Shown: positions 1-64,000 of the stretch, in pieces | Position numbering within the stretch: position 1 is the first letter of the stretch | Layout of the letters: every line of letters begins with the position of its first letter | Assembly (NCBI RefSeq): GCF_000425705.1 | Contig: NZ_AUDY01000011.1 | Span: 248,001 to 312,000 of the forward strand | DNA from: Halobacillus kuroshimensis DSM 18393 | GTDB lineage: Bacteria > Bacillota > Bacilli > Bacillales > Halobacillaceae | Length of the DNA: 64,000 nucleotides | Direction: 5' to 3' | Notes under the pieces: generated by a model | Seen by the model: only the letters and a program-made list of their open reading frames with translations | What the model was told of the DNA's origin: nothing | Database searches by the model: none | Program-made: the position numbers and the translations under genes

Positions 1-65
1 TGAACTACGGAAACGACGCCTATACCAAAGCGCTCGACCGTGTCCACGAAAAGCGTACAGAATAG
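1..65 (+). CDS. C-terminal end of an unidentified protein (partial)
   Basis: An open frame runs from base 3 to a TAG at 63-65 and encodes about 20 residues ending in ALDRVHEKRTE. A strong terminator follows at once, which supports this being a real gene end. The fragment is too short to assign to a family. Confidence 0.6.
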   Translation, partial: NYGNDAYTKALDRVHEKRTE

Positions 66-96
66 AAAAAAGACTGCCGTACCGGCAGTCTTTTTT
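66..96 (+). terminator. Rho-independent terminator
   Basis: An 8-bp perfect stem (GACTGCCG/CGGCAGTC) with a 3-base loop is preceded by a run of A and followed by six T. It ends the partial gene at the left edge. Confidence 0.9.
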
Positions 97-177
97 AGTG
101 GTTTTTCAACATAGAGGAACGGATTTTTGTTTCATAGAAATGGTCCTTTCTTTGTGCTCATTATGTGGCTGTCACGT

Positions 178-305
178 GGAGCGTTCGGTGGTGACGCCTG
201 CGGGAACAGCACGAGCCGAAGATCCAATTGGTCAAGCGATCTTCTTGACCAATTTAGCTGAGGCCGTGCCCGCGGCAAGCATCCACCGATAAGCGGAACG
301 TGGCC
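178..305 (+). repeat. Dispersed repeat, copy A (about 130 bp)
   Basis: This stretch is closely similar to the reverse complement of 7341-7470. Shared blocks are GAGCGTTCGGTGGTGACGCC near the start, GAAGATCCA in the middle, and GCAAGCAT followed by GCGGAACGTGGCC at the end. Inside copy A is a perfect 11-bp inverted repeat, AATTGGTCAAG and CTTGACCAATT, around a 7-base loop. From general knowledge, GC-rich repeats of this type are scattered through many Bacillaceae genomes and are often mis-called as short proteins. The open frames across it are therefore not reported as genes. Confidence 0.75.
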
Positions 306-400
306 AGTCATAGGACATTTGAAGAAATCTGTTAAGGCATCTTTTTTTCGTCTTCTAAAAACACTCGACCCGCATAGAATGGGGTGAGGGGGACGGGCCT

Positions 401-1000
401 GTGAGAGAGATGGTGAAGAAAGGGATCATGATCGTAGCCGGAAGCTTGATTCTTTCGCTTGGCATCAACTTTTTTCTTATTCCCGACCATGTCCTCGACG
501 GTGGGATCATCGGCATCGGTATGATCGCCAACTACATATGGGGGATGAAGGTGGGGCTGACGATCATCTGCTTCAGCATCCCGATTTTCACCCTTGCCTG
601 GTTTTATTTCCGCATGTACTTTTACAACAGCCTGCACGGCCTGTTGGTTTCCTCGTTTTCCATTGATGTGCTTCAGGGACTGCGTGCCTATCATCTGCCA
701 CTCGACCCTGCTGTCAGCTCCATCATTGGAGGAGCCCTTGTCGGCGGGGGGATTGGCTTGATGCTCCGGCACCATACGAGCACCGGAGGGACAGACCTCC
801 TTGCTCAGATGATCGCTGACTGGATGAAGGTAAACGTCGGATTCGTTATTCTGGCCATCGATGCGGTCATCATCGGGGCTGGTGGGCTGCTGTTTTCGAT
901 GGAAACTATGCTTCTTTCCGCCATCACGATTTTGAGTGTCGGTCTTGTTACGATGACGTTCACCTCTTCCCGTCTCCTCCCTGAACATCCTGCATCTTAA
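401..1000 (+). CDS. YitT family membrane protein, short form
   Basis: This 199-residue protein is almost entirely hydrophobic, with about five membrane segments. The N-terminal part (GINFFLIPDHVLDGGIIGIG) and the glycine-rich segment around residues 110-135 (SIIGGALVGGGIGLMLR then STGGTDLLAQ) are typical of the YitT/DUF161 family. Family members usually have about 280 residues because a soluble DUF2179 domain follows the membrane part. Here the protein stops after the membrane region and a terminator follows directly. A GTG start is used; an ATG three codons later is possible. The substrate and function of the family are not established. Confidence 0.85.
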   Translation: MREMVKKGIMIVAGSLILSLGINFFLIPDHVLDGGIIGIGMIANYIWGMKVGLTIICFSIPIFTLAWFYFRMYFYNSLHGLLVSSFSIDVLQGLRAYHLPLDPAVSSIIGGALVGGGIGLMLRHHTSTGGTDLLAQMIADWMKVNVGFVILAIDAVIIGAGGLLFSMETMLLSAITILSVGLVTMTFTSSRLLPEHPAS

Positions 1001-1009
1001 TATAGTAAG

Positions 1010-1039
1010 GCGGTCGAGAACATTCTCGGCCGCTTTTTT
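1010..1039 (+). terminator. Terminator after the YitT-type gene
   Basis: GCGGTCGAGAA pairs with TTCTCGGCCGC across a 2-base gap, and six T follow. Confidence 0.88.
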
Positions 1040-1090
1040 GGTTTGGTAAACGGATTTTCACGGTCGTTCTTTCACAGAATATTTACACTC

Positions 1091-1141
1091 TGAGGGAAAC
1101 CCTCAACCCGGTGCCGAAATTTTGTTATAATCGACTAATGG
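1091..1141 (+). promoter_or_regulatory. Promoter region of the pcrB-pcrA-ligA-camS operon
   Basis: A TATAAT box at 1136-1141 has a TG one base upstream (extended -10 type). No good -35 box is seen at the right distance. A perfect small inverted repeat, TGAGGG-AAA-CCCTCA, lies at 1091-1105 and could be an operator or a chance hairpin. The pcrB start follows 25 bases after the -10 box. Confidence 0.5.
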
Positions 1142-1166
1142 ATAACTGTTGTTTTGGAGGCCGGAA

Positions 1167-1877
1167 ATGTACAATATAAGCAAGTGGGATCATGTGTTCA
1201 AACTGGATCCAAATAAAACGATTTCGGAAAAAGACTTGAAGGACATCTGCACATCCGGTACGGACGCGGTCATGATCGGCGGTACCGATGGTGTAACGTT
1301 TGAAAATGTTACCGATCTCCAGGAACGGGTGGAGGCGTACAACGTCACCTGTGTGTTGGAAGTGTCCGATATGGAAGCCGTTGCTCCGGATTTTGACGCT
1401 TATTTCATTCCGATGGTGCTGAACAGCGAAGATAAAAAGTGGATGCTTGATGTGCAGCATCATGCAGTCAAAGAATACAGCGATATGATCAACTGGACGG
1501 ATATGCTGACGGAAGGCTACTGTGTCCTGAACCCCGAAGCGAAAGTTTTTCAAAAAACGTCCTGTTCTCTGCCGGATCAAGCGGACGTGCTGGCATATGC
1601 CCGGATGGCCGAGCATCTTTTCCGCCTCCCGGTTTTTTATATGGAATACAGCGGGACCTATGGTGATCCGACTCTTGTAAAAGAAGTGGCGGATGTGCTG
1701 GAGGAAACGACGCTCGTATACGGCGGCGGTATCCGGACGGTGCAGCAGGCAGTAGAAATGGCAGCCAAGGCAGACGTCGTCGTCATTGGAAATGTCATCT
1801 ATGAAGATATACAAGTGGCGCTTCAAACGGTGGAAGCAGTCAAATCAACAAAGAAGAAGGATGGTGGACGTTCATGA
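1167..1877 (+). CDS. pcrB: Heptaprenylglyceryl phosphate synthase
   Basis: PcrB joins heptaprenyl diphosphate to sn-glycerol-1-phosphate, giving an archaeal-type ether lipid precursor in Bacillales. The 236-residue protein has the TIM-barrel phosphate-binding signatures of the GGGP synthase family: [14 protein letters not shown] near the N-terminus, [11 protein letters not shown] near residue 160, and [11 protein letters not shown] near residue 190. The ATG at 1167 is preferred over an upstream in-frame ATG because TTTTGGAGG lies 6 bases before it. The stop overlaps the pcrA start by four bases (ATGA), so the two genes are translationally coupled as in other Bacillales. Confidence 0.95.
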
Positions 1878-4108
1878 CTCAGGCGTTGAATGCTTTGATT
1901 CAAGGTTTGAATACAGAACAACGCAATGCGGTAATCCATACAGAAGGCCCGCTGCTCATTATGGCAGGTGCCGGAAGTGGTAAGACAAGGGTGCTGACCC
2001 ATCGGATTGCCTACTTACTCAGTGAAAAAGATGTAGCGCCGCGCAACATTCTGGCAATTACGTTTACAAACAAGGCCGCGCGCGAAATGAAGGAGCGTGT
2101 AGAATCCCTTGTCGGGAATGACGGCGAAAAAATATGGATGTCGACGTTCCACTCGATGTGTGTCCGGATTTTACGACGGGACATCGACCGGATCGGTTAT
2201 GACCGCAACTTCTCGATTCTCGATTCCAGCGACCAGCTTTCTGTCATCAAACAGGTGCTGAAGGAACTGAACCTGGATCCGAAGAAGTGGGACCCACGGG
2301 CGATGCTCGGGGCGATCAGTAATTCGAAAAACGAACTGATGACGGCTGAAGATTATGCCAATCAGGCCGGCAGTACCCATGAGGAACAGGTGGCGGAAGT
2401 GTACAAAGGCTATCAGAAAAAACTGCGTAAAAACCAGTCGCTCGATTTCGACGACCTGATCATGCAGACGCTCCGTTTGTTTGATGAAGTGCCGGAAGTG
2501 CTGGAAACGTATCAGCGCCGCTTCCAATATATCCATGTCGATGAGTACCAGGATACGAACCACGCGCAGTACCAGCTCGTCAAGCATCTGGCGAGCCGGT
2601 ATCAGAACCTGTGTGTTGTCGGGGATTCCGACCAGTCGATTTATGCCTGGCGCGGAGCGGATATTCAAAACATCCTCAACTTTGAAAGTGACTACCCGAA
2701 AGCACGGACCATCCTGTTGGAGCAGAATTACCGTTCCACAGAATTGATTCTCGATGCGGCCAACAACGTGATTGATAAAAACTCCGGGCGGAAGCCGAAG
2801 CGCCTCTGGACCGACAATAAAGGCGGAGAAAAGATTCACTATCATCAGGCCGGCACAGAGCGTGAGGAAGCCCTTTTCGTCACCGATAAAATCGGCGACC
2901 TCGTAAGACAGGGAAAGTTCCGCTATCAGGATACAGCGATATTGTACCGGACAAACGCCCAGTCGCGTACGATTGAGGAAACCTTCGTCAAAGCGGGCAT
3001 CCCGTACCAGATGATCGGCGGTACGAAGTTCTACGATCGTAAGGAAATCAAGGATCTTCTTGCCTACCTGCGTCTCATTGCCAACCCGAACGATGATCTG
3101 AGCTTCCAGCGTGTGATCAACGAACCGAAGCGCGGAGTCGGAAAAACGAGTATGGATAAGATGATGGCCTATGCCGCAGATCACGATATTTCGTTGTATG
3201 AAGCAGCGGCGGAGGTCGATTTCGTCGGGGTCAGCGCCAAAGCAGCCAAGGCGATTATGAGCTTCCGCAAAATGGTCCAGAACTGGAGCGAGCAGCAGGA
3301 GTTCCTGTCAGCAACCGATATGGTGCAGCAGGTGATCGATAAAACCGGCTATGAAGAGATGCTGATGAACGAAAAAAGCATTGAAGCTCAGAGCCGTCTG
3401 GAAAACATTGAGGAATTCAAATCCGTAACGAAGAACTTTGAAGAAAACGCCGAAGATAAAACATTGGTGGCGTTCTTGACGGATCTTGCGCTGATTGCGG
3501 ATATCGATTCCATGAATGAGGACCCTAGTAGTGATGACACTGTCACGCTTATGACGCTTCACTCCGCGAAGGGTCTTGAGTTTCCGGTCGTCTTTCTCAT
3601 CGGGATGGAGGAGAATGTCTTCCCGCACAGCCGTGCATTGATGGATGAGGAAGAGATGGAAGAAGAACGCCGCCTCGCTTATGTAGGGATTACCCGTGCT
3701 GAGAAGCAGCTGTTTTTGACCCATGCGAAAATGCGTACGTTGTATGGACGTACGAATATGAACCCGATCAGCCGCTTCATCCATGAAATTCCCGAAGAGC
3801 TGGTCGACGGACGTGAACAGAAGGAAGAGCTGCCGTTTTTCAATAAGAAGCGTGAAGCAAGCCCGTTTGGGAGGCAGACCCAGGAGCCGCCGAAGCGTTC
3901 AGCCAAAAAGCCGAAGAAGAAGGAATCGACCGGCGGCGAGAAGATCGGCTGGCAGCCTGGTGATAAAGCGACACACAAAAAATGGGGAACCGGCACCGTC
4001 GTCAAAGTGCAGGGTGAGGGAGATGCGCTCGAGCTGGATATCGCGTTCCCGGCACCGACAGGCATTAAGCGGCTGCTTGCCCGTTATGCTCCGATTACGA
4101 AAGCGTAA
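1874..4108 (+). CDS. pcrA: ATP-dependent DNA helicase PcrA
   Basis: PcrA is the essential 3'-5' superfamily 1 helicase that removes RecA and stalled complexes from DNA and works in repair and rolling-circle replication. The 744 residues match the usual family length. Visible motifs are Walker [10 protein letters not shown] (residues 32-40), VDEYQDTN (motif II), [13 protein letters not shown] (motif III), LEQNYRST (motif IV), [14 protein letters not shown] (motif V) and [12 protein letters not shown] (motif VI). A basic linker leads to a C-terminal Tudor-like segment ([10 protein letters not shown]), which binds RNA polymerase in characterised homologues. It sits between pcrB and ligA in the conserved operon. 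Confidence 0.98.
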
Positions 4109-4116
4109 GGAAGTGA

Positions 4117-6126
<2,010 letters not shown>

Positions 6127-6138
6127 GGAGTGGAAAGC

Positions 6139-7287
6139 ATGAGGAAGATGCACGCACTGTTACTTAGTTCGGTGCTTTTCGTGAGCGCGTGTACGCCCGT
6201 TTTTGATAATAGAGAAGAAGTCATACAGGAAACGACCGATGAGAACAATAACCAGTCGGCGATCGTCCCCAACTATACAATGTCTGAAGAAGATTACCGG
6301 ATGATCTTGACCGAAAGCAGTCCGACGGTGTCCTCCGCCCGCGGGGTCACGACGAACCAGATGGGCAACCGGCTGGATATCGATGAATTTGAAAGCGGTC
6401 TGCGCCGGCATTCCAAGGAATACTATGATCCTGAGGATTACTTTTTCCAGTCGGGTCAGTATTTGACGGACGATACGCTGATCAGCTGGCTTTCCCGTGA
6501 AAGCGAAGGAAATGAAGGAGGGCTCAACCCTGAACTCGACGAGGATGAAGCATCAGAAGAAGAGTTCCGTGACAGTCCGAAATACATTTCCAATATCGTC
6601 GAACAGGATTACTTAGTGAAGAAGGAAGAAAACGTCGTGGAACTGAAAGGGGTCACGATCGGAATCTCCCTGCGTACGGTGTACAATTTCCAGACACCGG
6701 ACGGAAAGAATTACTCTGAAAACCATTCGACCGAGGAGCTTTTGACAAAAGGGCAGCAGTACGCCGAGGAAATCCTGAAGCGTATCCGCGAAGATGAGGA
6801 GCTGAAGGACGTTCCTGTCGTATTTGCTTTGTATGAAGAAGAAGAGGCGAGCTCAAAAGTACCGGGCAGCTTCCTGAGCAAGGCTTATGTGAAAGGTTCA
6901 TCCGCGTCCATCGGTGGCTGGGACAGCATTGATGAGAAGCATGTGCTTTTCCCATCCAATGAAGCGGAAACCGATCACTTCGATGATTCTCAGGTATTTT
7001 CGGACTTCAGAAAAGAAGTATCCGACTATTTCCCGAACTTTGTCGGTATGATCGGCAACGGTTTTTACGTGAACAACGATCTGCGGGAGGTTACGATTGA
7101 AATTCCGATCGAATTCCAGTCGCAGTCCGAGGTTGTCGGGTTTACCCAGTATGTGTACAGTCTTGTCGTTGAAATGTTCCCGGACCATTATGGTGTTCAA
7201 GTGAACATTCACAGCATGGACGACCCGGAAAGCCTGATCGTAAAAAACGCAGGGGAAGAAGAACCTTTTGTACATGTCTATAAATAA
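6139..7287 (+). CDS. camS: CamS family sex-pheromone lipoprotein
   Basis: The 382-residue protein starts with a short lipoprotein signal ending in the lipobox LFVSAC, so it should be anchored outside the membrane on Cys20 or so. The mature part fits the CamS family, whose signal peptides in enterococci and staphylococci are processed into pheromone peptides. The role of the mature protein is unknown. The ATG at 6139 is chosen because GGGAG lies 8 bases upstream. It is the last gene of the pcrB-pcrA-ligA-camS unit, the same place as yerH in B. subtilis. Confidence 0.92.
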   Translation: MRKMHALLLSSVLFVSACTPVFDNREEVIQETTDENNNQSAIVPNYTMSEEDYRMILTESSPTVSSARGVTTNQMGNRLDIDEFESGLRRHSKEYYDPEDYFFQSGQYLTDDTLISWLSRESEGNEGGLNPELDEDEASEEEFRDSPKYISNIVEQDYLVKKEENVVELKGVTIGISLRTVYNFQTPDGKNYSENHSTEELLTKGQQYAEEILKRIREDEELKDVPVVFALYEEEEASSKVPGSFLSKAYVKGSSASIGGWDSIDEKHVLFPSNEAETDHFDDSQVFSDFRKEVSDYFPNFVGMIGNGFYVNNDLREVTIEIPIEFQSQSEVVGFTQYVYSLVVEMFPDHYGVQVNIHSMDDPESLIVKNAGEEEPFVHVYK

Positions 7288-7291
7288 ACGA

Positions 7292-7326
7292 AAGCCGTAC
7301 CCTGATTTTCAGGGTGCGGCTTTTTT
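7292..7326 (+). terminator. Terminator after camS
   Basis: GCCGTACCCTG pairs with CAGGGTGCGGC and six T follow. Confidence 0.9.
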
Positions 7327-7340
7327 CTATGAAGTGCTGA

Positions 7341-7470
7341 CGGCCACGTTCCGCTCATTGAATGCTTGCTGCGGGCCCGGGCTCAGCTAACTTCGGCAGG
7401 AAAACCATCTGACCAAGTGGATCTTCGTCCCTCGATGTTCCTGCTGGCGTCACCACCGAACGCTCCTCGC
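7341..7470 (-). repeat. Dispersed repeat, copy B (inverted relative to copy A)
   Basis: The reverse complement of this stretch follows 178-305 base for base in several blocks, including GAGCGTTCGGTGGTGACGCC and AGCGGAACGTGGCC. The central part has diverged, and the perfect 11-bp inverted repeat of copy A is only partly kept. Copies A and B face each other across the yitT-pcrB-pcrA-ligA-camS block. Confidence 0.75.
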
Positions 7471-7893
7471 GGCTTCGCTGAATGGTGATTTGAAAAAGGG
7501 GAAGGCAGGTCCCCCCTAATGGCACCTGTGTCACTGGAAAGCGTGCTGTACGGGTCATGACCGAGATTCCGAATCGGAAAGAAAATGGTCTGCAGTCCTG
7601 AAGAGCCAGGAAAAACACGGGGTTTTTCAACAAGCTGAAACCGTACCTCATAAACAAACGAAAGATATGGGAATGTCATCGAGAGGAAAGGCAAGCATGA
7701 AGCAAGATGTTTTAGGAATTCGAAGCCTAAGTGTAACAGTTGAGTGACACAGCCTTGAGAGCCTGTTAGATCGGTTTATTCCGTTTGAATAAGGCACACA
7801 GGTGCGGTAGAATAATTGTGGAAACGTTAATTGTTGTAATTTTCTTAAAATTACAAAGCGTACACCCATTTATTTTCAAGGAGGCGTTTTTTT
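7471..7893. other. Intergenic region before rocA
   Basis: No credible gene is seen in these 420 bases. The part near 7600-7640 (AAAAACACGGGGTTTTTC) is a weak hairpin. A sequence near 7815-7830, TGTGGAAACGTTAA, resembles half of a CcpA catabolite-response element but lacks the conserved CA end. AAGGAGGCG just before 7894 is the rocA ribosome binding site. Confidence 0.4.
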
Positions 7894-9444
7894 ATGGTGG
7901 TCCCTTACAAACATGAACCATTCACAGATTTCGCGTTAGAAGAAAATCGAAAAGCCATGCAGGCTGCATTGAAGCAGGTGGAGGCAGACCTTGGAAAAGA
8001 TTATCCGTTAATCATCGGCGGAGAGCGGATCATGACAGACGAAAAGATCGAAGTCGTCAATCCCGCCAATAAAAAAGAAGTAATCGGCCGAGTGTCGAAA
8101 GCGAATCAGGACCTGGCTGAGAAAGCCCACCAGGTGGCTGATGAGACGTTTGACTGGTGGAGGAAGACGAAGGCGTCGTACCGCGCAGATATTCTTTTCC
8201 GGGCGGCGGCCATTGTCCGCCGCCGGAAGCACGAATTCACGGCCCATCTTGTGAAGGAAGCCGGAAAGCCGTGGAAGGAAGCTGATGCAGATACAGCCGA
8301 GGCGATTGATTTCCTGGAGTACTATGGGCGTCAAATGCTTGAAATAGATAAAGGAGTCGAAGTGAACTCCCGTCCGATTGAAAACAACCGGTTCCACTAC
8401 ATACCACTCGGCGTCGGTGTCGTCATTTCTCCTTGGAACTTCCTGTTTGCCATCATGTGTGGGACAACAGTCGCCGCCATGGTGTCCGGTAACACCGTAC
8501 TATTGAAACCGGCCAGTGCCACTCCGATCATTGCCTATAAAATGATGGAGGTGCTTGAGGAAGCCGGTCTTCCTGCAGGTGTTATCAATTACATTCCAGG
8601 AAGCGGGAAGGAAGTCGGGGATTACCTTGTGGATCATCCGCGCACACGCTTCATCAGCTTCACGGGATCTCGTGAAGTCGGTACCCGTTTATTCGAACGG
8701 GCAGCGAAGGTTCATGAGGGACAGAAATGGCTGAAGCGGACGATTATTGAGATGGGCGGAAAGGATACCATTATCGTAGATGAAGATGCCGATCTTGAAC
8801 TGGCTGCGGATGCCATTACGTATTCTGCTTTCGGTTTTTCCGGTCAGAAATGCTCCGCCTGTTCCCGTGTCGTTGCGCATGAGGCCATTTACGATGACCT
8901 TCTTGACCGTGTCGTCCAGAAGACGAAGGAGAGAATCAGCTACGGGGACCCTTCTGATAACAGCCGTTATATGGGTCCGGTCATCGACCAGGGGGCGTAC
9001 GACAAGATTTTAAGCTACATCGACATTGGGAAAGAAGAAGGGAGTTTAATGTGCGGCGGAAAAGGGAATGACAGTATAGGTTGGTTTGTCGCGCCGACGG
9101 TTTTTGCCGATCTTGCTCCGGATGCACGAATCATGCAGGAAGAAATCTTCGGTCCTGTCGTCGGTTTTACGAAAGCCAAGGACTTTGATGAAGCTGTCCG
9201 ATTCGCGAACAATACAGACTATGGCCTGACGGGGGCGGTCATTACGAACAACCGTGACCATATTGAAAAAGCACGGGAAGACTTCCATGTTGGGAACCTG
9301 TATTTCAACCGCGGGTGCACAGCAGCTATTGTAGGGTATCATCCGTTTGGCGGATTCAATATGTCCGGAACCGACTCCAAAGCGGGCGGACCGGACTACC
9401 TGCTGCAGCACATGCAGGGCAAAACGTCGTCTGAGATGCTGTAA
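7894..9444 (+). CDS. rocA: L-glutamate gamma-semialdehyde dehydrogenase (1-pyrroline-5-carboxylate dehydrogenase)
   Basis: RocA oxidises glutamate semialdehyde, the product of proline dehydrogenase or of arginine and ornithine breakdown, to glutamate with NAD. The 516-residue length is that of the stand-alone Bacillus enzyme. Aldehyde dehydrogenase signatures are clear: the catalytic Glu region IIEMGGKDT, and [11 protein letters not shown] containing the catalytic Cys. Near the C-terminus [16 protein letters not shown] is also typical. The gene lies directly before the proline symporter gene, so the pair probably lets the cell take up and use proline. A terminator separates the two, so they can be expressed independently. 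Confidence 0.96.
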
Positions 9445-9457
9445 AGCACAGGGCGCA

Positions 9458-9493
9458 CCCTTCTTTTATCCAACATAAGAGAAGGGTTTTTTT
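9458..9493 (+). terminator. Terminator after rocA
   Basis: CCCTTCTTTTAT pairs imperfectly with ATAAGAGAAGGG, and a run of seven T follows. Confidence 0.85.
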
Positions 9494-9611
9494 ATAAGGT
9501 AGAGGTACATACTAAAGAGGCAGAGAAAAGGGGATAATTCCCTATTTTAACCAAAGTGATGAAATTTTTTTGAAGAAATTTTGTGAATGAATATCATTAA
9601 AACATCGTATA

Positions 9612-9742
9612 TACGCATTTTTATGCGTAATTAGCGGATATTTATTCAAATAGGTCAAAATATGTAAATTTTTGCAATGTTCAGTCAAAAGTTATATGAT
9701 ATAGTTGTATCCGTGTTTGGTTTCCCTGAGTCTCTGTGACTC
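9612..9742 (+). promoter_or_regulatory. Promoter and inverted repeats upstream of the putP unit
   Basis: A sigma-A type promoter is seen as TTGCAA (9672-9677), a 17-base spacer, then TATGAT (9695-9700). About 45 bases upstream of the -35 box is a perfect inverted repeat, TACGCAT-TTTT-ATGCGTA (9612-9629), which could bind a regulator. In the leader a 6-bp inverted repeat, TGAGTC-TCTGT-GACTCA, lies at 9727-9742. The rest of 9494-9807 is AT-rich and shows nothing else. Confidence 0.6.
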
Positions 9743-9807
9743 AAGAACCATAAGTCGGTACAAATGCATAACATTGTATATGACAAGCCTTGAAGGAGGT
9801 GAACCAC

Positions 9808-9933
9808 TTGTTTGAGCTCGCGACTGCAGCATCAGCATCCATCGCCGGGGCGACCTGGTTCTGGTTGTTTGTCCCAATGCCAATACTAATCATTCTATCA
9901 CTTATTTCCCTATTCACTGAGAGGAGCGAATAA
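9808..9933 (+). CDS. Small single-pass membrane peptide, probable symporter accessory subunit
   Basis: A TTG start preceded by AAGGAGGTGA (5-base spacing) opens a 41-codon frame. The product has a short polar start, then ATWFWLFVPMPILIILSLIS as one membrane span, and ends in TERSE. The stop is six bases before the putP ATG, and the putP ribosome binding site (GAGAGGAG) lies inside the end of this frame, so the two should be translated together. Small one-span subunits are known to accompany sodium symporters of the SSS and NSS families, for example the MetS-type partners of MetP. The same role here is an inference from position, ribosome binding site and topology. Confidence 0.75.
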   Translation: MFELATAASASIAGATWFWLFVPMPILIILSLISLFTERSE

Positions 9934-9939
9934 CAAACC

Positions 9940-11451
9940 ATGAGTACTGCAACGTTAATAACGTTTATTATTTATTTAATCGGTATGCTGGGTATCGGAT
10001 TTGCCGCATATCGTCTGACATCTGATTTATCCGATTATGTCTTAGGCGGTCGTCGTTTAGGACCAGGAGTAGCCGCACTATCCGCCGGTGCCTCTGATAT
10101 GAGTGGCTGGCTGCTGTTAGGCCTGCCGGGTGCGATTTATGCTTCCGGATTGTCTGAAGCGTGGATCGGTGTCGGTCTTGCAATCGGTGCCTACTTAAAC
10201 TGGCAGTTTGTCGCGCGTCGTCTTCGTGTATTTACAGAGGTTGCGAATGACTCGATTACAGTTCCTGACTATCTTGAGAACCGCTTCCGTGACAACTCCC
10301 ACGTGCTACGTGTTATATCTGCATTTGTCATTCTATTATTTTTCACCTTCTATACTTCCTCCGGTATGGTCGCCGGTGCGAAGCTGTTTGAAGCTTCATT
10401 TGCCTTAAGCTATACACAGGCTTTATGGCTCGGCGCGATCGTAACTATTTCTTATACGTTCCTTGGAGGCTTCCTGGCTGTAAGCTGGACAGACTTCGTA
10501 CAGGGAATTCTGATGTTCCTTGCTCTTATCGCTGTGCCGATTGTGGCTGTATCGGAGCTTGGTGGATGGAACGCAGCGACAGACGCTGTTGCCCAGATTG
10601 ATCCATCCCACTTGAACATGGTGCAGGGTGTCGGTGCTCTGGCTATCATTTCCTCACTGGCCTGGGGACTTGGTTACTTCGGTCAGCCGCACATTCTTGT
10701 TCGTTTTATGGCGCTTCGTTCACCTAAGGATGTACCGAAAGCCCGTCTGATTGGTATCGGATGGATGGTGCTTGGCCTATACGGTGCCATTTTCACCGGC
10801 TTGTTCGGACTTGCCTACATCAATACAGCTGATGTAGCAGACTTGTCCACGTTTAATGCGGAAGTCATTACAGAAGGCGGCATTCAGATGCTTGCCGACT
10901 CTGAGAAGATCTTCATTACGTTCTCTCAAATTCTGTTCCACCCGATCATTGCTGGTATTCTATTGGCAGCCATCTTGTCTGCGATCATGAGTACGATTGA
11001 CTCTCAGCTTCTTGTATCTTCTTCTGCACTGGCAGAGGACTTCTACAAAGCGTTGTTCCGTAAGAACGCTACAGAAAAAGAATTGGTATGGGTCGGACGT
11101 GTTGCCGTAGCCGGTATCGCTCTGATTGCCGTGCTTCTTGCCGGTAACCCGGACAGCACCGTTCTTGGACTTGTATCCTATGCATGGGCTGGATTCGGTG
11201 CCGCTTTCGGTCCGATCATTATCCTGTCCTTGTTCTGGAAAGGCATCACCCGTAACGGGGCGCTCGCCGGTATTATCGTCGGTGCCGTCACTGTTGTCAT
11301 CTGGGGTGACTTCCTGAGCGGCGGTATCTTCGATCTTTATGAAATCGTACCAGGATTCCTGTTGAGCACCCTTGCCACAGTGATCGTCAGTCTGATGGGT
11401 ACACCGCCGAAAGAAATCATTGAAGAATTCAATGAAGCGGCGAAACGCTAA
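9940..11451 (+). CDS. putP: Sodium/proline symporter (PutP/OpuE type)
   Basis: This 503-residue protein has the 13-span pattern of the sodium:solute symporter family. ASDMSGWLLLGLPG and FGQPHILVRFMA are typical of PutP/OpuE. It imports proline together with sodium. In B. subtilis the gene in the same place, next to gatC, is opuE, the osmotically induced proline carrier. Here rocA is also next door, so uptake for nutrition and for osmoprotection are both plausible. It follows the small membrane peptide by six bases. Confidence 0.93.
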   Translation: MSTATLITFIIYLIGMLGIGFAAYRLTSDLSDYVLGGRRLGPGVAALSAGASDMSGWLLLGLPGAIYASGLSEAWIGVGLAIGAYLNWQFVARRLRVFTEVANDSITVPDYLENRFRDNSHVLRVISAFVILLFFTFYTSSGMVAGAKLFEASFALSYTQALWLGAIVTISYTFLGGFLAVSWTDFVQGILMFLALIAVPIVAVSELGGWNAATDAVAQIDPSHLNMVQGVGALAIISSLAWGLGYFGQPHILVRFMALRSPKDVPKARLIGIGWMVLGLYGAIFTGLFGLAYINTADVADLSTFNAEVITEGGIQMLADSEKIFITFSQILFHPIIAGILLAAILSAIMSTIDSQLLVSSSALAEDFYKALFRKNATEKELVWVGRVAVAGIALIAVLLAGNPDSTVLGLVSYAWAGFGAAFGPIIILSLFWKGITRNGALAGIIVGAVTVVIWGDFLSGGIFDLYEIVPGFLLSTLATVIVSLMGTPPKEIIEEFNEAAKR

Positions 11452-11466
11452 ACCGCTTTGAGTAAA

Positions 11467-11495
11467 ATCCCCGGTCGCTGGACCGGGGATTTTTT
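11467..11495 (+). terminator. Terminator after putP
   Basis: A perfect 10-bp stem, ATCCCCGGTC/GACCGGGGAT, has a 4-base loop and is followed by TTTTT. Confidence 0.92.
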
Positions 11496-11638
11496 ACGTT
11501 AGAGCAGGCTTCCATCAAAGGAAAGGCCGCCTGTCCTCCTGTTCAATTTTCTGTCAGAAACGGCGGGTAATTTCCATCCGCACGGAAAAAGACAGGGGGC
11601 TGTGGATATGTTAAGATAGAAAAGGTGTGTTACGTACG

Positions 11639-11668
11639 TTGAAAATGGATTCTTAAATTTGGTATGAT
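11639..11668 (+). promoter_or_regulatory. Promoter of gatCAB
   Basis: TTGAAA (11639-11644), an 18-base spacer and TATGAT (11663-11668) form a sigma-A type promoter 36 bases before the gatC start. TGGAGGTCG is the gatC ribosome binding site. Confidence 0.6.
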
Positions 11669-11703
11669 CATATATTATGTGAGATCGAAATGGAGGTCGC
11701 ATT

Positions 11704-11994
11704 ATGTCCAGAATCAGTAAAGATGAAGTGAAGCACGTCGCGAATCTTGCGCGTCTTGCGATCACGGATGAAGAAGCAGGAACATTCACAAAGCAGCTGG
11801 ATGACATTATTACCTATGCTGAGCAGCTGAATGAGCTTGATACAACAGGCGTTGAGCCGACAACCCACGTCCTTGACCTTAAAAACGTCATGCGTAAGGA
11901 CGAGCCGAAGAAGTGGATCACCCAGGATGATGCACTGAAAAATGCACCAGACAAACAGGACGGACAATTCAAAGTCCCATCCATTTTGGAATAA
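11704..11994 (+). CDS. gatC: Aspartyl/glutamyl-tRNA amidotransferase subunit C
   Basis: GatC is the 96-residue clamp that holds GatA and GatB together in the enzyme that converts Glu-tRNA(Gln) to Gln-tRNA(Gln). The start [20 protein letters not shown] and the middle part [18 protein letters not shown] are family hallmarks. It is followed after 12 bases by gatA. Confidence 0.97.
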
Positions 11995-12006
11995 GGAGGT
12001 TCAACG

Positions 12007-13479
12007 ATGTCTTTATTTGAGTACACGTTAAAAGAGCTTCAGGAGAAGCTACATAATAAAGAAATCTCCGTCACTGACCTTGTAGAGGAATCCTACAAGC
12101 GCATTGACGAAGTGGATGAAGAGATCCAGGCTTTCATCACACTGAATAAAGAAGCTGCCATGACGAAAGCAGCAGAACTGGATGCTGAGCGTGGAACAGC
12201 AGCGGAGAAGCTGTTCGGTCTGCCCATCGGCGTGAAGGACAACATCGTAACGAAAGGGCTTCGCACGACAGCAGGAAGCCAGATCTTGTCCAACCTGAAC
12301 GATCCATTGTATGACGCAACCGTTGTGAACAAGCTGAACGACGCGAAGTCCGTCACGATTGGTAAATTGAATATGGACGAATTCGCAATGGGTTCTTCCA
12401 ACGAAAACTCCAGCTACGCTGCTGTGCGTAACCCGTGGAACACGGATTATGTCCCAGGTGGATCCAGTGGTGGTTCTGCGGCGGCTGTTGCTGCAGGCGA
12501 AGTCCCTTATTCCCTTGGCTCCGATACCGGTGGTTCCATCCGTCAGCCGGCCGCTTACTGTGGTGTGGTCGGATTGAAGCCGACATACGGCCGTGTGTCC
12601 CGTTTCGGATTGGTCGCTTTTGCATCCTCGCTTGATCAAATCGGGCCGATTACACGCAATGTCGAAGATAACGCGTTCCTTCTGGAAACGATTGCCGGCC
12701 ATGACAAAATGGACTCTACATCTGCCAATGTAGAAGTGCCAAGCTACACAGAGTCTCTGACAGGTGATGTGAAAGGCTTGAAAATCGCTGTACCGAAGGA
12801 ATACCTTGCCGAAGGTGTCGCCCCTGAGGTGAAAGAAGCGGTTCAGTCTGCCCTGAAAGAATACGAAAAAATGGGCGCGACATGGGAAGAAGTTTCCCTG
12901 CCGCACTCTAAATATGCGCTTTCCACGTACTATCTGCTTTCTTCTTCAGAAGCGTCTGCCAACCTGGCCCGCTTTGACGGTGTCCGCTACGGCAAGCGTG
13001 CCGAAGATGCGGAGTCTATGCTGGATATGTTCAAGCGTTCCCGCGCAGAAGGCTTCGGTGACGAAGTGAAACGCCGGATCATGCTTGGAACATTCGCACT
13101 GAGCTCCGGATACTACGATGCTTATTACAAGAAAGCCCAGCAGGTACGTACCCTTATTAAGAACGATTTCGAAAAAGTGTTCGAAGACTACGATGTCATC
13201 GTTGGACCGACAACGCCGACACCAGCCTTCAAAGTCGGCGACAAAGTGGACGATCCAATGACCATGTATGCCAACGACATTTTGACGATACCTGTCAACC
13301 TTGCCGGTGTTCCTGGTATCTCCATTCCTTGCGGTTTCTCCAGTGAAGGACTGCCGATCGGACTGCAGATCATCGGGAAACATTTTGACGAAGGTACTGT
13401 CTACCGTGCCGCTCACGCCTTCGAGCAGGCTACCGATTACCATACCCAACGCCCGTCCCTTGGAGGTGCGCGCTCATGA
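12007..13479 (+). CDS. gatA: Glutamyl-tRNA(Gln) amidotransferase subunit A
   Basis: GatA is the amidase subunit that releases ammonia from glutamine. The catalytic Lys lies in [10 protein letters not shown] (about residues 74-83), and the two catalytic serines lie in [14 protein letters not shown] and [11 protein letters not shown], giving the Ser-cisSer-Lys triad. The length of 490 residues is usual. AAGGAGG precedes the ATG, and the stop overlaps the gatB start in an ATGA. Confidence 0.98.
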
Positions 13480-14906
13480 ATTTTGAAACAATCATTGGAC
13501 TTGAAGTCCACGTAGAACTGAAAACCGAATCCAAAATCTTCAGTCCGTCTCCGAACATGTTCGGAGATGACCCGAATACGAACGTCAACCCGATCGATCT
13601 CGGGTACCCGGGCGTTCTTCCGGTGCTGAACGAAGAAGCGGTAAATTTCGCTATGAAAGCTGCCATGGCCCTGAACTGTGACATTGCAGAAGATACGAAG
13701 TTCGACCGTAAAAACTACTTCTACCCGGACAACCCGAAAGCTTATCAGATTTCCCAGTTTGATAAGCCGATCGGAGAGAACGGCTACATCGACATCGAAG
13801 TCGATGGAAAGAAAAAGCGCATCGGTATTACCCGTCTTCACATGGAAGAAGATGCCGGTAAACTGACGCACAGCGACGACGGCTACTCCCTTGTCGACTA
13901 CAACCGTCAGGGCACCCCGCTTGTTGAGATCGTATCCGAGCCGGATATCCGTTCTCCGAAAGAAGCGTACGCCTACCTTGAAGCGCTGAAAAACATCATC
14001 CAGTACACAGGCGTTTCTGATTGTAAGATGGAAGAAGGTTCCCTGCGCTGTGACGCCAACCTTTCCATCCGTCCGATCGGTCAGGAAGAATTCGGTACAA
14101 AAACCGAGCTGAAAAACTTGAACTCCTTCTCCTTCGTTCAAAAAGGTTTGGAATTCGAAGAGAAGCGTCAGGAGCAGGAACTGCTGAAAGGCGGCGAAAT
14201 CCTCCAGGAAACCCGTCGTTATGACGAGCAGACGAAGGAAACGATCCTGATGCGTGTGAAGGAAGGTTCTGATGACTACCGTTACTTCCCAGAGCCGGAT
14301 CTTGTCCCGCTTTACATTGATGAGGCGTGGAAAGAGCGCATCCGCGCGGAAATCCCTGAGCTTCCGGATGCCCGTAAGAAGCGTTACATCGAGGAGCTTG
14401 AGCTGCCGGCCTATGACGCAATGGTTCTCACCAACAGCAAAGAGCTTTCCGATTTCTTCGAAGAAGCGATTGGTCAGGGTGCTGACGTGAAACAGGCGTC
14501 CAACTGGATGATGGGTGAAGTATCTGCCTACATGAACAAGCACTATAAAGAATTGTCTGACCTTGCTTTGACACCTGAATCTCTGGCTAAAATGATTCAG
14601 CTGATCGAAGACGGTACCATTTCTTCTAAAATCGCCAAGAAAGTCTTCACAGAACTTGTGGAAAACGGCGGCGATCCAGAGAAAATCGTTAAAGATAAAG
14701 GACTTGTCCAAATTTCCGATGAAGGCCAGCTGACGGAAATCATCGTGAAAATCATGGACAACAACCCGCAGTCCATCGAAGACTACAAAAATGGTAAAGA
14801 CCGCGCCCTCGGGTTCCTCGTCGGCCAGGTCATGAAGGAAACCAAAGGCCAGGCCAACCCGCCGATGGTAAACAAAATCATTCTGGCAGAAATGGATAAG
14901 CGCTGA
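13476..14906 (+). CDS. gatB: Aspartyl/glutamyl-tRNA amidotransferase subunit B
   Basis: GatB phosphorylates the tRNA-bound Glu or Asp and passes it to the ammonia channel. The 476-residue protein starts with [12 protein letters not shown] and contains [10 protein letters not shown] and [17 protein letters not shown], the family signatures. A helical, YqeY-like tRNA-binding tail fills the last 150 residues. It is coupled to gatA through a 4-base overlap. Confidence 0.98.
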
Positions 14907-14937
14907 GCCGAAGCCTGGACTGAATTATAGAGGGACG

Positions 14938-14965
14938 AAGCACGCACTCCCGGGTGCGTGCTTTC
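14938..14965 (+). terminator. Probable terminator after gatB
   Basis: AAGCACGCAC pairs with GTGCGTGCTT. The T run is short (TTT), so termination may be incomplete. Confidence 0.6.
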
Positions 14966-15068
14966 GTATGGTTTAGGACGAACGGTCATATACTAAATAA
15001 AGTTTGCAAAAACAGGAAAAAAAGATATGATGTATGATGGAACAAGCTTGGATAAAGGGGGTCATATG

Positions 15069-15974
15069 ATGAAACGTGCCCGAATTATATATAACCCGAC
15101 CTCTGGACGAGAACTCATTCGCAAGGTTCTCCCGGACATTTTACAGAGATTCGAACAGTCCGGCTATGAAACCTCCGCACATGCCACAACGTGTGCCGGC
15201 GATGCCGTCAAGGCCGCCCGTTATGCCGTCGAGCAGGAGTTCGACGTCGTTGTAGCCGCAGGAGGCGACGGAACCATTAACGAAGTGATCAACGGACTTG
15301 CCGAACAGGACCATAAACCGAAACTCGGCGTCATTCCAGTCGGGACTACCAACGATTTTGCCCGTGCCTTGCACATCCCAAGAAACATCCATAAAGCCGT
15401 CGATATCATTCTTGAGGATTACAGCCACCCTCTCGATATCGGACGCGTGAACGACCAGTATTTTATGAACATATCCGGTGGAGGAAAGATCACCGAAGTT
15501 TCCTATGAAGTACCAAGTAAACTGAAGACGATGATCGGTCAGCTTGCCTATTACTTGAAAGGCATCGAGATGCTGCCATCGATCCGCCCGACCCGTGTCG
15601 AGATCGAATACGACGGCAAATGGTATGAAGGAGAAATTATGCTGTTTCTCGTCAGTAACACGAACTCGGTCGGCGGACTCGAAAAGCTGGCTCCGTCCGC
15701 ACGTATGGACGACGGCCTGTTTGACCTGATGATTATTGAAAAAATGAACGTCGCCGAGTTTGCCCGTCTGGCCACACTCGCGATTCAGGGGAACCACCTG
15801 AACCATCCGAAGTTCATTCATACTACGGCCAGCCGTGTGAAGGTGAAGACGGATGAAAAGATGCAGCTGAATATTGACGGGGAATTCGGTGGATTATTGC
15901 CCGGGGAATTTGTCAATTTGTACAGGCATCTGGAGTTTTTTGTACCGCAAGATAAGTTCAAGGAAGAAGAATAA
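15069..15974 (+). CDS. dgkB: Diacylglycerol kinase DgkB
   Basis: DgkB phosphorylates diacylglycerol left by lipoteichoic acid synthesis, returning it to phospholipid synthesis. The 301-residue protein has the lipid-kinase signatures NPTSGR near the start, AAGGDGTINEVINGL (about residues 60-75) and GVIPVGTTNDFARAL. The ATG at 15069 is preceded by AAAGGGGG; another ATG lies one codon earlier. It lies before rlmCD, as in B. subtilis (dgkB-yefA). Confidence 0.95.
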   Translation: MKRARIIYNPTSGRELIRKVLPDILQRFEQSGYETSAHATTCAGDAVKAARYAVEQEFDVVVAAGGDGTINEVINGLAEQDHKPKLGVIPVGTTNDFARALHIPRNIHKAVDIILEDYSHPLDIGRVNDQYFMNISGGGKITEVSYEVPSKLKTMIGQLAYYLKGIEMLPSIRPTRVEIEYDGKWYEGEIMLFLVSNTNSVGGLEKLAPSARMDDGLFDLMIIEKMNVAEFARLATLAIQGNHLNHPKFIHTTASRVKVKTDEKMQLNIDGEFGGLLPGEFVNLYRHLEFFVPQDKFKEEE

Positions 15975-15979
15975 CGGGG

Positions 15980-16020
15980 AGCGCTGCTGTTGGAACAGTG
16001 GCGTTCTTTTCTTTTGTTTT
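15980..16020 (+). terminator. Terminator after dgkB
   Basis: AGCGCTGCTGTT pairs with AACAGTGGCGTT, and a T-rich tract follows. Confidence 0.8.
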
Positions 16021-16082
16021 AAGTGCTCGTGTGGAGAATGCTTGAGGGGGAAGTCGGCAGGTCTCTATAAACAGACTGCGGA

Positions 16083-16221
16083 GGCGACTCCGCACTTAGG
16101 GATATCCGGCTGCGCCGCCCAGCTGCTCGAGGTCATAAGTCCATCGGCTCTGAAAAGGAAGAACGCTTTTCAGTTCCGCTGTTCTTATGCTTGTCGCAGC
16201 TAATCGGGGCGACTCCGCACT
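16083..16221. repeat. Hairpin element bounded by 14-bp direct repeats
   Basis: GGCGACTCCGCACT occurs at 16083-16096 and again, unchanged, at 16208-16221. The 111 bases between fold back on themselves. An outer imperfect arm pairs CTGCTCGAGGTCATAAG with CTTATGCTTGTCGCAG, and an inner perfect arm pairs CTGAAAAG (16150-16157) with CTTTTCAG (16166-16173). It contains no gene and sits just before rlmCD. It is unrelated to the 130-bp repeats at 178 and 7341. It reads as a small non-coding mobile or structured-RNA element. Confidence 0.65.
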
Positions 16222-16270
16222 AAAAGATATGATAAACTACGGTTAGAGTATATAGATAAAGGACGGATGA

Positions 16271-17653
16271 ATGATGGCGAAGGTGAAGCCGCCTGTACAG
16301 AAGAATGAGACGATACAAGTGACGTTTGAGGATTTGACACATGAAGGCAATGGGGTAGGGAAAGTTGATGGCTATCCGCTTTTCGTACCGTATGGCCTTC
16401 CCGGCGAAACGGCTGATGTGAAGGTCGTGAAAGTGAAAAAGAACTTTGGCTTCGGGAAGCTCTTGAAGGTGAGTGAGGAAAGTGAACACCGTGTGGAGCC
16501 GCCGTGTGATGTATTTTATCAGTGCGGAGGCTGTCAGCTTCAGCATATGAGCTACCAGATGCAGCTCGATATGAAGCAGAAGCAGGTCAAAGACAACATG
16601 AAGAAAATCGGACACTTGGAGCATGTGCCTGTCCACCCGACGATGGGGATGGAAGATCCGTGGCGCTACCGCAATAAAGTGCAGATCCCGGTCGGACAGA
16701 AGGAAGACGGTGAGTTGATGACCGGCTTCTATCAAAAGCGCAGCCACAACATCATTGATATGGATACGTGTCTGATCCAGGACGAAGTGAACGACCGCAT
16801 GGTGGAAACCGTACGCCGTATCGCATCCAAGCACGGCCTGGATGCCTATGACGAACAGACCCACCGAGGTGTGCTGCGTCACATCATGGTGCGTACAGGA
16901 CAGAACACGAATGACATTATGATCGTTATCGTAACGAAAACGAAAAAACTGCCTCATAAAGATGAAATGATCAATGAAATCCGTGATGCATTTCCAAATG
17001 TGAAATCCATCGTTCATAACGTGAACAGCGCGAGAACGAATGTCATTCTAGGAAAAGAAACGAGCGTCCTCTGGGGCGATGAGTACATTTACGATACAAT
17101 CGGTGACATCAAATTCATGATCTCACCAAAATCGTTCTATCAGGTCAATCCGACTCAGACGAAAACGTTGTATGATAAAGCGTTGGAATATGCGGATTTA
17201 AGAGGCGGCGAAACTGTCATTGACGCTTACTGCGGTATCGGAACGATCTCTCTTTTCCTCGCCCAGAAAGCGAAAAAAGTGTATGGCGTTGAAATCGTAC
17301 CGGAAGCCGTCACCGATGCGAAAAAGAATGCGCGTCTCAACAAGATGGACAACGCAGACTTCTTCGTTGGTGAAGCAGAAAAGCTGATGCCATGGTGGCG
17401 CAACCAGGGGCTTCGTCCAGATGTGATCGTTGTCGATCCACCGCGTAAAGGCTGTGACGAAGAGCTGTTGAAGGCGATGCTTGATATGGAACCGGAGCGT
17501 ATCGTTTATGTGTCCTGTAACCCATCGACGCTTGCGAGAGATCTTAAAGTGCTGGAAGATGGCGGCTATGAGACGAAAGAGGTCCAGCCAGTGGATATGT
17601 TCCCGCAGACGAGTCACGTGGAGTGTGTGACGTGGTTGGAGAAGAAAGTGTAA
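16271..17653 (+). CDS. rlmCD: 23S rRNA (uracil-C5)-methyltransferase RlmCD
   Basis: This RumA-family enzyme makes 5-methyluridine in 23S rRNA; the Bacillus member modifies two sites. The 460-residue protein has an N-terminal TRAM RNA-binding domain (about residues 10-70), the iron-sulfur cysteines of [16 protein letters not shown] (about 77-92), the SAM-binding [16 protein letters not shown] (about 316-331) and the catalytic Cys in [11 protein letters not shown]. The C-terminal tail [12 protein letters not shown] is also the site where foreign DNA appears to have entered: two more copies of this coding end lie downstream, at 20371 and 21972. The start may be ATG 16271 or 16274. Confidence 0.96.
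17615..17653 (+). repeat. rlmCD 3'-end attachment-like site, copy 1
   Basis: CACGTGGAGTGTGT (17615-17628) encodes HVECV of RlmCD. Near-copies lie at 20371-20384 and 21972-21985. Each is followed in the same frame by a different short tail and a stop. This is the left junction of the accessory region. Confidence 0.65.
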
Positions 17654-17714
17654 CCAACAAAAAAAGTTCTATGAGTAACAATAAATTCTAACGAAAAGAA
17701 CTTGATATATACAC

Positions 17715-17747
17715 AAAAAGGGATTCCTAATTTTGGAATCCCTTTTT
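17715..17747 (+). terminator. Terminator after rlmCD
   Basis: A perfect 13-bp stem, AAAAAGGGATTCC/GGAATCCCTTTTT, has a 7-base loop. The symmetry means it could work in both directions. Confidence 0.88.
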
Positions 17748-17799
17748 GTAATGGTATAGCGTTAGCTTTCTGTCGCATTACTCCTCTTTAGTCTAAAAT

Positions 17800-18432
17800 A
17801 TGAGGACAATAATAAATCGAAGAAGTGGTTCTGAAGTTGAGTGGAATGAAAAGTTCTTAGACTTCGTCGATCATTATGGATTCGCACCGTAGGTCCACCG
17901 ACCTTATCGTCCTCAGAACAAAGGAAAAGTGGAACGATTCATAGGGTATATGAATGGCTAGTTAGAGACGTCATCCGTCCGATCCTTACAGGAATTGAAT
18001 CGTACATTAATGAGGTGGGTCGAAGAAAGAGCGAATCAACGTGTTCACTCTACGACAGAACGAAAGCTTGTGGAACTTTGGATGAAAGAATCTCTCGATT
18101 ATCTTCCAACAAAGTATGAAGTGAGTTATCTAACCTATCGAAAGATAGGAAAAGACGGCGTTATGAATTATCACGCTCGGAAAATACTCATGAACTCCCC
18201 TTATGCGGGGCAAGAAGTAATGATTAAGGAAACACTTGATGGGGAGATCATTGTTTTTCATCGTGGGGAGGCCATTTTAGCTTATACAAAGGATGATAAG
18301 ATCCTACCACTCTCCGAACAGATAAGAAAAAAGCAGCGTTCAAAGGCTGGCACCTTCCACGCTGCATCAGATATAGAGGTCGCTGTTCGCCCTCTAAGCG
18401 TCTACGACCAATTGCTTGGAGAGGGCGAGTGA
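17800..18432 (+). pseudogene. istA: IS21-family transposase IstA, 3' remnant
   Basis: Read in one frame, the product gives EVEWNEKFLDFVDHYGFAP, then HRPYRPQNKGKVERFIGYMN, then the C-terminal domain of an IS21 IstA transposase. The DHYGF and RPYRPQNKGKVER segments are the end of the DDE catalytic core. Two in-frame TAG codons (17890-17892 and 17959-17961) interrupt it, and the first two thirds of the gene are missing. The frame is otherwise intact to the stop, and it overlaps istB by four bases as in live IS21 elements. Confidence 0.85.
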
Positions 18433-19172
18433 AAGTGATGAATCAAGTCATTGATACATACTGTGATTCACTTAAATTATCTACCATTCAATCAGAGTGG
18501 CGTACCCTCACGGAAGAAGCTTCTAAAGATAATATACCATATCACGTCTTTCTTGAGCGACTATTAGAATTGGAGAATCAAGCACGAATAGAGCGAAGTA
18601 GACAAACTCTACTTAAGCTCTCTCGCTTACCTTTTAAGAAAACTTTAGATACGTTTGACTTTCAACGTATTAACGGTTTGTCCAAAAGGGACATCGAAGA
18701 ATACATGAATCTCAGCTTTATCGAACAAAACCAGAATTTAATTTTTCTTGGGCCTCCTAGAGTGGGCAAGACACACCTTGCGGTTTCAATTGCCCTCGAG
18801 GCAACCAGTAAAGGTTTGAAGACATATTTCATGACAGCACAGGAGCTCGTTACGTCACTATAGACAGCAGATGCCCAAGGGAAATTGGATAAGAAAATGA
18901 GAGGAATCGCTAAGCCCTCCCTCCTGATTATCGATGAAATGGGATACTTAAATCTATCGGATAACGGAGGCCATTACTTATTTCAAGTAATAAGCCGGAG
19001 ATATGAGAATAGCTCTATTTTTTTAACGTCCAACAAGACGTTTAGCCAGTGGGGAGAAGTGTTGGGAGACGGAATTATTGCGACAGCAATATTGGATCGG
19101 CTGCTTCACCACTCAAGGGTATTTTCAATTGACGGTCCAAGCTTCAGGATGAAAGCCAAGTCTGCCGAATAA
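18429..19172 (+). pseudogene. istB: IS21-family helper ATPase IstB, interrupted by one TAG
   Basis: The frame encodes a near full-length IstB of about 247 codons, the DnaA-like ATPase that guides IS21 insertion. Walker A reads GPPRVGKTH, with Arg where Gly is usual. Walker B reads LLIIDEMGYL. A TAG at 18861-18863 splits the frame into a 144-residue part and a 95-residue part, with no frameshift. Together with the broken istA this means a dead element. Confidence 0.88.
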
Positions 19173-19535
19173 GGCGGCAGACTTGTATAATTTTAACCCG
19201 ACGATTTTGTATATAATTAAACGCCCTTGACACCTCCCCTTGTCTCTAGAAACAAAAAGATTTTTAGGACAGAAGAGGTCGTATTGTTGGATATAGTACT
19301 TTAGTACAAACTGTGAAAATTTGAAGAATGGATAAAGGAATTTTCAAAGGAAATCATTACGTAAAGTGCTATATAATTAAAGAGGGATTGTGTTTTGCAT
19401 TAAGCAGAATTACTGTCCCTATTAAACTATAAATAGTAATAAGTGGAACTCCTAGTATAACTGAGAGTAAGGAGGTATTAAGATACGTTTTGCTAAACTG
19501 TAACCTATATGTGAAAGGAGGAAAACATAAGTCCA
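19173..19535. other. AT-rich gap after the IS21 remnant
   Basis: The first 60 bases probably contain the right end of the IS21 element, but its terminal repeat could not be matched because the left end is lost. A 60-codon frame on the minus strand (19369-19551) encodes a hydrophobic segment but has no ribosome binding site and is not called. AAAGGAGG near 19515 serves the next gene. Confidence 0.4.
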
Positions 19536-20315
19536 ATGTCACGTCGAACACTTAATAATCTAATAGCGATTATACTCCCTATATTGTTTTTTTTAACTTT
19601 ACAATTTGCTTCTATTTATTCATATTTGTTCTTGGTTTTTCTGAGTGATTTTAGGTTTTTACTAAATGGAGAAGTATGGAATTATTTTAATGAAATGCTC
19701 TTGCCAAACTTTGAATGGTTAAAAGTTATTTTGGGATCCATTCTTATGTTTTTTATTACAAAAACTGTATTAAATCAAAGAAATAAATGTATAATGCTTA
19801 TCATGTCATTAGTGATGCTTGTACTTTGGTTTAATGTATATTTACATATATCGTTTGGTAATGAAGATAGTGAATTACTTGTTAACTTTTCTTATGTATT
19901 GGCCATTCTATCTATTATGTATTCTTCAATTAATAATATTAGTAGGCATATACAATATGCTAAAGCAAAAAAAATTGCGTGGTTTTTGGTTGTATTTTTA
20001 GGGTTGATTTATACCACAGCATTTCTAAAAGAACATTTTATATTATTAGGCTTAAGCATTTCCCCAATACACCCAAATATACTAACTGTGGTTGCGACTA
20101 TATTATTAGTATATGAAATTTTTTTGAATAATAATTCGGTAATGCAAGCTAATTTATATAAGAAGAGAAAGTGTGTAAATAAATGTACTAACAAGAAAAC
20201 ACTTCACAAAGTTTATTATATGAATAGAATTGGTGATGAATCTAAAGAATTGCAATCTGTATGTCAACGATGTGGATATAAAACTTATTGCAGTGCCTGC
20301 CCCCCTATGCGTTAA
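19536..20315 (+). CDS. Unknown membrane protein with a C-terminal cysteine cluster
   Basis: No family is recognised. The 259-residue protein has about six membrane spans between residues 8 and 200. A cytoplasmic-looking basic tail follows with a cysteine pattern: CVNKC near 214-218, CQRCGYKTYC near 242-251, and SACPPMR at the end. Such spacing suggests a zinc ribbon or similar metal site. The ribosome binding site AAAGGAGG lies about 14 bases before the ATG, which is rather far. Codon use is strongly AT-rich, unlike the flanking core genes. It lies in segment I of the island at rlmCD. Confidence 0.7.
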   Translation: MSRRTLNNLIAIILPILFFLTLQFASIYSYLFLVFLSDFRFLLNGEVWNYFNEMLLPNFEWLKVILGSILMFFITKTVLNQRNKCIMLIMSLVMLVLWFNVYLHISFGNEDSELLVNFSYVLAILSIMYSSINNISRHIQYAKAKKIAWFLVVFLGLIYTTAFLKEHFILLGLSISPIHPNILTVVATILLVYEIFLNNNSVMQANLYKKRKCVNKCTNKKTLHKVYYMNRIGDESKELQSVCQRCGYKTYCSACPPMR

Positions 20316-20319
20316 TTTG

Positions 20320-20409
20320 ATAAGAGGTAAACTCGCCGACATCCCATTATATTGCCACATACACTCTGGACACGTGAAGTATGTTACGTATTTGAGCTCT
20401 AAGTCATAG
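20320..20409 (+). repeat. rlmCD 3'-end attachment-like site, copy 2
   Basis: CACGTGAAGTATGT (20371-20384) differs from copy 1 at two bases. It continues in the frame HVKYVTYLSSKS to a TAG at 20407-20409, a tail comparable to [12 protein letters not shown] of RlmCD. The 50 bases upstream (from GAGGTAAACTCGCC) are about 80% identical to those before copy 3, with TATTGCCACATACACTC in common. Confidence 0.65.
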
Positions 20410-20423
20410 GGTTTAAGAAGAGG

Positions 20424-20468
20424 AAAACACGTGAATGGTCATATTTTGATCACTCATGTGTTTTTTTT
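20424..20468 (+). terminator. Terminator at the segment I/II border
   Basis: AACACGTGAATGGTCA pairs with TGATCACTCATGTGTT with two mismatches, and a long run of T follows. Confidence 0.75.
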
Positions 20469-20596
20469 GAGTTAAAGGTAACTATAGATTTAGGAACACC
20501 TGACTAAAGCGAGAAAGCCGTTTATTTAAGACTCCGAGTTGGTCAATCAGGAGTACATGGGGGCTGTGTAGCAGAATGGTATCTGGAGGGATAAAC

Positions 20597-20725
20597 TTGA
20601 AAACTATGAATGCTAATATTGATAGTGAAGGAAACATTATAAATCAAATCACAACAAATATGGAAATGTCTTTTTTAGCTTTGCCAATAGAGAAGGTTAC
20701 GGAAGAAGCAGATAATGCTCACTAG
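20597..20725 (+). CDS. Small unknown protein (42 residues)
   Basis: A TTG start with GGAGGG 6 bases upstream opens a 42-codon frame: the product begins MKTMNANIDSEGNI and ends EKVTEEADNAH. It is acidic, without a membrane span. No family is recognised. It is the first gene of segment II and may form a unit with the next two genes. Confidence 0.45.
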   Translation: MKTMNANIDSEGNIINQITTNMEMSFLALPIEKVTEEADNAH

Positions 20726-20841
20726 GACCGAGTAGAATTAAATAATGAAGGAAAAACGATGCTTTTTATGAAAAGAATAAAAAGGAAAAAATATCCTTTT
20801 GTCGAATGTAAGAATATAGTTCGTTTAAAGGAGGGGTTATT

Positions 20842-21021
20842 ATGAGTTGGGATCAGTTCTTTGTGGATTTACCTGAGGTTCACGGTTCACTAGCAGATGG
20901 TCTTAATGAATTAGTGGAAAAATACGAAACTACTATGGGTTATGAAACCGCAGAAGTACAGCAAGTTATTATGCATAGCTCCACTAGTTATACTGTAATT
21001 CTAAAAGTATCCAATTTTTAA
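20842..21021 (+). CDS. Small unknown protein (59 residues)
   Basis: AAAGGAGGGG lies 6 bases before the ATG, a very strong ribosome binding site, and a clear terminator follows the stop. The product begins MSWDQFFVDLPEVHGSL and ends YTVILKVSNF. It looks like a small alpha/beta domain. No family could be assigned. Confidence 0.7.
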   Translation: MSWDQFFVDLPEVHGSLADGLNELVEKYETTMGYETAEVQQVIMHSSTSYTVILKVSNF

Positions 21022-21027
21022 TAATTT

Positions 21028-21056
21028 AAAGAGCCCCTTATGAGGGGGCTCTTTTT
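21028..21056 (+). terminator. Terminator after the 59-residue gene
   Basis: AAAGAGCCCC pairs with GGGGCTCTTT around a short loop, followed by TTT. Confidence 0.88.
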
Positions 21057-21194
21057 CATGCAAGAAATGCTCCTTCAGTAGCCGCAGTATGGATATAATT
21101 ATTATTAAATAGTAAATGATTATACAGAGGTAAATACTTTTAATGCATTGAATTTTAATTTGTGTAGAGGAATAATCAAAAGGAGTGACTTAGG

Positions 21195-21839
21195 TTGGGC
21201 GAAAGATATAATCTTACAAAGTTAATTAATGTGTATAAGCAAGCTGAAGAAGAGACTAACACGATTGTATTTGAATCCCGTATTGGTAAAGGGAGATTTC
21301 TGTTTATGAGTTTTTTTGCTGAAGATGATGATAGTACAAAAGATAAAATATTCTTATACTTAAGGAATACTAAAAGAATGGTAAATACAAAAATGTATGG
21401 CAATCATTCAAAGGGGGATTTTTATATTTACCCCAATCAGTTCCTTAGAAGTAGTATAGTTGAGGAATTGCAGCTTAATGAAGGTGCTGGAACTCCTTTT
21501 AGTTTTAGTAGATTCATGGGGGAATTTAATGCGAGTATTCCTGAATATATACCTGCAAGCTCAAAAGTGGAACTAATAAAAGGGAACGTAAGTATTGTCA
21601 ATAAAACTGGGGCAATTGATGAAGGTGATAAAGTACACTTGCTTTCTATAAAAAAAGTAAGTAATGGTAAGCCTCAAGATAAGACTTTAAGAAAACTATA
21701 TATGTACACGAAAAACAATCCTTCAGATATCGAATCACTTATCAAAATCCTTAAACAGGTAAACTACACAACTGTTTGGGGAAGAACACAACCAAATAAT
21801 GATGTTAACATTCAAGAATGGATTGATAAATTGTCTTAA
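21195..21839 (+). CDS. Unknown soluble protein (214 residues)
   Basis: A TTG start is supported by AAAGGAG about 9 bases upstream. The protein has no signal peptide or membrane span. It contains FESRIGKGRFLFMSFFAEDD near residue 30, and charged, mixed alpha/beta composition throughout. No motif of nucleases, methylases or toxins was recognised. It is the last gene of segment II, before the third copy of the rlmCD end. A role in defence is common for genes in such positions but cannot be read from the sequence. Confidence 0.75.
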   Translation: MGERYNLTKLINVYKQAEEETNTIVFESRIGKGRFLFMSFFAEDDDSTKDKIFLYLRNTKRMVNTKMYGNHSKGDFYIYPNQFLRSSIVEELQLNEGAGTPFSFSRFMGEFNASIPEYIPASSKVELIKGNVSIVNKTGAIDEGDKVHLLSIKKVSNGKPQDKTLRKLYMYTKNNPSDIESLIKILKQVNYTTVWGRTQPNNDVNIQEWIDKLS

Positions 21840-21925
21840 GAAAATATACAAAAGTATTACTTGTTAATTTATTCGCGCTCAAGGTTAGAGTATATGACTT
21901 TTTGCACATTGTACGCTGAAATATT

Positions 21926-22013
21926 AGGTGAACTCACCGGCACCTCATTGTATTGCCACATACACTCCGGACATGTGGAGTGTGTAAAATGGTTGGAGAA
22001 GAAAGAAAAGTAA
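21926..22013 (+). repeat. rlmCD 3'-end attachment-like site, copy 3 (right junction)
   Basis: CATGTGGAGTGTGT (21972-21985) differs from copy 1 at one base. It is followed by a tail that reads in frame HVECVKWLEKKEK and stops at 22011-22013. This tail matches the RlmCD end [12 protein letters not shown] closely, so it is probably the original chromosomal 3' end of rlmCD, displaced by the insertions. Confidence 0.7.
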
Positions 22014-22280
22014 GACTCATAAACTTCTGAAGTATTAAAACAACGATCAAGCAAATCGAGAAGGTATATAGTCTTCATTAAAGCTGATGACTTTCGTACC
22101 CGGCCCGAATTATTGTACAGTGTGAACGGTGCTGAAAATCAGACATTATGAAAAAACATGTTTGTTAAAATCAGCAGAGCGAATGAGATGCCGTGATTAA
22201 GGGTATGGATAAAGGAAACCTGTGCCTGAATCATGGCATAAGCGAAACCGAAACTACACTCAATAGGAAGGGGAATTCCC
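22014..22280. other. Gap right of the island
   Basis: These 267 bases show no gene or convincing promoter. GGAAGGGG near 22268 is the ribosome binding site of the next gene. Confidence 0.4.
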
Positions 22281-22568
22281 ATGGCTGATGAAAACCTAAG
22301 TAAAGGCCTTGTAGATGCTGCCTTTAACAAGAAAGAAGCAGAAGAAGCAGAGAAAATAAAAGAAGAAAATAAAGCAAACGAAGGGGATATCATTACCTTC
22401 AAAAGGGACGGCCAGCAGCTTGAAGCTGTCGTTACTTCTACGAATCCGGCAAACTCCGTGGTCTGTGACCTGACCATTATGGAAGATTTCCACGAGCGCA
22501 ATTTTGACTTCGAAAAGACTGTTGTTGCTCATAAGAACTACACCATTAAAAAACGCAGCAAAAAGTAA
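22281..22568 (+). CDS. YkvS-like DUF2187 protein
   Basis: The last 60 of 95 residues match the small YkvS/DUF2187 family: EGDIITFKRDGQQLEAVV, then SVVCDLTIMEDF, then EKTVVAHKNYTIK. The fold is a KOW-like beta barrel, which hints at nucleic-acid binding, but no function is established. The first 35 residues are a charged helix rich in Lys and Glu that the short family members lack. A terminator follows. Confidence 0.85.
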   Translation: MADENLSKGLVDAAFNKKEAEEAEKIKEENKANEGDIITFKRDGQQLEAVVTSTNPANSVVCDLTIMEDFHERNFDFEKTVVAHKNYTIKKRSKK

Positions 22569-22592
22569 GTCCGGCCTCTGCTGTATACGGAT

Positions 22593-22628
22593 AAAAAGCA
22601 CCGCACTCGACGAGTGTGGTGCTTTTTT
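22593..22628 (+). terminator. Terminator after the DUF2187 gene
   Basis: AAAAAGCACCGCACTCG pairs with CGAGTGTGGTGCTTTTT with one G-T pair. Confidence 0.9.
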
Positions 22629-22744
22629 ATACGTAGAATAGCTACTCATATAAGAACGAATGCTTGATATGTGTTTTGAACTATCCATACCTCCGCAAAA
22701 TGGTGTACTCTTTATAGGTAGAGTAAACTTCAGAGGTGAGAGAA

Positions 22745-23188
22745 ATGAAAAAGATAACAGCTTTATGGCTGATAATTTTAACAGGGGTGCTGCTTACAGC
22801 CTGCTCCGGAACTTCAGAACCGCCGGACGGTTTTATGACTATGAATAAAGAAGTGACGGAGATGGCGAAAGGCACGTATGAATGGACCAATGAAGGGTTG
22901 TTCTCGGACAGCCAAGTGACAGCGGATGCCGGAACACCTTACGAGATTGCCGAAAATGTCGAAGCGGCACCTTCAGGCGATGACAAGACAGCAGTGATCA
23001 CATTCAGCAGTGGAAAAACACCGGAACTCTCTGCTTTTATCTGGGATGATGAAGGAAGGCAGGAGCAGCTTCCAATTGAAAATGAGCAGGTAACTCTTCC
23101 CGAATCAGAAGGCCGATATATTATCGAAGTTTTTGCTGAATGGGAAAATGGAACCGGCTCGTACACTCTTCCTGTGATGATCCAATAG
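22745..23188 (+). CDS. Small lipoprotein, unknown function
   Basis: The 147-residue protein has a signal peptide ending in the lipobox LLTACSG, so it should be lipid-anchored on the outer face of the membrane. The mature part is acidic, as usual in halophiles, and looks like an all-beta domain (VTLPESEGRYIIEVFAEWEN near the end). The ATG at 22745 follows AGAGGTGAG; an in-frame GTG three codons earlier is less likely. Confidence 0.8.
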   Translation: MKKITALWLIILTGVLLTACSGTSEPPDGFMTMNKEVTEMAKGTYEWTNEGLFSDSQVTADAGTPYEIAENVEAAPSGDDKTAVITFSSGKTPELSAFIWDDEGRQEQLPIENEQVTLPESEGRYIIEVFAEWENGTGSYTLPVMIQ

Positions 23189-23254
23189 AGGATGAAACCT
23201 GATCCTCCATCTGTTCGTATAGATAAGTAACAAAGCGAAAGTAGGTGGAAGGAC

Positions 23255-23476
23255 ATGAGTGGAGGCGCGTTTCTGCTGATCATTCTGAGTTTGCTCGGTC
23301 TGCCTATTTTATGGGGAATGATCCGGGACAAATTCGGAAGGAATACCAATCGATTTTACGGCGATGAACTGAATAAGCATCAAAAAAGAGGAAGAGAAAA
23401 GGTCTATGAAGAGAATACAAGGCACACAGGACCAAGAGACAATCCGCCCATGGGAGGCGGGGGAACCTTCTCCTGA
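23255..23476 (+). CDS. Small membrane-anchored protein (73 residues)
   Basis: An N-terminal span (FLLIILSLLGLPILWGMI) is followed by a basic, hydrophilic tail ending in PPMGGGGTFS. AGGTGGAAGGAC precedes the ATG, and a terminator follows. No family is recognised. Confidence 0.65.
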   Translation: MSGGAFLLIILSLLGLPILWGMIRDKFGRNTNRFYGDELNKHQKRGREKVYEENTRHTGPRDNPPMGGGGTFS

Positions 23477-23544
23477 TATTTAAATCGGATACGTTGTCCT
23501 TTAAAAACGTATAAACGATTGGTCCGAAAAAAGATAGTAAATAC

Positions 23545-23576
23545 AAAAGCTCCCTTGAAGATCAAGGGAGCTTTTT
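23545..23576. terminator. Bidirectional terminator between converging genes
   Basis: AAAAGCTCCCTTGA pairs with TCAAGGGAGCTTTTT, with A and T runs on both sides. Confidence 0.88.
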
Positions 23577-23590
23577 CGTAATGGAATGTA

Positions 23591-24268
23591 TTATTTATTC
23601 AGGTTTACGTCCACTTCAATTTCTTCTCCGATATCCTCGAAGTTCTCATTCAGGGCTGCGCTGTAGTACAGCGTAATCGACTCCACATCTTCAGCTTTTG
23701 AATTTTTCAGGAAGTAGAATGATGTGCCTTCTTTGTTCACTTGCCCTAAATACTCCCCGTCAATATGGTCACTCATAAGCATGTCAGGCTCCAACTGTTC
23801 TCCCGTATTCGTAGTCATCACAGCCTGGGAAGCATAAAAGGTAATATGATCCTCGGAGGAATTGCTTGTTTTCATATCGACTTGGATGTATTCGATTTCT
23901 TCCTTATCCATAAGAGCTGCGGCTTCACCTTTTAAGGTGCCGGAGACTCCATTGACCTTTTCAATAGTAAGGCTAATAGGGCCGCTTTCAAATGTTCCGA
24001 CATCGTCGGTGCGGCTGACCATCGTTTGTTCACCGGCTTCAGATGTGACTGTATCCCCAACCTTGGCATCCTTATTCTCGTTTTCTTCTGCCGTCATGGT
24101 TTCAGGAGCATCGGTCTCTTTGCTTTCAGTATCCGTACCTTGTTCTGTTTCTTCTGTACTTGAAGCATCATCAGCAGTGGTATCTGATCCTGAACTTTCT
24201 TCTGTACCACAGGCGCTTAAAGCCATCAAGAAGACACTGACAAACAGGATGAAGAGTGAACGGTTCAT
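23591..24268 (-). CDS. Lipoprotein with a DUF4352-like domain
   Basis: The 225-residue product has a signal peptide with lipobox ALSAC. A long acidic linker rich in Asp, Glu, Thr and Ser (about residues 20-75) follows. The C-terminal 130 residues (from TFESGPISLTIEKVNG) look like the beta-sandwich DUF4352 fold found in exported lipoproteins of Firmicutes. The ATG at 24268 has AAGGGGGA upstream and is preferred over a longer frame. The function is unknown. Confidence 0.8.
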   Translation of the reverse strand: MNRSLFILFVSVFLMALSACGTEESSGSDTTADDASSTEETEQGTDTESKETDAPETMTAEENENKDAKVGDTVTSEAGEQTMVSRTDDVGTFESGPISLTIEKVNGVSGTLKGEAAALMDKEEIEYIQVDMKTSNSSEDHITFYASQAVMTTNTGEQLEPDMLMSDHIDGEYLGQVNKEGTSFYFLKNSKAEDVESITLYYSAALNENFEDIGEEIEVDVNLNK

Positions 24269-24399
24269 AAGTTTCCCCCTTAAAAAGTAGTGAAGCAACA
24301 TACAGGCAATACGGACATCTTATTAGTAATTTTATATTTTCTTCCATATAAGTCAATGATTTATTAATAAAGTTGAATCGGCGATTCGGCAGGATTTCC

Positions 24400-24442
24400 A
24401 AAAAAGCCGCTACTCTATCGTATAGATAAGAATAGCGGCTTT
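24400..24442 (-). terminator. Terminator after the first BCCT gene
   Basis: On the minus strand AAAGCCGCTA pairs with TAGCGGCTTT around a further short hairpin, and T residues follow. Confidence 0.8.
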
Positions 24443-24450
24443 GAATGCAT

Positions 24451-26034
24451 TTATGATGTTTTACGTTCTTTTTCTTCAACCGATACAGGGGCACTTTGTT
24501 CAGCAATCAATCCCTGCTCCTTCGCCATCTGTTTCGCCACTTTCGGTGCGAGCCAGACAGGTGGCAGCAACAACAGTGAAACGGGAACAGCGGTGACAAC
24601 GATGAAGTTCTGCAGCGTTTGGATACTGCTTTCCCCAATACCTAGAAGTGCTGCGGCAATGCCTCCAAACAACAAGGCCCAGAACACGCGCAGGACACGT
24701 GGCGGGTGGGTATCACCTGTAAGTGTGACGGCGACGGAATAAGACATGGAGTCGGCGGTTGTTGCGACGAAAATGATCGTGACAATCAAGAAGCCTGCAG
24801 CCATGACCATTCCGAATGGTACTTGCTCCATAATCGCCATAACAGCGGCAGGCATGCCTGTTTCATTGAGAGCGGTTGAAACGGCTCCTGGTGATTCCAG
24901 TTCGTAAAACAGACCGGAGCCTCCGACAACGGCAAACCAGAAGTTACTTACGATCGGAGCAAGGATCGCTACGGCAAGGATCAGCTGGCGAATGGTACGG
25001 CCTCTGGAAATACGGCTGATGAACATCGCCATTGCCGGTCCGAAACCGAGGAACCAGCCCCAGAAGAAGACGGTCCAATAACCGAGCCAGCCGCTATCTC
25101 CGCGGTAAAGACTCATCCGCAGGAAGTTCTGTATCTGGAAAGCTTCGGCGGCCACGAATGAATCGATGATGAACATCGTCGGTCCGAGAATAAGCATGCC
25201 GATCATCAGAACAACAGCAAATCCTACGTTGAGACGACTGAGCAGTTGAATCCCTTTATCTACACCGGAAGCCGCTGAAACGGCAGCGATCGTCACGAGA
25301 AAAATAATGACGAGGGACTGCGCAAACAGAGTGTCCGGGATATTGAATAAATAATTGAGAGCATAACCGACTTGTAAGCCTAAGAAGCCGATCGGTCCAA
25401 TGGTTCCAGCGGCAACAGCAATGACAGAGACGATGTCAGCAGCTGCCCCGACAACACTTTTCTTGTTGAAAATTTTCTCGCCGACCATCGGATACAAGAT
25501 CGCACGTGGTTTTAGCGGGTACCCTTTATGGTAGTGCGCATACATCAGAACGATGGTAGCGACAGTTCCTAAACAAGCCCATGCGGTAAAGCCCCAGTGG
25601 AAAAAGCTCTGCGCTAAGCCTGGGACGACGGCTTGTGCCCTTGTCATTCCCTCATCAGCAAACAGTGGTGGGGTTGTTAAAAAGTGATAGATCGGTTCTC
25701 CGGCAGCCCAGAAGACTCCGCCACTGGCAAGCAGTGTACAAAGAATCATCGAGACCCAGCGGAACCATCCGTTTTCAGGTGTATCCTTTTTTCCTAATTT
25801 CACTTTTCCATATTTCGACAAGGCAAGCGCAACGCCTACTACGAAGGTAGCAAGCAGCAGCAGCTGCCAGAAGACACCAAAGAATGTAACAGAAAAGTCG
25901 AATGAGCTTGAGATCCATTCTCCCGTGAGGTCTTTGTTTAAAAGAGACATCAGTAAAAATAAGACGAGAAAGCCTCCGCTGATGCTGAATGTAATCCAGT
26001 CAATTCTTGTTTTCCTGTCCGTTTTTTCGTTCAT
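24451..26034 (-). CDS. BCCT family transporter (substrate uncertain)
   Basis: The 527-residue protein has the 12-span BCCT fold that imports betaine, choline or carnitine-like solutes. In the family the substrate is held by a tryptophan box in span 8, typically WAWWISWSPF followed by the RISRGRTIR loop. Here the same stretch reads FWGWFLGFGPAMAMFISRIS, so two of the three tryptophans are Phe, while the SRGRTIR loop is kept. The second BCCT gene of the window (62104-63624) has the standard box. This one may therefore take another solute. The start has GGGGGA upstream. A halophile would use it for osmoprotection. Confidence 0.9.
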   Translation of the reverse strand: MNEKTDRKTRIDWITFSISGGFLVLFLLMSLLNKDLTGEWISSSFDFSVTFFGVFWQLLLLATFVVGVALALSKYGKVKLGKKDTPENGWFRWVSMILCTLLASGGVFWAAGEPIYHFLTTPPLFADEGMTRAQAVVPGLAQSFFHWGFTAWACLGTVATIVLMYAHYHKGYPLKPRAILYPMVGEKIFNKKSVVGAAADIVSVIAVAAGTIGPIGFLGLQVGYALNYLFNIPDTLFAQSLVIIFLVTIAAVSAASGVDKGIQLLSRLNVGFAVVLMIGMLILGPTMFIIDSFVAAEAFQIQNFLRMSLYRGDSGWLGYWTVFFWGWFLGFGPAMAMFISRISRGRTIRQLILAVAILAPIVSNFWFAVVGGSGLFYELESPGAVSTALNETGMPAAVMAIMEQVPFGMVMAAGFLIVTIIFVATTADSMSYSVAVTLTGDTHPPRVLRVFWALLFGGIAAALLGIGESSIQTLQNFIVVTAVPVSLLLLPPVWLAPKVAKQMAKEQGLIAEQSAPVSVEEKERKTS

Positions 26035-26477
26035 TATTTTCCCCCTAGGTTTTTTAACCTGTGATAGTTAATATATTGTGAAGACGTTGATGGATAATGG
26101 TTTTGTTCTTTAGACGTTCAGAAAACGAATGCTCCTCTGGTTATAAGACGTTTATGGCACATAGGGATTAATTATAGAGATGTTCGGACAACTCGTCAAA
26201 AAGGAAGGAAGGCAAGGATTGATAGGATGTTAAAGCTTTTAACAGCTGAGTGGATGTAGTTGACGGAGAGCATAAAATCTATGAAGAAACAGATGTCTCC
26301 TACAGCTTTTAGTAGAAAAGCACCTTCGTTTATGTAAATCCGCGGCTTCTCACAGAAGAGTTGAATAATAGATTGCCTTAATACTGTTTCCAGCTTCATG
26401 TATAATGATAGTCAACCAAAATAAGGAAAAATGATTGATGTAGTCTTATTTGAAAACAAAACAAAGAGGTGAATCAA
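26035..26477. other. Intergenic region between divergent transporter genes
   Basis: A TATAAT preceded by TG near 26400 is a likely extended -10 box for the rightward gene. A 67-codon minus-strand frame (26196-26399) has no ribosome binding site and no known match, and is not called. Otherwise nothing is seen. Confidence 0.4.
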
Positions 26478-27704
26478 TTGGATCATACGTTCATATCGTC
26501 AGACAATACGTGGGCGCTCTGGTCGTTTCTGACAGGATGGGCGGCCATCAGTATTTATTTGGAGCAAAAGTACAAATGGGCATCGAAAATTTCCGGAGCC
26601 ATTATAGCCTTGATCGGGGCTATGGTATTAGCCAATTTAAATGTGATCCCGCTTGAGTCGAGTGTGTATGATGCTGTATGGAATTATGTCGTACCACTGG
26701 CGATACCGTTACTATTGTTTCAGGCGAATATCAAGAAAGTTTGGCAGGAAAGCGGACGGATGCTGACGATTTTCCTGTTAAGTTCGATCGGTACGGTCGC
26801 AGGTACGATCATCTCGTTTATGCTTTTAAGAGATGTGATTCCCCATTTGGATAAGATCGGTGCCATGATGGCAGGGTCTTATACAGGTGGTGGCGTAAAC
26901 TTTGCCGCCATGGCAGCAAAATTCGAGACGCCAAGTGAACTTGTTTCGGCTACCGTGGTTGCAGACAATATGATGATGGCCACCTTCTTCTTTGTTTTGA
27001 TGGCTATCCCAACATTTTCATTCTTCCGTGACATATTCAGAACCCCTCATATTGATGAGGTGGAATCGGGCGTTGCTGGAGATGAGAGTGAAACGCAGGC
27101 CGCTTCTTTCTGGAAAGGAAAAGAAATATCCTTAAAAGATATTGCGATCAGCGTGGCGAGTGCATTCGCCCTTGTTACAGTATCCTTTAATCTCGCTGAC
27201 TTTTTTGCTGGGGTCCTTCCTGGTGGGGAGGATGTAAACATCATTTATCAGGTGCTGGGCGGTATCATTGGAGATCGTTATCTGATGCTTACGACACTGA
27301 CAGTGCTGGTTGTTTCTTTGTTCCCCAGACAATTCGAAAGCATCAAAGGAACACAGGAAATTGGGACGTTCTTGATTTATTTATTTTTTGTCGTCATCGG
27401 GGTACCGGCTTCCATCGCCATCGTATTCACCACATCACCGCTGTTATTGGTCTTTGTTTTAATCATTGTTCTGATGAATGTGCTGTTTTCCCTGGTGTTG
27501 GGGAAACTGTTTAAATTCAATTTAGAAGAAATCCTTCTTGCAAGTAATGCAAACATGGGAGGTCCGACAACAGCCGCAGCCATGGCGATTGCCAAAGGCT
27601 GGCATAAACTGATCGTGCCGATTCTTCTTGTTGGTACGCTCGGGTACATCATTGGAAACTACATAGGCACGGGGATTGGGTTCTGGTTTCAAAATTTGAT
27701 GTAA
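26478..27704 (+). CDS. DUF819 family membrane protein, paralogue 1
   Basis: This 408-residue protein has about ten to twelve spans and the hallmarks of DUF819 (YjcL): SYTGGGVNFAAMA (about residues 135-147) and ASNANMGGPTTAAAMA near 360. The two glycine-rich segments look like re-entrant loops of a transporter. No substrate is established for the family. AGAGGTGA lies 6 bases before the TTG at 26478, which is preferred over a GTG inside that site. A second, diverged copy is at 55638. Confidence 0.88.
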   Translation: MDHTFISSDNTWALWSFLTGWAAISIYLEQKYKWASKISGAIIALIGAMVLANLNVIPLESSVYDAVWNYVVPLAIPLLLFQANIKKVWQESGRMLTIFLLSSIGTVAGTIISFMLLRDVIPHLDKIGAMMAGSYTGGGVNFAAMAAKFETPSELVSATVVADNMMMATFFFVLMAIPTFSFFRDIFRTPHIDEVESGVAGDESETQAASFWKGKEISLKDIAISVASAFALVTVSFNLADFFAGVLPGGEDVNIIYQVLGGIIGDRYLMLTTLTVLVVSLFPRQFESIKGTQEIGTFLIYLFFVVIGVPASIAIVFTTSPLLLVFVLIIVLMNVLFSLVLGKLFKFNLEEILLASNANMGGPTTAAAMAIAKGWHKLIVPILLVGTLGYIIGNYIGTGIGFWFQNLM

Positions 27705-27791
27705 TTTCGGTGAAGAGGGGATGAATAAGGAAACTCCTAAAAGATTGAATTCTCTTTTTGTAATGATCAGCATAAATAGTTTAGTTTAGAC

Positions 27792-27832
27792 AAAAAAAGG
27801 TGACCCATGCTTCCCGGGGGCACCTTTTTTTG
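27792..27832. terminator. Bidirectional terminator
   Basis: AAAAAAAGGTG and CACCTTTTTTT flank a GC-rich inner hairpin between converging genes. Confidence 0.85.
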
Positions 27833-27834
27833 TC

Positions 27835-28869
27835 CTATTTACCGAATTCATGCTTCAGCTTAGTCTTCTTCACGCCTTTTTTGTACTTGATGAAGCCGTC
27901 AATGATGTTCCATACAGCAAAAATGATAAAAATGGCGGCGATTCTCCAAGCCAGACCATCCGCGACTTGAGCGGAATTCCATTGGAAAAGATCAGAGATG
28001 TAGTTGATGAAGGCTGATTGAAAGAGTCTTTCATCCGTAATGATCCAAACGAAGATACCTATAGACAGGAGTTCCTGAATCGTGTTGAACCAAACGACAT
28101 CTTTGCTCCATTCTTTCTTCAACAGCTTATAAAGAGCTAATGCAATTTCTAAACCGATGACAAGGACAATCCCTGGCCAATAGCTGAGCAGGACATCCTG
28201 GTTCAAAGCCGGGGTGATGTAGGTCAGTCCTTCTCCCTGGTTTTCATAGATCCCTAACAATTGGTCGGCATGGAAGTAGACAGTGGCCCAGATCGCTGTC
28301 CAAATAATGGCCCCATAAACTTCCCATTGGGATATCGCACGTTTCTTTGGGGTGTGAGAGACTTTTTTCAGTTTTTCCGGTGTCCATTCTTTACGGGAAG
28401 ACGTCGGTTCTTCGTCTTCTGAGCTGAAATCCACACGCTCGATCAGGGCGAATATGACCGTGATCCAGAAAAAGACCTGCATGCCTACTGAAAGGATCAG
28501 CCATAGACCTTTACCAAGTATGGAGAGAATCATCCCAATCAAGCTCGTTTCCTCAACGTTCCCGATGATATTTTCAGCGAGTAGAGTGATTAATGAGACG
28601 GTAATCGCAATCGGCAGAATCAATTTGATGAGGGAGATATAAAGATCATAATAACGGGGACCGATCAGATGCATCGGCTTTTCACTATATCCTTGGGCGA
28701 GCTTTACAGGGTCGCCCAGTTCCTGAAGGACGTCTTTGACGTCATTTTCGGAAGGGTTCTCTGGAAGCATATCCTGAATGGTCGATTGGATCTCAAGCAG
28801 GATGTCCTCCCGGTTCTTTTCTGGAAGCCGGCGCTCAACTTCTTGTAAGTAGACCTCAATCCATTTCAT
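27835..28869 (-). CDS. HAAS-domain membrane protein
   Basis: The first 80 residues (starting MKWIEVYLQEVERRLPEKNR and including QELGDPVKLAQGY) form a HAAS/DUF1700-like helical domain. About seven membrane spans follow over residues 80-340. Proteins of this kind are regularly encoded with a PadR repressor and are thought to act in the same sensing system. Here the gene overlaps the upstream padR-type gene by 14 bases. What is sensed is unknown. Confidence 0.85.
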   Translation of the reverse strand: MKWIEVYLQEVERRLPEKNREDILLEIQSTIQDMLPENPSENDVKDVLQELGDPVKLAQGYSEKPMHLIGPRYYDLYISLIKLILPIAITVSLITLLAENIIGNVEETSLIGMILSILGKGLWLILSVGMQVFFWITVIFALIERVDFSSEDEEPTSSRKEWTPEKLKKVSHTPKKRAISQWEVYGAIIWTAIWATVYFHADQLLGIYENQGEGLTYITPALNQDVLLSYWPGIVLVIGLEIALALYKLLKKEWSKDVVWFNTIQELLSIGIFVWIITDERLFQSAFINYISDLFQWNSAQVADGLAWRIAAIFIIFAVWNIIDGFIKYKKGVKKTKLKHEFGK

Positions 28870-29200
28870 TGTTCTCCTCCTCCAGTAGTTGGAACAATTC
28901 GTTCGTCGCTTTTTTCCATTCTTCCTTCAAGGTTTGAAAAATATCTTCCCCGTAATCACTCAGTACATAATACTTCCGGGGACGGGATTCTGACGTATCC
29001 CAGCTGCTCGTAACGAGGTCTTTTTTTTCCAACCGGCGCAGTAGAGGATAAAGCGTGCTTTGTTCGATGGTGATGCCCGAGCCTTCTAATCGTTTTACGA
29101 GAGAGTATCCATATTGCGGCGTACGCAGCTGGCTCAAAACCGCTAACGTCAGATTTCCCCTCCGTTGTTCGGTCAGCAGTGAGTTCAATAGTTGACTCAA
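28856..29200 (-). CDS. PadR family transcriptional regulator
   Basis: The 114-residue protein is a PadR winged helix: NLTLAVLSQLRTPQYGYSLV, then the recognition part IEQSTLYPLLRRLEKKDLV, then SRPRKYYVLSDYG of the wing. A TTG start at 29200 fits AGGAG 8 bases upstream; a GTG three codons earlier is possible. It probably represses itself and the HAAS gene through the inverted repeat over its promoter. Confidence 0.92.
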   Translation of the reverse strand: MSQLLNSLLTEQRRGNLTLAVLSQLRTPQYGYSLVKRLEGSGITIEQSTLYPLLRRLEKKDLVTSSWDTSESRPRKYYVLSDYGEDIFQTLKEEWKKATNELFQLLEEENNEMD

Positions 29201-29218
29201 AATCTTCACTCCTCTGTA

Positions 29219-29276
29219 TACTGTACGACAAACACTATCTACTCATAGTATATGTCATACAGTATTGGATGTGCAA
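29219..29276 (-). promoter_or_regulatory. PadR-type operator and promoter
   Basis: On the minus strand TTGCAC (29276-29271), an 18-base spacer and TATACT (29252-29247) form a promoter. TACTGTACGACA (29219-29230) and TGTCATACAGTA (29253-29264) are inverted copies with one mismatch and flank the -10 box. An inner ACTAT-CTACTC-ATAGT lies between them. The arrangement fits autorepression by the PadR protein. Confidence 0.7.
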
Positions 29277-29302
29277 CTGTATTTTCATAACTAAGAATCC
29301 CA

Positions 29303-29330
29303 TAAAAAAACACCTTTCAGAAAAAGGTGC
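29303..29330 (-). terminator. Terminator for the telA unit
   Basis: On the minus strand CACCTTT pairs with AAAGGTG, followed by seven T. A second perfect 13-bp hairpin (CAAAGAGCGCTTC at 29405-29417) overlaps the telA stop. Confidence 0.8.
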
Positions 29331-29415
29331 TTGCGAACTAAAGATATGCATCGGCTCGGATATTGCTTGTACGCGATGAACTTCAGTTTCCGGCCATGCA
29401 CAGACAAAGAGCGCT

Positions 29416-30537
29416 TCAGTCACGAAGCGCTCTTTGAGTGGTGGTCTGTGATAATTTCTTCCGCACATTTTCATTCAAGGCGTCCATCTCTTCAATAAAC
29501 TGCTCACTTGAAGCGATAATCCGCTCCGACGACTGCTCGGTCGTCTTCAGTGCTTCAAATACGTTATCGAAGGATTCCTGAAGAGCTTCCATACTGATGG
29601 CTGGATTCTCCATCATCTGTGTCGTCTCTTCCGCATTTTCTTTCAGGTTCCTGGAGTTTGAGAGCAGCATTTCTTCGGTCGCTTTATTCACGCCGTTCAC
29701 TGTATCGATCACTTTCCGCTGATTGCTCAAGGCGAGCTGGATGGAGGCGGAGACGGTAATGATATTTTTCGTCAGCGTTACCGCATTGCGGATGGATTCC
29801 TTCAGCTTTTCATTGTTTTTCTTAATGATATCAACAGAGGAAACACTTTGATGCAGCACACTCTTCATCTGCGTCATGTTTCTCGTACGCGTAATGATTT
29901 TCTCTTTGCCTTCGGTGATCAGCGCAAGGTCGTACTCACCCGTCGCTTCTTTTTCCTTCAACAGCTCGAACAATTTTTTTCCTAGATAGATCTGCTTGTC
30001 CAGGTCATAAATACGCTTCTGGGCGTTTTCTTTGATGAGCTGCAGTTCGACGCTGTCTTCTTCAAGACGGTCTTTCCCTGCAAGCAGGCTGCGGACGACG
30101 GTATCGATTTTCGAGTCGACGGTTTCGTACTTTTTCATGTAGCGGTCAATTGGTTTCTTTTTACTTAGTTTATAAAAAAACCGCTGGACGCCGTTTCCTT
30201 CCGTACGCTTCGGATCAAGGTCCGATACGATCGCTTCCAGTTCCTGCAGTGTCTGGGGAATGTCGTTATTGCCCTTGGTCATAAGGTCGTTGACCGGGCG
30301 CTTCAACGTTTCCATCGTCTCGCCGGCGACGCGCTGTTCTTTTTCTCCGAGGTCTCCGAGTTCTCTCATCACATCGGACAAGGAGTCGTCCCTGGATGCA
30401 TCGAATCTTCCGGCATAGGTTTCTGCTTCCTCATTCAATCGATCGAGATCTTCTTTTTTAATCAGCGTCATGGCTTCCCGCAGGTCCTGATGGTTCAGTT
30501 CCGCTTCTTTGTCCCTATAGGTGGAATGGTTGCTCAT
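29416..30537 (-). CDS. TelA family toxic-anion resistance protein
   Basis: The 373-residue protein is alpha-helical and matches the TelA/KlaA/YaaN family: the middle part (AGKDRLEEDSVELQLIKENA) and TVSASIQLALSNQRKVIDTV near residue 280 are typical. Members were named for tellurite resistance on plasmids. Chromosomal ones are linked to envelope stress, but the biochemical role is unknown. In B. subtilis yaaN follows xpaC; here the preceding gene is a different 284-residue protein. Confidence 0.9.
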   Translation of the reverse strand: MSNHSTYRDKEAELNHQDLREAMTLIKKEDLDRLNEEAETYAGRFDASRDDSLSDVMRELGDLGEKEQRVAGETMETLKRPVNDLMTKGNNDIPQTLQELEAIVSDLDPKRTEGNGVQRFFYKLSKKKPIDRYMKKYETVDSKIDTVVRSLLAGKDRLEEDSVELQLIKENAQKRIYDLDKQIYLGKKLFELLKEKEATGEYDLALITEGKEKIITRTRNMTQMKSVLHQSVSSVDIIKKNNEKLKESIRNAVTLTKNIITVSASIQLALSNQRKVIDTVNGVNKATEEMLLSNSRNLKENAEETTQMMENPAISMEALQESFDNVFEALKTTEQSSERIIASSEQFIEEMDALNENVRKKLSQTTTQRALRD

Positions 30538-30603
30538 AGTCCTACCTCCTGTATGCGATTCTGTCTTCTCAAGAAAAACAAAACAGCCGGCTGCTCAAAA
30601 CGA

Positions 30604-31458
30604 TCACTTCCTGGAGAGGAAGTTTTCATCCTCTTTGTTGTACTTGGAAGCGATAATCCCTTTGCTTCTGGCGAAGTTCTGCGCGTAGCTTTCTTCTTCT
30701 TTCCGTTCCAGCGTTTCGATGAACCGACTCAAATCATACATCGTCTCCACTAGTTCATGCTTCCGGTTTTCCTTATTTTCATCAGACAATCGATGGAACG
30801 ACGCGATAAAGTCAGGAACGTCTTTATCCATCATCGTCTCGAGAGCGTATTGGTCTTCGACGTCGAGTTCGTCCAGGCGTTTGAATTGGTTTGCTGTCCG
30901 CTCCTTTAAAGAAGCCCACTCCTTCTGAAGATCGTGATGCTTTTCGAGAAATGGAAATTCCCATTCCTCAAATATGGGGTTCTCAAAATCTTCAAAGGTT
31001 GTAGTTTCTATGGATACGTCCATATCGTTGACGTACGTATTCAAATAGGTAAACAAAATCCCTGAAAAATCTCGTAATGTGTCTCCGAGCACTTTTTTCC
31101 TGCTGAACTCTTCCTTTAGAAACGTGGGGGAAAAGTGTCTGCGTTCTTCGTCCATTTCAAACCGGCCGATCAACATTTTCGGCGGCTTGCCGTAATACTC
31201 GATCGCCCCTTTGAATGTATTGGAGGTTGGAAGGACGGCGGTGAAAAATATGCCGTTCCAAAACCCATCCAGAATGTATCTTTTGTTCATTTCCGCCAGC
31301 TCTTTGGTCTCCAGATCGAAATAAACCGGCCGTTTCTCTTTGATGACCTGCTTCATATCCCTCATCGTTTGAAAATCGATATAGCGCTGATATTCGGATG
31401 TATGCGGCATGAATGCTCTTTCCAAATACTCCAGCGTAGAAGAGTAGAGGTTGTCCAT
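30604..31458 (-). CDS. Unknown protein preceding telA
   Basis: No family is recognised. The 284-residue protein is soluble, charged and mostly helical; residues 150-280 look like a coiled coil rich in Glu and Lys. It starts MDNLYSSTLEYLERAFMPHT. It is transcribed with telA after a 66-base gap and takes the place that xpaC has in other Bacillales, but it has no membrane spans and does not look like XpaC. A role with TelA is inferred from position alone. Confidence 0.75.
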   Translation of the reverse strand: MDNLYSSTLEYLERAFMPHTSEYQRYIDFQTMRDMKQVIKEKRPVYFDLETKELAEMNKRYILDGFWNGIFFTAVLPTSNTFKGAIEYYGKPPKMLIGRFEMDEERRHFSPTFLKEEFSRKKVLGDTLRDFSGILFTYLNTYVNDMDVSIETTTFEDFENPIFEEWEFPFLEKHHDLQKEWASLKERTANQFKRLDELDVEDQYALETMMDKDVPDFIASFHRLSDENKENRKHELVETMYDLSRFIETLERKEEESYAQNFARSKGIIASKYNKEDENFLSRK

Positions 31459-31636
31459 GCATTGTCAGCCCCTTTTTTCATCTTTCCTAATTTCCGTGGC
31501 TTTAAGTTTATAGATTACTTCAAGAATACCATATATTCCGGGGAATCTATGAATCTCTTACTATGAATATACGTAAGAACATGGGCGAATGTTTCATGAA
31601 TTTATATCAACTTCCTATGTGGCCGCCTTGAAATGT

Positions 31637-31677
31637 AAAAACGGTACCCGAATCCGCTGGGGAAGGTACCGTTTTTT
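31637..31677. terminator. Terminator, both directions possible
   Basis: AAAAACGGTACC and GGTACCGTTTTTT pair around a 16-base loop. On the minus strand it follows the 99-residue gene. Confidence 0.8.
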
Positions 31678-31682
31678 AAAGG

Positions 31683-31982
31683 TTATTTTAGATGTTTACG
31701 ATGGATGTAATCAGAGACGACAAAAGCAAGGTCGTCATTTCCATAAAGGGAAAGGACCTCCAAAATCGTTTCCGAATCAATGAGATCGGATTCCTTCTTT
31801 GGAACAGTCAGATCCAACGCTTCAATCAACTCTTTATTCTTCTCCTGGTAGGGATAGGCTTCTGTATAAATGGCGATGGGATCGAGATCATGGTTGATGC
31901 ACCACTGGGCAAAAACCAGGATCATCATTTTTTCGCCTTTTTGATAGTTACGAATCACTTCTTCTTCGCGGTTATGTTCCAC
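31683..31982 (-). CDS. Conserved small protein (99 residues), possibly YxiS-like
   Basis: The sequence EKMMILVFAQWCINHDLDP and the later LEVLSLYGNDDLAFVV look like a small conserved Bacillaceae protein. I associate it tentatively with B. subtilis YxiS. It has no signal peptide or membrane span. The start is GTG, with AAAGGAGG 9 bases upstream. The function is unknown. Confidence 0.75.
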   Translation of the reverse strand: MEHNREEEVIRNYQKGEKMMILVFAQWCINHDLDPIAIYTEAYPYQEKNKELIEALDLTVPKKESDLIDSETILEVLSLYGNDDLAFVVSDYIHRKHLK

Positions 31983-32185
31983 GGAGCATTCCTCCTTTGT
32001 GGGTAGGGAAGGGGGGCTGTGTTTTGTATGCGTTTATTTTCTTCACCATACCATGAACAGAGGTGACGTGCCTATGTTCACATATTGATTTCCAATAAAA
32101 GAAAAGGAAATCCTTCCATTTTGTTGAAATCGTTAACAAGGTCGTCAGGGTATTTGGCCATAAGAGCAGAAGGAAGGGTGAGGGT

Positions 32186-32890
32186 ATGCTGAATTTCATT
32201 GACGAGATGAAGTCACACCGTACGGATGCTGGAGTGTTTAACCCATGGAAGGATTACTCGGAACACCTTGATATCCACCCTGAAGCGCCATCGATAAGAG
32301 TAGAACATCTCACCAGGTATTTAGAACAGAGAAAAACAACAGCAGAGTATATCTTTGTAGCAGAAGCATTAGGGTATCAGGGTGGACGTTTTTCAGGGAT
32401 TCCAATGACATCGGAAAGAATCATTACTGGTACTCATCCTGACATAGGGCATCAGGGTGTTTTCAGAGGAAAAGCGGGGCAGCGGACCAGCCATCCAGAA
32501 TCAGATTATCCAGGCTTCAGAAATTCTTGGAGAAAGGCAGGTTTCAGTGAGCCGACAGCTTCTATTGTATGGAAAACACTCCTTGAAAATAACATAGATT
32601 CTTACAAGGTGATTTTTTGGAATGTCTTCCCCTTCCATCCTTATCAAGAACAAAAAGGGCTGCTTTCCAACCGGCCTCCAAGTGCGGATGAATTAAGAGC
32701 AGGCGTAGAGTATTTGAAATGCTTGTTAGACTACTGTCCACCCAATAGTAAGGTAGTTTGTATTGGGAAATATGCGAAAGAAAAACTGAATCAGTATGGA
32801 ATGAAAAACGTTCCTATCCGGCACCCCTCCTATGGAGGTGCGCCGGAGTTTAAAGAAAGGTGTAGAAAGCTGTTTGCCACTAGACCTTAA
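32186..32890 (+). CDS. Uracil-DNA glycosylase superfamily protein
   Basis: The 234-residue protein has the signatures of the UDG superfamily (PF03167). Near residue 55 YIFVAEALGYQGGRFSGIPM resembles the GE-type active-site loop. NVFPFHP near 150 is the second conserved loop, and IRHPSYGG near 213 is the DNA-intercalating HPS loop. It probably removes uracil or another damaged base from DNA. The subfamily is not clear; it is not the classical Ung with GQDPYH. Confidence 0.85.
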   Translation: MLNFIDEMKSHRTDAGVFNPWKDYSEHLDIHPEAPSIRVEHLTRYLEQRKTTAEYIFVAEALGYQGGRFSGIPMTSERIITGTHPDIGHQGVFRGKAGQRTSHPESDYPGFRNSWRKAGFSEPTASIVWKTLLENNIDSYKVIFWNVFPFHPYQEQKGLLSNRPPSADELRAGVEYLKCLLDYCPPNSKVVCIGKYAKEKLNQYGMKNVPIRHPSYGGAPEFKERCRKLFATRP

Positions 32891-33029
32891 AGCCGCATGT
32901 TAATTAGAATATGGGCAGGAGAAACGAACCTGTATGCCCTGGTCGATGGAAATATTCGGAATGTTTGCAGTAAGGAATCACGAAAGGATATTAATCTAGG
33001 AACGATATGACTGATTTAGGAGGACAAGG

Positions 33030-33587
33030 ATGACCAAACCCACCTACGACCATTATTATGAAGAACCGCAATACTTCGGTGACCCTTATCCAGGACTCAT
33101 CAAGTTCTTTGAGTCCTATGAACCGAAAGGACACGTGCTGGATTTAGGATGCGGGCAGGGGAGGGACTCCCTTTGTTTAGGAAGGTTAGGCTATACAGTG
33201 ACAGGGGTGGACATATCAACGGTCGGCCTTGAGCAGATGAACCATTCCGCCCGTGATGAGCAGCTGGCCGTCGAAGGGGTGGCAGGAAATCTGTATGCGT
33301 ACCCGGTATCCCGGGACCACGACATTGTCCTGCTTGATTCCATCCTGCATTTTTATAAAAGAGACCGGGAAAAAGAAACAAAGCTGATTCAACGTGTCGC
33401 ATCCGAGCTGCGGGACGGCGGCATCCTTGCCACTTTCATGATTCAGGGAGAAGAGAGGGAGGGTCATCTGAAGCGCGTGCTGAATGAGATGGATTTCGAC
33501 TGGGAAATCCTTTGTGATGATTATACAGAGTACCCTGCCTTTCATGACTCTTATCATATGTACATCGTGAAGGAAAAAAGGGAATGA
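33030..33587 (+). CDS. Class I SAM-dependent methyltransferase
   Basis: The 185-residue protein has the Rossmann methyltransferase motif I VLDLGCGQGRDSLCLGRLGY (about residues 35-54), motif II TGVDIS, and DIVLLDSILHF as motif IV. It resembles the TehB-like group of small-molecule methyltransferases. The substrate cannot be read from the sequence. It converges on the polyphosphate kinase gene. Confidence 0.88.
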   Translation: MTKPTYDHYYEEPQYFGDPYPGLIKFFESYEPKGHVLDLGCGQGRDSLCLGRLGYTVTGVDISTVGLEQMNHSARDEQLAVEGVAGNLYAYPVSRDHDIVLLDSILHFYKRDREKETKLIQRVASELRDGGILATFMIQGEEREGHLKRVLNEMDFDWEILCDDYTEYPAFHDSYHMYIVKEKRE

Positions 33588-33591
33588 CTTC

Positions 33592-33632
33592 AAAAAACAA
33601 TCCCTGACATTTGTGTCAGGGATTGTTTTTTT
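33592..33632. terminator. Bidirectional terminator
   Basis: AAAAAACAATCCCTGACA pairs perfectly with TGTCAGGGATTGTTTTTT around a 4-base loop. Confidence 0.93.
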
Positions 33633-33639
33633 ACCATCC

Positions 33640-34374
33640 TCACTTATGAATTTGGTGAGAAGGGACGTGCTGCAGCCTTTTCTCAATGGCCTGGATAATG
33701 ATCCGATTGGTCTTCACCCGGGCAAAATGCTTATTTTCGCCTTCGACAATGTGCCACTTACATTCAGGAGCAGAAGTATAGTGGAACATATCTTCTACCG
33801 CTTCTTCATACATGTCCCATTTGGACCGGTTTCGCCAGTCTTCGTCTGTGATTTTCCATTTTTTCAATGGGTCGGATTGTCGTTCTTGAAATCGTCTGAG
33901 CTGTTCTTCTTTTGATATGTGCATCCATATCTTAATCACCACATAGCGGTCTTCGGAAAGAAGCTGTTCAAATTGATCGATCTCACCGTAGGCTCGGTTC
34001 CATTCCTGTCCCGATGCGAAATTTTCGACCCGCTCTACAAGCACCCGTCCATACCACGACCGGTCAAAGATGGCTATTTTCCCATAGGGAGGGAGCTTAT
34101 TCCAGAACCTTTTAAGGTAATGGTGACGTTTTTCATTAGTAGAAGGTGCGCCGATGGCATGGACCTCGAAGCCTCGGGGATCGAGTCCACTCGTAATCCG
34201 CTTGATGCCCCCTCCTTTCCCGGAAGCGTCCCAGCCTTCAAAGACGATGATCACCCCTAACTGCTGATCGTAGATGGGGCGCTGCAGCTGAAGTAACTGC
34301 AGTTGTGTCTCCTTCAGTTCTTTTTTGTACTGCTGTTTGTCTATGCTCAAGGATAAGTCTACAGATTCCAGCAT
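33640..34374 (-). CDS. Polyphosphate kinase 2 family protein
   Basis: PPK2 enzymes transfer phosphate between polyphosphate and nucleotides. The 244-residue protein has Walker A FEGWDASGKGG (about residues 46-56), the lid region and the Walker B segment IFDRSWYGRVLVERVE (about 100-115). The length matches single-domain PPK2. Whether it makes NTP from NDP or NDP from NMP cannot be decided here. Confidence 0.93.
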   Translation of the reverse strand: MLESVDLSLSIDKQQYKKELKETQLQLLQLQRPIYDQQLGVIIVFEGWDASGKGGGIKRITSGLDPRGFEVHAIGAPSTNEKRHHYLKRFWNKLPPYGKIAIFDRSWYGRVLVERVENFASGQEWNRAYGEIDQFEQLLSEDRYVVIKIWMHISKEEQLRRFQERQSDPLKKWKITDEDWRNRSKWDMYEEAVEDMFHYTSAPECKWHIVEGENKHFARVKTNRIIIQAIEKRLQHVPSHQIHK

Positions 34375-34523
34375 GATTTCCTCTCCTTTGGAGTAATAGA
34401 TGGATCATTCTTCCTTACCTATTCATCAAAAACCGTATGAACCCTTTTGTAAACGTTTACAAAATAGACACAACTTCCACCGTTCCCACCCACATAGGGT
34501 GTTATAATAAAGGTGTAAAGAAG

Positions 34524-34670
34524 ATGAGTAACAAACATAAACGACTTAGGTGGCTCAACCATTGCGGGTTCGTTTCCGAGCGAACGACAATCACAGCCAT
34601 AGAGAGAATGTTCTTCCGTTTAAAAAGGGAGGACACCGGGTCTGTGATCCAGCCGGCCGCAGAAGGATGA
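34524..34670 (+). CDS. Possible small basic protein (48 residues)
   Basis: A TATAAT box lies just upstream (34502-34507) and AAAGGTG lies 8 bases before the ATG. The product begins MSNKHKRLRWLNHCGF and is basic. No family is recognised. It overlaps the next short frame in an ATGA. Confidence 0.35.
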   Translation: MSNKHKRLRWLNHCGFVSERTTITAIERMFFRLKREDTGSVIQPAAEG

Positions 34671-34780
34671 CAGGGAAGGTTTCTTTACAAAGTTGGATGG
34701 TCCAGCGGAATAAGGAAACATTGGCCGCTTCCATAGCTGCTGCTTTCTCCTTTCTGGGCTGGAATAAAAACGGGACTTAA
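34667..34780 (+). CDS. Possible small protein (37 residues) coupled to the previous frame
   Basis: The ATG overlaps the stop of the previous short frame (ATGA). The product contains the hydrophobic stretch LAASIAAAFSFLGW and ends NKNGT. There is no separate good ribosome binding site, so it depends on coupling. It could also be chance. Confidence 0.3.
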   Translation: MTGKVSLQSWMVQRNKETLAASIAAAFSFLGWNKNGT

Positions 34781-34901
34781 TGGGATAAGGAAACGAATGC
34801 CTGGTAGAATTGTCCTTCGGGAAAGTCTTAAAAAATCAATCGAAATGTATAGAATCAAGGATGATTCTTACATGGTTGGGTCACCTAAGTTGTTTAGATC
34901 T

Positions 34902-34933
34902 GCCCCGGTACAACATGTGCCGGGGCTTCTTTT
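34902..34933 (+). terminator. Terminator of a short transcript
   Basis: GCCCCGG pairs with CCGGGGC around an 11-base loop, followed by TTCTTTT. With the -10 box at 34502 it defines a transcription unit of about 420 bases. The remaining sequence up to 35013 shows nothing. Confidence 0.75.
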
Positions 34934-35013
34934 GGTCCTAGACTCTAATGGTAGAGGAACAGGAAAGGGCACGATGATTTTTCACTGTACCTTTTTCTAT
35001 TATTGATGAAGAG

Positions 35014-35652
35014 TTAGATTTGTTCTCCGCACACCTCATTGCTTTCCTCGAAGAAACCAGTGCCGTCCAGGAAGTGGTAGTCATCACGGAATTCATACGT
35101 AGCTTCTTCATAGGATTGAACTTTGTCTTCCCAGAAATAGAAGGCGTCTCTCTCCTTCATTTCCATGTCAGCAACATCAGCGATGTGATTCGCGAAATCC
35201 TCAGCCTCTTTCGTTACCGAATAATCGATTTCCCCGTTTTCGTTTTCCATCTGCGAATTAAAGTGATTGCAGTATTTTTTAGCCTGACGAGCGGTCTGTT
35301 CCAGGGTCGGAACATCCCCGTTGTCACCATGCATCATTTCCAAAGCTTTCTCATTCTTTTGAGCCTCCATCGTAATCTGATGGAACTGTTCAATCAATTC
35401 CTTATTTTGGTCAGAAGTCATGGTGCCGGCATCTCTCACATCATCCAAGGTCTGGTCCACGTGAGAAACAGCTGTATCCAAAGGCTGTAAATGTTCAGCA
35501 GCGGTTTCGTGGATGTAGTTTTCATATCGTTCCGCTTTTGAAGAAGTCTGCAGGAAAAAATAGAGCAGCGCACCGATGACCACCATTTGGAGGATCACGC
35601 ATATCCCGACGATCATGCTGTATCTTACGACTTTCTTTCTGAATGGATCCAT
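35014..35652 (-). CDS. Unknown membrane-anchored protein with a helical extracellular part
   Basis: The 212-residue protein has one N-terminal span (MIVGICVILQMVVIGALLYF, about residues 13-32) after a short basic stretch, so the rest should face outside. That part is acidic and mostly helical, like the sensor of a chemoreceptor but without a signalling domain. It contains only two cysteines. No family is recognised. Confidence 0.75.
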   Translation of the reverse strand: MDPFRKKVVRYSMIVGICVILQMVVIGALLYFFLQTSSKAERYENYIHETAAEHLQPLDTAVSHVDQTLDDVRDAGTMTSDQNKELIEQFHQITMEAQKNEKALEMMHGDNGDVPTLEQTARQAKKYCNHFNSQMENENGEIDYSVTKEAEDFANHIADVADMEMKERDAFYFWEDKVQSYEEATYEFRDDYHFLDGTGFFEESNEVCGEQI

Positions 35653-35774
35653 ATCTCTCTCCTTTTAACATAGGTGGCAGAACGACTATTCTACTAGTCT
35701 GGTTTTTGCCCTGCCCGTCTGGTAAGTATAACCAATCTTCCTGCGGACTGCATCTTTGTCTTAGGATGAATATA

Positions 35775-35813
35775 AAAAACCCTGGAAGCAGCGGTGCTGC
35801 TTCCAGGGTTTTT
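35775..35813. terminator. Terminator after katG
   Basis: AAAAACCCTGGAAGCAGC pairs perfectly with GCTGCTTCCAGGGTTTTT around a 3-base loop. Confidence 0.93.
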
Positions 35814-35840
35814 GGGGTCGGGGTCGTTGATGATTAATGG

Positions 35841-38102
<2,262 letters not shown>

Positions 38103-38136
38103 TCAGAATTTATGTTATTTTATAACCCATCTCAGA

Positions 38137-38151
38137 TTATAATTATAATAA
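38137..38151 (-). promoter_or_regulatory. PerR box upstream of katG
   Basis: TTATAATTATAATAA matches the B. subtilis PerR consensus TTATAATnATTATAA at all but one of the defined positions. PerR represses peroxide-defence genes, including katA, in Bacillus. Confidence 0.8.
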
Positions 38152-38496
38152 AAAAGAACATAGATTGAAAGAGTTAACCCGTAAATATTTTGAAATATTT
38201 ATGAACAAATGTTCGTGTGTGATTGGCATGTGTGGAGACCAGGATAGAAAAAAGCGCCGATTTCTGCGGTTTAATGGGGGTTTTAGATAGCTGTTAGTTT
38301 CATTGTAACAAACTATCAGAAAATATAGTATATTTTAAGTGGTTAAAAATATGTTAAAACATTTTCAAGTACAGCGTTTTCATTCTCATTGATATTTCTT
38401 TGCCCTTCGGCATAATGTGACAAATATCTCTGTTCATGTGTGCTACTATAGTGAAAAGCAGCTTTGAAAAGGGCCATTCAACGGGGAGGGAGCGGG
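38152..38496. other. Intergenic region between katG and the PAS-STAS gene
   Basis: The region is AT-rich with no gene. TGCTACTAT near 38445-38453 has the form of an extended -10 box for the rightward gene. GGGGAGGG near 38482 is its ribosome binding site. Confidence 0.4.
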
Positions 38497-39261
38497 ATGA
38501 GAGAATCGACAGGACGCGCCTTATTTAATGAAGAAAAAGAAACCCTGCACAGGGAGATTACCGAATATTCCATGGAACCGACGGTCATCCACTGCGGTCA
38601 TGAAATTCTTCACATCAATGAAGCAGCTTCCGAGTTTTTTGGAGTGGCCAAAGACCAGATTATCGGGGGAAATGTCCTGGATGTATTTACAGAAGACTTT
38701 CGGTCTTTTATCCGGGAACGGATTAAGGAAGGGGAAGAGAAGGGAAGGATCGGGGAATTGGTGGAAACAACCGTATACCGGGCTGATGGTACGGTTGTGG
38801 AGGTGGAGCTTTTCTGTCATCCGATTCAATATGAAGAAACCAAGGCGATTCAATCCATCCTTCGTGATATGACCACACAGAAAGAAGCGGAGCGTGAACT
38901 GATCAAAGTCATGACCCCTATCGTCCCGCTGAAGGAAGGAATCGCTGTTCTTCCCCTGATCGGCACGATGAATCAAACAAGGACCGAGCATATGATGCAG
39001 CAGCTTTGCGCAGAAATCCCCCGCCACCGCCTCAACTACCTGATCATCGACGTTTCCGGATTGTATGATGTTGATGAACATGTCGGAAAACTACTCTATG
39101 AGCTCACAGGCGTTCTTAAGCTTCTAGGTATTTCCCCTATTTGTACAGGAATCCGGCCGGATATGGTGAGAAATACATTGAAGTTTCTCAATCAGGACGG
39201 GAGGGGGATGATTCCGACAATGGCATCGGTCAGTACGGCCCTCAAAAAAATAGCCTTCTAA
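38497..39261 (+). CDS. PAS-STAS regulatory protein (RsbR-like)
   Basis: The 254-residue protein has a PAS domain (about residues 20-135, with HINEAASEFFGVAKDQIIGG). It is followed by a STAS domain (about 145-250, with YLIIDVSGLYDVDEHVGKLL and CTGIRPDMVRNTL). This is the layout of RsbR-type stressosome and light/redox sensors that feed the general stress response. The conserved phospho-acceptor position in DVSG is Ser. The ATG at 38497 has GGGGAGGG upstream. No rsb partner genes are nearby. It converges on the pel operon. Confidence 0.85.
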   Translation: MRESTGRALFNEEKETLHREITEYSMEPTVIHCGHEILHINEAASEFFGVAKDQIIGGNVLDVFTEDFRSFIRERIKEGEEKGRIGELVETTVYRADGTVVEVELFCHPIQYEETKAIQSILRDMTTQKEAERELIKVMTPIVPLKEGIAVLPLIGTMNQTRTEHMMQQLCAEIPRHRLNYLIIDVSGLYDVDEHVGKLLYELTGVLKLLGISPICTGIRPDMVRNTLKFLNQDGRGMIPTMASVSTALKKIAF

Positions 39262-39329
39262 ATAATCTAGGAGGGTGCGTAGCTTTGAATATCTGACAAA
39301 ACACGAAGCGGGTTCCATTATAGAGAATG

Positions 39330-39364
39330 AAAAGGTCCGTCCCCATGATGGGGACGGACCTTTT
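39330..39364. terminator. Bidirectional terminator between the PAS-STAS gene and pelG
   Basis: A perfect 15-bp stem, AAAAGGTCCGTCCCC/GGGGACGGACCTTTT, surrounds a 5-base loop. Confidence 0.95.
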
Positions 39365-39367
39365 CTG

Positions 39368-40840
39368 CTAGAAGAGGGTGCGTTTGTTCATCCATGCCCC
39401 CAGCTTTGTAAATGGTTTGCGCTTTTGCGTATAGGTGAGTGCCTGCGGCTGACAGAAAGCATGGTAGTCGACCTTCTCAATGAAAAGAATCAAGCGGGCT
39501 AATGCGAATACAAAGGCCAGCGTGGACCCAATCGAGAAACTCAGCCCATAGCCGTCATAGCCGAATGGGAGGAACAATACCGACAACCCGAGATTCAATA
39601 GGAAAAAGATGATGGATGTCCACATGGCTCCCCGCCGGTCTTCAAAATAGAGGAGGATCAGTGTGATCACAAGAACCATCGCATTGGCAAACGCACCGAT
39701 GGTCGTAAAGCGGAAAATCGATGCAATTTCAGGTTCCAGGGATAAGAAGGAGGCGATGCTTCCGATCGTCAGGAGAATCAATAAAGAGAAAAGCCCCTGA
39801 CTGCGGATCAAACGCTCCATTTCCTGCTTCAGTACGCGCTGCATCGCTGTTTTTGCAGTCTTGATCTGGGAAAGGGTGCCTCCTTCATTGATATAACCGT
39901 AAAAGACACGGTACCGCTCATAAAAACGCGTTTCAACGGAAACGACGAAAATGATCAGCGTAGGGATGATCGTTAAATACGACCAGAATATCGCCGTATC
40001 ATAAATCCGATGGTACAAAAAGGAGTCAAGCAGGAAGCCGTTTCCTTCACCGAACCAGATCACCCAGTTGCAGACCCAGATGCCGATATTGTACAAGAAT
40101 CCCGTCCAGAACAAGGAAGGAAAACGGTCGAAATAATCCAGGTAGCTGAACTGGTTTTCCTTCGACCTGTTTGGAAACGTCATGAGCATCGACATGAATA
40201 ACCCGAACAACGTCACGAGCATACCTGACGTAAATCCGGCTAGCAGAAAAAAGCTGTTGGAGTGTTCGAACACCGGAAACCAGGAAACGTTTTTTCCAAA
40301 CAGGAAGACGAGAAGGAGAGCCGCTCCGCCTCCGGCCAGGAAGCTGTAGGCCACGGCCTGGTAGAACTTCGCTGCGCTCAGGAATAAAAACAGCACCCAG
40401 ATCAGGTTGACGGTCACAAATAGAATCAGCATCAGCCATTTAAAGTAGTAAGGAAGCGGTGAAATCCAGAAGAAAATCAACCACCCGATAAAGGCTAGTC
40501 CAACCGTCACCTTCGTCATCCCGATAAACGTCGGAAAAATGGCCTCTGTCCGTTTTTCATAAAAAAGATCGGCGGTGTACCGCGTGACAACCAACTGCTG
40601 CACACCGAAAAGGACCTGGGAAAAGATGAAGCAGTACGCAACAGAAAGGTTGAACAATTCCCTCTCCTGCAGATCGAGCAGAGAGAAGAAGGAGGTCATC
40701 CACTGGATCACAGCGATGGTGGCAATGACGACAAGCCATGGACCGGAGGTGACCAGCCCTGCGAAAGCATAGGCTTTAATCCGGGAGGAGAAGTAGTCCT
40801 CCTGAAATAATTTCTGCAGCTTAAACCCGATTCCGGCCAT
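39368..40840 (-). CDS. pelG: Pel polysaccharide export protein PelG
   Basis: The 490-residue protein has about twelve spans and starts MAGIGFKLQKLFQEDYFSSR, the conserved PelG N-terminus. In Pseudomonas PelG is the Wzx-like inner-membrane transporter working with PelD, PelE and PelF. The ATG at 40840 has AAGGGGG upstream; a longer frame to 40963 lies inside pelF and is rejected. The start overlaps the end of pelF by 20 bases. It is the last gene of the operon. Confidence 0.93.
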   Translation of the reverse strand: MAGIGFKLQKLFQEDYFSSRIKAYAFAGLVTSGPWLVVIATIAVIQWMTSFFSLLDLQERELFNLSVAYCFIFSQVLFGVQQLVVTRYTADLFYEKRTEAIFPTFIGMTKVTVGLAFIGWLIFFWISPLPYYFKWLMLILFVTVNLIWVLFLFLSAAKFYQAVAYSFLAGGGAALLLVFLFGKNVSWFPVFEHSNSFFLLAGFTSGMLVTLFGLFMSMLMTFPNRSKENQFSYLDYFDRFPSLFWTGFLYNIGIWVCNWVIWFGEGNGFLLDSFLYHRIYDTAIFWSYLTIIPTLIIFVVSVETRFYERYRVFYGYINEGGTLSQIKTAKTAMQRVLKQEMERLIRSQGLFSLLILLTIGSIASFLSLEPEIASIFRFTTIGAFANAMVLVITLILLYFEDRRGAMWTSIIFFLLNLGLSVLFLPFGYDGYGLSFSIGSTLAFVFALARLILFIEKVDYHAFCQPQALTYTQKRKPFTKLGAWMNKRTLF

Positions 40841-42239
40841 AAGCGATCCCCCTTTCTGCATACAACTCTTTATACTGATCGATGAATTGGTGCACTTGAT
40901 AATACGTTTCTGCCCGTTTCTGTCCATTTTTTCCGAACTTCTCAGCTTCCTTGGGGTGCTCATAATACCATTGGCAGTGCTCGGCGATGGCTTTCGGGTT
41001 CACGGGAGGAACGACAAAGCCTGCCGGACCGTACGGATCATCTTCGCGTCCGTACATCAGCTCTGAGCAGGACCCGACGTCTGTAACCACATAGGGAATC
41101 CCTGCTGCCATGCCTTCAAGCACCGCCAGCGGCTGTCCTTCTGAAATACTTGTCAAAAGGCAGACATCAAAGTGAGGAAGGTAGTCTATGATATTAACTT
41201 TACCAGCAAGGGTGACGCAGTGATCGAGACTCAGCTGTTCAATCATCTGCCGGCATTCCTCCGCATACTCTTCCTCTTCATCAAGAGGTCCCATAATCGT
41301 CAGTTCAAATGGAACACCTTGATCATCAAGAATCTTGGCCGCATTGATCATCGTCTTAATATCCTTGATTGGAACAACCCGGACGATGGCTCCGATTTTA
41401 AGAACTTCTGCTTTAGGCAGCTTTCCAATTCCTGAAAGCCGGTCATAGTGAATGCCGTTCGGAATGACAGACAGCTTGTCTTCATCAGCTCCCAGTTCAT
41501 GTTGAAGACGGCTGTTGCGGTCGAACAGCGTAATCACATCATCTGCTTCTGAATAGGCCTGCTTCGATAAATGATGGAAAAATTGGACCCAGCGTTTTTT
41601 ATAGTATTCCGGAATCCATCCGGCCTGCAGAATTTCTTCCTCGCGCTCACGGGAATAGATCCCGTGTTCTGTGAGAAGGAATGGAATCCCTTGGCGCTGT
41701 TTGATGGCGGCCGCAATCAGTCCGGCATAGCCGGTGGAGGCAGAATGGATCAGGTCAAGGGCAGGGAAATCCGCCTGCAGCAGCTCCAGCACAGGCGTGA
41801 ACATGCCACGCCACATCCAGAAGTAGTCAATGAAGGACCCGGATTGGTTTTCAACACGGTAGCTTTCCTGAACCATATTCCAAAAAAGTTCGCTTGAAAA
41901 GAGTGCTTCGGTCGAACCGATTTTATTCTTGAAAATATCAAGCACATCCGGGGGAAGACGACGGAACATCATCCAATCCGTGAGTTTGTGCTGTTCTTCT
42001 TCGGTCAGCTTGACGCGCCGTTTTTTTGCGGCTGGTTTTAGATTCAATGGAAGGTTGATGACTTCCGTGATATTGGAAGGAAGCTCATAACGGTAATCGG
42101 CAGCAGTCATTTCCTCAGGGGTAATGGCAATAATGACGAACTCATGCTGAGGCATCTGTGCAGCAAGCATCTGTACCCAGCTTGCCACACCGCCGCTTAC
42201 GTAGGGGTAGCTCCCTTCAACGACCATTCCTATTCTCAC
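40821..42239 (-). CDS. pelF: Pel polysaccharide glycosyltransferase PelF
   Basis: PelF is the cytoplasmic GT4 enzyme that polymerises the Pel sugar from a UDP-sugar. The 472-residue protein starts MRIGMVVEGSYPYVSGGVASW, with the glycine-rich acceptor loop of PelF. It has LTEHGIYSREREEEI in the middle and SISEGQPLAVLEGMA near residue 370, carrying the GT4 E-x7-E motif. The start overlaps the pelA stop in an ATGA. Confidence 0.95.
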   Translation of the reverse strand: MRIGMVVEGSYPYVSGGVASWVQMLAAQMPQHEFVIIAITPEEMTAADYRYELPSNITEVINLPLNLKPAAKKRRVKLTEEEQHKLTDWMMFRRLPPDVLDIFKNKIGSTEALFSSELFWNMVQESYRVENQSGSFIDYFWMWRGMFTPVLELLQADFPALDLIHSASTGYAGLIAAAIKQRQGIPFLLTEHGIYSREREEEILQAGWIPEYYKKRWVQFFHHLSKQAYSEADDVITLFDRNSRLQHELGADEDKLSVIPNGIHYDRLSGIGKLPKAEVLKIGAIVRVVPIKDIKTMINAAKILDDQGVPFELTIMGPLDEEEEYAEECRQMIEQLSLDHCVTLAGKVNIIDYLPHFDVCLLTSISEGQPLAVLEGMAAGIPYVVTDVGSCSELMYGREDDPYGPAGFVVPPVNPKAIAEHCQWYYEHPKEAEKFGKNGQKRAETYYQVHQFIDQYKELYAERGIAYGRNRV

Positions 42240-44074
42240 AAGGCTTCATCCTTTTTCTTAATTTCAGCATACGGCTGGTTCAGTGTCACTTGATAAAGTG
42301 TGCCTGATTCACCGAGGGATTCGACAACACCATAGTCAAAGGATCCAGTCTCCAAACTTCCACTGTTCACCCTGACAAGAATTGTGGAAGGAGAGAGGAG
42401 GTTTTCCCCCTGAACAACAACCTGGTCGTCTTGATAGGTTACATCAATAACAGAAGCCTGGTACTGTTTCATTTTCTTTGTGGCGTCCGTCTGCCGCATT
42501 CCCTTCAGGTGGGTGTAGTGATCGTGAATATAGTGGAGCATATCTTCATAGGACTGCCTCATTTCCGGCCATCCACTGTCTCCGGACCTGTATGGATCGA
42601 GGACATCATCCGGGTGGATGAAGTGGGCGAATACCCCGAAGTTCGCAATCGCATCAATCTGGACGAAACGCTCTTCATCTGTCTCCCCATACCCGCTTGA
42701 AATCCTTGGGAAATGGTAGATGGATGGAAACTCACTGTTCGGTTCATATTCCTGTAAGAAGGCTCCTGTCTCCTTGTCACCCGTATACAAGCCGGATACA
42801 GCCTCAAGTTCCGGAAATACTTCGTGCAGAGCGCGTACCCCGGTTTCGTTTAATACATTGGAAGGGGGGACATAGGAATGAACACCCTTTTCCTTGAAAT
42901 AGTAGTCGAACAGTTCGTTCACCCGGTTTAGAGACTCTTCCATCTCGCCTTGATTCTGCCAAGGACGGTAGCCGTATTCAGGATCGATCGGTTCATCTGC
43001 TGTTACAAGAGACTGGTGATTATATCCATGAAGTCCAATCTCACCGTCCTCCTTCAATACCTTGCGTCCGAAATAAAGCATGGGGAAGCGTCTGGTTTCA
43101 ATCAGGTCTTCTGCTGTCATATCCATCGTGTCCTGATAGGTTCCAATCAAGTATCCGGTATAAATCACATCTTCTCCTTCTCCGATCCGCTTCATATCCT
43201 CCCACCAGACTTCCGAATAAAAGTCCTCCACAGTCAAATCGTAATCCCGCTGGATTACATCTGTCGTTCCACTGGGAACGGGAGATGGGAAGTCATCGAT
43301 ATGCATGACCTTAATACCCGCCTGTGAGGAAACAAAGGTTGGAGGCAGGAAGGATAAGGCCTGCAGCATTAACCCTCTTGAACTTTTTTCTGTAACAGAA
43401 GATGTGTTCCAGAACATTACCTTTCCTTCTCCGTAGCTGTTCGCCCATAAAATCGGGTGATCTTCTGCTGAAATGTAAACTTCGGCGGATTCGGCGAGTT
43501 CAACATCAGCGATGCTGTGGGAAAACAGCTGGGAATCTTCACCTAAATCCATATATCCAGGGAAAACTTCCTTCTCAAACGTCAACCCGTATATATCGTC
43601 GAGGAAATCCTCTACATCTTCCAAGCCTAGAAGCTCATTCCAATCAGCATTGATGAAGCGCGAAGCAATATACAGGCGGCCCCCTTTCTCCACGAAGGAG
43701 CGGATTTCTTCATAAGGCCATTCTTTTGAGTGCTCGCCTCCGAGAACGAGGACGTTATATGGGGAAGGCGTCAGCTCTTCCATTTCCTTTTTTGTTATCT
43801 CCTGATAGGAAACCTTAGCGTAGTCCATCGCGTATTCCAGGTTTTCCACTGCGTCCTTGGACAGAGGGGTATCATTTTTATGTACATAAACCTGAAGTTC
43901 TTCTCCTTCTGTGGGATTCTCCTCCGTGCTCATCGTTTCCACCGGTGTTCCTTGTGCTGATTCGGCAGGAAACCATTGATGAAACAGATCGAGACGCATA
44001 AATTGCAGAATGATAATGGCAGCAGTGAAAAGCAGGAAAAGAATCGATGCATAAATGGTGATTTGTTTTTTCAC
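42236..44074 (-). CDS. pelA: Pel polysaccharide deacetylase PelA (deacetylase-only form)
   Basis: The 612-residue protein has one N-terminal membrane anchor (about residues 5-25) and an extracellular part. The second half carries polysaccharide deacetylase signatures: IKVMHIDDFPSP (metal-binding Asp pair, near 265), GEIGLHGYNHQ (near 350) and FAHFIHPDD (near 505). Pseudomonas PelA joins a glycoside hydrolase and a deacetylase; here there is no hydrolase domain, and a separate secreted glycosidase is encoded divergently at 46417. Four-base ATGA overlaps couple it to pelE and pelF. Confidence 0.88.
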   Translation of the reverse strand: MKKQITIYASILFLLFTAAIIILQFMRLDLFHQWFPAESAQGTPVETMSTEENPTEGEELQVYVHKNDTPLSKDAVENLEYAMDYAKVSYQEITKKEMEELTPSPYNVLVLGGEHSKEWPYEEIRSFVEKGGRLYIASRFINADWNELLGLEDVEDFLDDIYGLTFEKEVFPGYMDLGEDSQLFSHSIADVELAESAEVYISAEDHPILWANSYGEGKVMFWNTSSVTEKSSRGLMLQALSFLPPTFVSSQAGIKVMHIDDFPSPVPSGTTDVIQRDYDLTVEDFYSEVWWEDMKRIGEGEDVIYTGYLIGTYQDTMDMTAEDLIETRRFPMLYFGRKVLKEDGEIGLHGYNHQSLVTADEPIDPEYGYRPWQNQGEMEESLNRVNELFDYYFKEKGVHSYVPPSNVLNETGVRALHEVFPELEAVSGLYTGDKETGAFLQEYEPNSEFPSIYHFPRISSGYGETDEERFVQIDAIANFGVFAHFIHPDDVLDPYRSGDSGWPEMRQSYEDMLHYIHDHYTHLKGMRQTDATKKMKQYQASVIDVTYQDDQVVVQGENLLSPSTILVRVNSGSLETGSFDYGVVESLGESGTLYQVTLNQPYAEIKKKDEAL

Positions 44075-44997
44075 AGCGCTTTTCCTCCCATCTGTTGGAT
44101 AATAAAGCGTTGGCTTTCTGGGATGTCCTCTTCCTTCACATGTTGGAAAAGGTCGTAGAGCACAGGCTTGATGTTTGTCCAGTCGCGTCCTGCATAGTAA
44201 AATTCAATCAATTTCAAGTAGCCTCCTGGATGGGCAGGGAAACGGCTGACCATCTCATGGAAAGCCTCCACCGCTTTTTCCTCTTTGCCACGGCGTATGT
44301 AATTATCGCCGAGGCTGCGGTACATCCATGGTTCTTTTTCAAGTTTCGGAACCATTTCTTCAAGCAGCTGTTCATACTGTTTCTCGAGCCGCGCCTGTCC
44401 GTTCTCATCGAGAATGCCGCTTCCCAGATAACGTTCGTACACGCTGCATAAACGCTCGAAAGACATCGGTGCTTCCGGGGCCAGTTCTTTTCTGGCATGT
44501 TCCAGTTCTTTTTCAAACCGGCTGGACAGCACGTTCATGGTTGTTGCTGCATAATGGACGGTTTCTGAATTGTTGTTGGTCAGGCCGAGGTTCAAGTGCC
44601 GGCCTTTATTGGAAATATCGGAATTGATCAGACTGACAATCAATTCTTTCTGGTTGGCGCCATCGTTCCTCAACAGGGCATCACTGATTGGCGATAAATC
44701 CATGCTTGACGATGCTTCATAACGCAGGTATTCAAGATTCAACGGCGTGAATGTGACATAATCATCGTAATCATCAATCATGTGATTGGTACCAAAAGCT
44801 TTCGCAGCCAGCCAGGCGGCCAATCCGAGAAGTTCTCCGATAATTGGGAGAAACAGGCTCGTAATGGCGAGCCATGTGATGGTTCCTTTTTTGTTTTCAT
44901 GCATTCTTTTTCGAAGCAGAAGGGAAACGATCAGAACGGTGAGGCCGTGAATAACATAGAAAAAGATCAGCCAGTAGGGTTCCTGGAAATTAACCAA
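44071..44997 (-). CDS. pelE: Pel biosynthesis protein PelE
   Basis: The 308-residue protein has two N-terminal spans, then a helical region with TPR-like repeats (MYRSLGDNYIRRGKEEKAVE near residue 230). This is the layout of PelE, the inner-membrane scaffold of the Pel synthase. A TTG at 44997 with AAGGCGGG upstream is the likely start, overlapping the pelD stop by eight bases; the longer frame to 45057 lies inside pelD. The assignment rests mainly on topology and on its place between pelD and pelA. Confidence 0.82.
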   Translation of the reverse strand: MVNFQEPYWLIFFYVIHGLTVLIVSLLLRKRMHENKKGTITWLAITSLFLPIIGELLGLAAWLAAKAFGTNHMIDDYDDYVTFTPLNLEYLRYEASSSMDLSPISDALLRNDGANQKELIVSLINSDISNKGRHLNLGLTNNNSETVHYAATTMNVLSSRFEKELEHARKELAPEAPMSFERLCSVYERYLGSGILDENGQARLEKQYEQLLEEMVPKLEKEPWMYRSLGDNYIRRGKEEKAVEAFHEMVSRFPAHPGGYLKLIEFYYAGRDWTNIKPVLYDLFQHVKEEDIPESQRFIIQQMGGKAL

Positions 44998-46225
44998 TGT
45001 GAATCCCGCCTTTTGTATCAAGTGCTTTGTAAATCCGCTCTTCGACGATGGATGCATTTTCGGAGCTCGTACCTGGAAGCAGGAAGTGGAAATGCTGCTC
45101 CGTCTGGTCGTACCCCATGATGTCCAATTCTCTCAAGTAGGCACGCAGAATGATTTCTGCTTCCACGACCGACATTTCCCTGTAAGGGCTGACATCGATG
45201 GAAACGACACTATAAGGCACACCGTATTTCTCCGCTCGTTTTTCCTGAAGCTGAACGAGTTCGTCAAAAGCCTCCTTATCATAAATATTTGTGCCTGGAT
45301 ACATCTTCTGCTCTTCTTCTTTACGAAGATATTCCCCGGCTCTTTCAATCCGGTTGGCCATCCAGTCGAGCACGAGAGAAAGGATTTGAACTTCATATTT
45401 CGTCAGTTTGGCAAAGTCGAGCTGATCAATGACAAGAACTTCCCGTACGTCCTGATTGTAGACGATCGGTCCGATCAGCACCGGAGCATCGGCTTCATCA
45501 TCAACTGTCTTTAAACAAATCGTTTTGTTTTTCAGTCCGCGTGAGAAAATCGAGGCCGCATCATCGATGAAAATCGTTTGCGGAAGTCGTTCGGTATTTC
45601 CTTTTCGAACGCGGAGGCGCAGCGATTTCTTAGAAGAGTCGACATGATATACAGCTAAGTCTTCCGCTTCAAACAGGTCTCCGATGATCGTAACCGCTTC
45701 GTTTCGGACAAGTTCTGGAGAAGGCTGATCAAGCGTCTTTCCGACTTCATAAATCCGGGAAAGGGTGTACTCGGAATCAAGGACCTTTGCCTGCATGACC
45801 CGCTGAGACCGTTCCAGAGCGGTTAAAGATGTTTTCAGTTCCTCATTTTCATCTTTCGTTTCCTTCAGCACATACTGCTGACTTTCATACCTTTCCCGGA
45901 AGGACGTGCTGTACAGCCCTGTAATGACGCCGGCCAGGAGCAGGAAGAGGAGCGATAAATAATTGGCGGGATCATAGAATAAGAGAAATAAGTCCCCATC
46001 CCGCTGATAAATGTCATACACATGATAGATTAATGCAGCAAAAAAGCTCAAAAGAGCAAAATTCAGACCGTATCTGAGGGAAAACAAAAGGACAGCAAAG
46101 AACACAGGGTTCAGCGTCCATTCCAGCATGTCCCATTCCAACCACTGATCAAGGAATCCCAATACTGAAAATACGAGAATCAGTTCAATAAACTTCCGGA
46201 TAAAACTGGATTGTTGGTAGAACAT
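44990..46225 (-). CDS. pelD: c-di-GMP receptor PelD
   Basis: PelD switches on the Pel synthase when it binds c-di-GMP. The 411-residue protein has four N-terminal spans (to about residue 105), a coiled coil, a GAF domain (about 160-300) and a C-terminal degenerate GGDEF domain. The inhibitory-site motif RxxD is present as RELD (residues 365-368). The GGDEF position after it reads YDQTEQHFHFLLPGT, so the domain binds but should not make c-di-GMP. GGAGGTGA precedes the ATG. It is the first gene of the operon. Confidence 0.92.
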   Translation of the reverse strand: MFYQQSSFIRKFIELILVFSVLGFLDQWLEWDMLEWTLNPVFFAVLLFSLRYGLNFALLSFFAALIYHVYDIYQRDGDLFLLFYDPANYLSLLFLLLAGVITGLYSTSFRERYESQQYVLKETKDENEELKTSLTALERSQRVMQAKVLDSEYTLSRIYEVGKTLDQPSPELVRNEAVTIIGDLFEAEDLAVYHVDSSKKSLRLRVRKGNTERLPQTIFIDDAASIFSRGLKNKTICLKTVDDEADAPVLIGPIVYNQDVREVLVIDQLDFAKLTKYEVQILSLVLDWMANRIERAGEYLRKEEEQKMYPGTNIYDKEAFDELVQLQEKRAEKYGVPYSVVSIDVSPYREMSVVEAEIILRAYLRELDIMGYDQTEQHFHFLLPGTSSENASIVEERIYKALDTKGGIHIG

Positions 46226-46254
46226 CCAATCACCTCCATATGGATTTAAAGTGC

Positions 46255-46281
46255 TTTAACATGTTAAACGTGTGGTATAAT
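46255..46281 (+). promoter_or_regulatory. Promoter with a perfect palindrome between pelD and the glycosidase gene
   Basis: TTTAACATGTTAAA (46255-46268) is a perfect 14-base palindrome. It is followed by an extended -10 box, TG-G-TATAAT (46273-46281). The palindrome covers the -35 position of the rightward promoter and lies about 30 bases before the pelD start on the other strand. A repressor bound here could affect both directions. No clear promoter for pelD could be defined. Confidence 0.6.
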
Positions 46282-46302
46282 GTGGATAAAATTGAATAGA
46301 GA

Positions 46303-46385
46303 AAGGCAGACTTATCGAAAGGTAAGGGCGCAAAGACATGGGTCTCAGGTCCCTCCAGGAGCCGATAGCCAGTCTGCAATGCCAC
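46303..46385 (+). promoter_or_regulatory. c-di-GMP-I (GEMM-I) riboswitch
   Basis: The leader has the ordered features of the GEMM-I aptamer. A closing arm GGCAGACT (from 46305) pairs with AGTCTGC (46371-46377). A hairpin CTTATC-GAAA-GGTAAG has the GNRA tetraloop. The conserved core GGCGCAAAGACATGGGTCT follows. A second hairpin then leads to GCCGATAGCCAG. The extended -10 box ends 24 bases upstream, and the glycosidase start is 32 bases downstream. After the aptamer CTCTCTG can pair with CAGGAG of the ribosome binding site, so control may be at translation. Whether c-di-GMP switches the gene on or off cannot be told. Confidence 0.85.
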
Positions 46386-46416
46386 AGCCGCTCTCTGGAA
46401 AATCAGGAGGCGTATC

Positions 46417-47259
46417 ATGGGTGTTTTCACAAAGATGAAATGGAGTTTTCTTGCTGTTTTAGCCGCTGGTCTTGTACTTTCCCCTCTATCTACTTCTGCA
46501 CAATCTTCTCATCCACTTTCCAATGTGCAGTCCTATAAAATTTATTATGATTCTCCGACCGAAGCGATCTTGAATAAGATGCAGGCGTATGATGCTGTCA
46601 TGATTGAACCGGTGTTCTATACTAAAAGCCAGATTGAAACGATTCAGCAGTCCGGGACACTGGTGTATGGGTACATCAACACGATGGAAGCCGATAACTG
46701 GAATACTGCGCTGATCAGTCAGCTGGAGGAGTCCGACTTTTTCCACCGTGATGGGGAGCGTGTCTATTATCCGGAATGGGATTCTTACCTGACCGATATC
46801 ACCTCTGAGCATTACCAGCAGGTGCTTCTTGCTGAGATTGAGAAACAGGTGGCTGATAAAGGCTTGGACGGTGTCTTTTTAGATACCGTCGGTAATATCG
46901 ATAATGAACACTGCGGATCTGATGTGCTGGATGAGCAGCGCGCTGGTATGGCCGTCTTTCTGCAGGAGATCCGGCTCCAACACCCTTCCTTGTCCCTTAT
47001 TCAAAACTGGGGATTCGGCACATTGTCGACAACGACGTATCCTTATGTAGACGGCATTATGTGGGAGAATTACAATCACTCTTCGGTAGCGAAAGACCAA
47101 TGGTCCCTGGACCGCATGCAGGATTTGAAGCAGCTTCGCCGGGAAACAGGTCTGGAAATATTAACCGTCTCCTTCTCTCAGAAGTCCAAAAGTCAGGCGC
47201 TGGCAGAAAGTCACGGGTTCATCCATTATCATGAATCCAGCCATTATAATGCTTGGTAA
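46417..47259 (+). CDS. Secreted GH114/GH166-like glycosidase, probable Pel hydrolase
   Basis: The 280-residue protein has a cleavable signal peptide (ending near STSAQSS, residue 27). Its catalytic domain is of the endo-alpha-1,4-polygalactosaminidase/TM1410 type: GYINTMEADNW near residue 86, then GLDGVFLDTVGNIDN (about 149-163), whose Asp residues form the expected active site. Related domains form the hydrolase half of Pseudomonas PelA, which cleaves the galactosamine-rich Pel polymer. The gene lies divergently from pelD, behind a c-di-GMP-I riboswitch, so a role in trimming or releasing Pel is likely. AGGAGG lies 6 bases before the ATG. Confidence 0.87.
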   Translation: MGVFTKMKWSFLAVLAAGLVLSPLSTSAQSSHPLSNVQSYKIYYDSPTEAILNKMQAYDAVMIEPVFYTKSQIETIQQSGTLVYGYINTMEADNWNTALISQLEESDFFHRDGERVYYPEWDSYLTDITSEHYQQVLLAEIEKQVADKGLDGVFLDTVGNIDNEHCGSDVLDEQRAGMAVFLQEIRLQHPSLSLIQNWGFGTLSTTTYPYVDGIMWENYNHSSVAKDQWSLDRMQDLKQLRRETGLEILTVSFSQKSKSQALAESHGFIHYHESSHYNAW

Positions 47260-47337
47260 TAAGTATACAAAAATTTTCTTGAAAAATGGGCTGAATGGCG
47301 TAAAAATGTCGAAAAACGAACAGAACAAGGACTTTTA

Positions 47338-47370
47338 GAAGGGAGCCTAAAGATGGGCTCCTTTCCTTTT
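47338..47370 (+). terminator. Terminator after the glycosidase gene
   Basis: GGAGCC pairs with GGCTCC around a short loop, followed by a T-rich tract. Confidence 0.7.
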
Positions 47371-47435
47371 ACAGTAGACATATCCTTAAATTTCCTGTAC
47401 ATTCCAAGTAAGATAATGATAGAGGAGGAGAGGCA

Positions 47436-48485
47436 ATGATCTTAGTTACAGGCGGGGCCGGATACATAGGAAGCCATATCTGTCTTGAATTATTGGAGCG
47501 GAACCATGAGGTTGTCGTCATTGATAACTTATACAACAGCCACCCGGAATCACTGCTCCGTGTACAGGAGCTTACAGGGAAGACGCTGACGTTCGTTGAA
47601 GGGGATCTGCTGGATCAGGACCTGATACGAAAGGTCTTTGAGGACTACGGCATTACAGCGGTCATTCATCTGGCAGGACTGAAGGCGGTCGGTGAATCCG
47701 TCTCTATGCCACTCACGTACTACCATAACAACATTACCGGGACACTGATGCTGTGTGAAGTGATGAAGGAATTCGGCGTCAAACAGCTGATCTTTTCTTC
47801 CTCGGCGACTGTTTATGGTACACCGGACTCTCTTCCTCTTACGGAAAGCGCGTCTGTCGGAGCTGCCAATCCTTATGGGCGGACAAAGCTGATGCTTGAG
47901 GAGATCCTTCAGGATTTATATGTCTCCGATGAAGCATGGAGCATATCCGTGCTGCGTTATTTCAATCCAATCGGTTCCCACTCCAGTGGAAGAATCGGGG
48001 AGGATCCGGCTGGTATTCCGAACAACCTGATGCCTTATATTACAAAGGTGGCTGTGGGCCACTTCCCTGATTTGAAGGTGTTTGGGGATGACTACCCGAC
48101 CGTGGACGGTACAGGAGTCCGGGACTATATCCACGTCGTGGACCTGGCGAGAGGCCACGTCCATGCACTGGAAAAGACGGCCGGGGAAACCGGGATCGAG
48201 ACGTACAACCTTGGAACAGGCGAAGGATACAGTGTCCTCCAACTTGTCCAGGCTTTTGAAAAAGCTTCCGGCCGGAAAGTCCCTTATGAAATTCAGGACC
48301 GTCGTCCCGGAGATATTGCGGAGTGCTTCGCAGACCCGGCCAAAGCTCATTTGAAGCTGGGGTGGCAGGCAGAGAAAACGATCGATGATATGTGTGTGGA
48401 CTCCTGGAACTGGCGGAAGCAGAATCCTGAAGGCTATACAGGAGAGAAAAATGCTTCCAAGCAGGAGCTTATCGGACAAAGGTGA
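47436..48485 (+). CDS. galE: UDP-glucose/UDP-GlcNAc 4-epimerase GalE
   Basis: GalE interconverts UDP-glucose and UDP-galactose, and often the N-acetylated forms. The 349-residue protein has the NAD-binding start ILVTGGAGYIGSHICLEL, the catalytic Ser in FSSSATVYG, and the YGRTK motif with the catalytic Tyr and Lys. Being next to the pel genes, it could supply UDP-GalNAc for Pel, as PelX does in Pseudomonas protegens; this is an inference. AGGAGGAG precedes the ATG. Confidence 0.93.
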   Translation: MILVTGGAGYIGSHICLELLERNHEVVVIDNLYNSHPESLLRVQELTGKTLTFVEGDLLDQDLIRKVFEDYGITAVIHLAGLKAVGESVSMPLTYYHNNITGTLMLCEVMKEFGVKQLIFSSSATVYGTPDSLPLTESASVGAANPYGRTKLMLEEILQDLYVSDEAWSISVLRYFNPIGSHSSGRIGEDPAGIPNNLMPYITKVAVGHFPDLKVFGDDYPTVDGTGVRDYIHVVDLARGHVHALEKTAGETGIETYNLGTGEGYSVLQLVQAFEKASGRKVPYEIQDRRPGDIAECFADPAKAHLKLGWQAEKTIDDMCVDSWNWRKQNPEGYTGEKNASKQELIGQR

Positions 48486-48524
48486 AAAAAGGGAGTGGAC
48501 ATCATCGTCCACTCCCTTTTTTTT
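48485..48524. terminator. Bidirectional terminator after galE
   Basis: AAAAAAGGGAGTGGAC pairs perfectly with GTCCACTCCCTTTTTT around a 6-base loop. Confidence 0.95.
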
Positions 48525-49698
48525 AGGAAGGTTCGTTTCCGAAGGCCTCCGGCAGCATTTTAAATCCGTCAATTTCTGCATCTTCTTCAATTTCAATCAT
48601 GATGCACCGTTTCCCTTTGTAGTTGACCTGTCTGACGAACTCCAGGTCCTGGGGACTGATGGAGATGTTGGCCACTTTCGTGTTGATCTTGATGGATTTC
48701 GTTTTATATTTGGGGACGATACTGCTCGCTTTCAGCTCGTATCCTTCATTGTCGGTAATCATTTGGAAGGCATGTTTGACTTTTTCGCCTTCGACCTGCT
48801 CGCCGCTCTGGTTCAATACCCGTTCCACGTCACGGTAATCAAGCTTTGGCGAGGTATCATCCTCATTTTCCTCGACCACTTTGTTGATTTCCCCATACAC
48901 ATTGGCGAGGGTGGATGGACTCAGTTGATCCCCGACGACACCGCGGATGACTTCCTCAAATACGGCTTTGTCTTCCTTCGCGGTCATGATCTCTTCACCA
49001 TTCAAAACATCTTCGATAAACCAGTAGTCCGGTTCGTTGGCTTTGCCCGCGGCGTAAAGCACATGGTTGACGTCGGAGGTTCCTTCCGTAATGCTCGGGA
49101 ACATGAATCCTGTGAGCGGGTGCTTCAAGTCTATGACCGGGTCGACCTGGATGTTGTATTTGAATTCCTTTTCTACATAGTCGAACTGGATTTCTTTTTT
49201 CGGCTCTTCTGTCTGATTGACGCTGCAGAGAATAAACGGGTTGGAGTACACGGCATCCCGGTCACTTTCCTCTGATTCTTCACTGCGTCGTCTTGTCGGT
49301 TTTAAGTATTCGGCCCGGATGAAAGTGATGACAACATCTTTTTCGTACGGGTGGTCCTTGATCATTTTTTCCGTCATGGCGAGCATTTCCTGTTTCCAGT
49401 CTTCTACGTTACGGCTCAAGAGCCCGCGGTGCAGAATGAATTGGCTGGAATCCTCTGCTTCTTGTTTGAATTTCAGTTCGAACAGCTTTTCATCGAGTTG
49501 TCCTGTGAGCACTTTTTTGAAGTTGGTCATAAAGAGCTCCTGCTGATCCCGGTCCAGCATCTCGAACGGCTGGCTCTGATGGTGATAGATATCCGTTGAT
49601 TCTTTCATAATATAGACGTTGAAAATATTCGATATCTTCATAAGATCATTGTCGACCTTCAATTGTTTCCGGATCCCGGCTATGTCTTTTTTATCCAT
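48523..49698 (-). CDS. DUF4317 family protein
   Basis: This 391-residue soluble acidic protein matches the DUF4317 family of Firmicutes: it starts MDKKDIAGIRKQLKVDND, has FILHRGLLSRNVEDW near residue 85 and HPLTGFMFPSITEGTSDVNH near 195. No function is known for the family. The ATG at 49698 has AGGAG 9 bases upstream; a GTG three codons earlier is possible. Confidence 0.88.
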   Translation of the reverse strand: MDKKDIAGIRKQLKVDNDLMKISNIFNVYIMKESTDIYHHQSQPFEMLDRDQQELFMTNFKKVLTGQLDEKLFELKFKQEAEDSSQFILHRGLLSRNVEDWKQEMLAMTEKMIKDHPYEKDVVITFIRAEYLKPTRRRSEESEESDRDAVYSNPFILCSVNQTEEPKKEIQFDYVEKEFKYNIQVDPVIDLKHPLTGFMFPSITEGTSDVNHVLYAAGKANEPDYWFIEDVLNGEEIMTAKEDKAVFEEVIRGVVGDQLSPSTLANVYGEINKVVEENEDDTSPKLDYRDVERVLNQSGEQVEGEKVKHAFQMITDNEGYELKASSIVPKYKTKSIKINTKVANISISPQDLEFVRQVNYKGKRCIMIEIEEDAEIDGFKMLPEAFGNEPS

Positions 49699-49757
49699 CG
49701 ATCCCACTCCTACCTCTATGATTCTTTCATTTTATCATAGCTTGGAAGGGCGGCGGT

Positions 49758-51083
49758 TCACCGTTTTTTTATGGTGAACTCTTCTTTAAGCAGGAAGCCG
49801 GCTTGAGGGAAATCAAGACCGGTTTTCCAGCCGCCGACACCCTGGATATCATATTTTTTTACGAGTCTGTATTTGGCCAGTATGGACCGGGCATCTTCGA
49901 ACCACACTTCATGAATGTCGCCTTGAGGGTCGGTGTAGGAAAACCACGGACTTCCTTTTTCAAAATCATAATAGATTGGACGTTGGTGCTCCATCGCTGT
50001 ATCGACGGCCCGCTGCTGGGAATAGGCTTGGACATCTTCAGGATCTTCTGTATTCCAGTCATAGGCGTACATGGCGATTCCTAAAAAAATTTTCTCTTTC
50101 GGTATGGCTGTTACTGCATAATTCATAACAGCATCAACTTTCTTGATTGGAGCAATAGCTCCTGGAGCTCCCCCCATCCAGTGCCAGTTGTACGTCATGA
50201 GAAAAACGAAGTCGACGGCCTCGCCGATGGTTTTGTAGTCATAGGCTTTGTGGTGGGCAGGGGTGTAGGCACCGGTCATCGGAGGCAGGGCGGCTCCGAC
50301 TTCTCCTCCTATTTTATGGAGCCGGGTGGAAAGCTGCTGAACAAATGTATTAAAAGAAGCCCTGTCCTTTTCGTGCAGACTTTCAAAGTCGATAATGACC
50401 CCTTTGTACTGCTTTTCGTCCACGAGGCCGGCGATATTTTCAATCAACGCTTTTCGTTTCTTCTCATTAGACAGCAGACGATGGGCTAAGTCTGGATCGA
50501 AGCCCTCTTTTGTTAAATTGGTGAGGGTGGCATGGGGGATCAAGCCTTCTTTCCATGTGCGGGAGATGGAGTCTTCACCGTTCAGTCGGCTGAGTTTTCC
50601 ACTCTCATCCGGCCGGTATTCGAACAGGCCGAGGGCAGATAAATACTCCCCATAATAGTCGATGGACTGTTGGTTTTTTACAGGGCTGCCCGGAATGAAA
50701 AATGCTCCAGTTGTAATTGGTTGTTTCCGGCTTTGCGGGATAAGGAGCATCTGCCCGGGCGTGATGACGTTTCCGCTGATGCTGTTTTGTTTTTTTAAAG
50801 CATGGATGGACGTCTGATGAATCCGGGCAATTTTCCAAAGCGAATCCCCTGTCGTTACGTGGTACGCACTCCCGGGGATGATCACCGACTGCCCCGGCAT
50901 GATTTGCGAACCGTCCGTCATGCCGTTTATGGTTTTCAAAAGGTCTGTCGTTGTTTCATATTGTGCAGCGATTTCCCATAAGCTGTCCCCGGACTTCACG
51001 GTATAGAGGACGCTTGCAGAGACAGTTGATGTGGAAAGGGAGAAAAAAATAATGATGGTAAGTAGACCTGTACGTTTCATCAT
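49758..51083 (-). CDS. LysM-GH18 spore-type glycosidase (YaaH/SleL-like)
   Basis: The 441-residue protein has a signal peptide (to about residue 23). Two LysM peptidoglycan-binding repeats follow (YTVKSGDSLWEIAAQYETT at 27-45 and YHVTTGDSLWKIARIHQTS at 74-92). A GH18 domain fills the rest, with KGVIIDFESL carrying the catalytic Glu, and LMTYNWHWMGGAPG. This is the layout of the spore cortex hydrolases SleL/YaaH and relatives, which cut cortex glycan during germination. The exact paralogue cannot be fixed. Confidence 0.92.
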   Translation of the reverse strand: MMKRTGLLTIIIFFSLSTSTVSASVLYTVKSGDSLWEIAAQYETTTDLLKTINGMTDGSQIMPGQSVIIPGSAYHVTTGDSLWKIARIHQTSIHALKKQNSISGNVITPGQMLLIPQSRKQPITTGAFFIPGSPVKNQQSIDYYGEYLSALGLFEYRPDESGKLSRLNGEDSISRTWKEGLIPHATLTNLTKEGFDPDLAHRLLSNEKKRKALIENIAGLVDEKQYKGVIIDFESLHEKDRASFNTFVQQLSTRLHKIGGEVGAALPPMTGAYTPAHHKAYDYKTIGEAVDFVFLMTYNWHWMGGAPGAIAPIKKVDAVMNYAVTAIPKEKIFLGIAMYAYDWNTEDPEDVQAYSQQRAVDTAMEHQRPIYYDFEKGSPWFSYTDPQGDIHEVWFEDARSILAKYRLVKKYDIQGVGGWKTGLDFPQAGFLLKEEFTIKKR

Positions 51084-51100
51084 AACCTCCAGCTATAGAA

Positions 51101-51131
51101 AGAGGACTTCCCTGAAAAAGGGAAATCCTCT
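51101..51131 (-). terminator. Terminator after the 57-residue gene
   Basis: On the minus strand AGAGGATTTCCCT pairs with AGGGAAGTCCTCT (one mismatch), followed by TTCT. Confidence 0.75.
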
Positions 51132-51139
51132 ACATTCAT

Positions 51140-51313
51140 TTAGTTATCTTGTTTTGCTTTTTTGGATTTGCGGGCTTTTTTCGCTTCTTTCTGATGAGCT
51201 TCATTCGCAGCAGCGCTGCCGAACTCCTCAGAAAACTCTACATCGGCCTGTTTTGGCTCAAAGCCTTTTTTATTCTTCTGTTCAGCCTGGTTTTTCTTTG
51301 TTTTCTTCGCCAT
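51140..51313 (-). CDS. Small Lys-rich protein (57 residues)
   Basis: AAGGAGGTGG lies 6 bases before the ATG at 51313, a strong site, and a terminator follows. The product begins MAKKTKKNQAEQKNKKGFEP, has a central FSEEFGSAAANEA, and ends in a Lys- and Ala-rich tail. The composition recalls small spore-associated proteins of Bacillaceae, but no family is certain. Confidence 0.7.
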   Translation of the reverse strand: MAKKTKKNQAEQKNKKGFEPKQADVEFSEEFGSAAANEAHQKEAKKARKSKKAKQDN

Positions 51314-51513
51314 CGTTCTCCACCTCCTTGTCATCGTTAGTATGAATCTTTTGGTGTGATCTCATGTAAAAAGAGGGAAGAAAATCATCTGGAATCGATT
51401 GGATGAAGCAGGTATAATGGAACAACAATGATGATGGAAAATGTAGATGGAAAAGGGACGGACGGGCCTTTTTCCATCTATTTTTTCTTTCTTGAACAGA
51501 AAGGGACGAACAT

Positions 51514-53703
51514 ATGGATTTCTTCACAAACATGGAACAACACACGGGAGTAAAACTGAACGATGTCCAGAAGCAGGCGGTTCTTCACACGGAGGGCCCG
51601 CTGCTCCTGCTGGCCTCGCCGGGATCCGGGAAGACGACGACACTGAATATGAAAATCGGCTACCTGCTTCTTGAAAAAAAGGTGAAGCCGGAGCGGATCA
51701 TGGCGATTACCTTCAGTAAAGCATCAGCCCGGGATATGTCTGAGCGTTTTGACCGGTTTTTTTCTTCCCTCACGAATGAAAAGGTCCACTTCTCAACGAT
51801 TCACAGCTTCGCCTTTCAAGTCGTCCGGGAGACGCTGCAGAAAAGAGGAGAACCCTTCCAGCTGATAGAGGGTAATGTCAGTGATGAAGAACTGAAGAAG
51901 GGTTTCCATGGACCGGATGTCCCGCTTCACAAAAAGTTTATTTTGAAAAGGATCTATGAGGATATCCATCAGAAACAGATGTCCGAGGATGAGATGGATG
52001 AGCTGATGACTTACATCAGCTTTGTGAAAAACCGGATGCTGTCAGGGAAGGAGCTGGAGAAAGTTTCGTGTCAGGTGAAACAGGCTGCTGATATGTATAA
52101 AGAGTACGAGCGGTTTAAAAAACAGCATGTTCCTGATCGGCTTCTGCTCGATTTTGACGATATGCTTACGTATGCTCATCAGTTCCTTTTGGAAGACACA
52201 GAGCTACTGAGCCGTTATCAGCGCCGCTTTGAATATGTGCTCACCGATGAAAGTCAGGATAACAGTGTGGTCCAGCATGAAATCGTGGAGCTTCTGGCAC
52301 GTCCGCACAACAATTTGTGCGTCGTTGCGGATGATGATCAGTCGATTTTCATGTGGCGGGGATCCGACGTAACGAAGCTGCTGCAATTCGAGAAGGTTTA
52401 TCCGGATGCCACCGTAATGACGATGTCACAGAACTACCGGTCGTCCAAGGAAATCGTGGAGGCGTCCAATCAGTTTATTAAACGGAACAAAAACCGCTAT
52501 CCGAAGCAGATGTTTACGGAAAATCCGTCCAATGCGCCCATCCAGATGCAGACGTTCAGTAATTATGACCAGCAGCTGACCTATGTCGCGGAAGCTGTGA
52601 AAGCGGCCTCTCCGGGGGAGGAAACGGCTGTTTTATACCGGAACAATTCATCAGCGGTTCCACTGGCAGATAAGCTTGATAAGGCAGGCATCGATTTTTA
52701 TATGAAGGATATTGACGCCAAGTTTTTCAAGCACTGGATCGTTGAGGATATATTGAACTTCATGCGCTTCAGCTATAACGATCAGCGGGTGGATATCCTG
52801 GAGCGGATTCATACGAAATTCAACGGCTATATCACGAAAAAGCAGATCGCTTTTTTGAAAAGAACACATATCTCAACCTCCATTTTTGATGTGTTGAGAG
52901 AAGAGGATATTCCTTCGTATCAAGACAAAAATCTCGCTCAGGCAAAAAAGATGTTTCATGAAATGAACACCATGGAGCCCGGCAAGGCCATTCGTATGAT
53001 CCGAGGTAAGCTCGGTTATGACAAGGCGGTCACGAAAATGTGTGAGAACTTCGGCTTCAATGCGGAGCATCTATTCGGCATTCTGGACACCCTTGAGGAA
53101 ATTGCCCACGGTCTCGGTTCATTGAAGGGCTTTGCAGACAGGTTGAAGCATCTTGAACAACTGATTCAGACGTCGAAGTACAACAAAAATAAAGCCCCCC
53201 TGACTCTGACGACCTTCCACAGCGCTAAGGGGCTGGAATACGACAATGTCTATATGATCGACCTCATTAACGGGGTAGTGCCGTCCAAGGATGACATGGA
53301 ACGGTATCGAAGTGAAGACCGCGCGCCTATGGAGGAAGCTGTCCGGTTGTTTTACGTCGGCATGACGCGGGCACGCTCGCATCTTGAACTCCTTTCCTAC
53401 AACTATAAAGGCAGTGAGAGGGTTACAGAGTCCATTTTTCTTATGAATGTCCGCCGCATTATCCAGCCGGAAGGGGAGAAGAAGAAAAAGGCGCCGGTCC
53501 GTCCGGCTGTCGACTTATCGGATGAATCGTTACTAAAAGAAGGCGAGATGGAGCTTGGGTTGAAGGTGTCCCACCGGAAATTCGGAACAGGCGTCATTTC
53601 CGAATTTGGCGGGGATCAAATTGGGATTCAGTTTGAGGAGCACGGATATAAGGAGCTGCTGCTGACGTTCTGTCTTGAGAATGGCTTGTTGAAAAAAGAG
53701 TAG
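51514..53703 (+). CDS. UvrD/PcrA-like DNA helicase (YjcD-like)
   Basis: This 729-residue superfamily 1 helicase is a diverged second PcrA. Motifs are ASPGSGKTTTL (Walker A, about residues 34-44), LTDESQDNS (motif II), ADDDQSIFMWRGSD (motif III), QNYRSS (motif IV), TLTTFHSAKGLEYDNVYM (motif V) and RLFYVGMTRA (motif VI). The C-terminus has a Tudor-like segment, VSHRKFGTGVISEF, as in PcrA. Length and layout fit B. subtilis YjcD. Its role, presumably DNA repair, is not defined. Confidence 0.9.
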   Translation: MDFFTNMEQHTGVKLNDVQKQAVLHTEGPLLLLASPGSGKTTTLNMKIGYLLLEKKVKPERIMAITFSKASARDMSERFDRFFSSLTNEKVHFSTIHSFAFQVVRETLQKRGEPFQLIEGNVSDEELKKGFHGPDVPLHKKFILKRIYEDIHQKQMSEDEMDELMTYISFVKNRMLSGKELEKVSCQVKQAADMYKEYERFKKQHVPDRLLLDFDDMLTYAHQFLLEDTELLSRYQRRFEYVLTDESQDNSVVQHEIVELLARPHNNLCVVADDDQSIFMWRGSDVTKLLQFEKVYPDATVMTMSQNYRSSKEIVEASNQFIKRNKNRYPKQMFTENPSNAPIQMQTFSNYDQQLTYVAEAVKAASPGEETAVLYRNNSSAVPLADKLDKAGIDFYMKDIDAKFFKHWIVEDILNFMRFSYNDQRVDILERIHTKFNGYITKKQIAFLKRTHISTSIFDVLREEDIPSYQDKNLAQAKKMFHEMNTMEPGKAIRMIRGKLGYDKAVTKMCENFGFNAEHLFGILDTLEEIAHGLGSLKGFADRLKHLEQLIQTSKYNKNKAPLTLTTFHSAKGLEYDNVYMIDLINGVVPSKDDMERYRSEDRAPMEEAVRLFYVGMTRARSHLELLSYNYKGSERVTESIFLMNVRRIIQPEGEKKKKAPVRPAVDLSDESLLKEGEMELGLKVSHRKFGTGVISEFGGDQIGIQFEEHGYKELLLTFCLENGLLKKE

Positions 53704-53796
53704 ATACCGGCGGTTCTGGAGGTTCAGAAGGCCGATCTCCTCTTGCCTGCATAATAATTATTCAAAAAACTGCCGGGGATGATCCCAGCGGTCTGA

Positions 53797-53829
53797 AGAG
53801 GGTACCCGTCAAAGGGTATCCTCTTTTTT
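53797..53829. terminator. Bidirectional terminator
   Basis: AAGAGGGTACCC pairs with GGGTATCCTCTT around a 6-base loop, with T following. Confidence 0.85.
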
Positions 53830-53838
53830 GAAATTTCT

Positions 53839-54153
53839 TCACAATCCATTCAATCCTAAGAAGAGTGGACCGATAGTCATGAGCAGGGATACAACCGTAA
53901 GGGTGATCAAGGCACCGCGTGGAAGCTTCCGTCTTTCTTTTTCTTTGTACCATCCACTAAATTGAAGGTAATTCCTATATATAATAAATAAAAAGACCCA
54001 TACGCCGGCTGCTCCAACCACTCTGTATGGATCCGAAACATCGACAGCTTCGTAAAGCGGTCCAAGCACGGTAGACCAGAGTAGTGCTCCAATTAGTGGA
54101 AGCAGCAGGAGAATACGGAGAAGTTCAAGGAGCATCCATGCTGTTGTTTTCAC
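53839..54153 (-). CDS. Small membrane protein (104 residues)
   Basis: Three spans are predicted: LLELLRILLLLPLIGALLWS near the start, VVGAAGVWVFLFIIYRNYL in the middle and a last one ending GPLFLGLNGL. AAAAGGAGGGA precedes the GTG at 54153. No family is recognised. Confidence 0.7.
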   Translation of the reverse strand: MKTTAWMLLELLRILLLLPLIGALLWSTVLGPLYEAVDVSDPYRVVGAAGVWVFLFIIYRNYLQFSGWYKEKERRKLPRGALITLTVVSLLMTIGPLFLGLNGL

Positions 54154-54346
54154 AGAGATCCCTCCTTTTTTATGACAGTGTAGTCTATTTTGAAGATGTT
54201 GGAAAGAGTCAAGCGGCCCGTCCGGGTTAATGGGGGATCGCGTTGCGGAAAGCTGAATGACAGAGGTGAAGGGATGAAAACAAGGTGGATTCTCGGCAAT
54301 CAGCTGTGTCATAAGCGGCCGATCGTTGCGGATGTAGACAAGGAGA

Positions 54347-54550
54347 ATGATATTTAAAATAGCAGAACCTCATCTGCGGGCGGCGTTGGAGACGTATCAT
54401 AAGCAGAGGGAAGAGAAAAAGCAGGCGCTCAGGAAGAAAGCGTCATTCTTGAAAAAACAGCTCCAGGACGGACGCTTTCATATGGAACAAACGTACAGGA
54501 GGACTGTGCGTTTTATTTTTATTGACAATGATAATCGTTATCAATTATGA
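54347..54550 (+). CDS. Possible small charged protein (67 residues)
   Basis: The frame encodes a Lys- and Gln-rich helix (residues 15-40), and codon use looks plausible. The only ribosome binding site, AAGGAG, is 2 bases from the ATG, which is too close. The last 9 codons overlap the Fur-controlled promoter. It may be a remnant. Confidence 0.3.
   Translation: MIFKIAEPHLRAALETYHKQREEKKQALRKKASFLKKQLQDGRFHMEQTYRRTVRFIFIDNDNRYQL
54522..54550 (+). promoter_or_regulatory. Promoter with Fur box before the flavodoxin unit
   Basis: TTGACA (54522-54527), a 17-base spacer and TTATGA (54545-54550) form a promoter. GACAATGATAATCGTTATC (54524-54542) matches 17 of 19 positions of the classical Fur box and covers the spacer. 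Expression should rise when iron is short. Confidence 0.85.
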
Positions 54551-54582
54551 TGTAAGTGTGAATCAGGAAGGGAGAGAAGACA

Positions 54583-54966
54583 ATGCAGGAATGTTTGTTT
54601 GTTGTCAAATCCTTTACGTATGAAAAAGGAAGTCGTCAATGCTCGTGTCATCAAACGATCCGGTTTGAAAAGGGAGATCGTTTACATATTGTTCAAAATC
54701 CATACGCAGTTGCCAACCGTGGCTGGTACGTGCTCGTGCGAAAAAATGAGGGGGGCGCTTTTCCAATGTCCGCCCAGTTTGTCCAGGACCTTTACGACCG
54801 CCGTGCAGTCTCTACGAAGATGGATATCCAGCTTGCTCTCAACTATCACACGTATAAAATCAATCAGGCTTTGGAATGTAAAGATGAGGTGAGTTTCCGG
54901 ACACATGCACGTCTCCACGCCCGGCTTTCCGGTTACCTTGAAGACAGCCTCGTAAAGGGTGTGTAA
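54583..54966 (+). CDS. Unknown protein in the Fur-controlled unit, possible IDEAL-like C-terminus
   Basis: The 127-residue protein has a beta-rich N-terminal half (residues 1-70, starting MQECLFVVKSFTYEKG). The C-terminal helical part, YKINQALECKDEVSFRTHA, resembles the short IDEAL motif of Bacillus proteins. It ends four bases before the flavodoxin gene and shares its Fur-box promoter. The place matches ykuO, the unknown gene between the flavodoxin genes ykuN and ykuP in B. subtilis, but similarity to YkuO could not be checked. Confidence 0.8.
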   Translation: MQECLFVVKSFTYEKGSRQCSCHQTIRFEKGDRLHIVQNPYAVANRGWYVLVRKNEGGAFPMSAQFVQDLYDRRAVSTKMDIQLALNYHTYKINQALECKDEVSFRTHARLHARLSGYLEDSLVKGV

Positions 54967-54969
54967 CCC

Positions 54970-55431
54970 ATGGCACGAATTTTTATTGGCTTTGCCAGCA
55001 TGTCCGGGAATACGGAGGAAATGGCGGACTTGATCAAGGGGCGTCTTGAGGGAGATCACGACATCCACTTGGATGAAATAGAAGAAATCGAGCCCGATTT
55101 TCTCGTCGGTTTCGATGCGGTCCTTTTAGGATCCTATACATGGAATGATGGGGATCTACCTTATGAAGTGGAAGATTTCTATGAAGATCTGGAAGACATC
55201 GATCTGACAGGTAAGTGTATTGCTGCCTTTGGATCAGGGGATACCTCCTACCCGCAGTTCTGTGAAGCTGTGTCCCTTTTTGAAGACAGGTTAACAGCTG
55301 TCGGTGGTGAGCGGATGACGAAGGGATGGAAAGTGGATATGCATCCCGATAAGGAAGAAGACTTGACACGTCTGCAGGTTTTTACAGACGAAATCATCGA
55401 ACACCTTGGACGATTGATACAATTGAAATAA
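54970..55431 (+). CDS. Flavodoxin
   Basis: Flavodoxins are FMN electron carriers that replace ferredoxin when iron is scarce. The 153-residue protein has the FMN phosphate loop FASMSGNTEEMA (about residues 8-19), the first FMN side loop GSYTWNDGDLP (about 56-66) and the second, GSGDTSYPQFC (about 87-97). It resembles YkuN/YkuP of B. subtilis, which are Fur-regulated; the Fur box upstream agrees. Confidence 0.95.
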   Translation: MARIFIGFASMSGNTEEMADLIKGRLEGDHDIHLDEIEEIEPDFLVGFDAVLLGSYTWNDGDLPYEVEDFYEDLEDIDLTGKCIAAFGSGDTSYPQFCEAVSLFEDRLTAVGGERMTKGWKVDMHPDKEEDLTRLQVFTDEIIEHLGRLIQLK

Positions 55432-55452
55432 ATTTTTCAAAAGTGGCTTTTT

Positions 55453-55499
55453 ACAGGGGAGCGTTTACATGCGCGCCCCTGTAGGAAGCTTCTTTTTTA
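55453..55499 (+). terminator. Terminator after the flavodoxin gene
   Basis: ACAGGGGAGCG pairs with CGCCCCTGT, and a T run follows after a few bases. Confidence 0.75.
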
Positions 55500-55637
55500 T
55501 AGGATGGATTGGAAAATTAATGGCAGAACTTTTTTATTTCTCACGGGGTTTTCCTGTGCTATACTCCCTCAATGTGGCTTTTATAGACCATAAATTGTTT
55601 GATAATTCAAAGGATTACGTAGAAAAGGAGTATCATC

Positions 55638-56837
55638 ATGATTTTCACACAAGCCCTTATCCAAGAGCCTATGGCGGTCTTCGCCTATTTAATAGCCATC
55701 GTCGGCATTGTTTTCATGTTAGCGACGGTTGATTATGCACCACTGAAAAAGTTCTTCGGCTATCTGCCGCCGTTGATCTGGATGTATTTTCTTCCGATGC
55801 TGTCGACGACATTCGGCATTATCCCGCAGAGTTCTGACCTTTACAGCTTCTTAAGTACTTATATGCTTCCAGCAGGTCTGCTGCTTCTTATGATCAGTAC
55901 GAACGTTCCGGCCACTTTGAAACTCGGCGGAAAAGCGGTCCTCGTTTTCCTGGCAGGAACTCTCGGAGTCGTCGTCGGCGGCCCGGTTGCTTTCGCCCTG
56001 TTCCAAGGTGTGCTTCCTGATGAAGCCTGGCGCGGAGTCGGAGCGCTTGCCGGAAGCTGGATTGGTGGTACCGGCAACATGGGTGCCATGATGGAAGCCT
56101 TCAAGACCCCGGATGATATTTTAAGTCCGATTATTCTGACCGATACACTCGTCGGAATCGGCTGGATGGGTGTCATGATTTCCCTGGCCAACTTCCAGGA
56201 TCGGTTCAATAAGTGGAACAAGGCAGATAACTCTACAATTAAAAAAATCAACGAAGATATTGCTACCGACGTGGCACGCAACGCTAAACCGCTGGAGCTG
56301 CCACAGTTGTTCGCGATTCTGGCGGTCGGTTTTGCCGGTTCATACTTGATCCGTTTGTTTGCTGATTTGTCATTCATCCCGAAATCTGATGTGATGAGCA
56401 CATCTACTTGGACATTCCTGCTTGTTACTGCTGTTGGTATTCTGCTTTCCTTTACGAAGGTGCGGAAGCTTGAATACTACGGTGCCAGCAAAATTGGGTA
56501 TATGGGAATTTATCTGTTCCTTACCGGAATAGGGGCTCAAGCGAATCTTGCAGATATTGTTCAAGCTCCTGAATTTCTCTTAATGGGAGTGGTATGGCTT
56601 TCTATTCACATACTCTTTATTTTCACTGCTGCCCGTCTGCTTCGTGCTCCATTGTTCTTCGTCGCTGTCGGTTCACAGGGGAATATTGGTGGGACAAGTT
56701 CTGCGCCGATTGTAGCGTCTGTATTCCAGCCGGCTCTTGCGCCTGTCGGTCTTCTCATGGGAATTCTCGGAAATGTCGTCGGCATGTACGCCGCCCTCCT
56801 ATGCGGCCAGCTCGCCCGGATGATTGCCGGGGGTTGA
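55638..56837 (+). CDS. DUF819 family membrane protein, paralogue 2
   Basis: The 399-residue protein has about eleven spans and the two DUF819 loops GSWIGGTGNMGAMM (about residues 140-153) and GSQGNIGGTSSAPIVA near 345. It is only distantly similar to paralogue 1 at 26478; the first loop there reads GSYTGGGVNFAAMA. The ATG has AAAAGGAG upstream. A TGCTATACT near 55557 could be the extended -10 box. The function is unknown. Confidence 0.88.
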   Translation: MIFTQALIQEPMAVFAYLIAIVGIVFMLATVDYAPLKKFFGYLPPLIWMYFLPMLSTTFGIIPQSSDLYSFLSTYMLPAGLLLLMISTNVPATLKLGGKAVLVFLAGTLGVVVGGPVAFALFQGVLPDEAWRGVGALAGSWIGGTGNMGAMMEAFKTPDDILSPIILTDTLVGIGWMGVMISLANFQDRFNKWNKADNSTIKKINEDIATDVARNAKPLELPQLFAILAVGFAGSYLIRLFADLSFIPKSDVMSTSTWTFLLVTAVGILLSFTKVRKLEYYGASKIGYMGIYLFLTGIGAQANLADIVQAPEFLLMGVVWLSIHILFIFTAARLLRAPLFFVAVGSQGNIGGTSSAPIVASVFQPALAPVGLLMGILGNVVGMYAALLCGQLARMIAGG

Positions 56838-56839
56838 TC

Positions 56840-56882
56840 AAAAGCCTGGCTCCTTACAATTGTAAGGAGCCAGGCTTTTTTT
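56840..56882. terminator. Terminator after DUF819 paralogue 2
   Basis: A long perfect palindrome, AAAAGCCTGGCTCCTTACAA with its inverse, is followed by T. It should be very stable. Confidence 0.95.
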
Positions 56883-57016
56883 ATACTGTCCATGCGCTGA
56901 AGAAAAATGAGTCGTGTGAATTTACAAGACAGCTACCTTACTATAATACTGAATTAACATTCTCTGTTTACTATAGCAATTGACAAGTGGATAGCTTTTT
57001 ATGATGAGACCAGAGA

Positions 57017-57090
57017 GACCATCAACAAGAACAGTTTCTTTCCGGGAGTGGAATGGGAGGGGCTGAGTTTGTTCATGGTCTTTTTTATTT
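57017..57090 (+). promoter_or_regulatory. Leader terminator (attenuator) before glpP-ugp
   Basis: GACCATCAACAAGAACAG (57017-57034) pairs with CTGAGTTTGTTCATGGTC (57063-57080) with four mismatches, and TTTTTTATTT follows. It lies 22 bases before the glpP start, upstream of the whole operon. In B. subtilis GlpP with glycerol-3-phosphate overcomes such leader terminators before glpFK and glpD. The same control, here including GlpP's own gene, is inferred. Confidence 0.72.
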
Positions 57091-57111
57091 GGACTAAAGG
57101 GGGATACTGCC

Positions 57112-57714
57112 ATGGCGGATCGAGCACTTATAGAAGCACTGCAGAATGATCGTCTCATTGCATCAATTAAAAGTCCGAAAGCGCTGGACGCTTTCCTGAA
57201 AACGGATCTCCGTACAGCCTTTTTATTATTTGGAGATTTGTCGATGATCGGCAAATATGTCCGGCACTTAAAGAACCATGACCGAAGAGTGTATATTCAT
57301 CTTGATAAAATCCAGGGGATCAGCCCGGATACGGAAGGACTGAAGTTTCTGCACAGGTTTGCAGACCCGGATGGAATCATAACGACAAAGAGTCAGCTGA
57401 TTCAAAAAGCTAAGAAGTTGAATCTATCTACGATCCAGCGTCTTTTCATGGTGGATTCGGATGCATTCCAGCATGGATTGGATTCCATTAACAAAGGACG
57501 CCCTGATGCCGTTGAAATGATGCCCGGATTGATTCCATCCATGATTGAAAAGGCGAAAACCCATGTTGATGTCCCTATTGTTACGGGTGGGCTCTTTGCG
57601 GAGTATGAGCAGATGAGAATGGCGCTTGATCATGGCGCATCAGCGGTTTCTACAGGAAACCCTGATTTATGGAATACCTCCCAATTGCAAATGGAAGGAA
57701 GTGGAACTCAATGA
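57112..57714 (+). CDS. glpP: Glycerol-3-phosphate responsive antiterminator GlpP
   Basis: GlpP binds glycerol-3-phosphate and leader RNA to allow transcription of glycerol genes. The 200-residue protein has the family's TIM-barrel-like pattern: RRVYIHLDKIQGIS near residue 60, then DAVEMMPGLIPSMI, then VDVPIVTGGLFAE and GASAVSTGNPDLW at the end. AAAGGGGG precedes the ATG. It overlaps ugpC in an ATGA, so it is made together with the transporter. Confidence 0.95.
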   Translation: MADRALIEALQNDRLIASIKSPKALDAFLKTDLRTAFLLFGDLSMIGKYVRHLKNHDRRVYIHLDKIQGISPDTEGLKFLHRFADPDGIITTKSQLIQKAKKLNLSTIQRLFMVDSDAFQHGLDSINKGRPDAVEMMPGLIPSMIEKAKTHVDVPIVTGGLFAEYEQMRMALDHGASAVSTGNPDLWNTSQLQMEGSGTQ

Positions 57715-58838
57715 AACAGGTAAAGCTGGATGGTCTTTATAAAACGTATGACGGCACAACGCCGGTTTTATCGAATGTGAATGCCACCATTGAAGCAGGG
57801 GAATTTTTTGTACTTGTCGGTCCCTCCGGCTGCGGAAAAAGTACACTGCTTCGGATGATTGCCGGTCTGGAGGAAACGAATGGGGGCGCGATTACAATTG
57901 GAAACAAGCGGGCGGATCAGCTTATGCCGAGTGAGCGGGATCTTTCCATGGTATTTCAAAATTATGCTCTCTACCCGCACCTGACTGTTTTCGATAACAT
58001 CGTCTTCGGGCTGCACGTAAAAAAAGTACCGAAGGAAGAGAGAAAAAGACGGGGCAGGGAAACAGCGGAAATGCTCGGTTTGACCGACTACTTGAAGCGT
58101 AAACCCCGACAGCTCTCGGGGGGGCAGCGTCAGCGTGTCGCCCTTGCCCGGGCCATTGTGGACGAATCTCCTGTGTGTCTTATGGATGAACCGCTCTCCA
58201 ATCTGGATGCTAAGCTCAGAGCACATATGCGTGCCGAAATTAAACAGATTCAAAGAAGGCTTGGACTGACAATTATTTATGTGACTCATGATCAAGTGGA
58301 AGCCATGACGATGGGAGACAGGATCATGGTTCTGAACAAAGGGGTTACGCAGCAGATCGGAACACCCCTCGAAATTTATAACCAGCCGGCCAATCCCTTC
58401 GTAGCTACGTTTATTGGTTCCCCTCCGATGAACATAGCGGAAGGGGAAATCAAGGATCACAAGCTGTTCATTGAGGGACTTGGTCCCATACCACTTCCAA
58501 ATGGAGGAGCCATTGACCAGACGCATGTGTATGCAGGAATCCGTCCTGAGGCTGTTCGTTTCGTCCATGATCCAGTGAGGGAAAAGGGGTCGGGTCTGAT
58601 CGAAGTGAAAAACGTCGAAGTGCTGGGGAATGAGACCGTTCTTATGTTCACCGCAGCCGGCCGGGACTGGTACGCCCGATGGAGCGGGCAGTGGCCGGTG
58701 AAGCCCGGGGATCGGATTCCGGTCATGATTGATTATGCGGACGTCGCTTTGTTTGATAAAGCGTCTGAAAAGAGTATCAAGCATGGACAGAGTCCGGATG
58801 TTGCAGCTGAAATAAGCAGAGAGGAGGTCCTGTTATGA
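57711..58838 (+). CDS. ugpC: Glycerol-3-phosphate ABC transporter ATPase UgpC
   Basis: The 375-residue protein has Walker A GPSGCGKST (about residues 37-45), the signature LSGGQRQRV, Walker B VCLMDEPLSNLD and the switch YVTHDQ. The C-terminal OB-fold regulatory domain of the MalK/UgpC group follows from about residue 240. The ATG at 57711 overlaps the glpP stop; a longer frame is rejected. It powers the permease encoded next. Confidence 0.92.
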   Translation: MKQVKLDGLYKTYDGTTPVLSNVNATIEAGEFFVLVGPSGCGKSTLLRMIAGLEETNGGAITIGNKRADQLMPSERDLSMVFQNYALYPHLTVFDNIVFGLHVKKVPKEERKRRGRETAEMLGLTDYLKRKPRQLSGGQRQRVALARAIVDESPVCLMDEPLSNLDAKLRAHMRAEIKQIQRRLGLTIIYVTHDQVEAMTMGDRIMVLNKGVTQQIGTPLEIYNQPANPFVATFIGSPPMNIAEGEIKDHKLFIEGLGPIPLPNGGAIDQTHVYAGIRPEAVRFVHDPVREKGSGLIEVKNVEVLGNETVLMFTAAGRDWYARWSGQWPVKPGDRIPVMIDYADVALFDKASEKSIKHGQSPDVAAEISREEVLL

Positions 58839-59782
58839 ACAGCGCCCCTCTGACAAAGGAGAGCGGATATGAAGTCGGTGATCTTCCAGAGCACTCGGAA
58901 AAAGCGTTCCCACTGCGTAAGGATTTCTGGCAGGCAATGCTTTATCTGCTGCCATCCTTTGTTCTGTTCTCTGTATTCGTCTTTTACCCGATGTTCCGGA
59001 CGATCTACTTAAGCTTCTTTCTTACCGATTATGATGGCATGCCTTCCGTATTCGTAGGTCTGGAAAACTATGCATACATATTTACCTCTGACGAATTTTT
59101 GAAAAGTCTGCGGGCTACCATTCTATTTGTCCTGATTACAGTTCCAGCGGGTGTAATCCTTGCACTGTTTCTAGCTTTGATTGCCAATGAAAAATTAAAG
59201 GGAATCGGCTTTTTTCGAACGATCTTTTCCTCAAATATGGGAATGTCGGTGGCAGCCTCTTCCGTCATCTGGCTGTTTTTGTTCCACCCGAGTCTTGGAG
59301 CTCTTAACCAGATGCTGAGCACGCTCGGGCTGAGTCAGGTGGAGTGGCTGCTTGATCCGACTTGGGCGATCATTTCCGTTTCTGTGACGACGATATGGAT
59401 GAATACGGGTTTCGCTTTTCTCATAATCCTTGGAGGCCTCCAGAACATTGATGAGCATTTGTATGAAAATGCCGGCATTCAAGGAGCCGGCTACTGGTAC
59501 CAGCTTAGGAGGATCACCCTGCCGATGCTGTCACCGACGATGTTCTTTATCGTCACGGTTTCCCTGATCAATGCCTTCCAGACATTTGGACAGGTGGATA
59601 TTCTGACACAGGGAGGGCCTGCTGAATCAACGAATTTGATTGTCTATTCGATTTACCGGGAAGCCTTCGTCAATTATCAGTTTGGTACAGCGAGTGCCCA
59701 GGCGGTTATCCTGTTCGGCTGTATTCTGATTGTGACTATCCTGCAGTTCAAATTCGGTGAAAAGAAGGTGCATTATCAATGA
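58835..59782 (+). CDS. ugpA: ABC transporter permease UgpA
   Basis: The 315-residue protein has six main spans and the permease EAA loop near residue 215 (YENAGIQGAGYWYQLRRI), which docks on the ATPase. An N-terminal cytoplasmic stretch of about 35 residues precedes the first span. ATGA overlaps join it to ugpC and ugpE. Confidence 0.9.
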   Translation: MNSAPLTKESGYEVGDLPEHSEKAFPLRKDFWQAMLYLLPSFVLFSVFVFYPMFRTIYLSFFLTDYDGMPSVFVGLENYAYIFTSDEFLKSLRATILFVLITVPAGVILALFLALIANEKLKGIGFFRTIFSSNMGMSVAASSVIWLFLFHPSLGALNQMLSTLGLSQVEWLLDPTWAIISVSVTTIWMNTGFAFLIILGGLQNIDEHLYENAGIQGAGYWYQLRRITLPMLSPTMFFIVTVSLINAFQTFGQVDILTQGGPAESTNLIVYSIYREAFVNYQFGTASAQAVILFGCILIVTILQFKFGEKKVHYQ

Positions 59783-60591
59783 GAATGAGGAAACGGATTA
59801 CGTTGTACATCCTGCTGATTTTGTCCTCCATCATCCTGTTCTTTCCGACGGTCTATGCACTGATGGTCAGCTTTATGAATGGAAGAGAAGTGCTCTCCGG
59901 GGCTGTTCTTCCCAGCAGCTTTTCTTTGGACAACTATAAAAAAGCCTTTGAAAGTCTTCCGCTTCTCAGCTATTTATGGAACAGTCTTGTCATTTCCGCA
60001 GCCGTCATGGCAGGACAGCTGATTGTCAGTAGTCTCGCAGCCTTTGCTTTTGTTTTTATAAAATTCAAAGGAAGGAATGCACTCTTCTTTTTATTTATCT
60101 CAACGATGATGGTGCCATGGGAAGCGACCATGATTCCGAACTTCGTCACCATTCAGGAGCTTGGCTGGATCAACAGCTACTTTGGCTTGACCGTTCCATT
60201 TTTTGCGCTCGCATTCGGGACTTTCCTGCTGCGGCAGCATTTCAAAACGATTCCGAAAGAATTGGAAGAAGCTTCGCAGGTGGCAGGGCTCAGTCGGTTT
60301 CAATTTTTCTACAAAGTGGTCCTTCCTGTGTCAAAAACCAGTTTAGTTACGCTCGGTATTTATGGTTTTCTCACGACTTGGAATATGTATCTCTGGCCGC
60401 TGCTTGTTACGAATGATGAAACGGTACGGACAGTACAAATCGCTTTGAAACAGATGCAGACGAAAGAAGTCTCCACAGATTGGGGGGTGGTCATGGCGGG
60501 GGTTATCATCGTAGTGATTCCTACGCTGCTGTTATTATTCGGAGGGCAGAAGCAGCTTCAGAAAGGCTTAACGCAGGGAGCTTTAAAATAA
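59779..60591 (+). CDS. ugpE: ABC transporter permease UgpE
   Basis: The 270-residue protein has six spans and the EAA loop EEASQVAGLSRFQFFYK near residue 160. It is the second permease of the importer and forms the channel with UgpA. Its start overlaps the ugpA stop in an ATGA. Confidence 0.9.
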   Translation: MRMRKRITLYILLILSSIILFFPTVYALMVSFMNGREVLSGAVLPSSFSLDNYKKAFESLPLLSYLWNSLVISAAVMAGQLIVSSLAAFAFVFIKFKGRNALFFLFISTMMVPWEATMIPNFVTIQELGWINSYFGLTVPFFALAFGTFLLRQHFKTIPKELEEASQVAGLSRFQFFYKVVLPVSKTSLVTLGIYGFLTTWNMYLWPLLVTNDETVRTVQIALKQMQTKEVSTDWGVVMAGVIIVVIPTLLLLFGGQKQLQKGLTQGALK

Positions 60592-60607
60592 TGGGGAGGT
60601 TTCAATA

Positions 60608-62020
60608 ATGAAACAATCGAAACGCTGGGGTCTGTTTGTATTCGCACTATTCCTTATGGTACTTGCTGCATGTAACAATGATACAGGAGCGGCTGCAGAC
60701 AACGAAGAAGAGGATACAGCTTCTACAGAGGAACAGTCCAATACGGGAAATGCTGAAACTGGGGAAGCAGCGGCAGATGATGAGGCCACTGAGGTTACAT
60801 TCTGGCATGCCATGGGTGGAGGTCCTCAAGAAGCATTGGAAGAGATTGTCGCTGATTTTAACGAGAAGAACCCGGAAATCAACGTCGTTCCTCAGTTTCA
60901 AGGTACGTACGATGAAGCTTTGACAAAGTTCCGGAGTGTCGGCGGAAGTAAGGACGCGCCGGCAATTGTACAGACCTATGAAATTGGTACCCGCTACATG
61001 ATTGAAAGTGGCTTTATCGAACCTGTACAGACATTTATTGATAATGATGACTATGATACTTCTCAGCTTGAGGAAAACATTACAAATTATTATGCCGTTG
61101 ATGGAGACATGTATTCCATGCCTTTCAATTCCTCCACACCAGTCCTGATTTACAATAAAGATGCATTTGAAGAAGCAGGACTGGATGCGGAAAGCGCTCC
61201 ACGCACTTATAGTGAGATTAAGAATGCCGCTGAAAAGTTGACGAAAAAAGACGGTGGAAATGTAGAACAGTATGGATTTTCTATGTTGAATAATGGCTGG
61301 TTCTTTGAACAGCTTGTATACACGCAGGGGGCCTATTACGTTAATGAAGAAAATGGACGTTCCGGCGATCCTGCAGAAGCCGTTTTCAATGAAGAAGCAG
61401 GGAAGAATGTCTTTACATTCCTTGATGAAATGAACCAGGCTGGTACATTTGGGAACTTCGGATCCAATTGGGATGATATCCGTGCCGCATTCCAATCCGG
61501 GAAGACAGCTATGTACATGGATTCCTCTGCGGGTGTCCGTGATATTATTGACAACTCTGATTTTGAAGTCGGCGTCGCCTACATCCCTCACCCGGATGAT
61601 GTGGAGCCTGAAGGAGTGGCGATCGGTGGAGCTTCCATCTGGATGACGAACAGCATGGATACAGAACAACAGCAGGCGGCCTGGGAGTTTATGAAGTATT
61701 TGACGACACCGGAAGTACAGGCGGAATGGCATGTAGAAACAGGTTATTTTGCGATAAACCCGGATGCATACGAAGAAGCTCTTGTACAGGAAGAGTACGA
61801 GATATATCCACAGCTTCAGGTTACAGTCAATCAGCTGGAAGATACAACATCAACAAAAGCTACACAGGGAGCATTAATTTCAGTTTTCCCGGAGTCCCGT
61901 CAGCACGTTGTAACAGCATTGGAAAAACTCTACCAGGGAACAGCTCCAAAAGACGCCCTTGATGAAGCAGCTGAACAAACGGACCGCGCCATCGAAATTG
62001 CCAATCGTTCCAATCAATAA
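60608..62020 (+). CDS. ugpB: Glycerol-3-phosphate ABC transporter substrate-binding lipoprotein UgpB
   Basis: The 470-residue protein has a lipoprotein signal with lipobox MVLAAC, then an acidic linker (about residues 20-60). The substrate-binding fold starts at VTFWHAMGGGPQEAL. MPFNSSTPVLIYNKDAFEEA and GVAIGGASIWM are typical of UgpB. GGGGAGG precedes the ATG. The association with glpP supports glycerol-3-phosphate or its diesters as substrate. Confidence 0.92.
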   Translation: MKQSKRWGLFVFALFLMVLAACNNDTGAAADNEEEDTASTEEQSNTGNAETGEAAADDEATEVTFWHAMGGGPQEALEEIVADFNEKNPEINVVPQFQGTYDEALTKFRSVGGSKDAPAIVQTYEIGTRYMIESGFIEPVQTFIDNDDYDTSQLEENITNYYAVDGDMYSMPFNSSTPVLIYNKDAFEEAGLDAESAPRTYSEIKNAAEKLTKKDGGNVEQYGFSMLNNGWFFEQLVYTQGAYYVNEENGRSGDPAEAVFNEEAGKNVFTFLDEMNQAGTFGNFGSNWDDIRAAFQSGKTAMYMDSSAGVRDIIDNSDFEVGVAYIPHPDDVEPEGVAIGGASIWMTNSMDTEQQQAAWEFMKYLTTPEVQAEWHVETGYFAINPDAYEEALVQEEYEIYPQLQVTVNQLEDTTSTKATQGALISVFPESRQHVVTALEKLYQGTAPKDALDEAAEQTDRAIEIANRSNQ

Positions 62021-62047
62021 TAAAACAGACGAAACCATAAAAAAAGA

Positions 62048-62100
62048 CTGTCGAGAAAGTTCTCGACAGCCTGAGAAGCTGCCATACCGGCAGCTTCTTT
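62048..62100. terminator. Double hairpin terminator after ugpB
   Basis: CTGTCGAGAA/TTCTCGACAG (62048-62069) and GAAGCTGCC/GGCAGCTTC (62075-62097) lie in tandem, and the second is followed by TTT. They separate ugpB from the converging BCCT gene. Confidence 0.8.
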
Positions 62101-62103
62101 TAC

Positions 62104-63624
62104 TTAGGCAGATTTTTCTTCTTGTTCTTCTTCAGAATCTGATTCAGCCGCTTCATTAAATTCTTCTCTAAACGACTTGAGCAGACTGACGATCATCAAC
62201 AGCAGTATGATGGTTAACGGGAACCCGCTGATGATCGCTGCGGCCTGTAGACCATCGAGTCCCCCGGCTCCCATTAAGATCATGGCAATTGCTGTCAGGA
62301 TAATTCCCCAGCTCAATTTCATAAAGAATGGAGGGTTCAAGCTTCCACGGGATGTCTGCATCGCAAGGACGAATGTGGCGGAGTCTCCAGATGTGATGAA
62401 AAACGTCATGATCAGGATCACCGCTACAAAGGAAAGCAGGCCGCTGAATGGAAGCTGGTCAAAGACATAGAACAATGAAGATTCCATGGACTGACCGGCT
62501 ACGTTGACGCCTTCCACAAAGTCGAAGTAGATGCCGGCTCCACCGAAGACGCCGAACCAAAGGGTACAGACAAGAGCAGGAGCAATAACAACCGCCACAA
62601 TAAATTCACGTACGGTACGTCCCTTGGATACACGGGCGATAAAGGAGCTCACAAATGGTGTCCAGGAAATCCACCAGGCCCAGTAGAAAATCGTCCAGTC
62701 TTTTACCCACTGGTTGTTTTCTGCATCAAACGGGCTGAAGCGCATCCCCATCTGAACGAAGTTCTGCATATAGTTTCCAAGAGTTGTGGAATACGTTTCC
62801 AGTACAAACCCTGTAGGTCCGAGCAGCAGGAAAGCTGCAAATAATACGACAGTCAGAATCAAGTTGATGTTACTGATGTATTTGATACCTTTAGAGAGGC
62901 CGGAAGCTGCTGAATAGATAAACAGCACGGCTGTTACTCCCATGATGATAAGCTGGACGCCGTAGTTGTTCGGCACACCCCATAGATACTCAAGGCCGCT
63001 GTTGATCTGCTGGGCACCTACACCGAGTGAGATGGCGACACCAAAGATGGTAGCGAAAACAGCGATGATATCGACGATATAACCGGCAACACCATTCATA
63101 CGGTTACCGAAAAGTGGCGTAAGGGTAGCACTCATAAGCCCCGGCTTATCTTTTTTAAATTTAAAGTAGGCAAGCACGAGGGATACAATCGCGTAAATGA
63201 CCCAGGCGTGCAGCCCGTAATGCAGATAGCTGATTTCAAGACCGAGTTTAGCTGATTCGATCGTCTGTGCATCTCCCACGGGTGGGTTGGCATAGTGGGT
63301 GACCGGTTCTGTCAATCCGTAGAACAGCAGGGTAATCCCCATACCGGCACTGAACAGCATCGCAAACCAGGTCGGAGTAGTATATTCGGGTTTATCATCC
63401 TTTTTACCAAGTTTGATTCTCCCGTATTTACTGAAGGCAATGATGAAAGAAATAATGAGCATGAAGGTGACGGCGAATTGATAGAACCAGCCAAAACGGT
63501 CAAGGATTCCATTCCGAATCGTCATCATCGTATTTAAAAGGTGGTCAGGGAAAATCGCTCCCCAGCTTACAAACACAATTCCTATTGCTAAAGCAATCCA
63601 ATACATGGGTGAAAGTTTATTCAC
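62104..63624 (-). CDS. BCCT family glycine betaine transporter (OpuD/BetP type)
   Basis: The 506-residue protein has the 12-span BCCT fold. The span 8 tryptophan box is standard: WTIFYWAWWISWTPF, followed by FIARVSKGRTVREF. An acidic C-terminal tail (ESDSEEEQEEKSA) could be the osmosensing end. A GTG at 63624 has AGGAGG 6 bases upstream and is preferred over a frame that runs on to 63942 through the neighbouring gene. Import of glycine betaine under salt stress is the likely role. Confidence 0.92.
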   Translation of the reverse strand: MNKLSPMYWIALAIGIVFVSWGAIFPDHLLNTMMTIRNGILDRFGWFYQFAVTFMLIISFIIAFSKYGRIKLGKKDDKPEYTTPTWFAMLFSAGMGITLLFYGLTEPVTHYANPPVGDAQTIESAKLGLEISYLHYGLHAWVIYAIVSLVLAYFKFKKDKPGLMSATLTPLFGNRMNGVAGYIVDIIAVFATIFGVAISLGVGAQQINSGLEYLWGVPNNYGVQLIIMGVTAVLFIYSAASGLSKGIKYISNINLILTVVLFAAFLLLGPTGFVLETYSTTLGNYMQNFVQMGMRFSPFDAENNQWVKDWTIFYWAWWISWTPFVSSFIARVSKGRTVREFIVAVVIAPALVCTLWFGVFGGAGIYFDFVEGVNVAGQSMESSLFYVFDQLPFSGLLSFVAVILIMTFFITSGDSATFVLAMQTSRGSLNPPFFMKLSWGIILTAIAMILMGAGGLDGLQAAAIISGFPLTIILLLMIVSLLKSFREEFNEAAESDSEEEQEEKSA

Positions 63625-63762
63625 GTTATTCCTCCTGAAATGTTTATCTCGTTCGTATAGTTCGTTCAGAAAAAACTTTATAAAAAGTGCATAAACAGAA
63701 TTATATACGACGCTAAACATAAAATCCAGAAGTTCACAAAAAGAAGAAATATTCGTAATATT

Positions 63763-63792
63763 AAAACTCCCTGTCCTAAGACAGGGAGTTTT
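63763..63792. terminator. Terminator after the MFS gene
   Basis: AAAACTCCCTGTC pairs perfectly with GACAGGGAGTTTT around CTAA. Confidence 0.92.
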
Positions 63793-63799
63793 AAGGGAT

Positions 63800-64000
63800 T
63801 CAGCTGGTGCTTCCCCGTAGATCATTTTCGATTTCTTCCAGGCTTCGCCCTTTCGTTTCCGGTACATATGTGTAAACGAATAGGAACGCGAGTATACCGA
63901 TGACTGCGAATAGAACGAATACCCACGCGGTTCCAATGGCACCGAGTAGAATCGGGAAGAAGAGAGAGACGACCAGGTTGGCAGCGGACAGCAGCAGTGT
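63800..64000 (-). CDS. Sugar-porter MFS transporter, C-terminal end (partial)
   Basis: The minus-strand frame enters from the right edge. It encodes two membrane spans, then VPETKGRSLEEIENDL and a stop at 63800-63802. PETKGRSLEEIE is the end signature of the sugar porter family (XylE, AraE, IolT). The substrate cannot be told from this part. Confidence 0.92.
   Translation of the reverse strand, partial: TLLLSAANLVVSLFFPILLGAIGTAWVFVLFAVIGILAFLFVYTYVPETKGRSLEEIENDLRGSTS

Follow-up and report, generated by a model that had tools for sequence, protein, structure and literature searches.

A c-di-GMP-I aptamer in the leader of the probable Pel hydrolase gene pelAH in Halobacillus kuroshimensis and other Bacilli, with a predicted OFF-switch layout

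A c-di-GMP-I riboswitch aptamer was located directly upstream of a pelAH-like gene, encoding a predicted hydrolase of the biofilm polymer Pel, in a 64-kb stretch of Halobacillus kuroshimensis DSM 18393 DNA (hereafter the window). Judged from sequence, it is near certain that a riboswitch sits on the pelAH leader, with binding of the ligand being predicted. From the modelled folds of this leader we infer that it probably acts as an OFF switch for translation, such that c-di-GMP would silence the hydrolase.

Aptamer, hydrolase gene and divergent pel operon

A covariance search of the leader returned a full-length match to Rfam RF01051 (model positions 1-87 of 87; E = 2.7e-9) at 60.2 bits against a gathering threshold of 35, in agreement with the riboswitch class that a sequence-only reading of the same DNA had proposed. 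This was the sole RF01051 match at the gathering threshold within the window and the single match in the whole 3.85-Mb genome. The GNRA-capped first hairpin described in that reading was recovered as a GAAA loop capping the first aptamer helix, and its core and closing motifs, GGCGCAAAGACATGGGTCT and GCCGATAGCCAG, are both present in the leader. The three-way core with the second helix is also present, and 17 of 17 modelled core pairs can form. The span originally assigned, 46303-46416, covers most of the aptamer, but the aptamer begins 8 nt earlier and ends at 46381; the rest of that span, 46381 to 46416, is the expression platform. The aptamer lies in the 5' leader of a coding gene, with 35 nt, containing competing helices, between its end and the pelAH start.

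Putative ligand contacts were assigned by Rfam position to G46305 (Vc2 G20) and A46332 (Vc2 A47), and by our own alignment to C46377 (Vc2 C92). In PMC11218506, the Bc1 RNA of Bacillus has G11, A38 and C81 at the positions of these Vc2 contacts. Other aptamer sites in Halobacillus head EAL-type and chemotaxis-receptor-like genes, among others, as judged from translations read by eye.

The protein encoded downstream matched GHL15 (48.6 bits, cut-off 27) and Glyco_hydro_114 (44.7 bits, cut-off 27), and its best solved-structure match was the hydrolase domain of Pseudomonas aeruginosa PelA (5tcb, E = 1.5e-6), which bears out the earlier assignment to a GH114-type hydrolase. An N-terminal signal-like segment was recognized by eye. 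E217, within a WEN motif, is the probable catalytic acid; its position fits that of Bacillus cereus E213, an equivalence proposed from position rather than alignment, with the 5tcb alignment stopping at residue 204. The product is a predicted hydrolase that, on these sequence features, is probably secreted and probably cuts the cell's own biofilm polymer.

Opposite pelAH, the divergent pel operon that had been claimed was found in the order pelD, pelE, pelADA, pelF, pelG (Table 1). PelF and PelG exceeded curated cut-offs, and the assignment of pelD, pelE and pelADA is based on order, size and weaker matches. The true pelG start probably lies inside the listed open reading frame. PelD gave a weak GAF_3 match (below cut-off) and a weak match to the GGDEF-type chain 6khu (E = 3e-4). 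The RELD I-site attributed to this protein was likewise present, at nearly the position of R363/D366 in the B. cereus protein, residues reported as required for c-di-GMP binding and biofilm (PMC7112168). The genome carries 8 GGDEF and 5 EAL places. Downstream of pelG, on the opposite strand (window 38464-39261), a PAS plus STAS-like protein is encoded, a possible signalling partner.

Between the divergent starts of pelD and pelAH lies a 14-bp palindrome, TTTAACATGTTAAA, which the sister locus of H. litoralis also has and which is possibly an operator. The TATAAT hexamer ahead of the aptamer is, on sequence, the probable -10 element of the pelAH promoter. From this element, transcription would be expected to start near 46288-46290, just ahead of the aptamer. 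A sigma-70 scan did not list this hexamer because the match at -35 is poor. Beyond the gene, the modelled hairpin at 47338-47365 is a probable terminator between pelAH and galE, and was absent from the list returned by a terminator scan. Given this strong hairpin between the genes, the switch probably serves pelAH alone, and control of galE by the same leader was rejected as less likely.

Table 1. Features of the pelAH leader and pel locus (window coordinates)
Feature	Position	Strand	Basis
pelG	39368..40963	-	PF16933, 467.5 bits
pelF	40821..42239	-	NCBIfam NF038011, 365.6 bits
pelADA	42236..44074	-	DUF2194, 338 bits; taken as deacetylase from position and literature
pelE	44071..45057	-	by position; TPR-like match below cut-off
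pelD, 411 aa, RELD at residues 365-368	44990..46225	-	weak matches
14-bp palindrome TTTAACATGTTAAA, candidate operator	46255..46268	.	exact coordinates; in the pelD-pelAH intergenic region
Probable -10 TATAAT, preceded by TGG (extended -10)	46276..46281	+	sequence
c-di-GMP-I aptamer	46295..46381	+	Rfam RF01051, 60.2 bits
Alternative (anti-sequestor) helix, 5' strand: UAGAGA 46297-46302 and GGC 46305-46307	46297..46307	+	minimum-energy fold
Alternative helix, 3' strand: GCC 46387-46389 and UCUCUG 46392-46397	46387..46397	+	leader fold
Anti-SD strand, partner 46404-46412	46389..46397	+	fold with aptamer forced
Shine-Dalgarno AGGAGG of pelAH	46405..46410	+	sequence
pelAH-like gene, 280 aa	46417..47259	+	ATG at 46417; GHL15, Glyco_hydro_114
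Terminator-like hairpin, then T-rich stretch	47338..47365	+	local fold -19.3 kcal/mol
galE-like epimerase	47436..48485	+	open reading frame and domain match

Leader folding and the predicted direction of control

The proposed mechanism turns on one segment with two partners, the UCUCUG tract being shared by the alternative helix and the anti-SD strand. Without c-di-GMP, 46387-46397 would pair back on the aptamer 5' strand (46297-46307), including the ligand-contacting G, so that the aptamer core would be broken, the Shine-Dalgarno sequence (SD) free and the hydrolase made. With c-di-GMP, the aptamer would keep its 5' strand, the released segment would fold on the SD (46404-46412) and translation would stop.

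Comparable layouts were distinguished among the leaders of other pelAH-like genes that carry the aptamer. In platform A (the window, its sister, G366 and family f62), UAGAGA or UCGAGA plus GGC can pair with GCC plus UCUCU(G), and UCUCUG alternatively pairs with the SD. In platform B, GGUGAUGGG pairs with CCCAUC and AUCCCUC with the SD sequence GAGGGAU; several members have at least five U residues after the SD helix, which would also resemble a terminator. In platform D (family f80) the partner of AAGGGC is GCCCUU, which forms the 5' arm of a terminator, and platform C has two members, G364 and G189. The alternative helix of platforms A, B and D takes G11 (Vc2 G20) and G12, both of which are required by the bound aptamer.

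Folding was modelled for 23 of 28 leaders; those omitted were G478 and G669 (close copies), G107 (long insert), and G364 and G189 (other platform). When the aptamer was forced, the SD (or, in terminator leaders, the 3' arm) was paired with the local upstream segment at a mean of at least 0.74 in 22 of the 23 leaders, the value for G110 being only 0.30. With the alternative helix forced, the same pairing was at most 0.19 in 20 of the 22 leaders where forcing worked; G072 lacks this helix. For the window, SD pairing was 0.83 with the aptamer forced, 0.00 with the alternative helix and 0.11 in the free ensemble. Given that the forced aptamer closes the SD and the forced alternative helix opens it, c-di-GMP should close the SD. 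The sequence-only reading named no sign of control; these leaders point to OFF.

The opposite sign, in which bound c-di-GMP would free the SD and the hydrolase would be made alongside Pel for trimming or release rather than dispersal, is considered unlikely. Such ON control by c-di-GMP-I aptamers is known for the triple-tandem Bc3-5 of Bacillus, as described in PMC4759541, and the P. aeruginosa PelA protein outlined in PMC13254593 combines hydrolase and deacetylase and is made with its operon. The outer helix UAGAGA/UCUCUG uses no core bases when taken alone, and in principle a bound aptamer could accommodate it; the two leaders of platform C may differ in sign. However, G11, G12 and C13, needed by the bound aptamer, are also drawn into the alternative helix, and the closed SD that followed from forcing the aptamer in nearly all modelled leaders runs counter to an ON switch.

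The OFF reading was examined further in free ensembles, truncated transcripts and shuffled controls. The SD or terminator arm was already paired at 0.70 or more in the free ensemble of 15 of 23 leaders; for these leaders, equilibrium folding alone therefore predicts little switching, and the model needs co-transcriptional folding. When transcripts were truncated ahead of the SD or terminator arm, pairing of G11 to downstream bases reached a probability of at least 0.97 in 22 of 23 leaders. Given that 651 of 1380 shuffled leaders also reached 0.95, a result attributed to the ease with which the GGC/GGGC strand pairs, this behavior counts as weak support.

Of 12 leaders compared with 500 shuffles each, only 3 had a duplex stronger than 95% of the shuffles. 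The window was the strongest case, with 0 shuffles as strong, followed by G366 (21) and G318 (23); the duplex of G047 was worse than most of its shuffles, 409 of 500 being as strong. Within-group pairings had the best mean duplex energies (A -11.9, B -12.0 and D -13.2 kcal/mol), the next-best means being -11.0, -10.3 and -9.2 kcal/mol, respectively, and the combination of A with D came close (-11.0 versus -11.9). One compensatory change, G-C to A-U, was seen in the platform B leader G110, and that helix contains a mismatch in G047. The pairings of groups A and B are out of register in alignment A2. Whole-leader stability was tried and rejected as evidence: the mean-field fold gave a z-score of -0.92, with 36 of 200 shuffles as stable, so stability alone provides no evidence.

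Recurrence of the aptamer on pelAH genes across Bacilli

The sequence-only reading had treated this pairing as a single locus. The locus itself stands, but the pairing is not confined to it: a c-di-GMP-I aptamer lies upstream of a pelAH-like gene, on the same strand, in 28 of the 71 pelAH genomes found, and these 28 carriers come from 14 families of Bacilli. PelAH searches returned 39 of 397 genomes at order level (E 1e-30), 31 of 398 at class level (E 1e-40), 11 of 44 in the host family (E 1e-20) and 4 of 19 in a further family; thresholds differ between these samples, and the draws are samples. The 71 genomes comprise the 39 and 31, with 3 shared (G071, G121 and G000, the last being the window genome), plus 3 from the family search and 1 more (G425). 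The order sample held 15 carriers among its 39 PelAH genomes and the class sample 14 among 31, G000 included, so that the 28 consist of 15 in the first set and 13 at class level.

All listed PelAH copies were scanned with a covariance model, R1, built from 20 c-di-GMP-I sequences. The window genome and G010 are in its alignment and match by construction, and Rfam finds both independently. The first 15 carriers contained 63 RF01051 matches, 62 of them over the cut-off, with exactly one before pelAH in each genome; in G000, G010 and G078 the pelAH aptamer is the sole RF01051 match. The 13 further carriers all reached an Rfam gathering threshold, 12 with RF01051 and 1 with RF03167, a family of the same clan. 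In 28 of 28 carriers, PelG gave a match above the cut-off. In G277 (contig C10, 673105-674486), this match is split into two pieces that overlap, with a single internal stop, and the adjacent pelAH retains its riboswitch.

In 13 genomes the aptamer-bearing gene is transcribed divergently from the pel operon; in 6 it follows pelG on the same strand, in 2 it converges on pelG, and in 1 it precedes pelG by ~9 kb, again on the same strand. Four genomes have it elsewhere on the same contig, at a distance of 0.3-0.4 Mb, and 2 have it on another contig. The aptamer thus tracks the pelAH gene and not its genomic place. On a tree of 47 PelAH copies (the order sample and two families), the aptamer label changes at least 9 times, 5 changes being forced by well-supported branches; the aptamer has therefore been gained or lost several times. 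In the sister locus (L008), a pelAH 84% identical to that of the window carries the same aptamer.

Several loci depart from the common pattern. At about 36% identity, the hydrolases of G364 and G189 are remote relatives, and they may fall outside PelAH proper. Their genes, convergent to pelG, are preceded by a different aptamer type and platform (L073 2472-2559 and L078 2546-2630), with a U-run directly after the aptamer in L073. These riboswitches may have been recruited separately, and their sign of control could be the reverse. A large insert in the loop of the second aptamer helix was observed in Ectobacillus antri (L010 8434-8980), G107 and G168 (L048, L052). In L010 the insert includes a pair of 124-nt repeats that are 99% identical and a 51-nt repeat present in two identical copies; beyond it the sequence returns to the 3' half of the aptamer.

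No other RNA family was detected in the 20 loci scanned among the riboswitch-less pelAH leaders, the remaining copies having been scanned with R1 only. In Halobacillus alkaliphilus (L009 8820-8965), pelAH has a long leader with no c-di-GMP aptamer. The hydrolase query gave zero matches against plasmids, and the further-family search of 19 genomes gave no PelAH match in any genome of the B. cereus-like genus.

These data also bear on whether the aptamer regulates at all. A relic, or an aptamer that binds with little or no output, is improbable, more so than an ON switch. Such a case is on record, given that Bc1 of Bacillus is described as binding c-di-GMP yet hardly regulating (PMC11218506). 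The scores of the window (60.2 bits) and its sister (56.7 bits) are the lowest of the seven aptamer sites in the genus Halobacillus, and occurrence in the host family is patchy (just 2 of 11 pelAH genomes). Against this, the core and contact positions are intact, and aptamer and platform have been kept together in 14 families though pelAH moved to several places.

Some members of the c-di-GMP-I class sense other cyclic dinucleotides such as 3',3'-cGAMP, the cGAMP-selective type having an A at the position of Vc2 G20; that the pelAH leader senses such a ligand is very improbable, since the window has a G at this contact, the genome encodes GGDEF and EAL proteins, and the neighbouring PelD has a c-di-GMP I-site motif.

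The preferred reading of a c-di-GMP-responsive OFF switch can be joined to the action of PelD. Given that PelD needs c-di-GMP for activation of the synthase, one messenger would turn synthesis on through a protein and the hydrolase off through an RNA. On a fall in c-di-GMP, Pel synthesis would stop and the secreted cutter would be released. That such a reciprocal switch operates Bacilli-wide, with PelD turning synthesis on, a riboswitch kept with the moving pelAH on at least three unlike platforms (an SD sequestor in two forms and a terminator) turning the hydrolase off, and a fall in c-di-GMP serving as the dispersal signal, seems somewhat more plausible than the contrary, and is held less firmly than the OFF direction for the window leader. 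An effect of this kind on biofilm would be consistent with B. cereus, in which deletion of pelAH is reported to raise biofilm and PelD to need c-di-GMP (PMC7112168).

Comparison with known systems

If this model is correct, a single messenger governs the making and the cutting of a biofilm polymer via protein and RNA receptors of opposite sign. It would provide a concrete dispersal mechanism for Gram-positive Pel producers, for which the stand-alone hydrolase gene was known, and the 14 families would offer many natural variants of the coupling between a c-di-GMP-I aptamer and translation or termination. The literature search, with subscription-journal originals on the riboswitch class outside its scope, returned no paper linking a c-di-GMP riboswitch to a Pel hydrolase, and the term "riboswitch" has 0 occurrences in the main text of PMC7112168 and of PMC13254593. 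The riboswitch class and pelAH are already known; within the literature searched, what is unreported, and repeatedly conserved, is the aptamer's place on pelAH.

The window aptamer shares its fold and contact positions with the RF01051 members Bc1, Bc2 and Bc3-5 of Bacillus thuringiensis, and sequestor/anti-sequestor control has been described for the class (PMC11218506). The targets differ: those given for Bacillus in PMC5816809 include mcp (Bc1) and cap (Bc2), whereas that of the window is a Pel hydrolase. Likewise, Bc3-5 has been proposed in PMC4759541 to be a transcriptional ON switch, whereas the modelled window leader has a translational OFF layout.

As presented in PMC7112168, the pelDEADAFG operon of B. 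cereus ATCC 10987 has the same gene set and a PelD RxxD I-site, and the divergent pelAH arrangement is already published there. Both pelAH and galE are transcribed away from that operon, as in the window, but galE lies at the other operon end in B. cereus and behind pelAH in the window. The B. cereus PelAH disrupts or removes Pel biofilms in the same account. By contrast, P. aeruginosa PelA, the closest solved structure to the window protein, has its hydrolase fused to a deacetylase (PMC13254593), whereas the window enzyme is stand-alone and predicted to be secreted.
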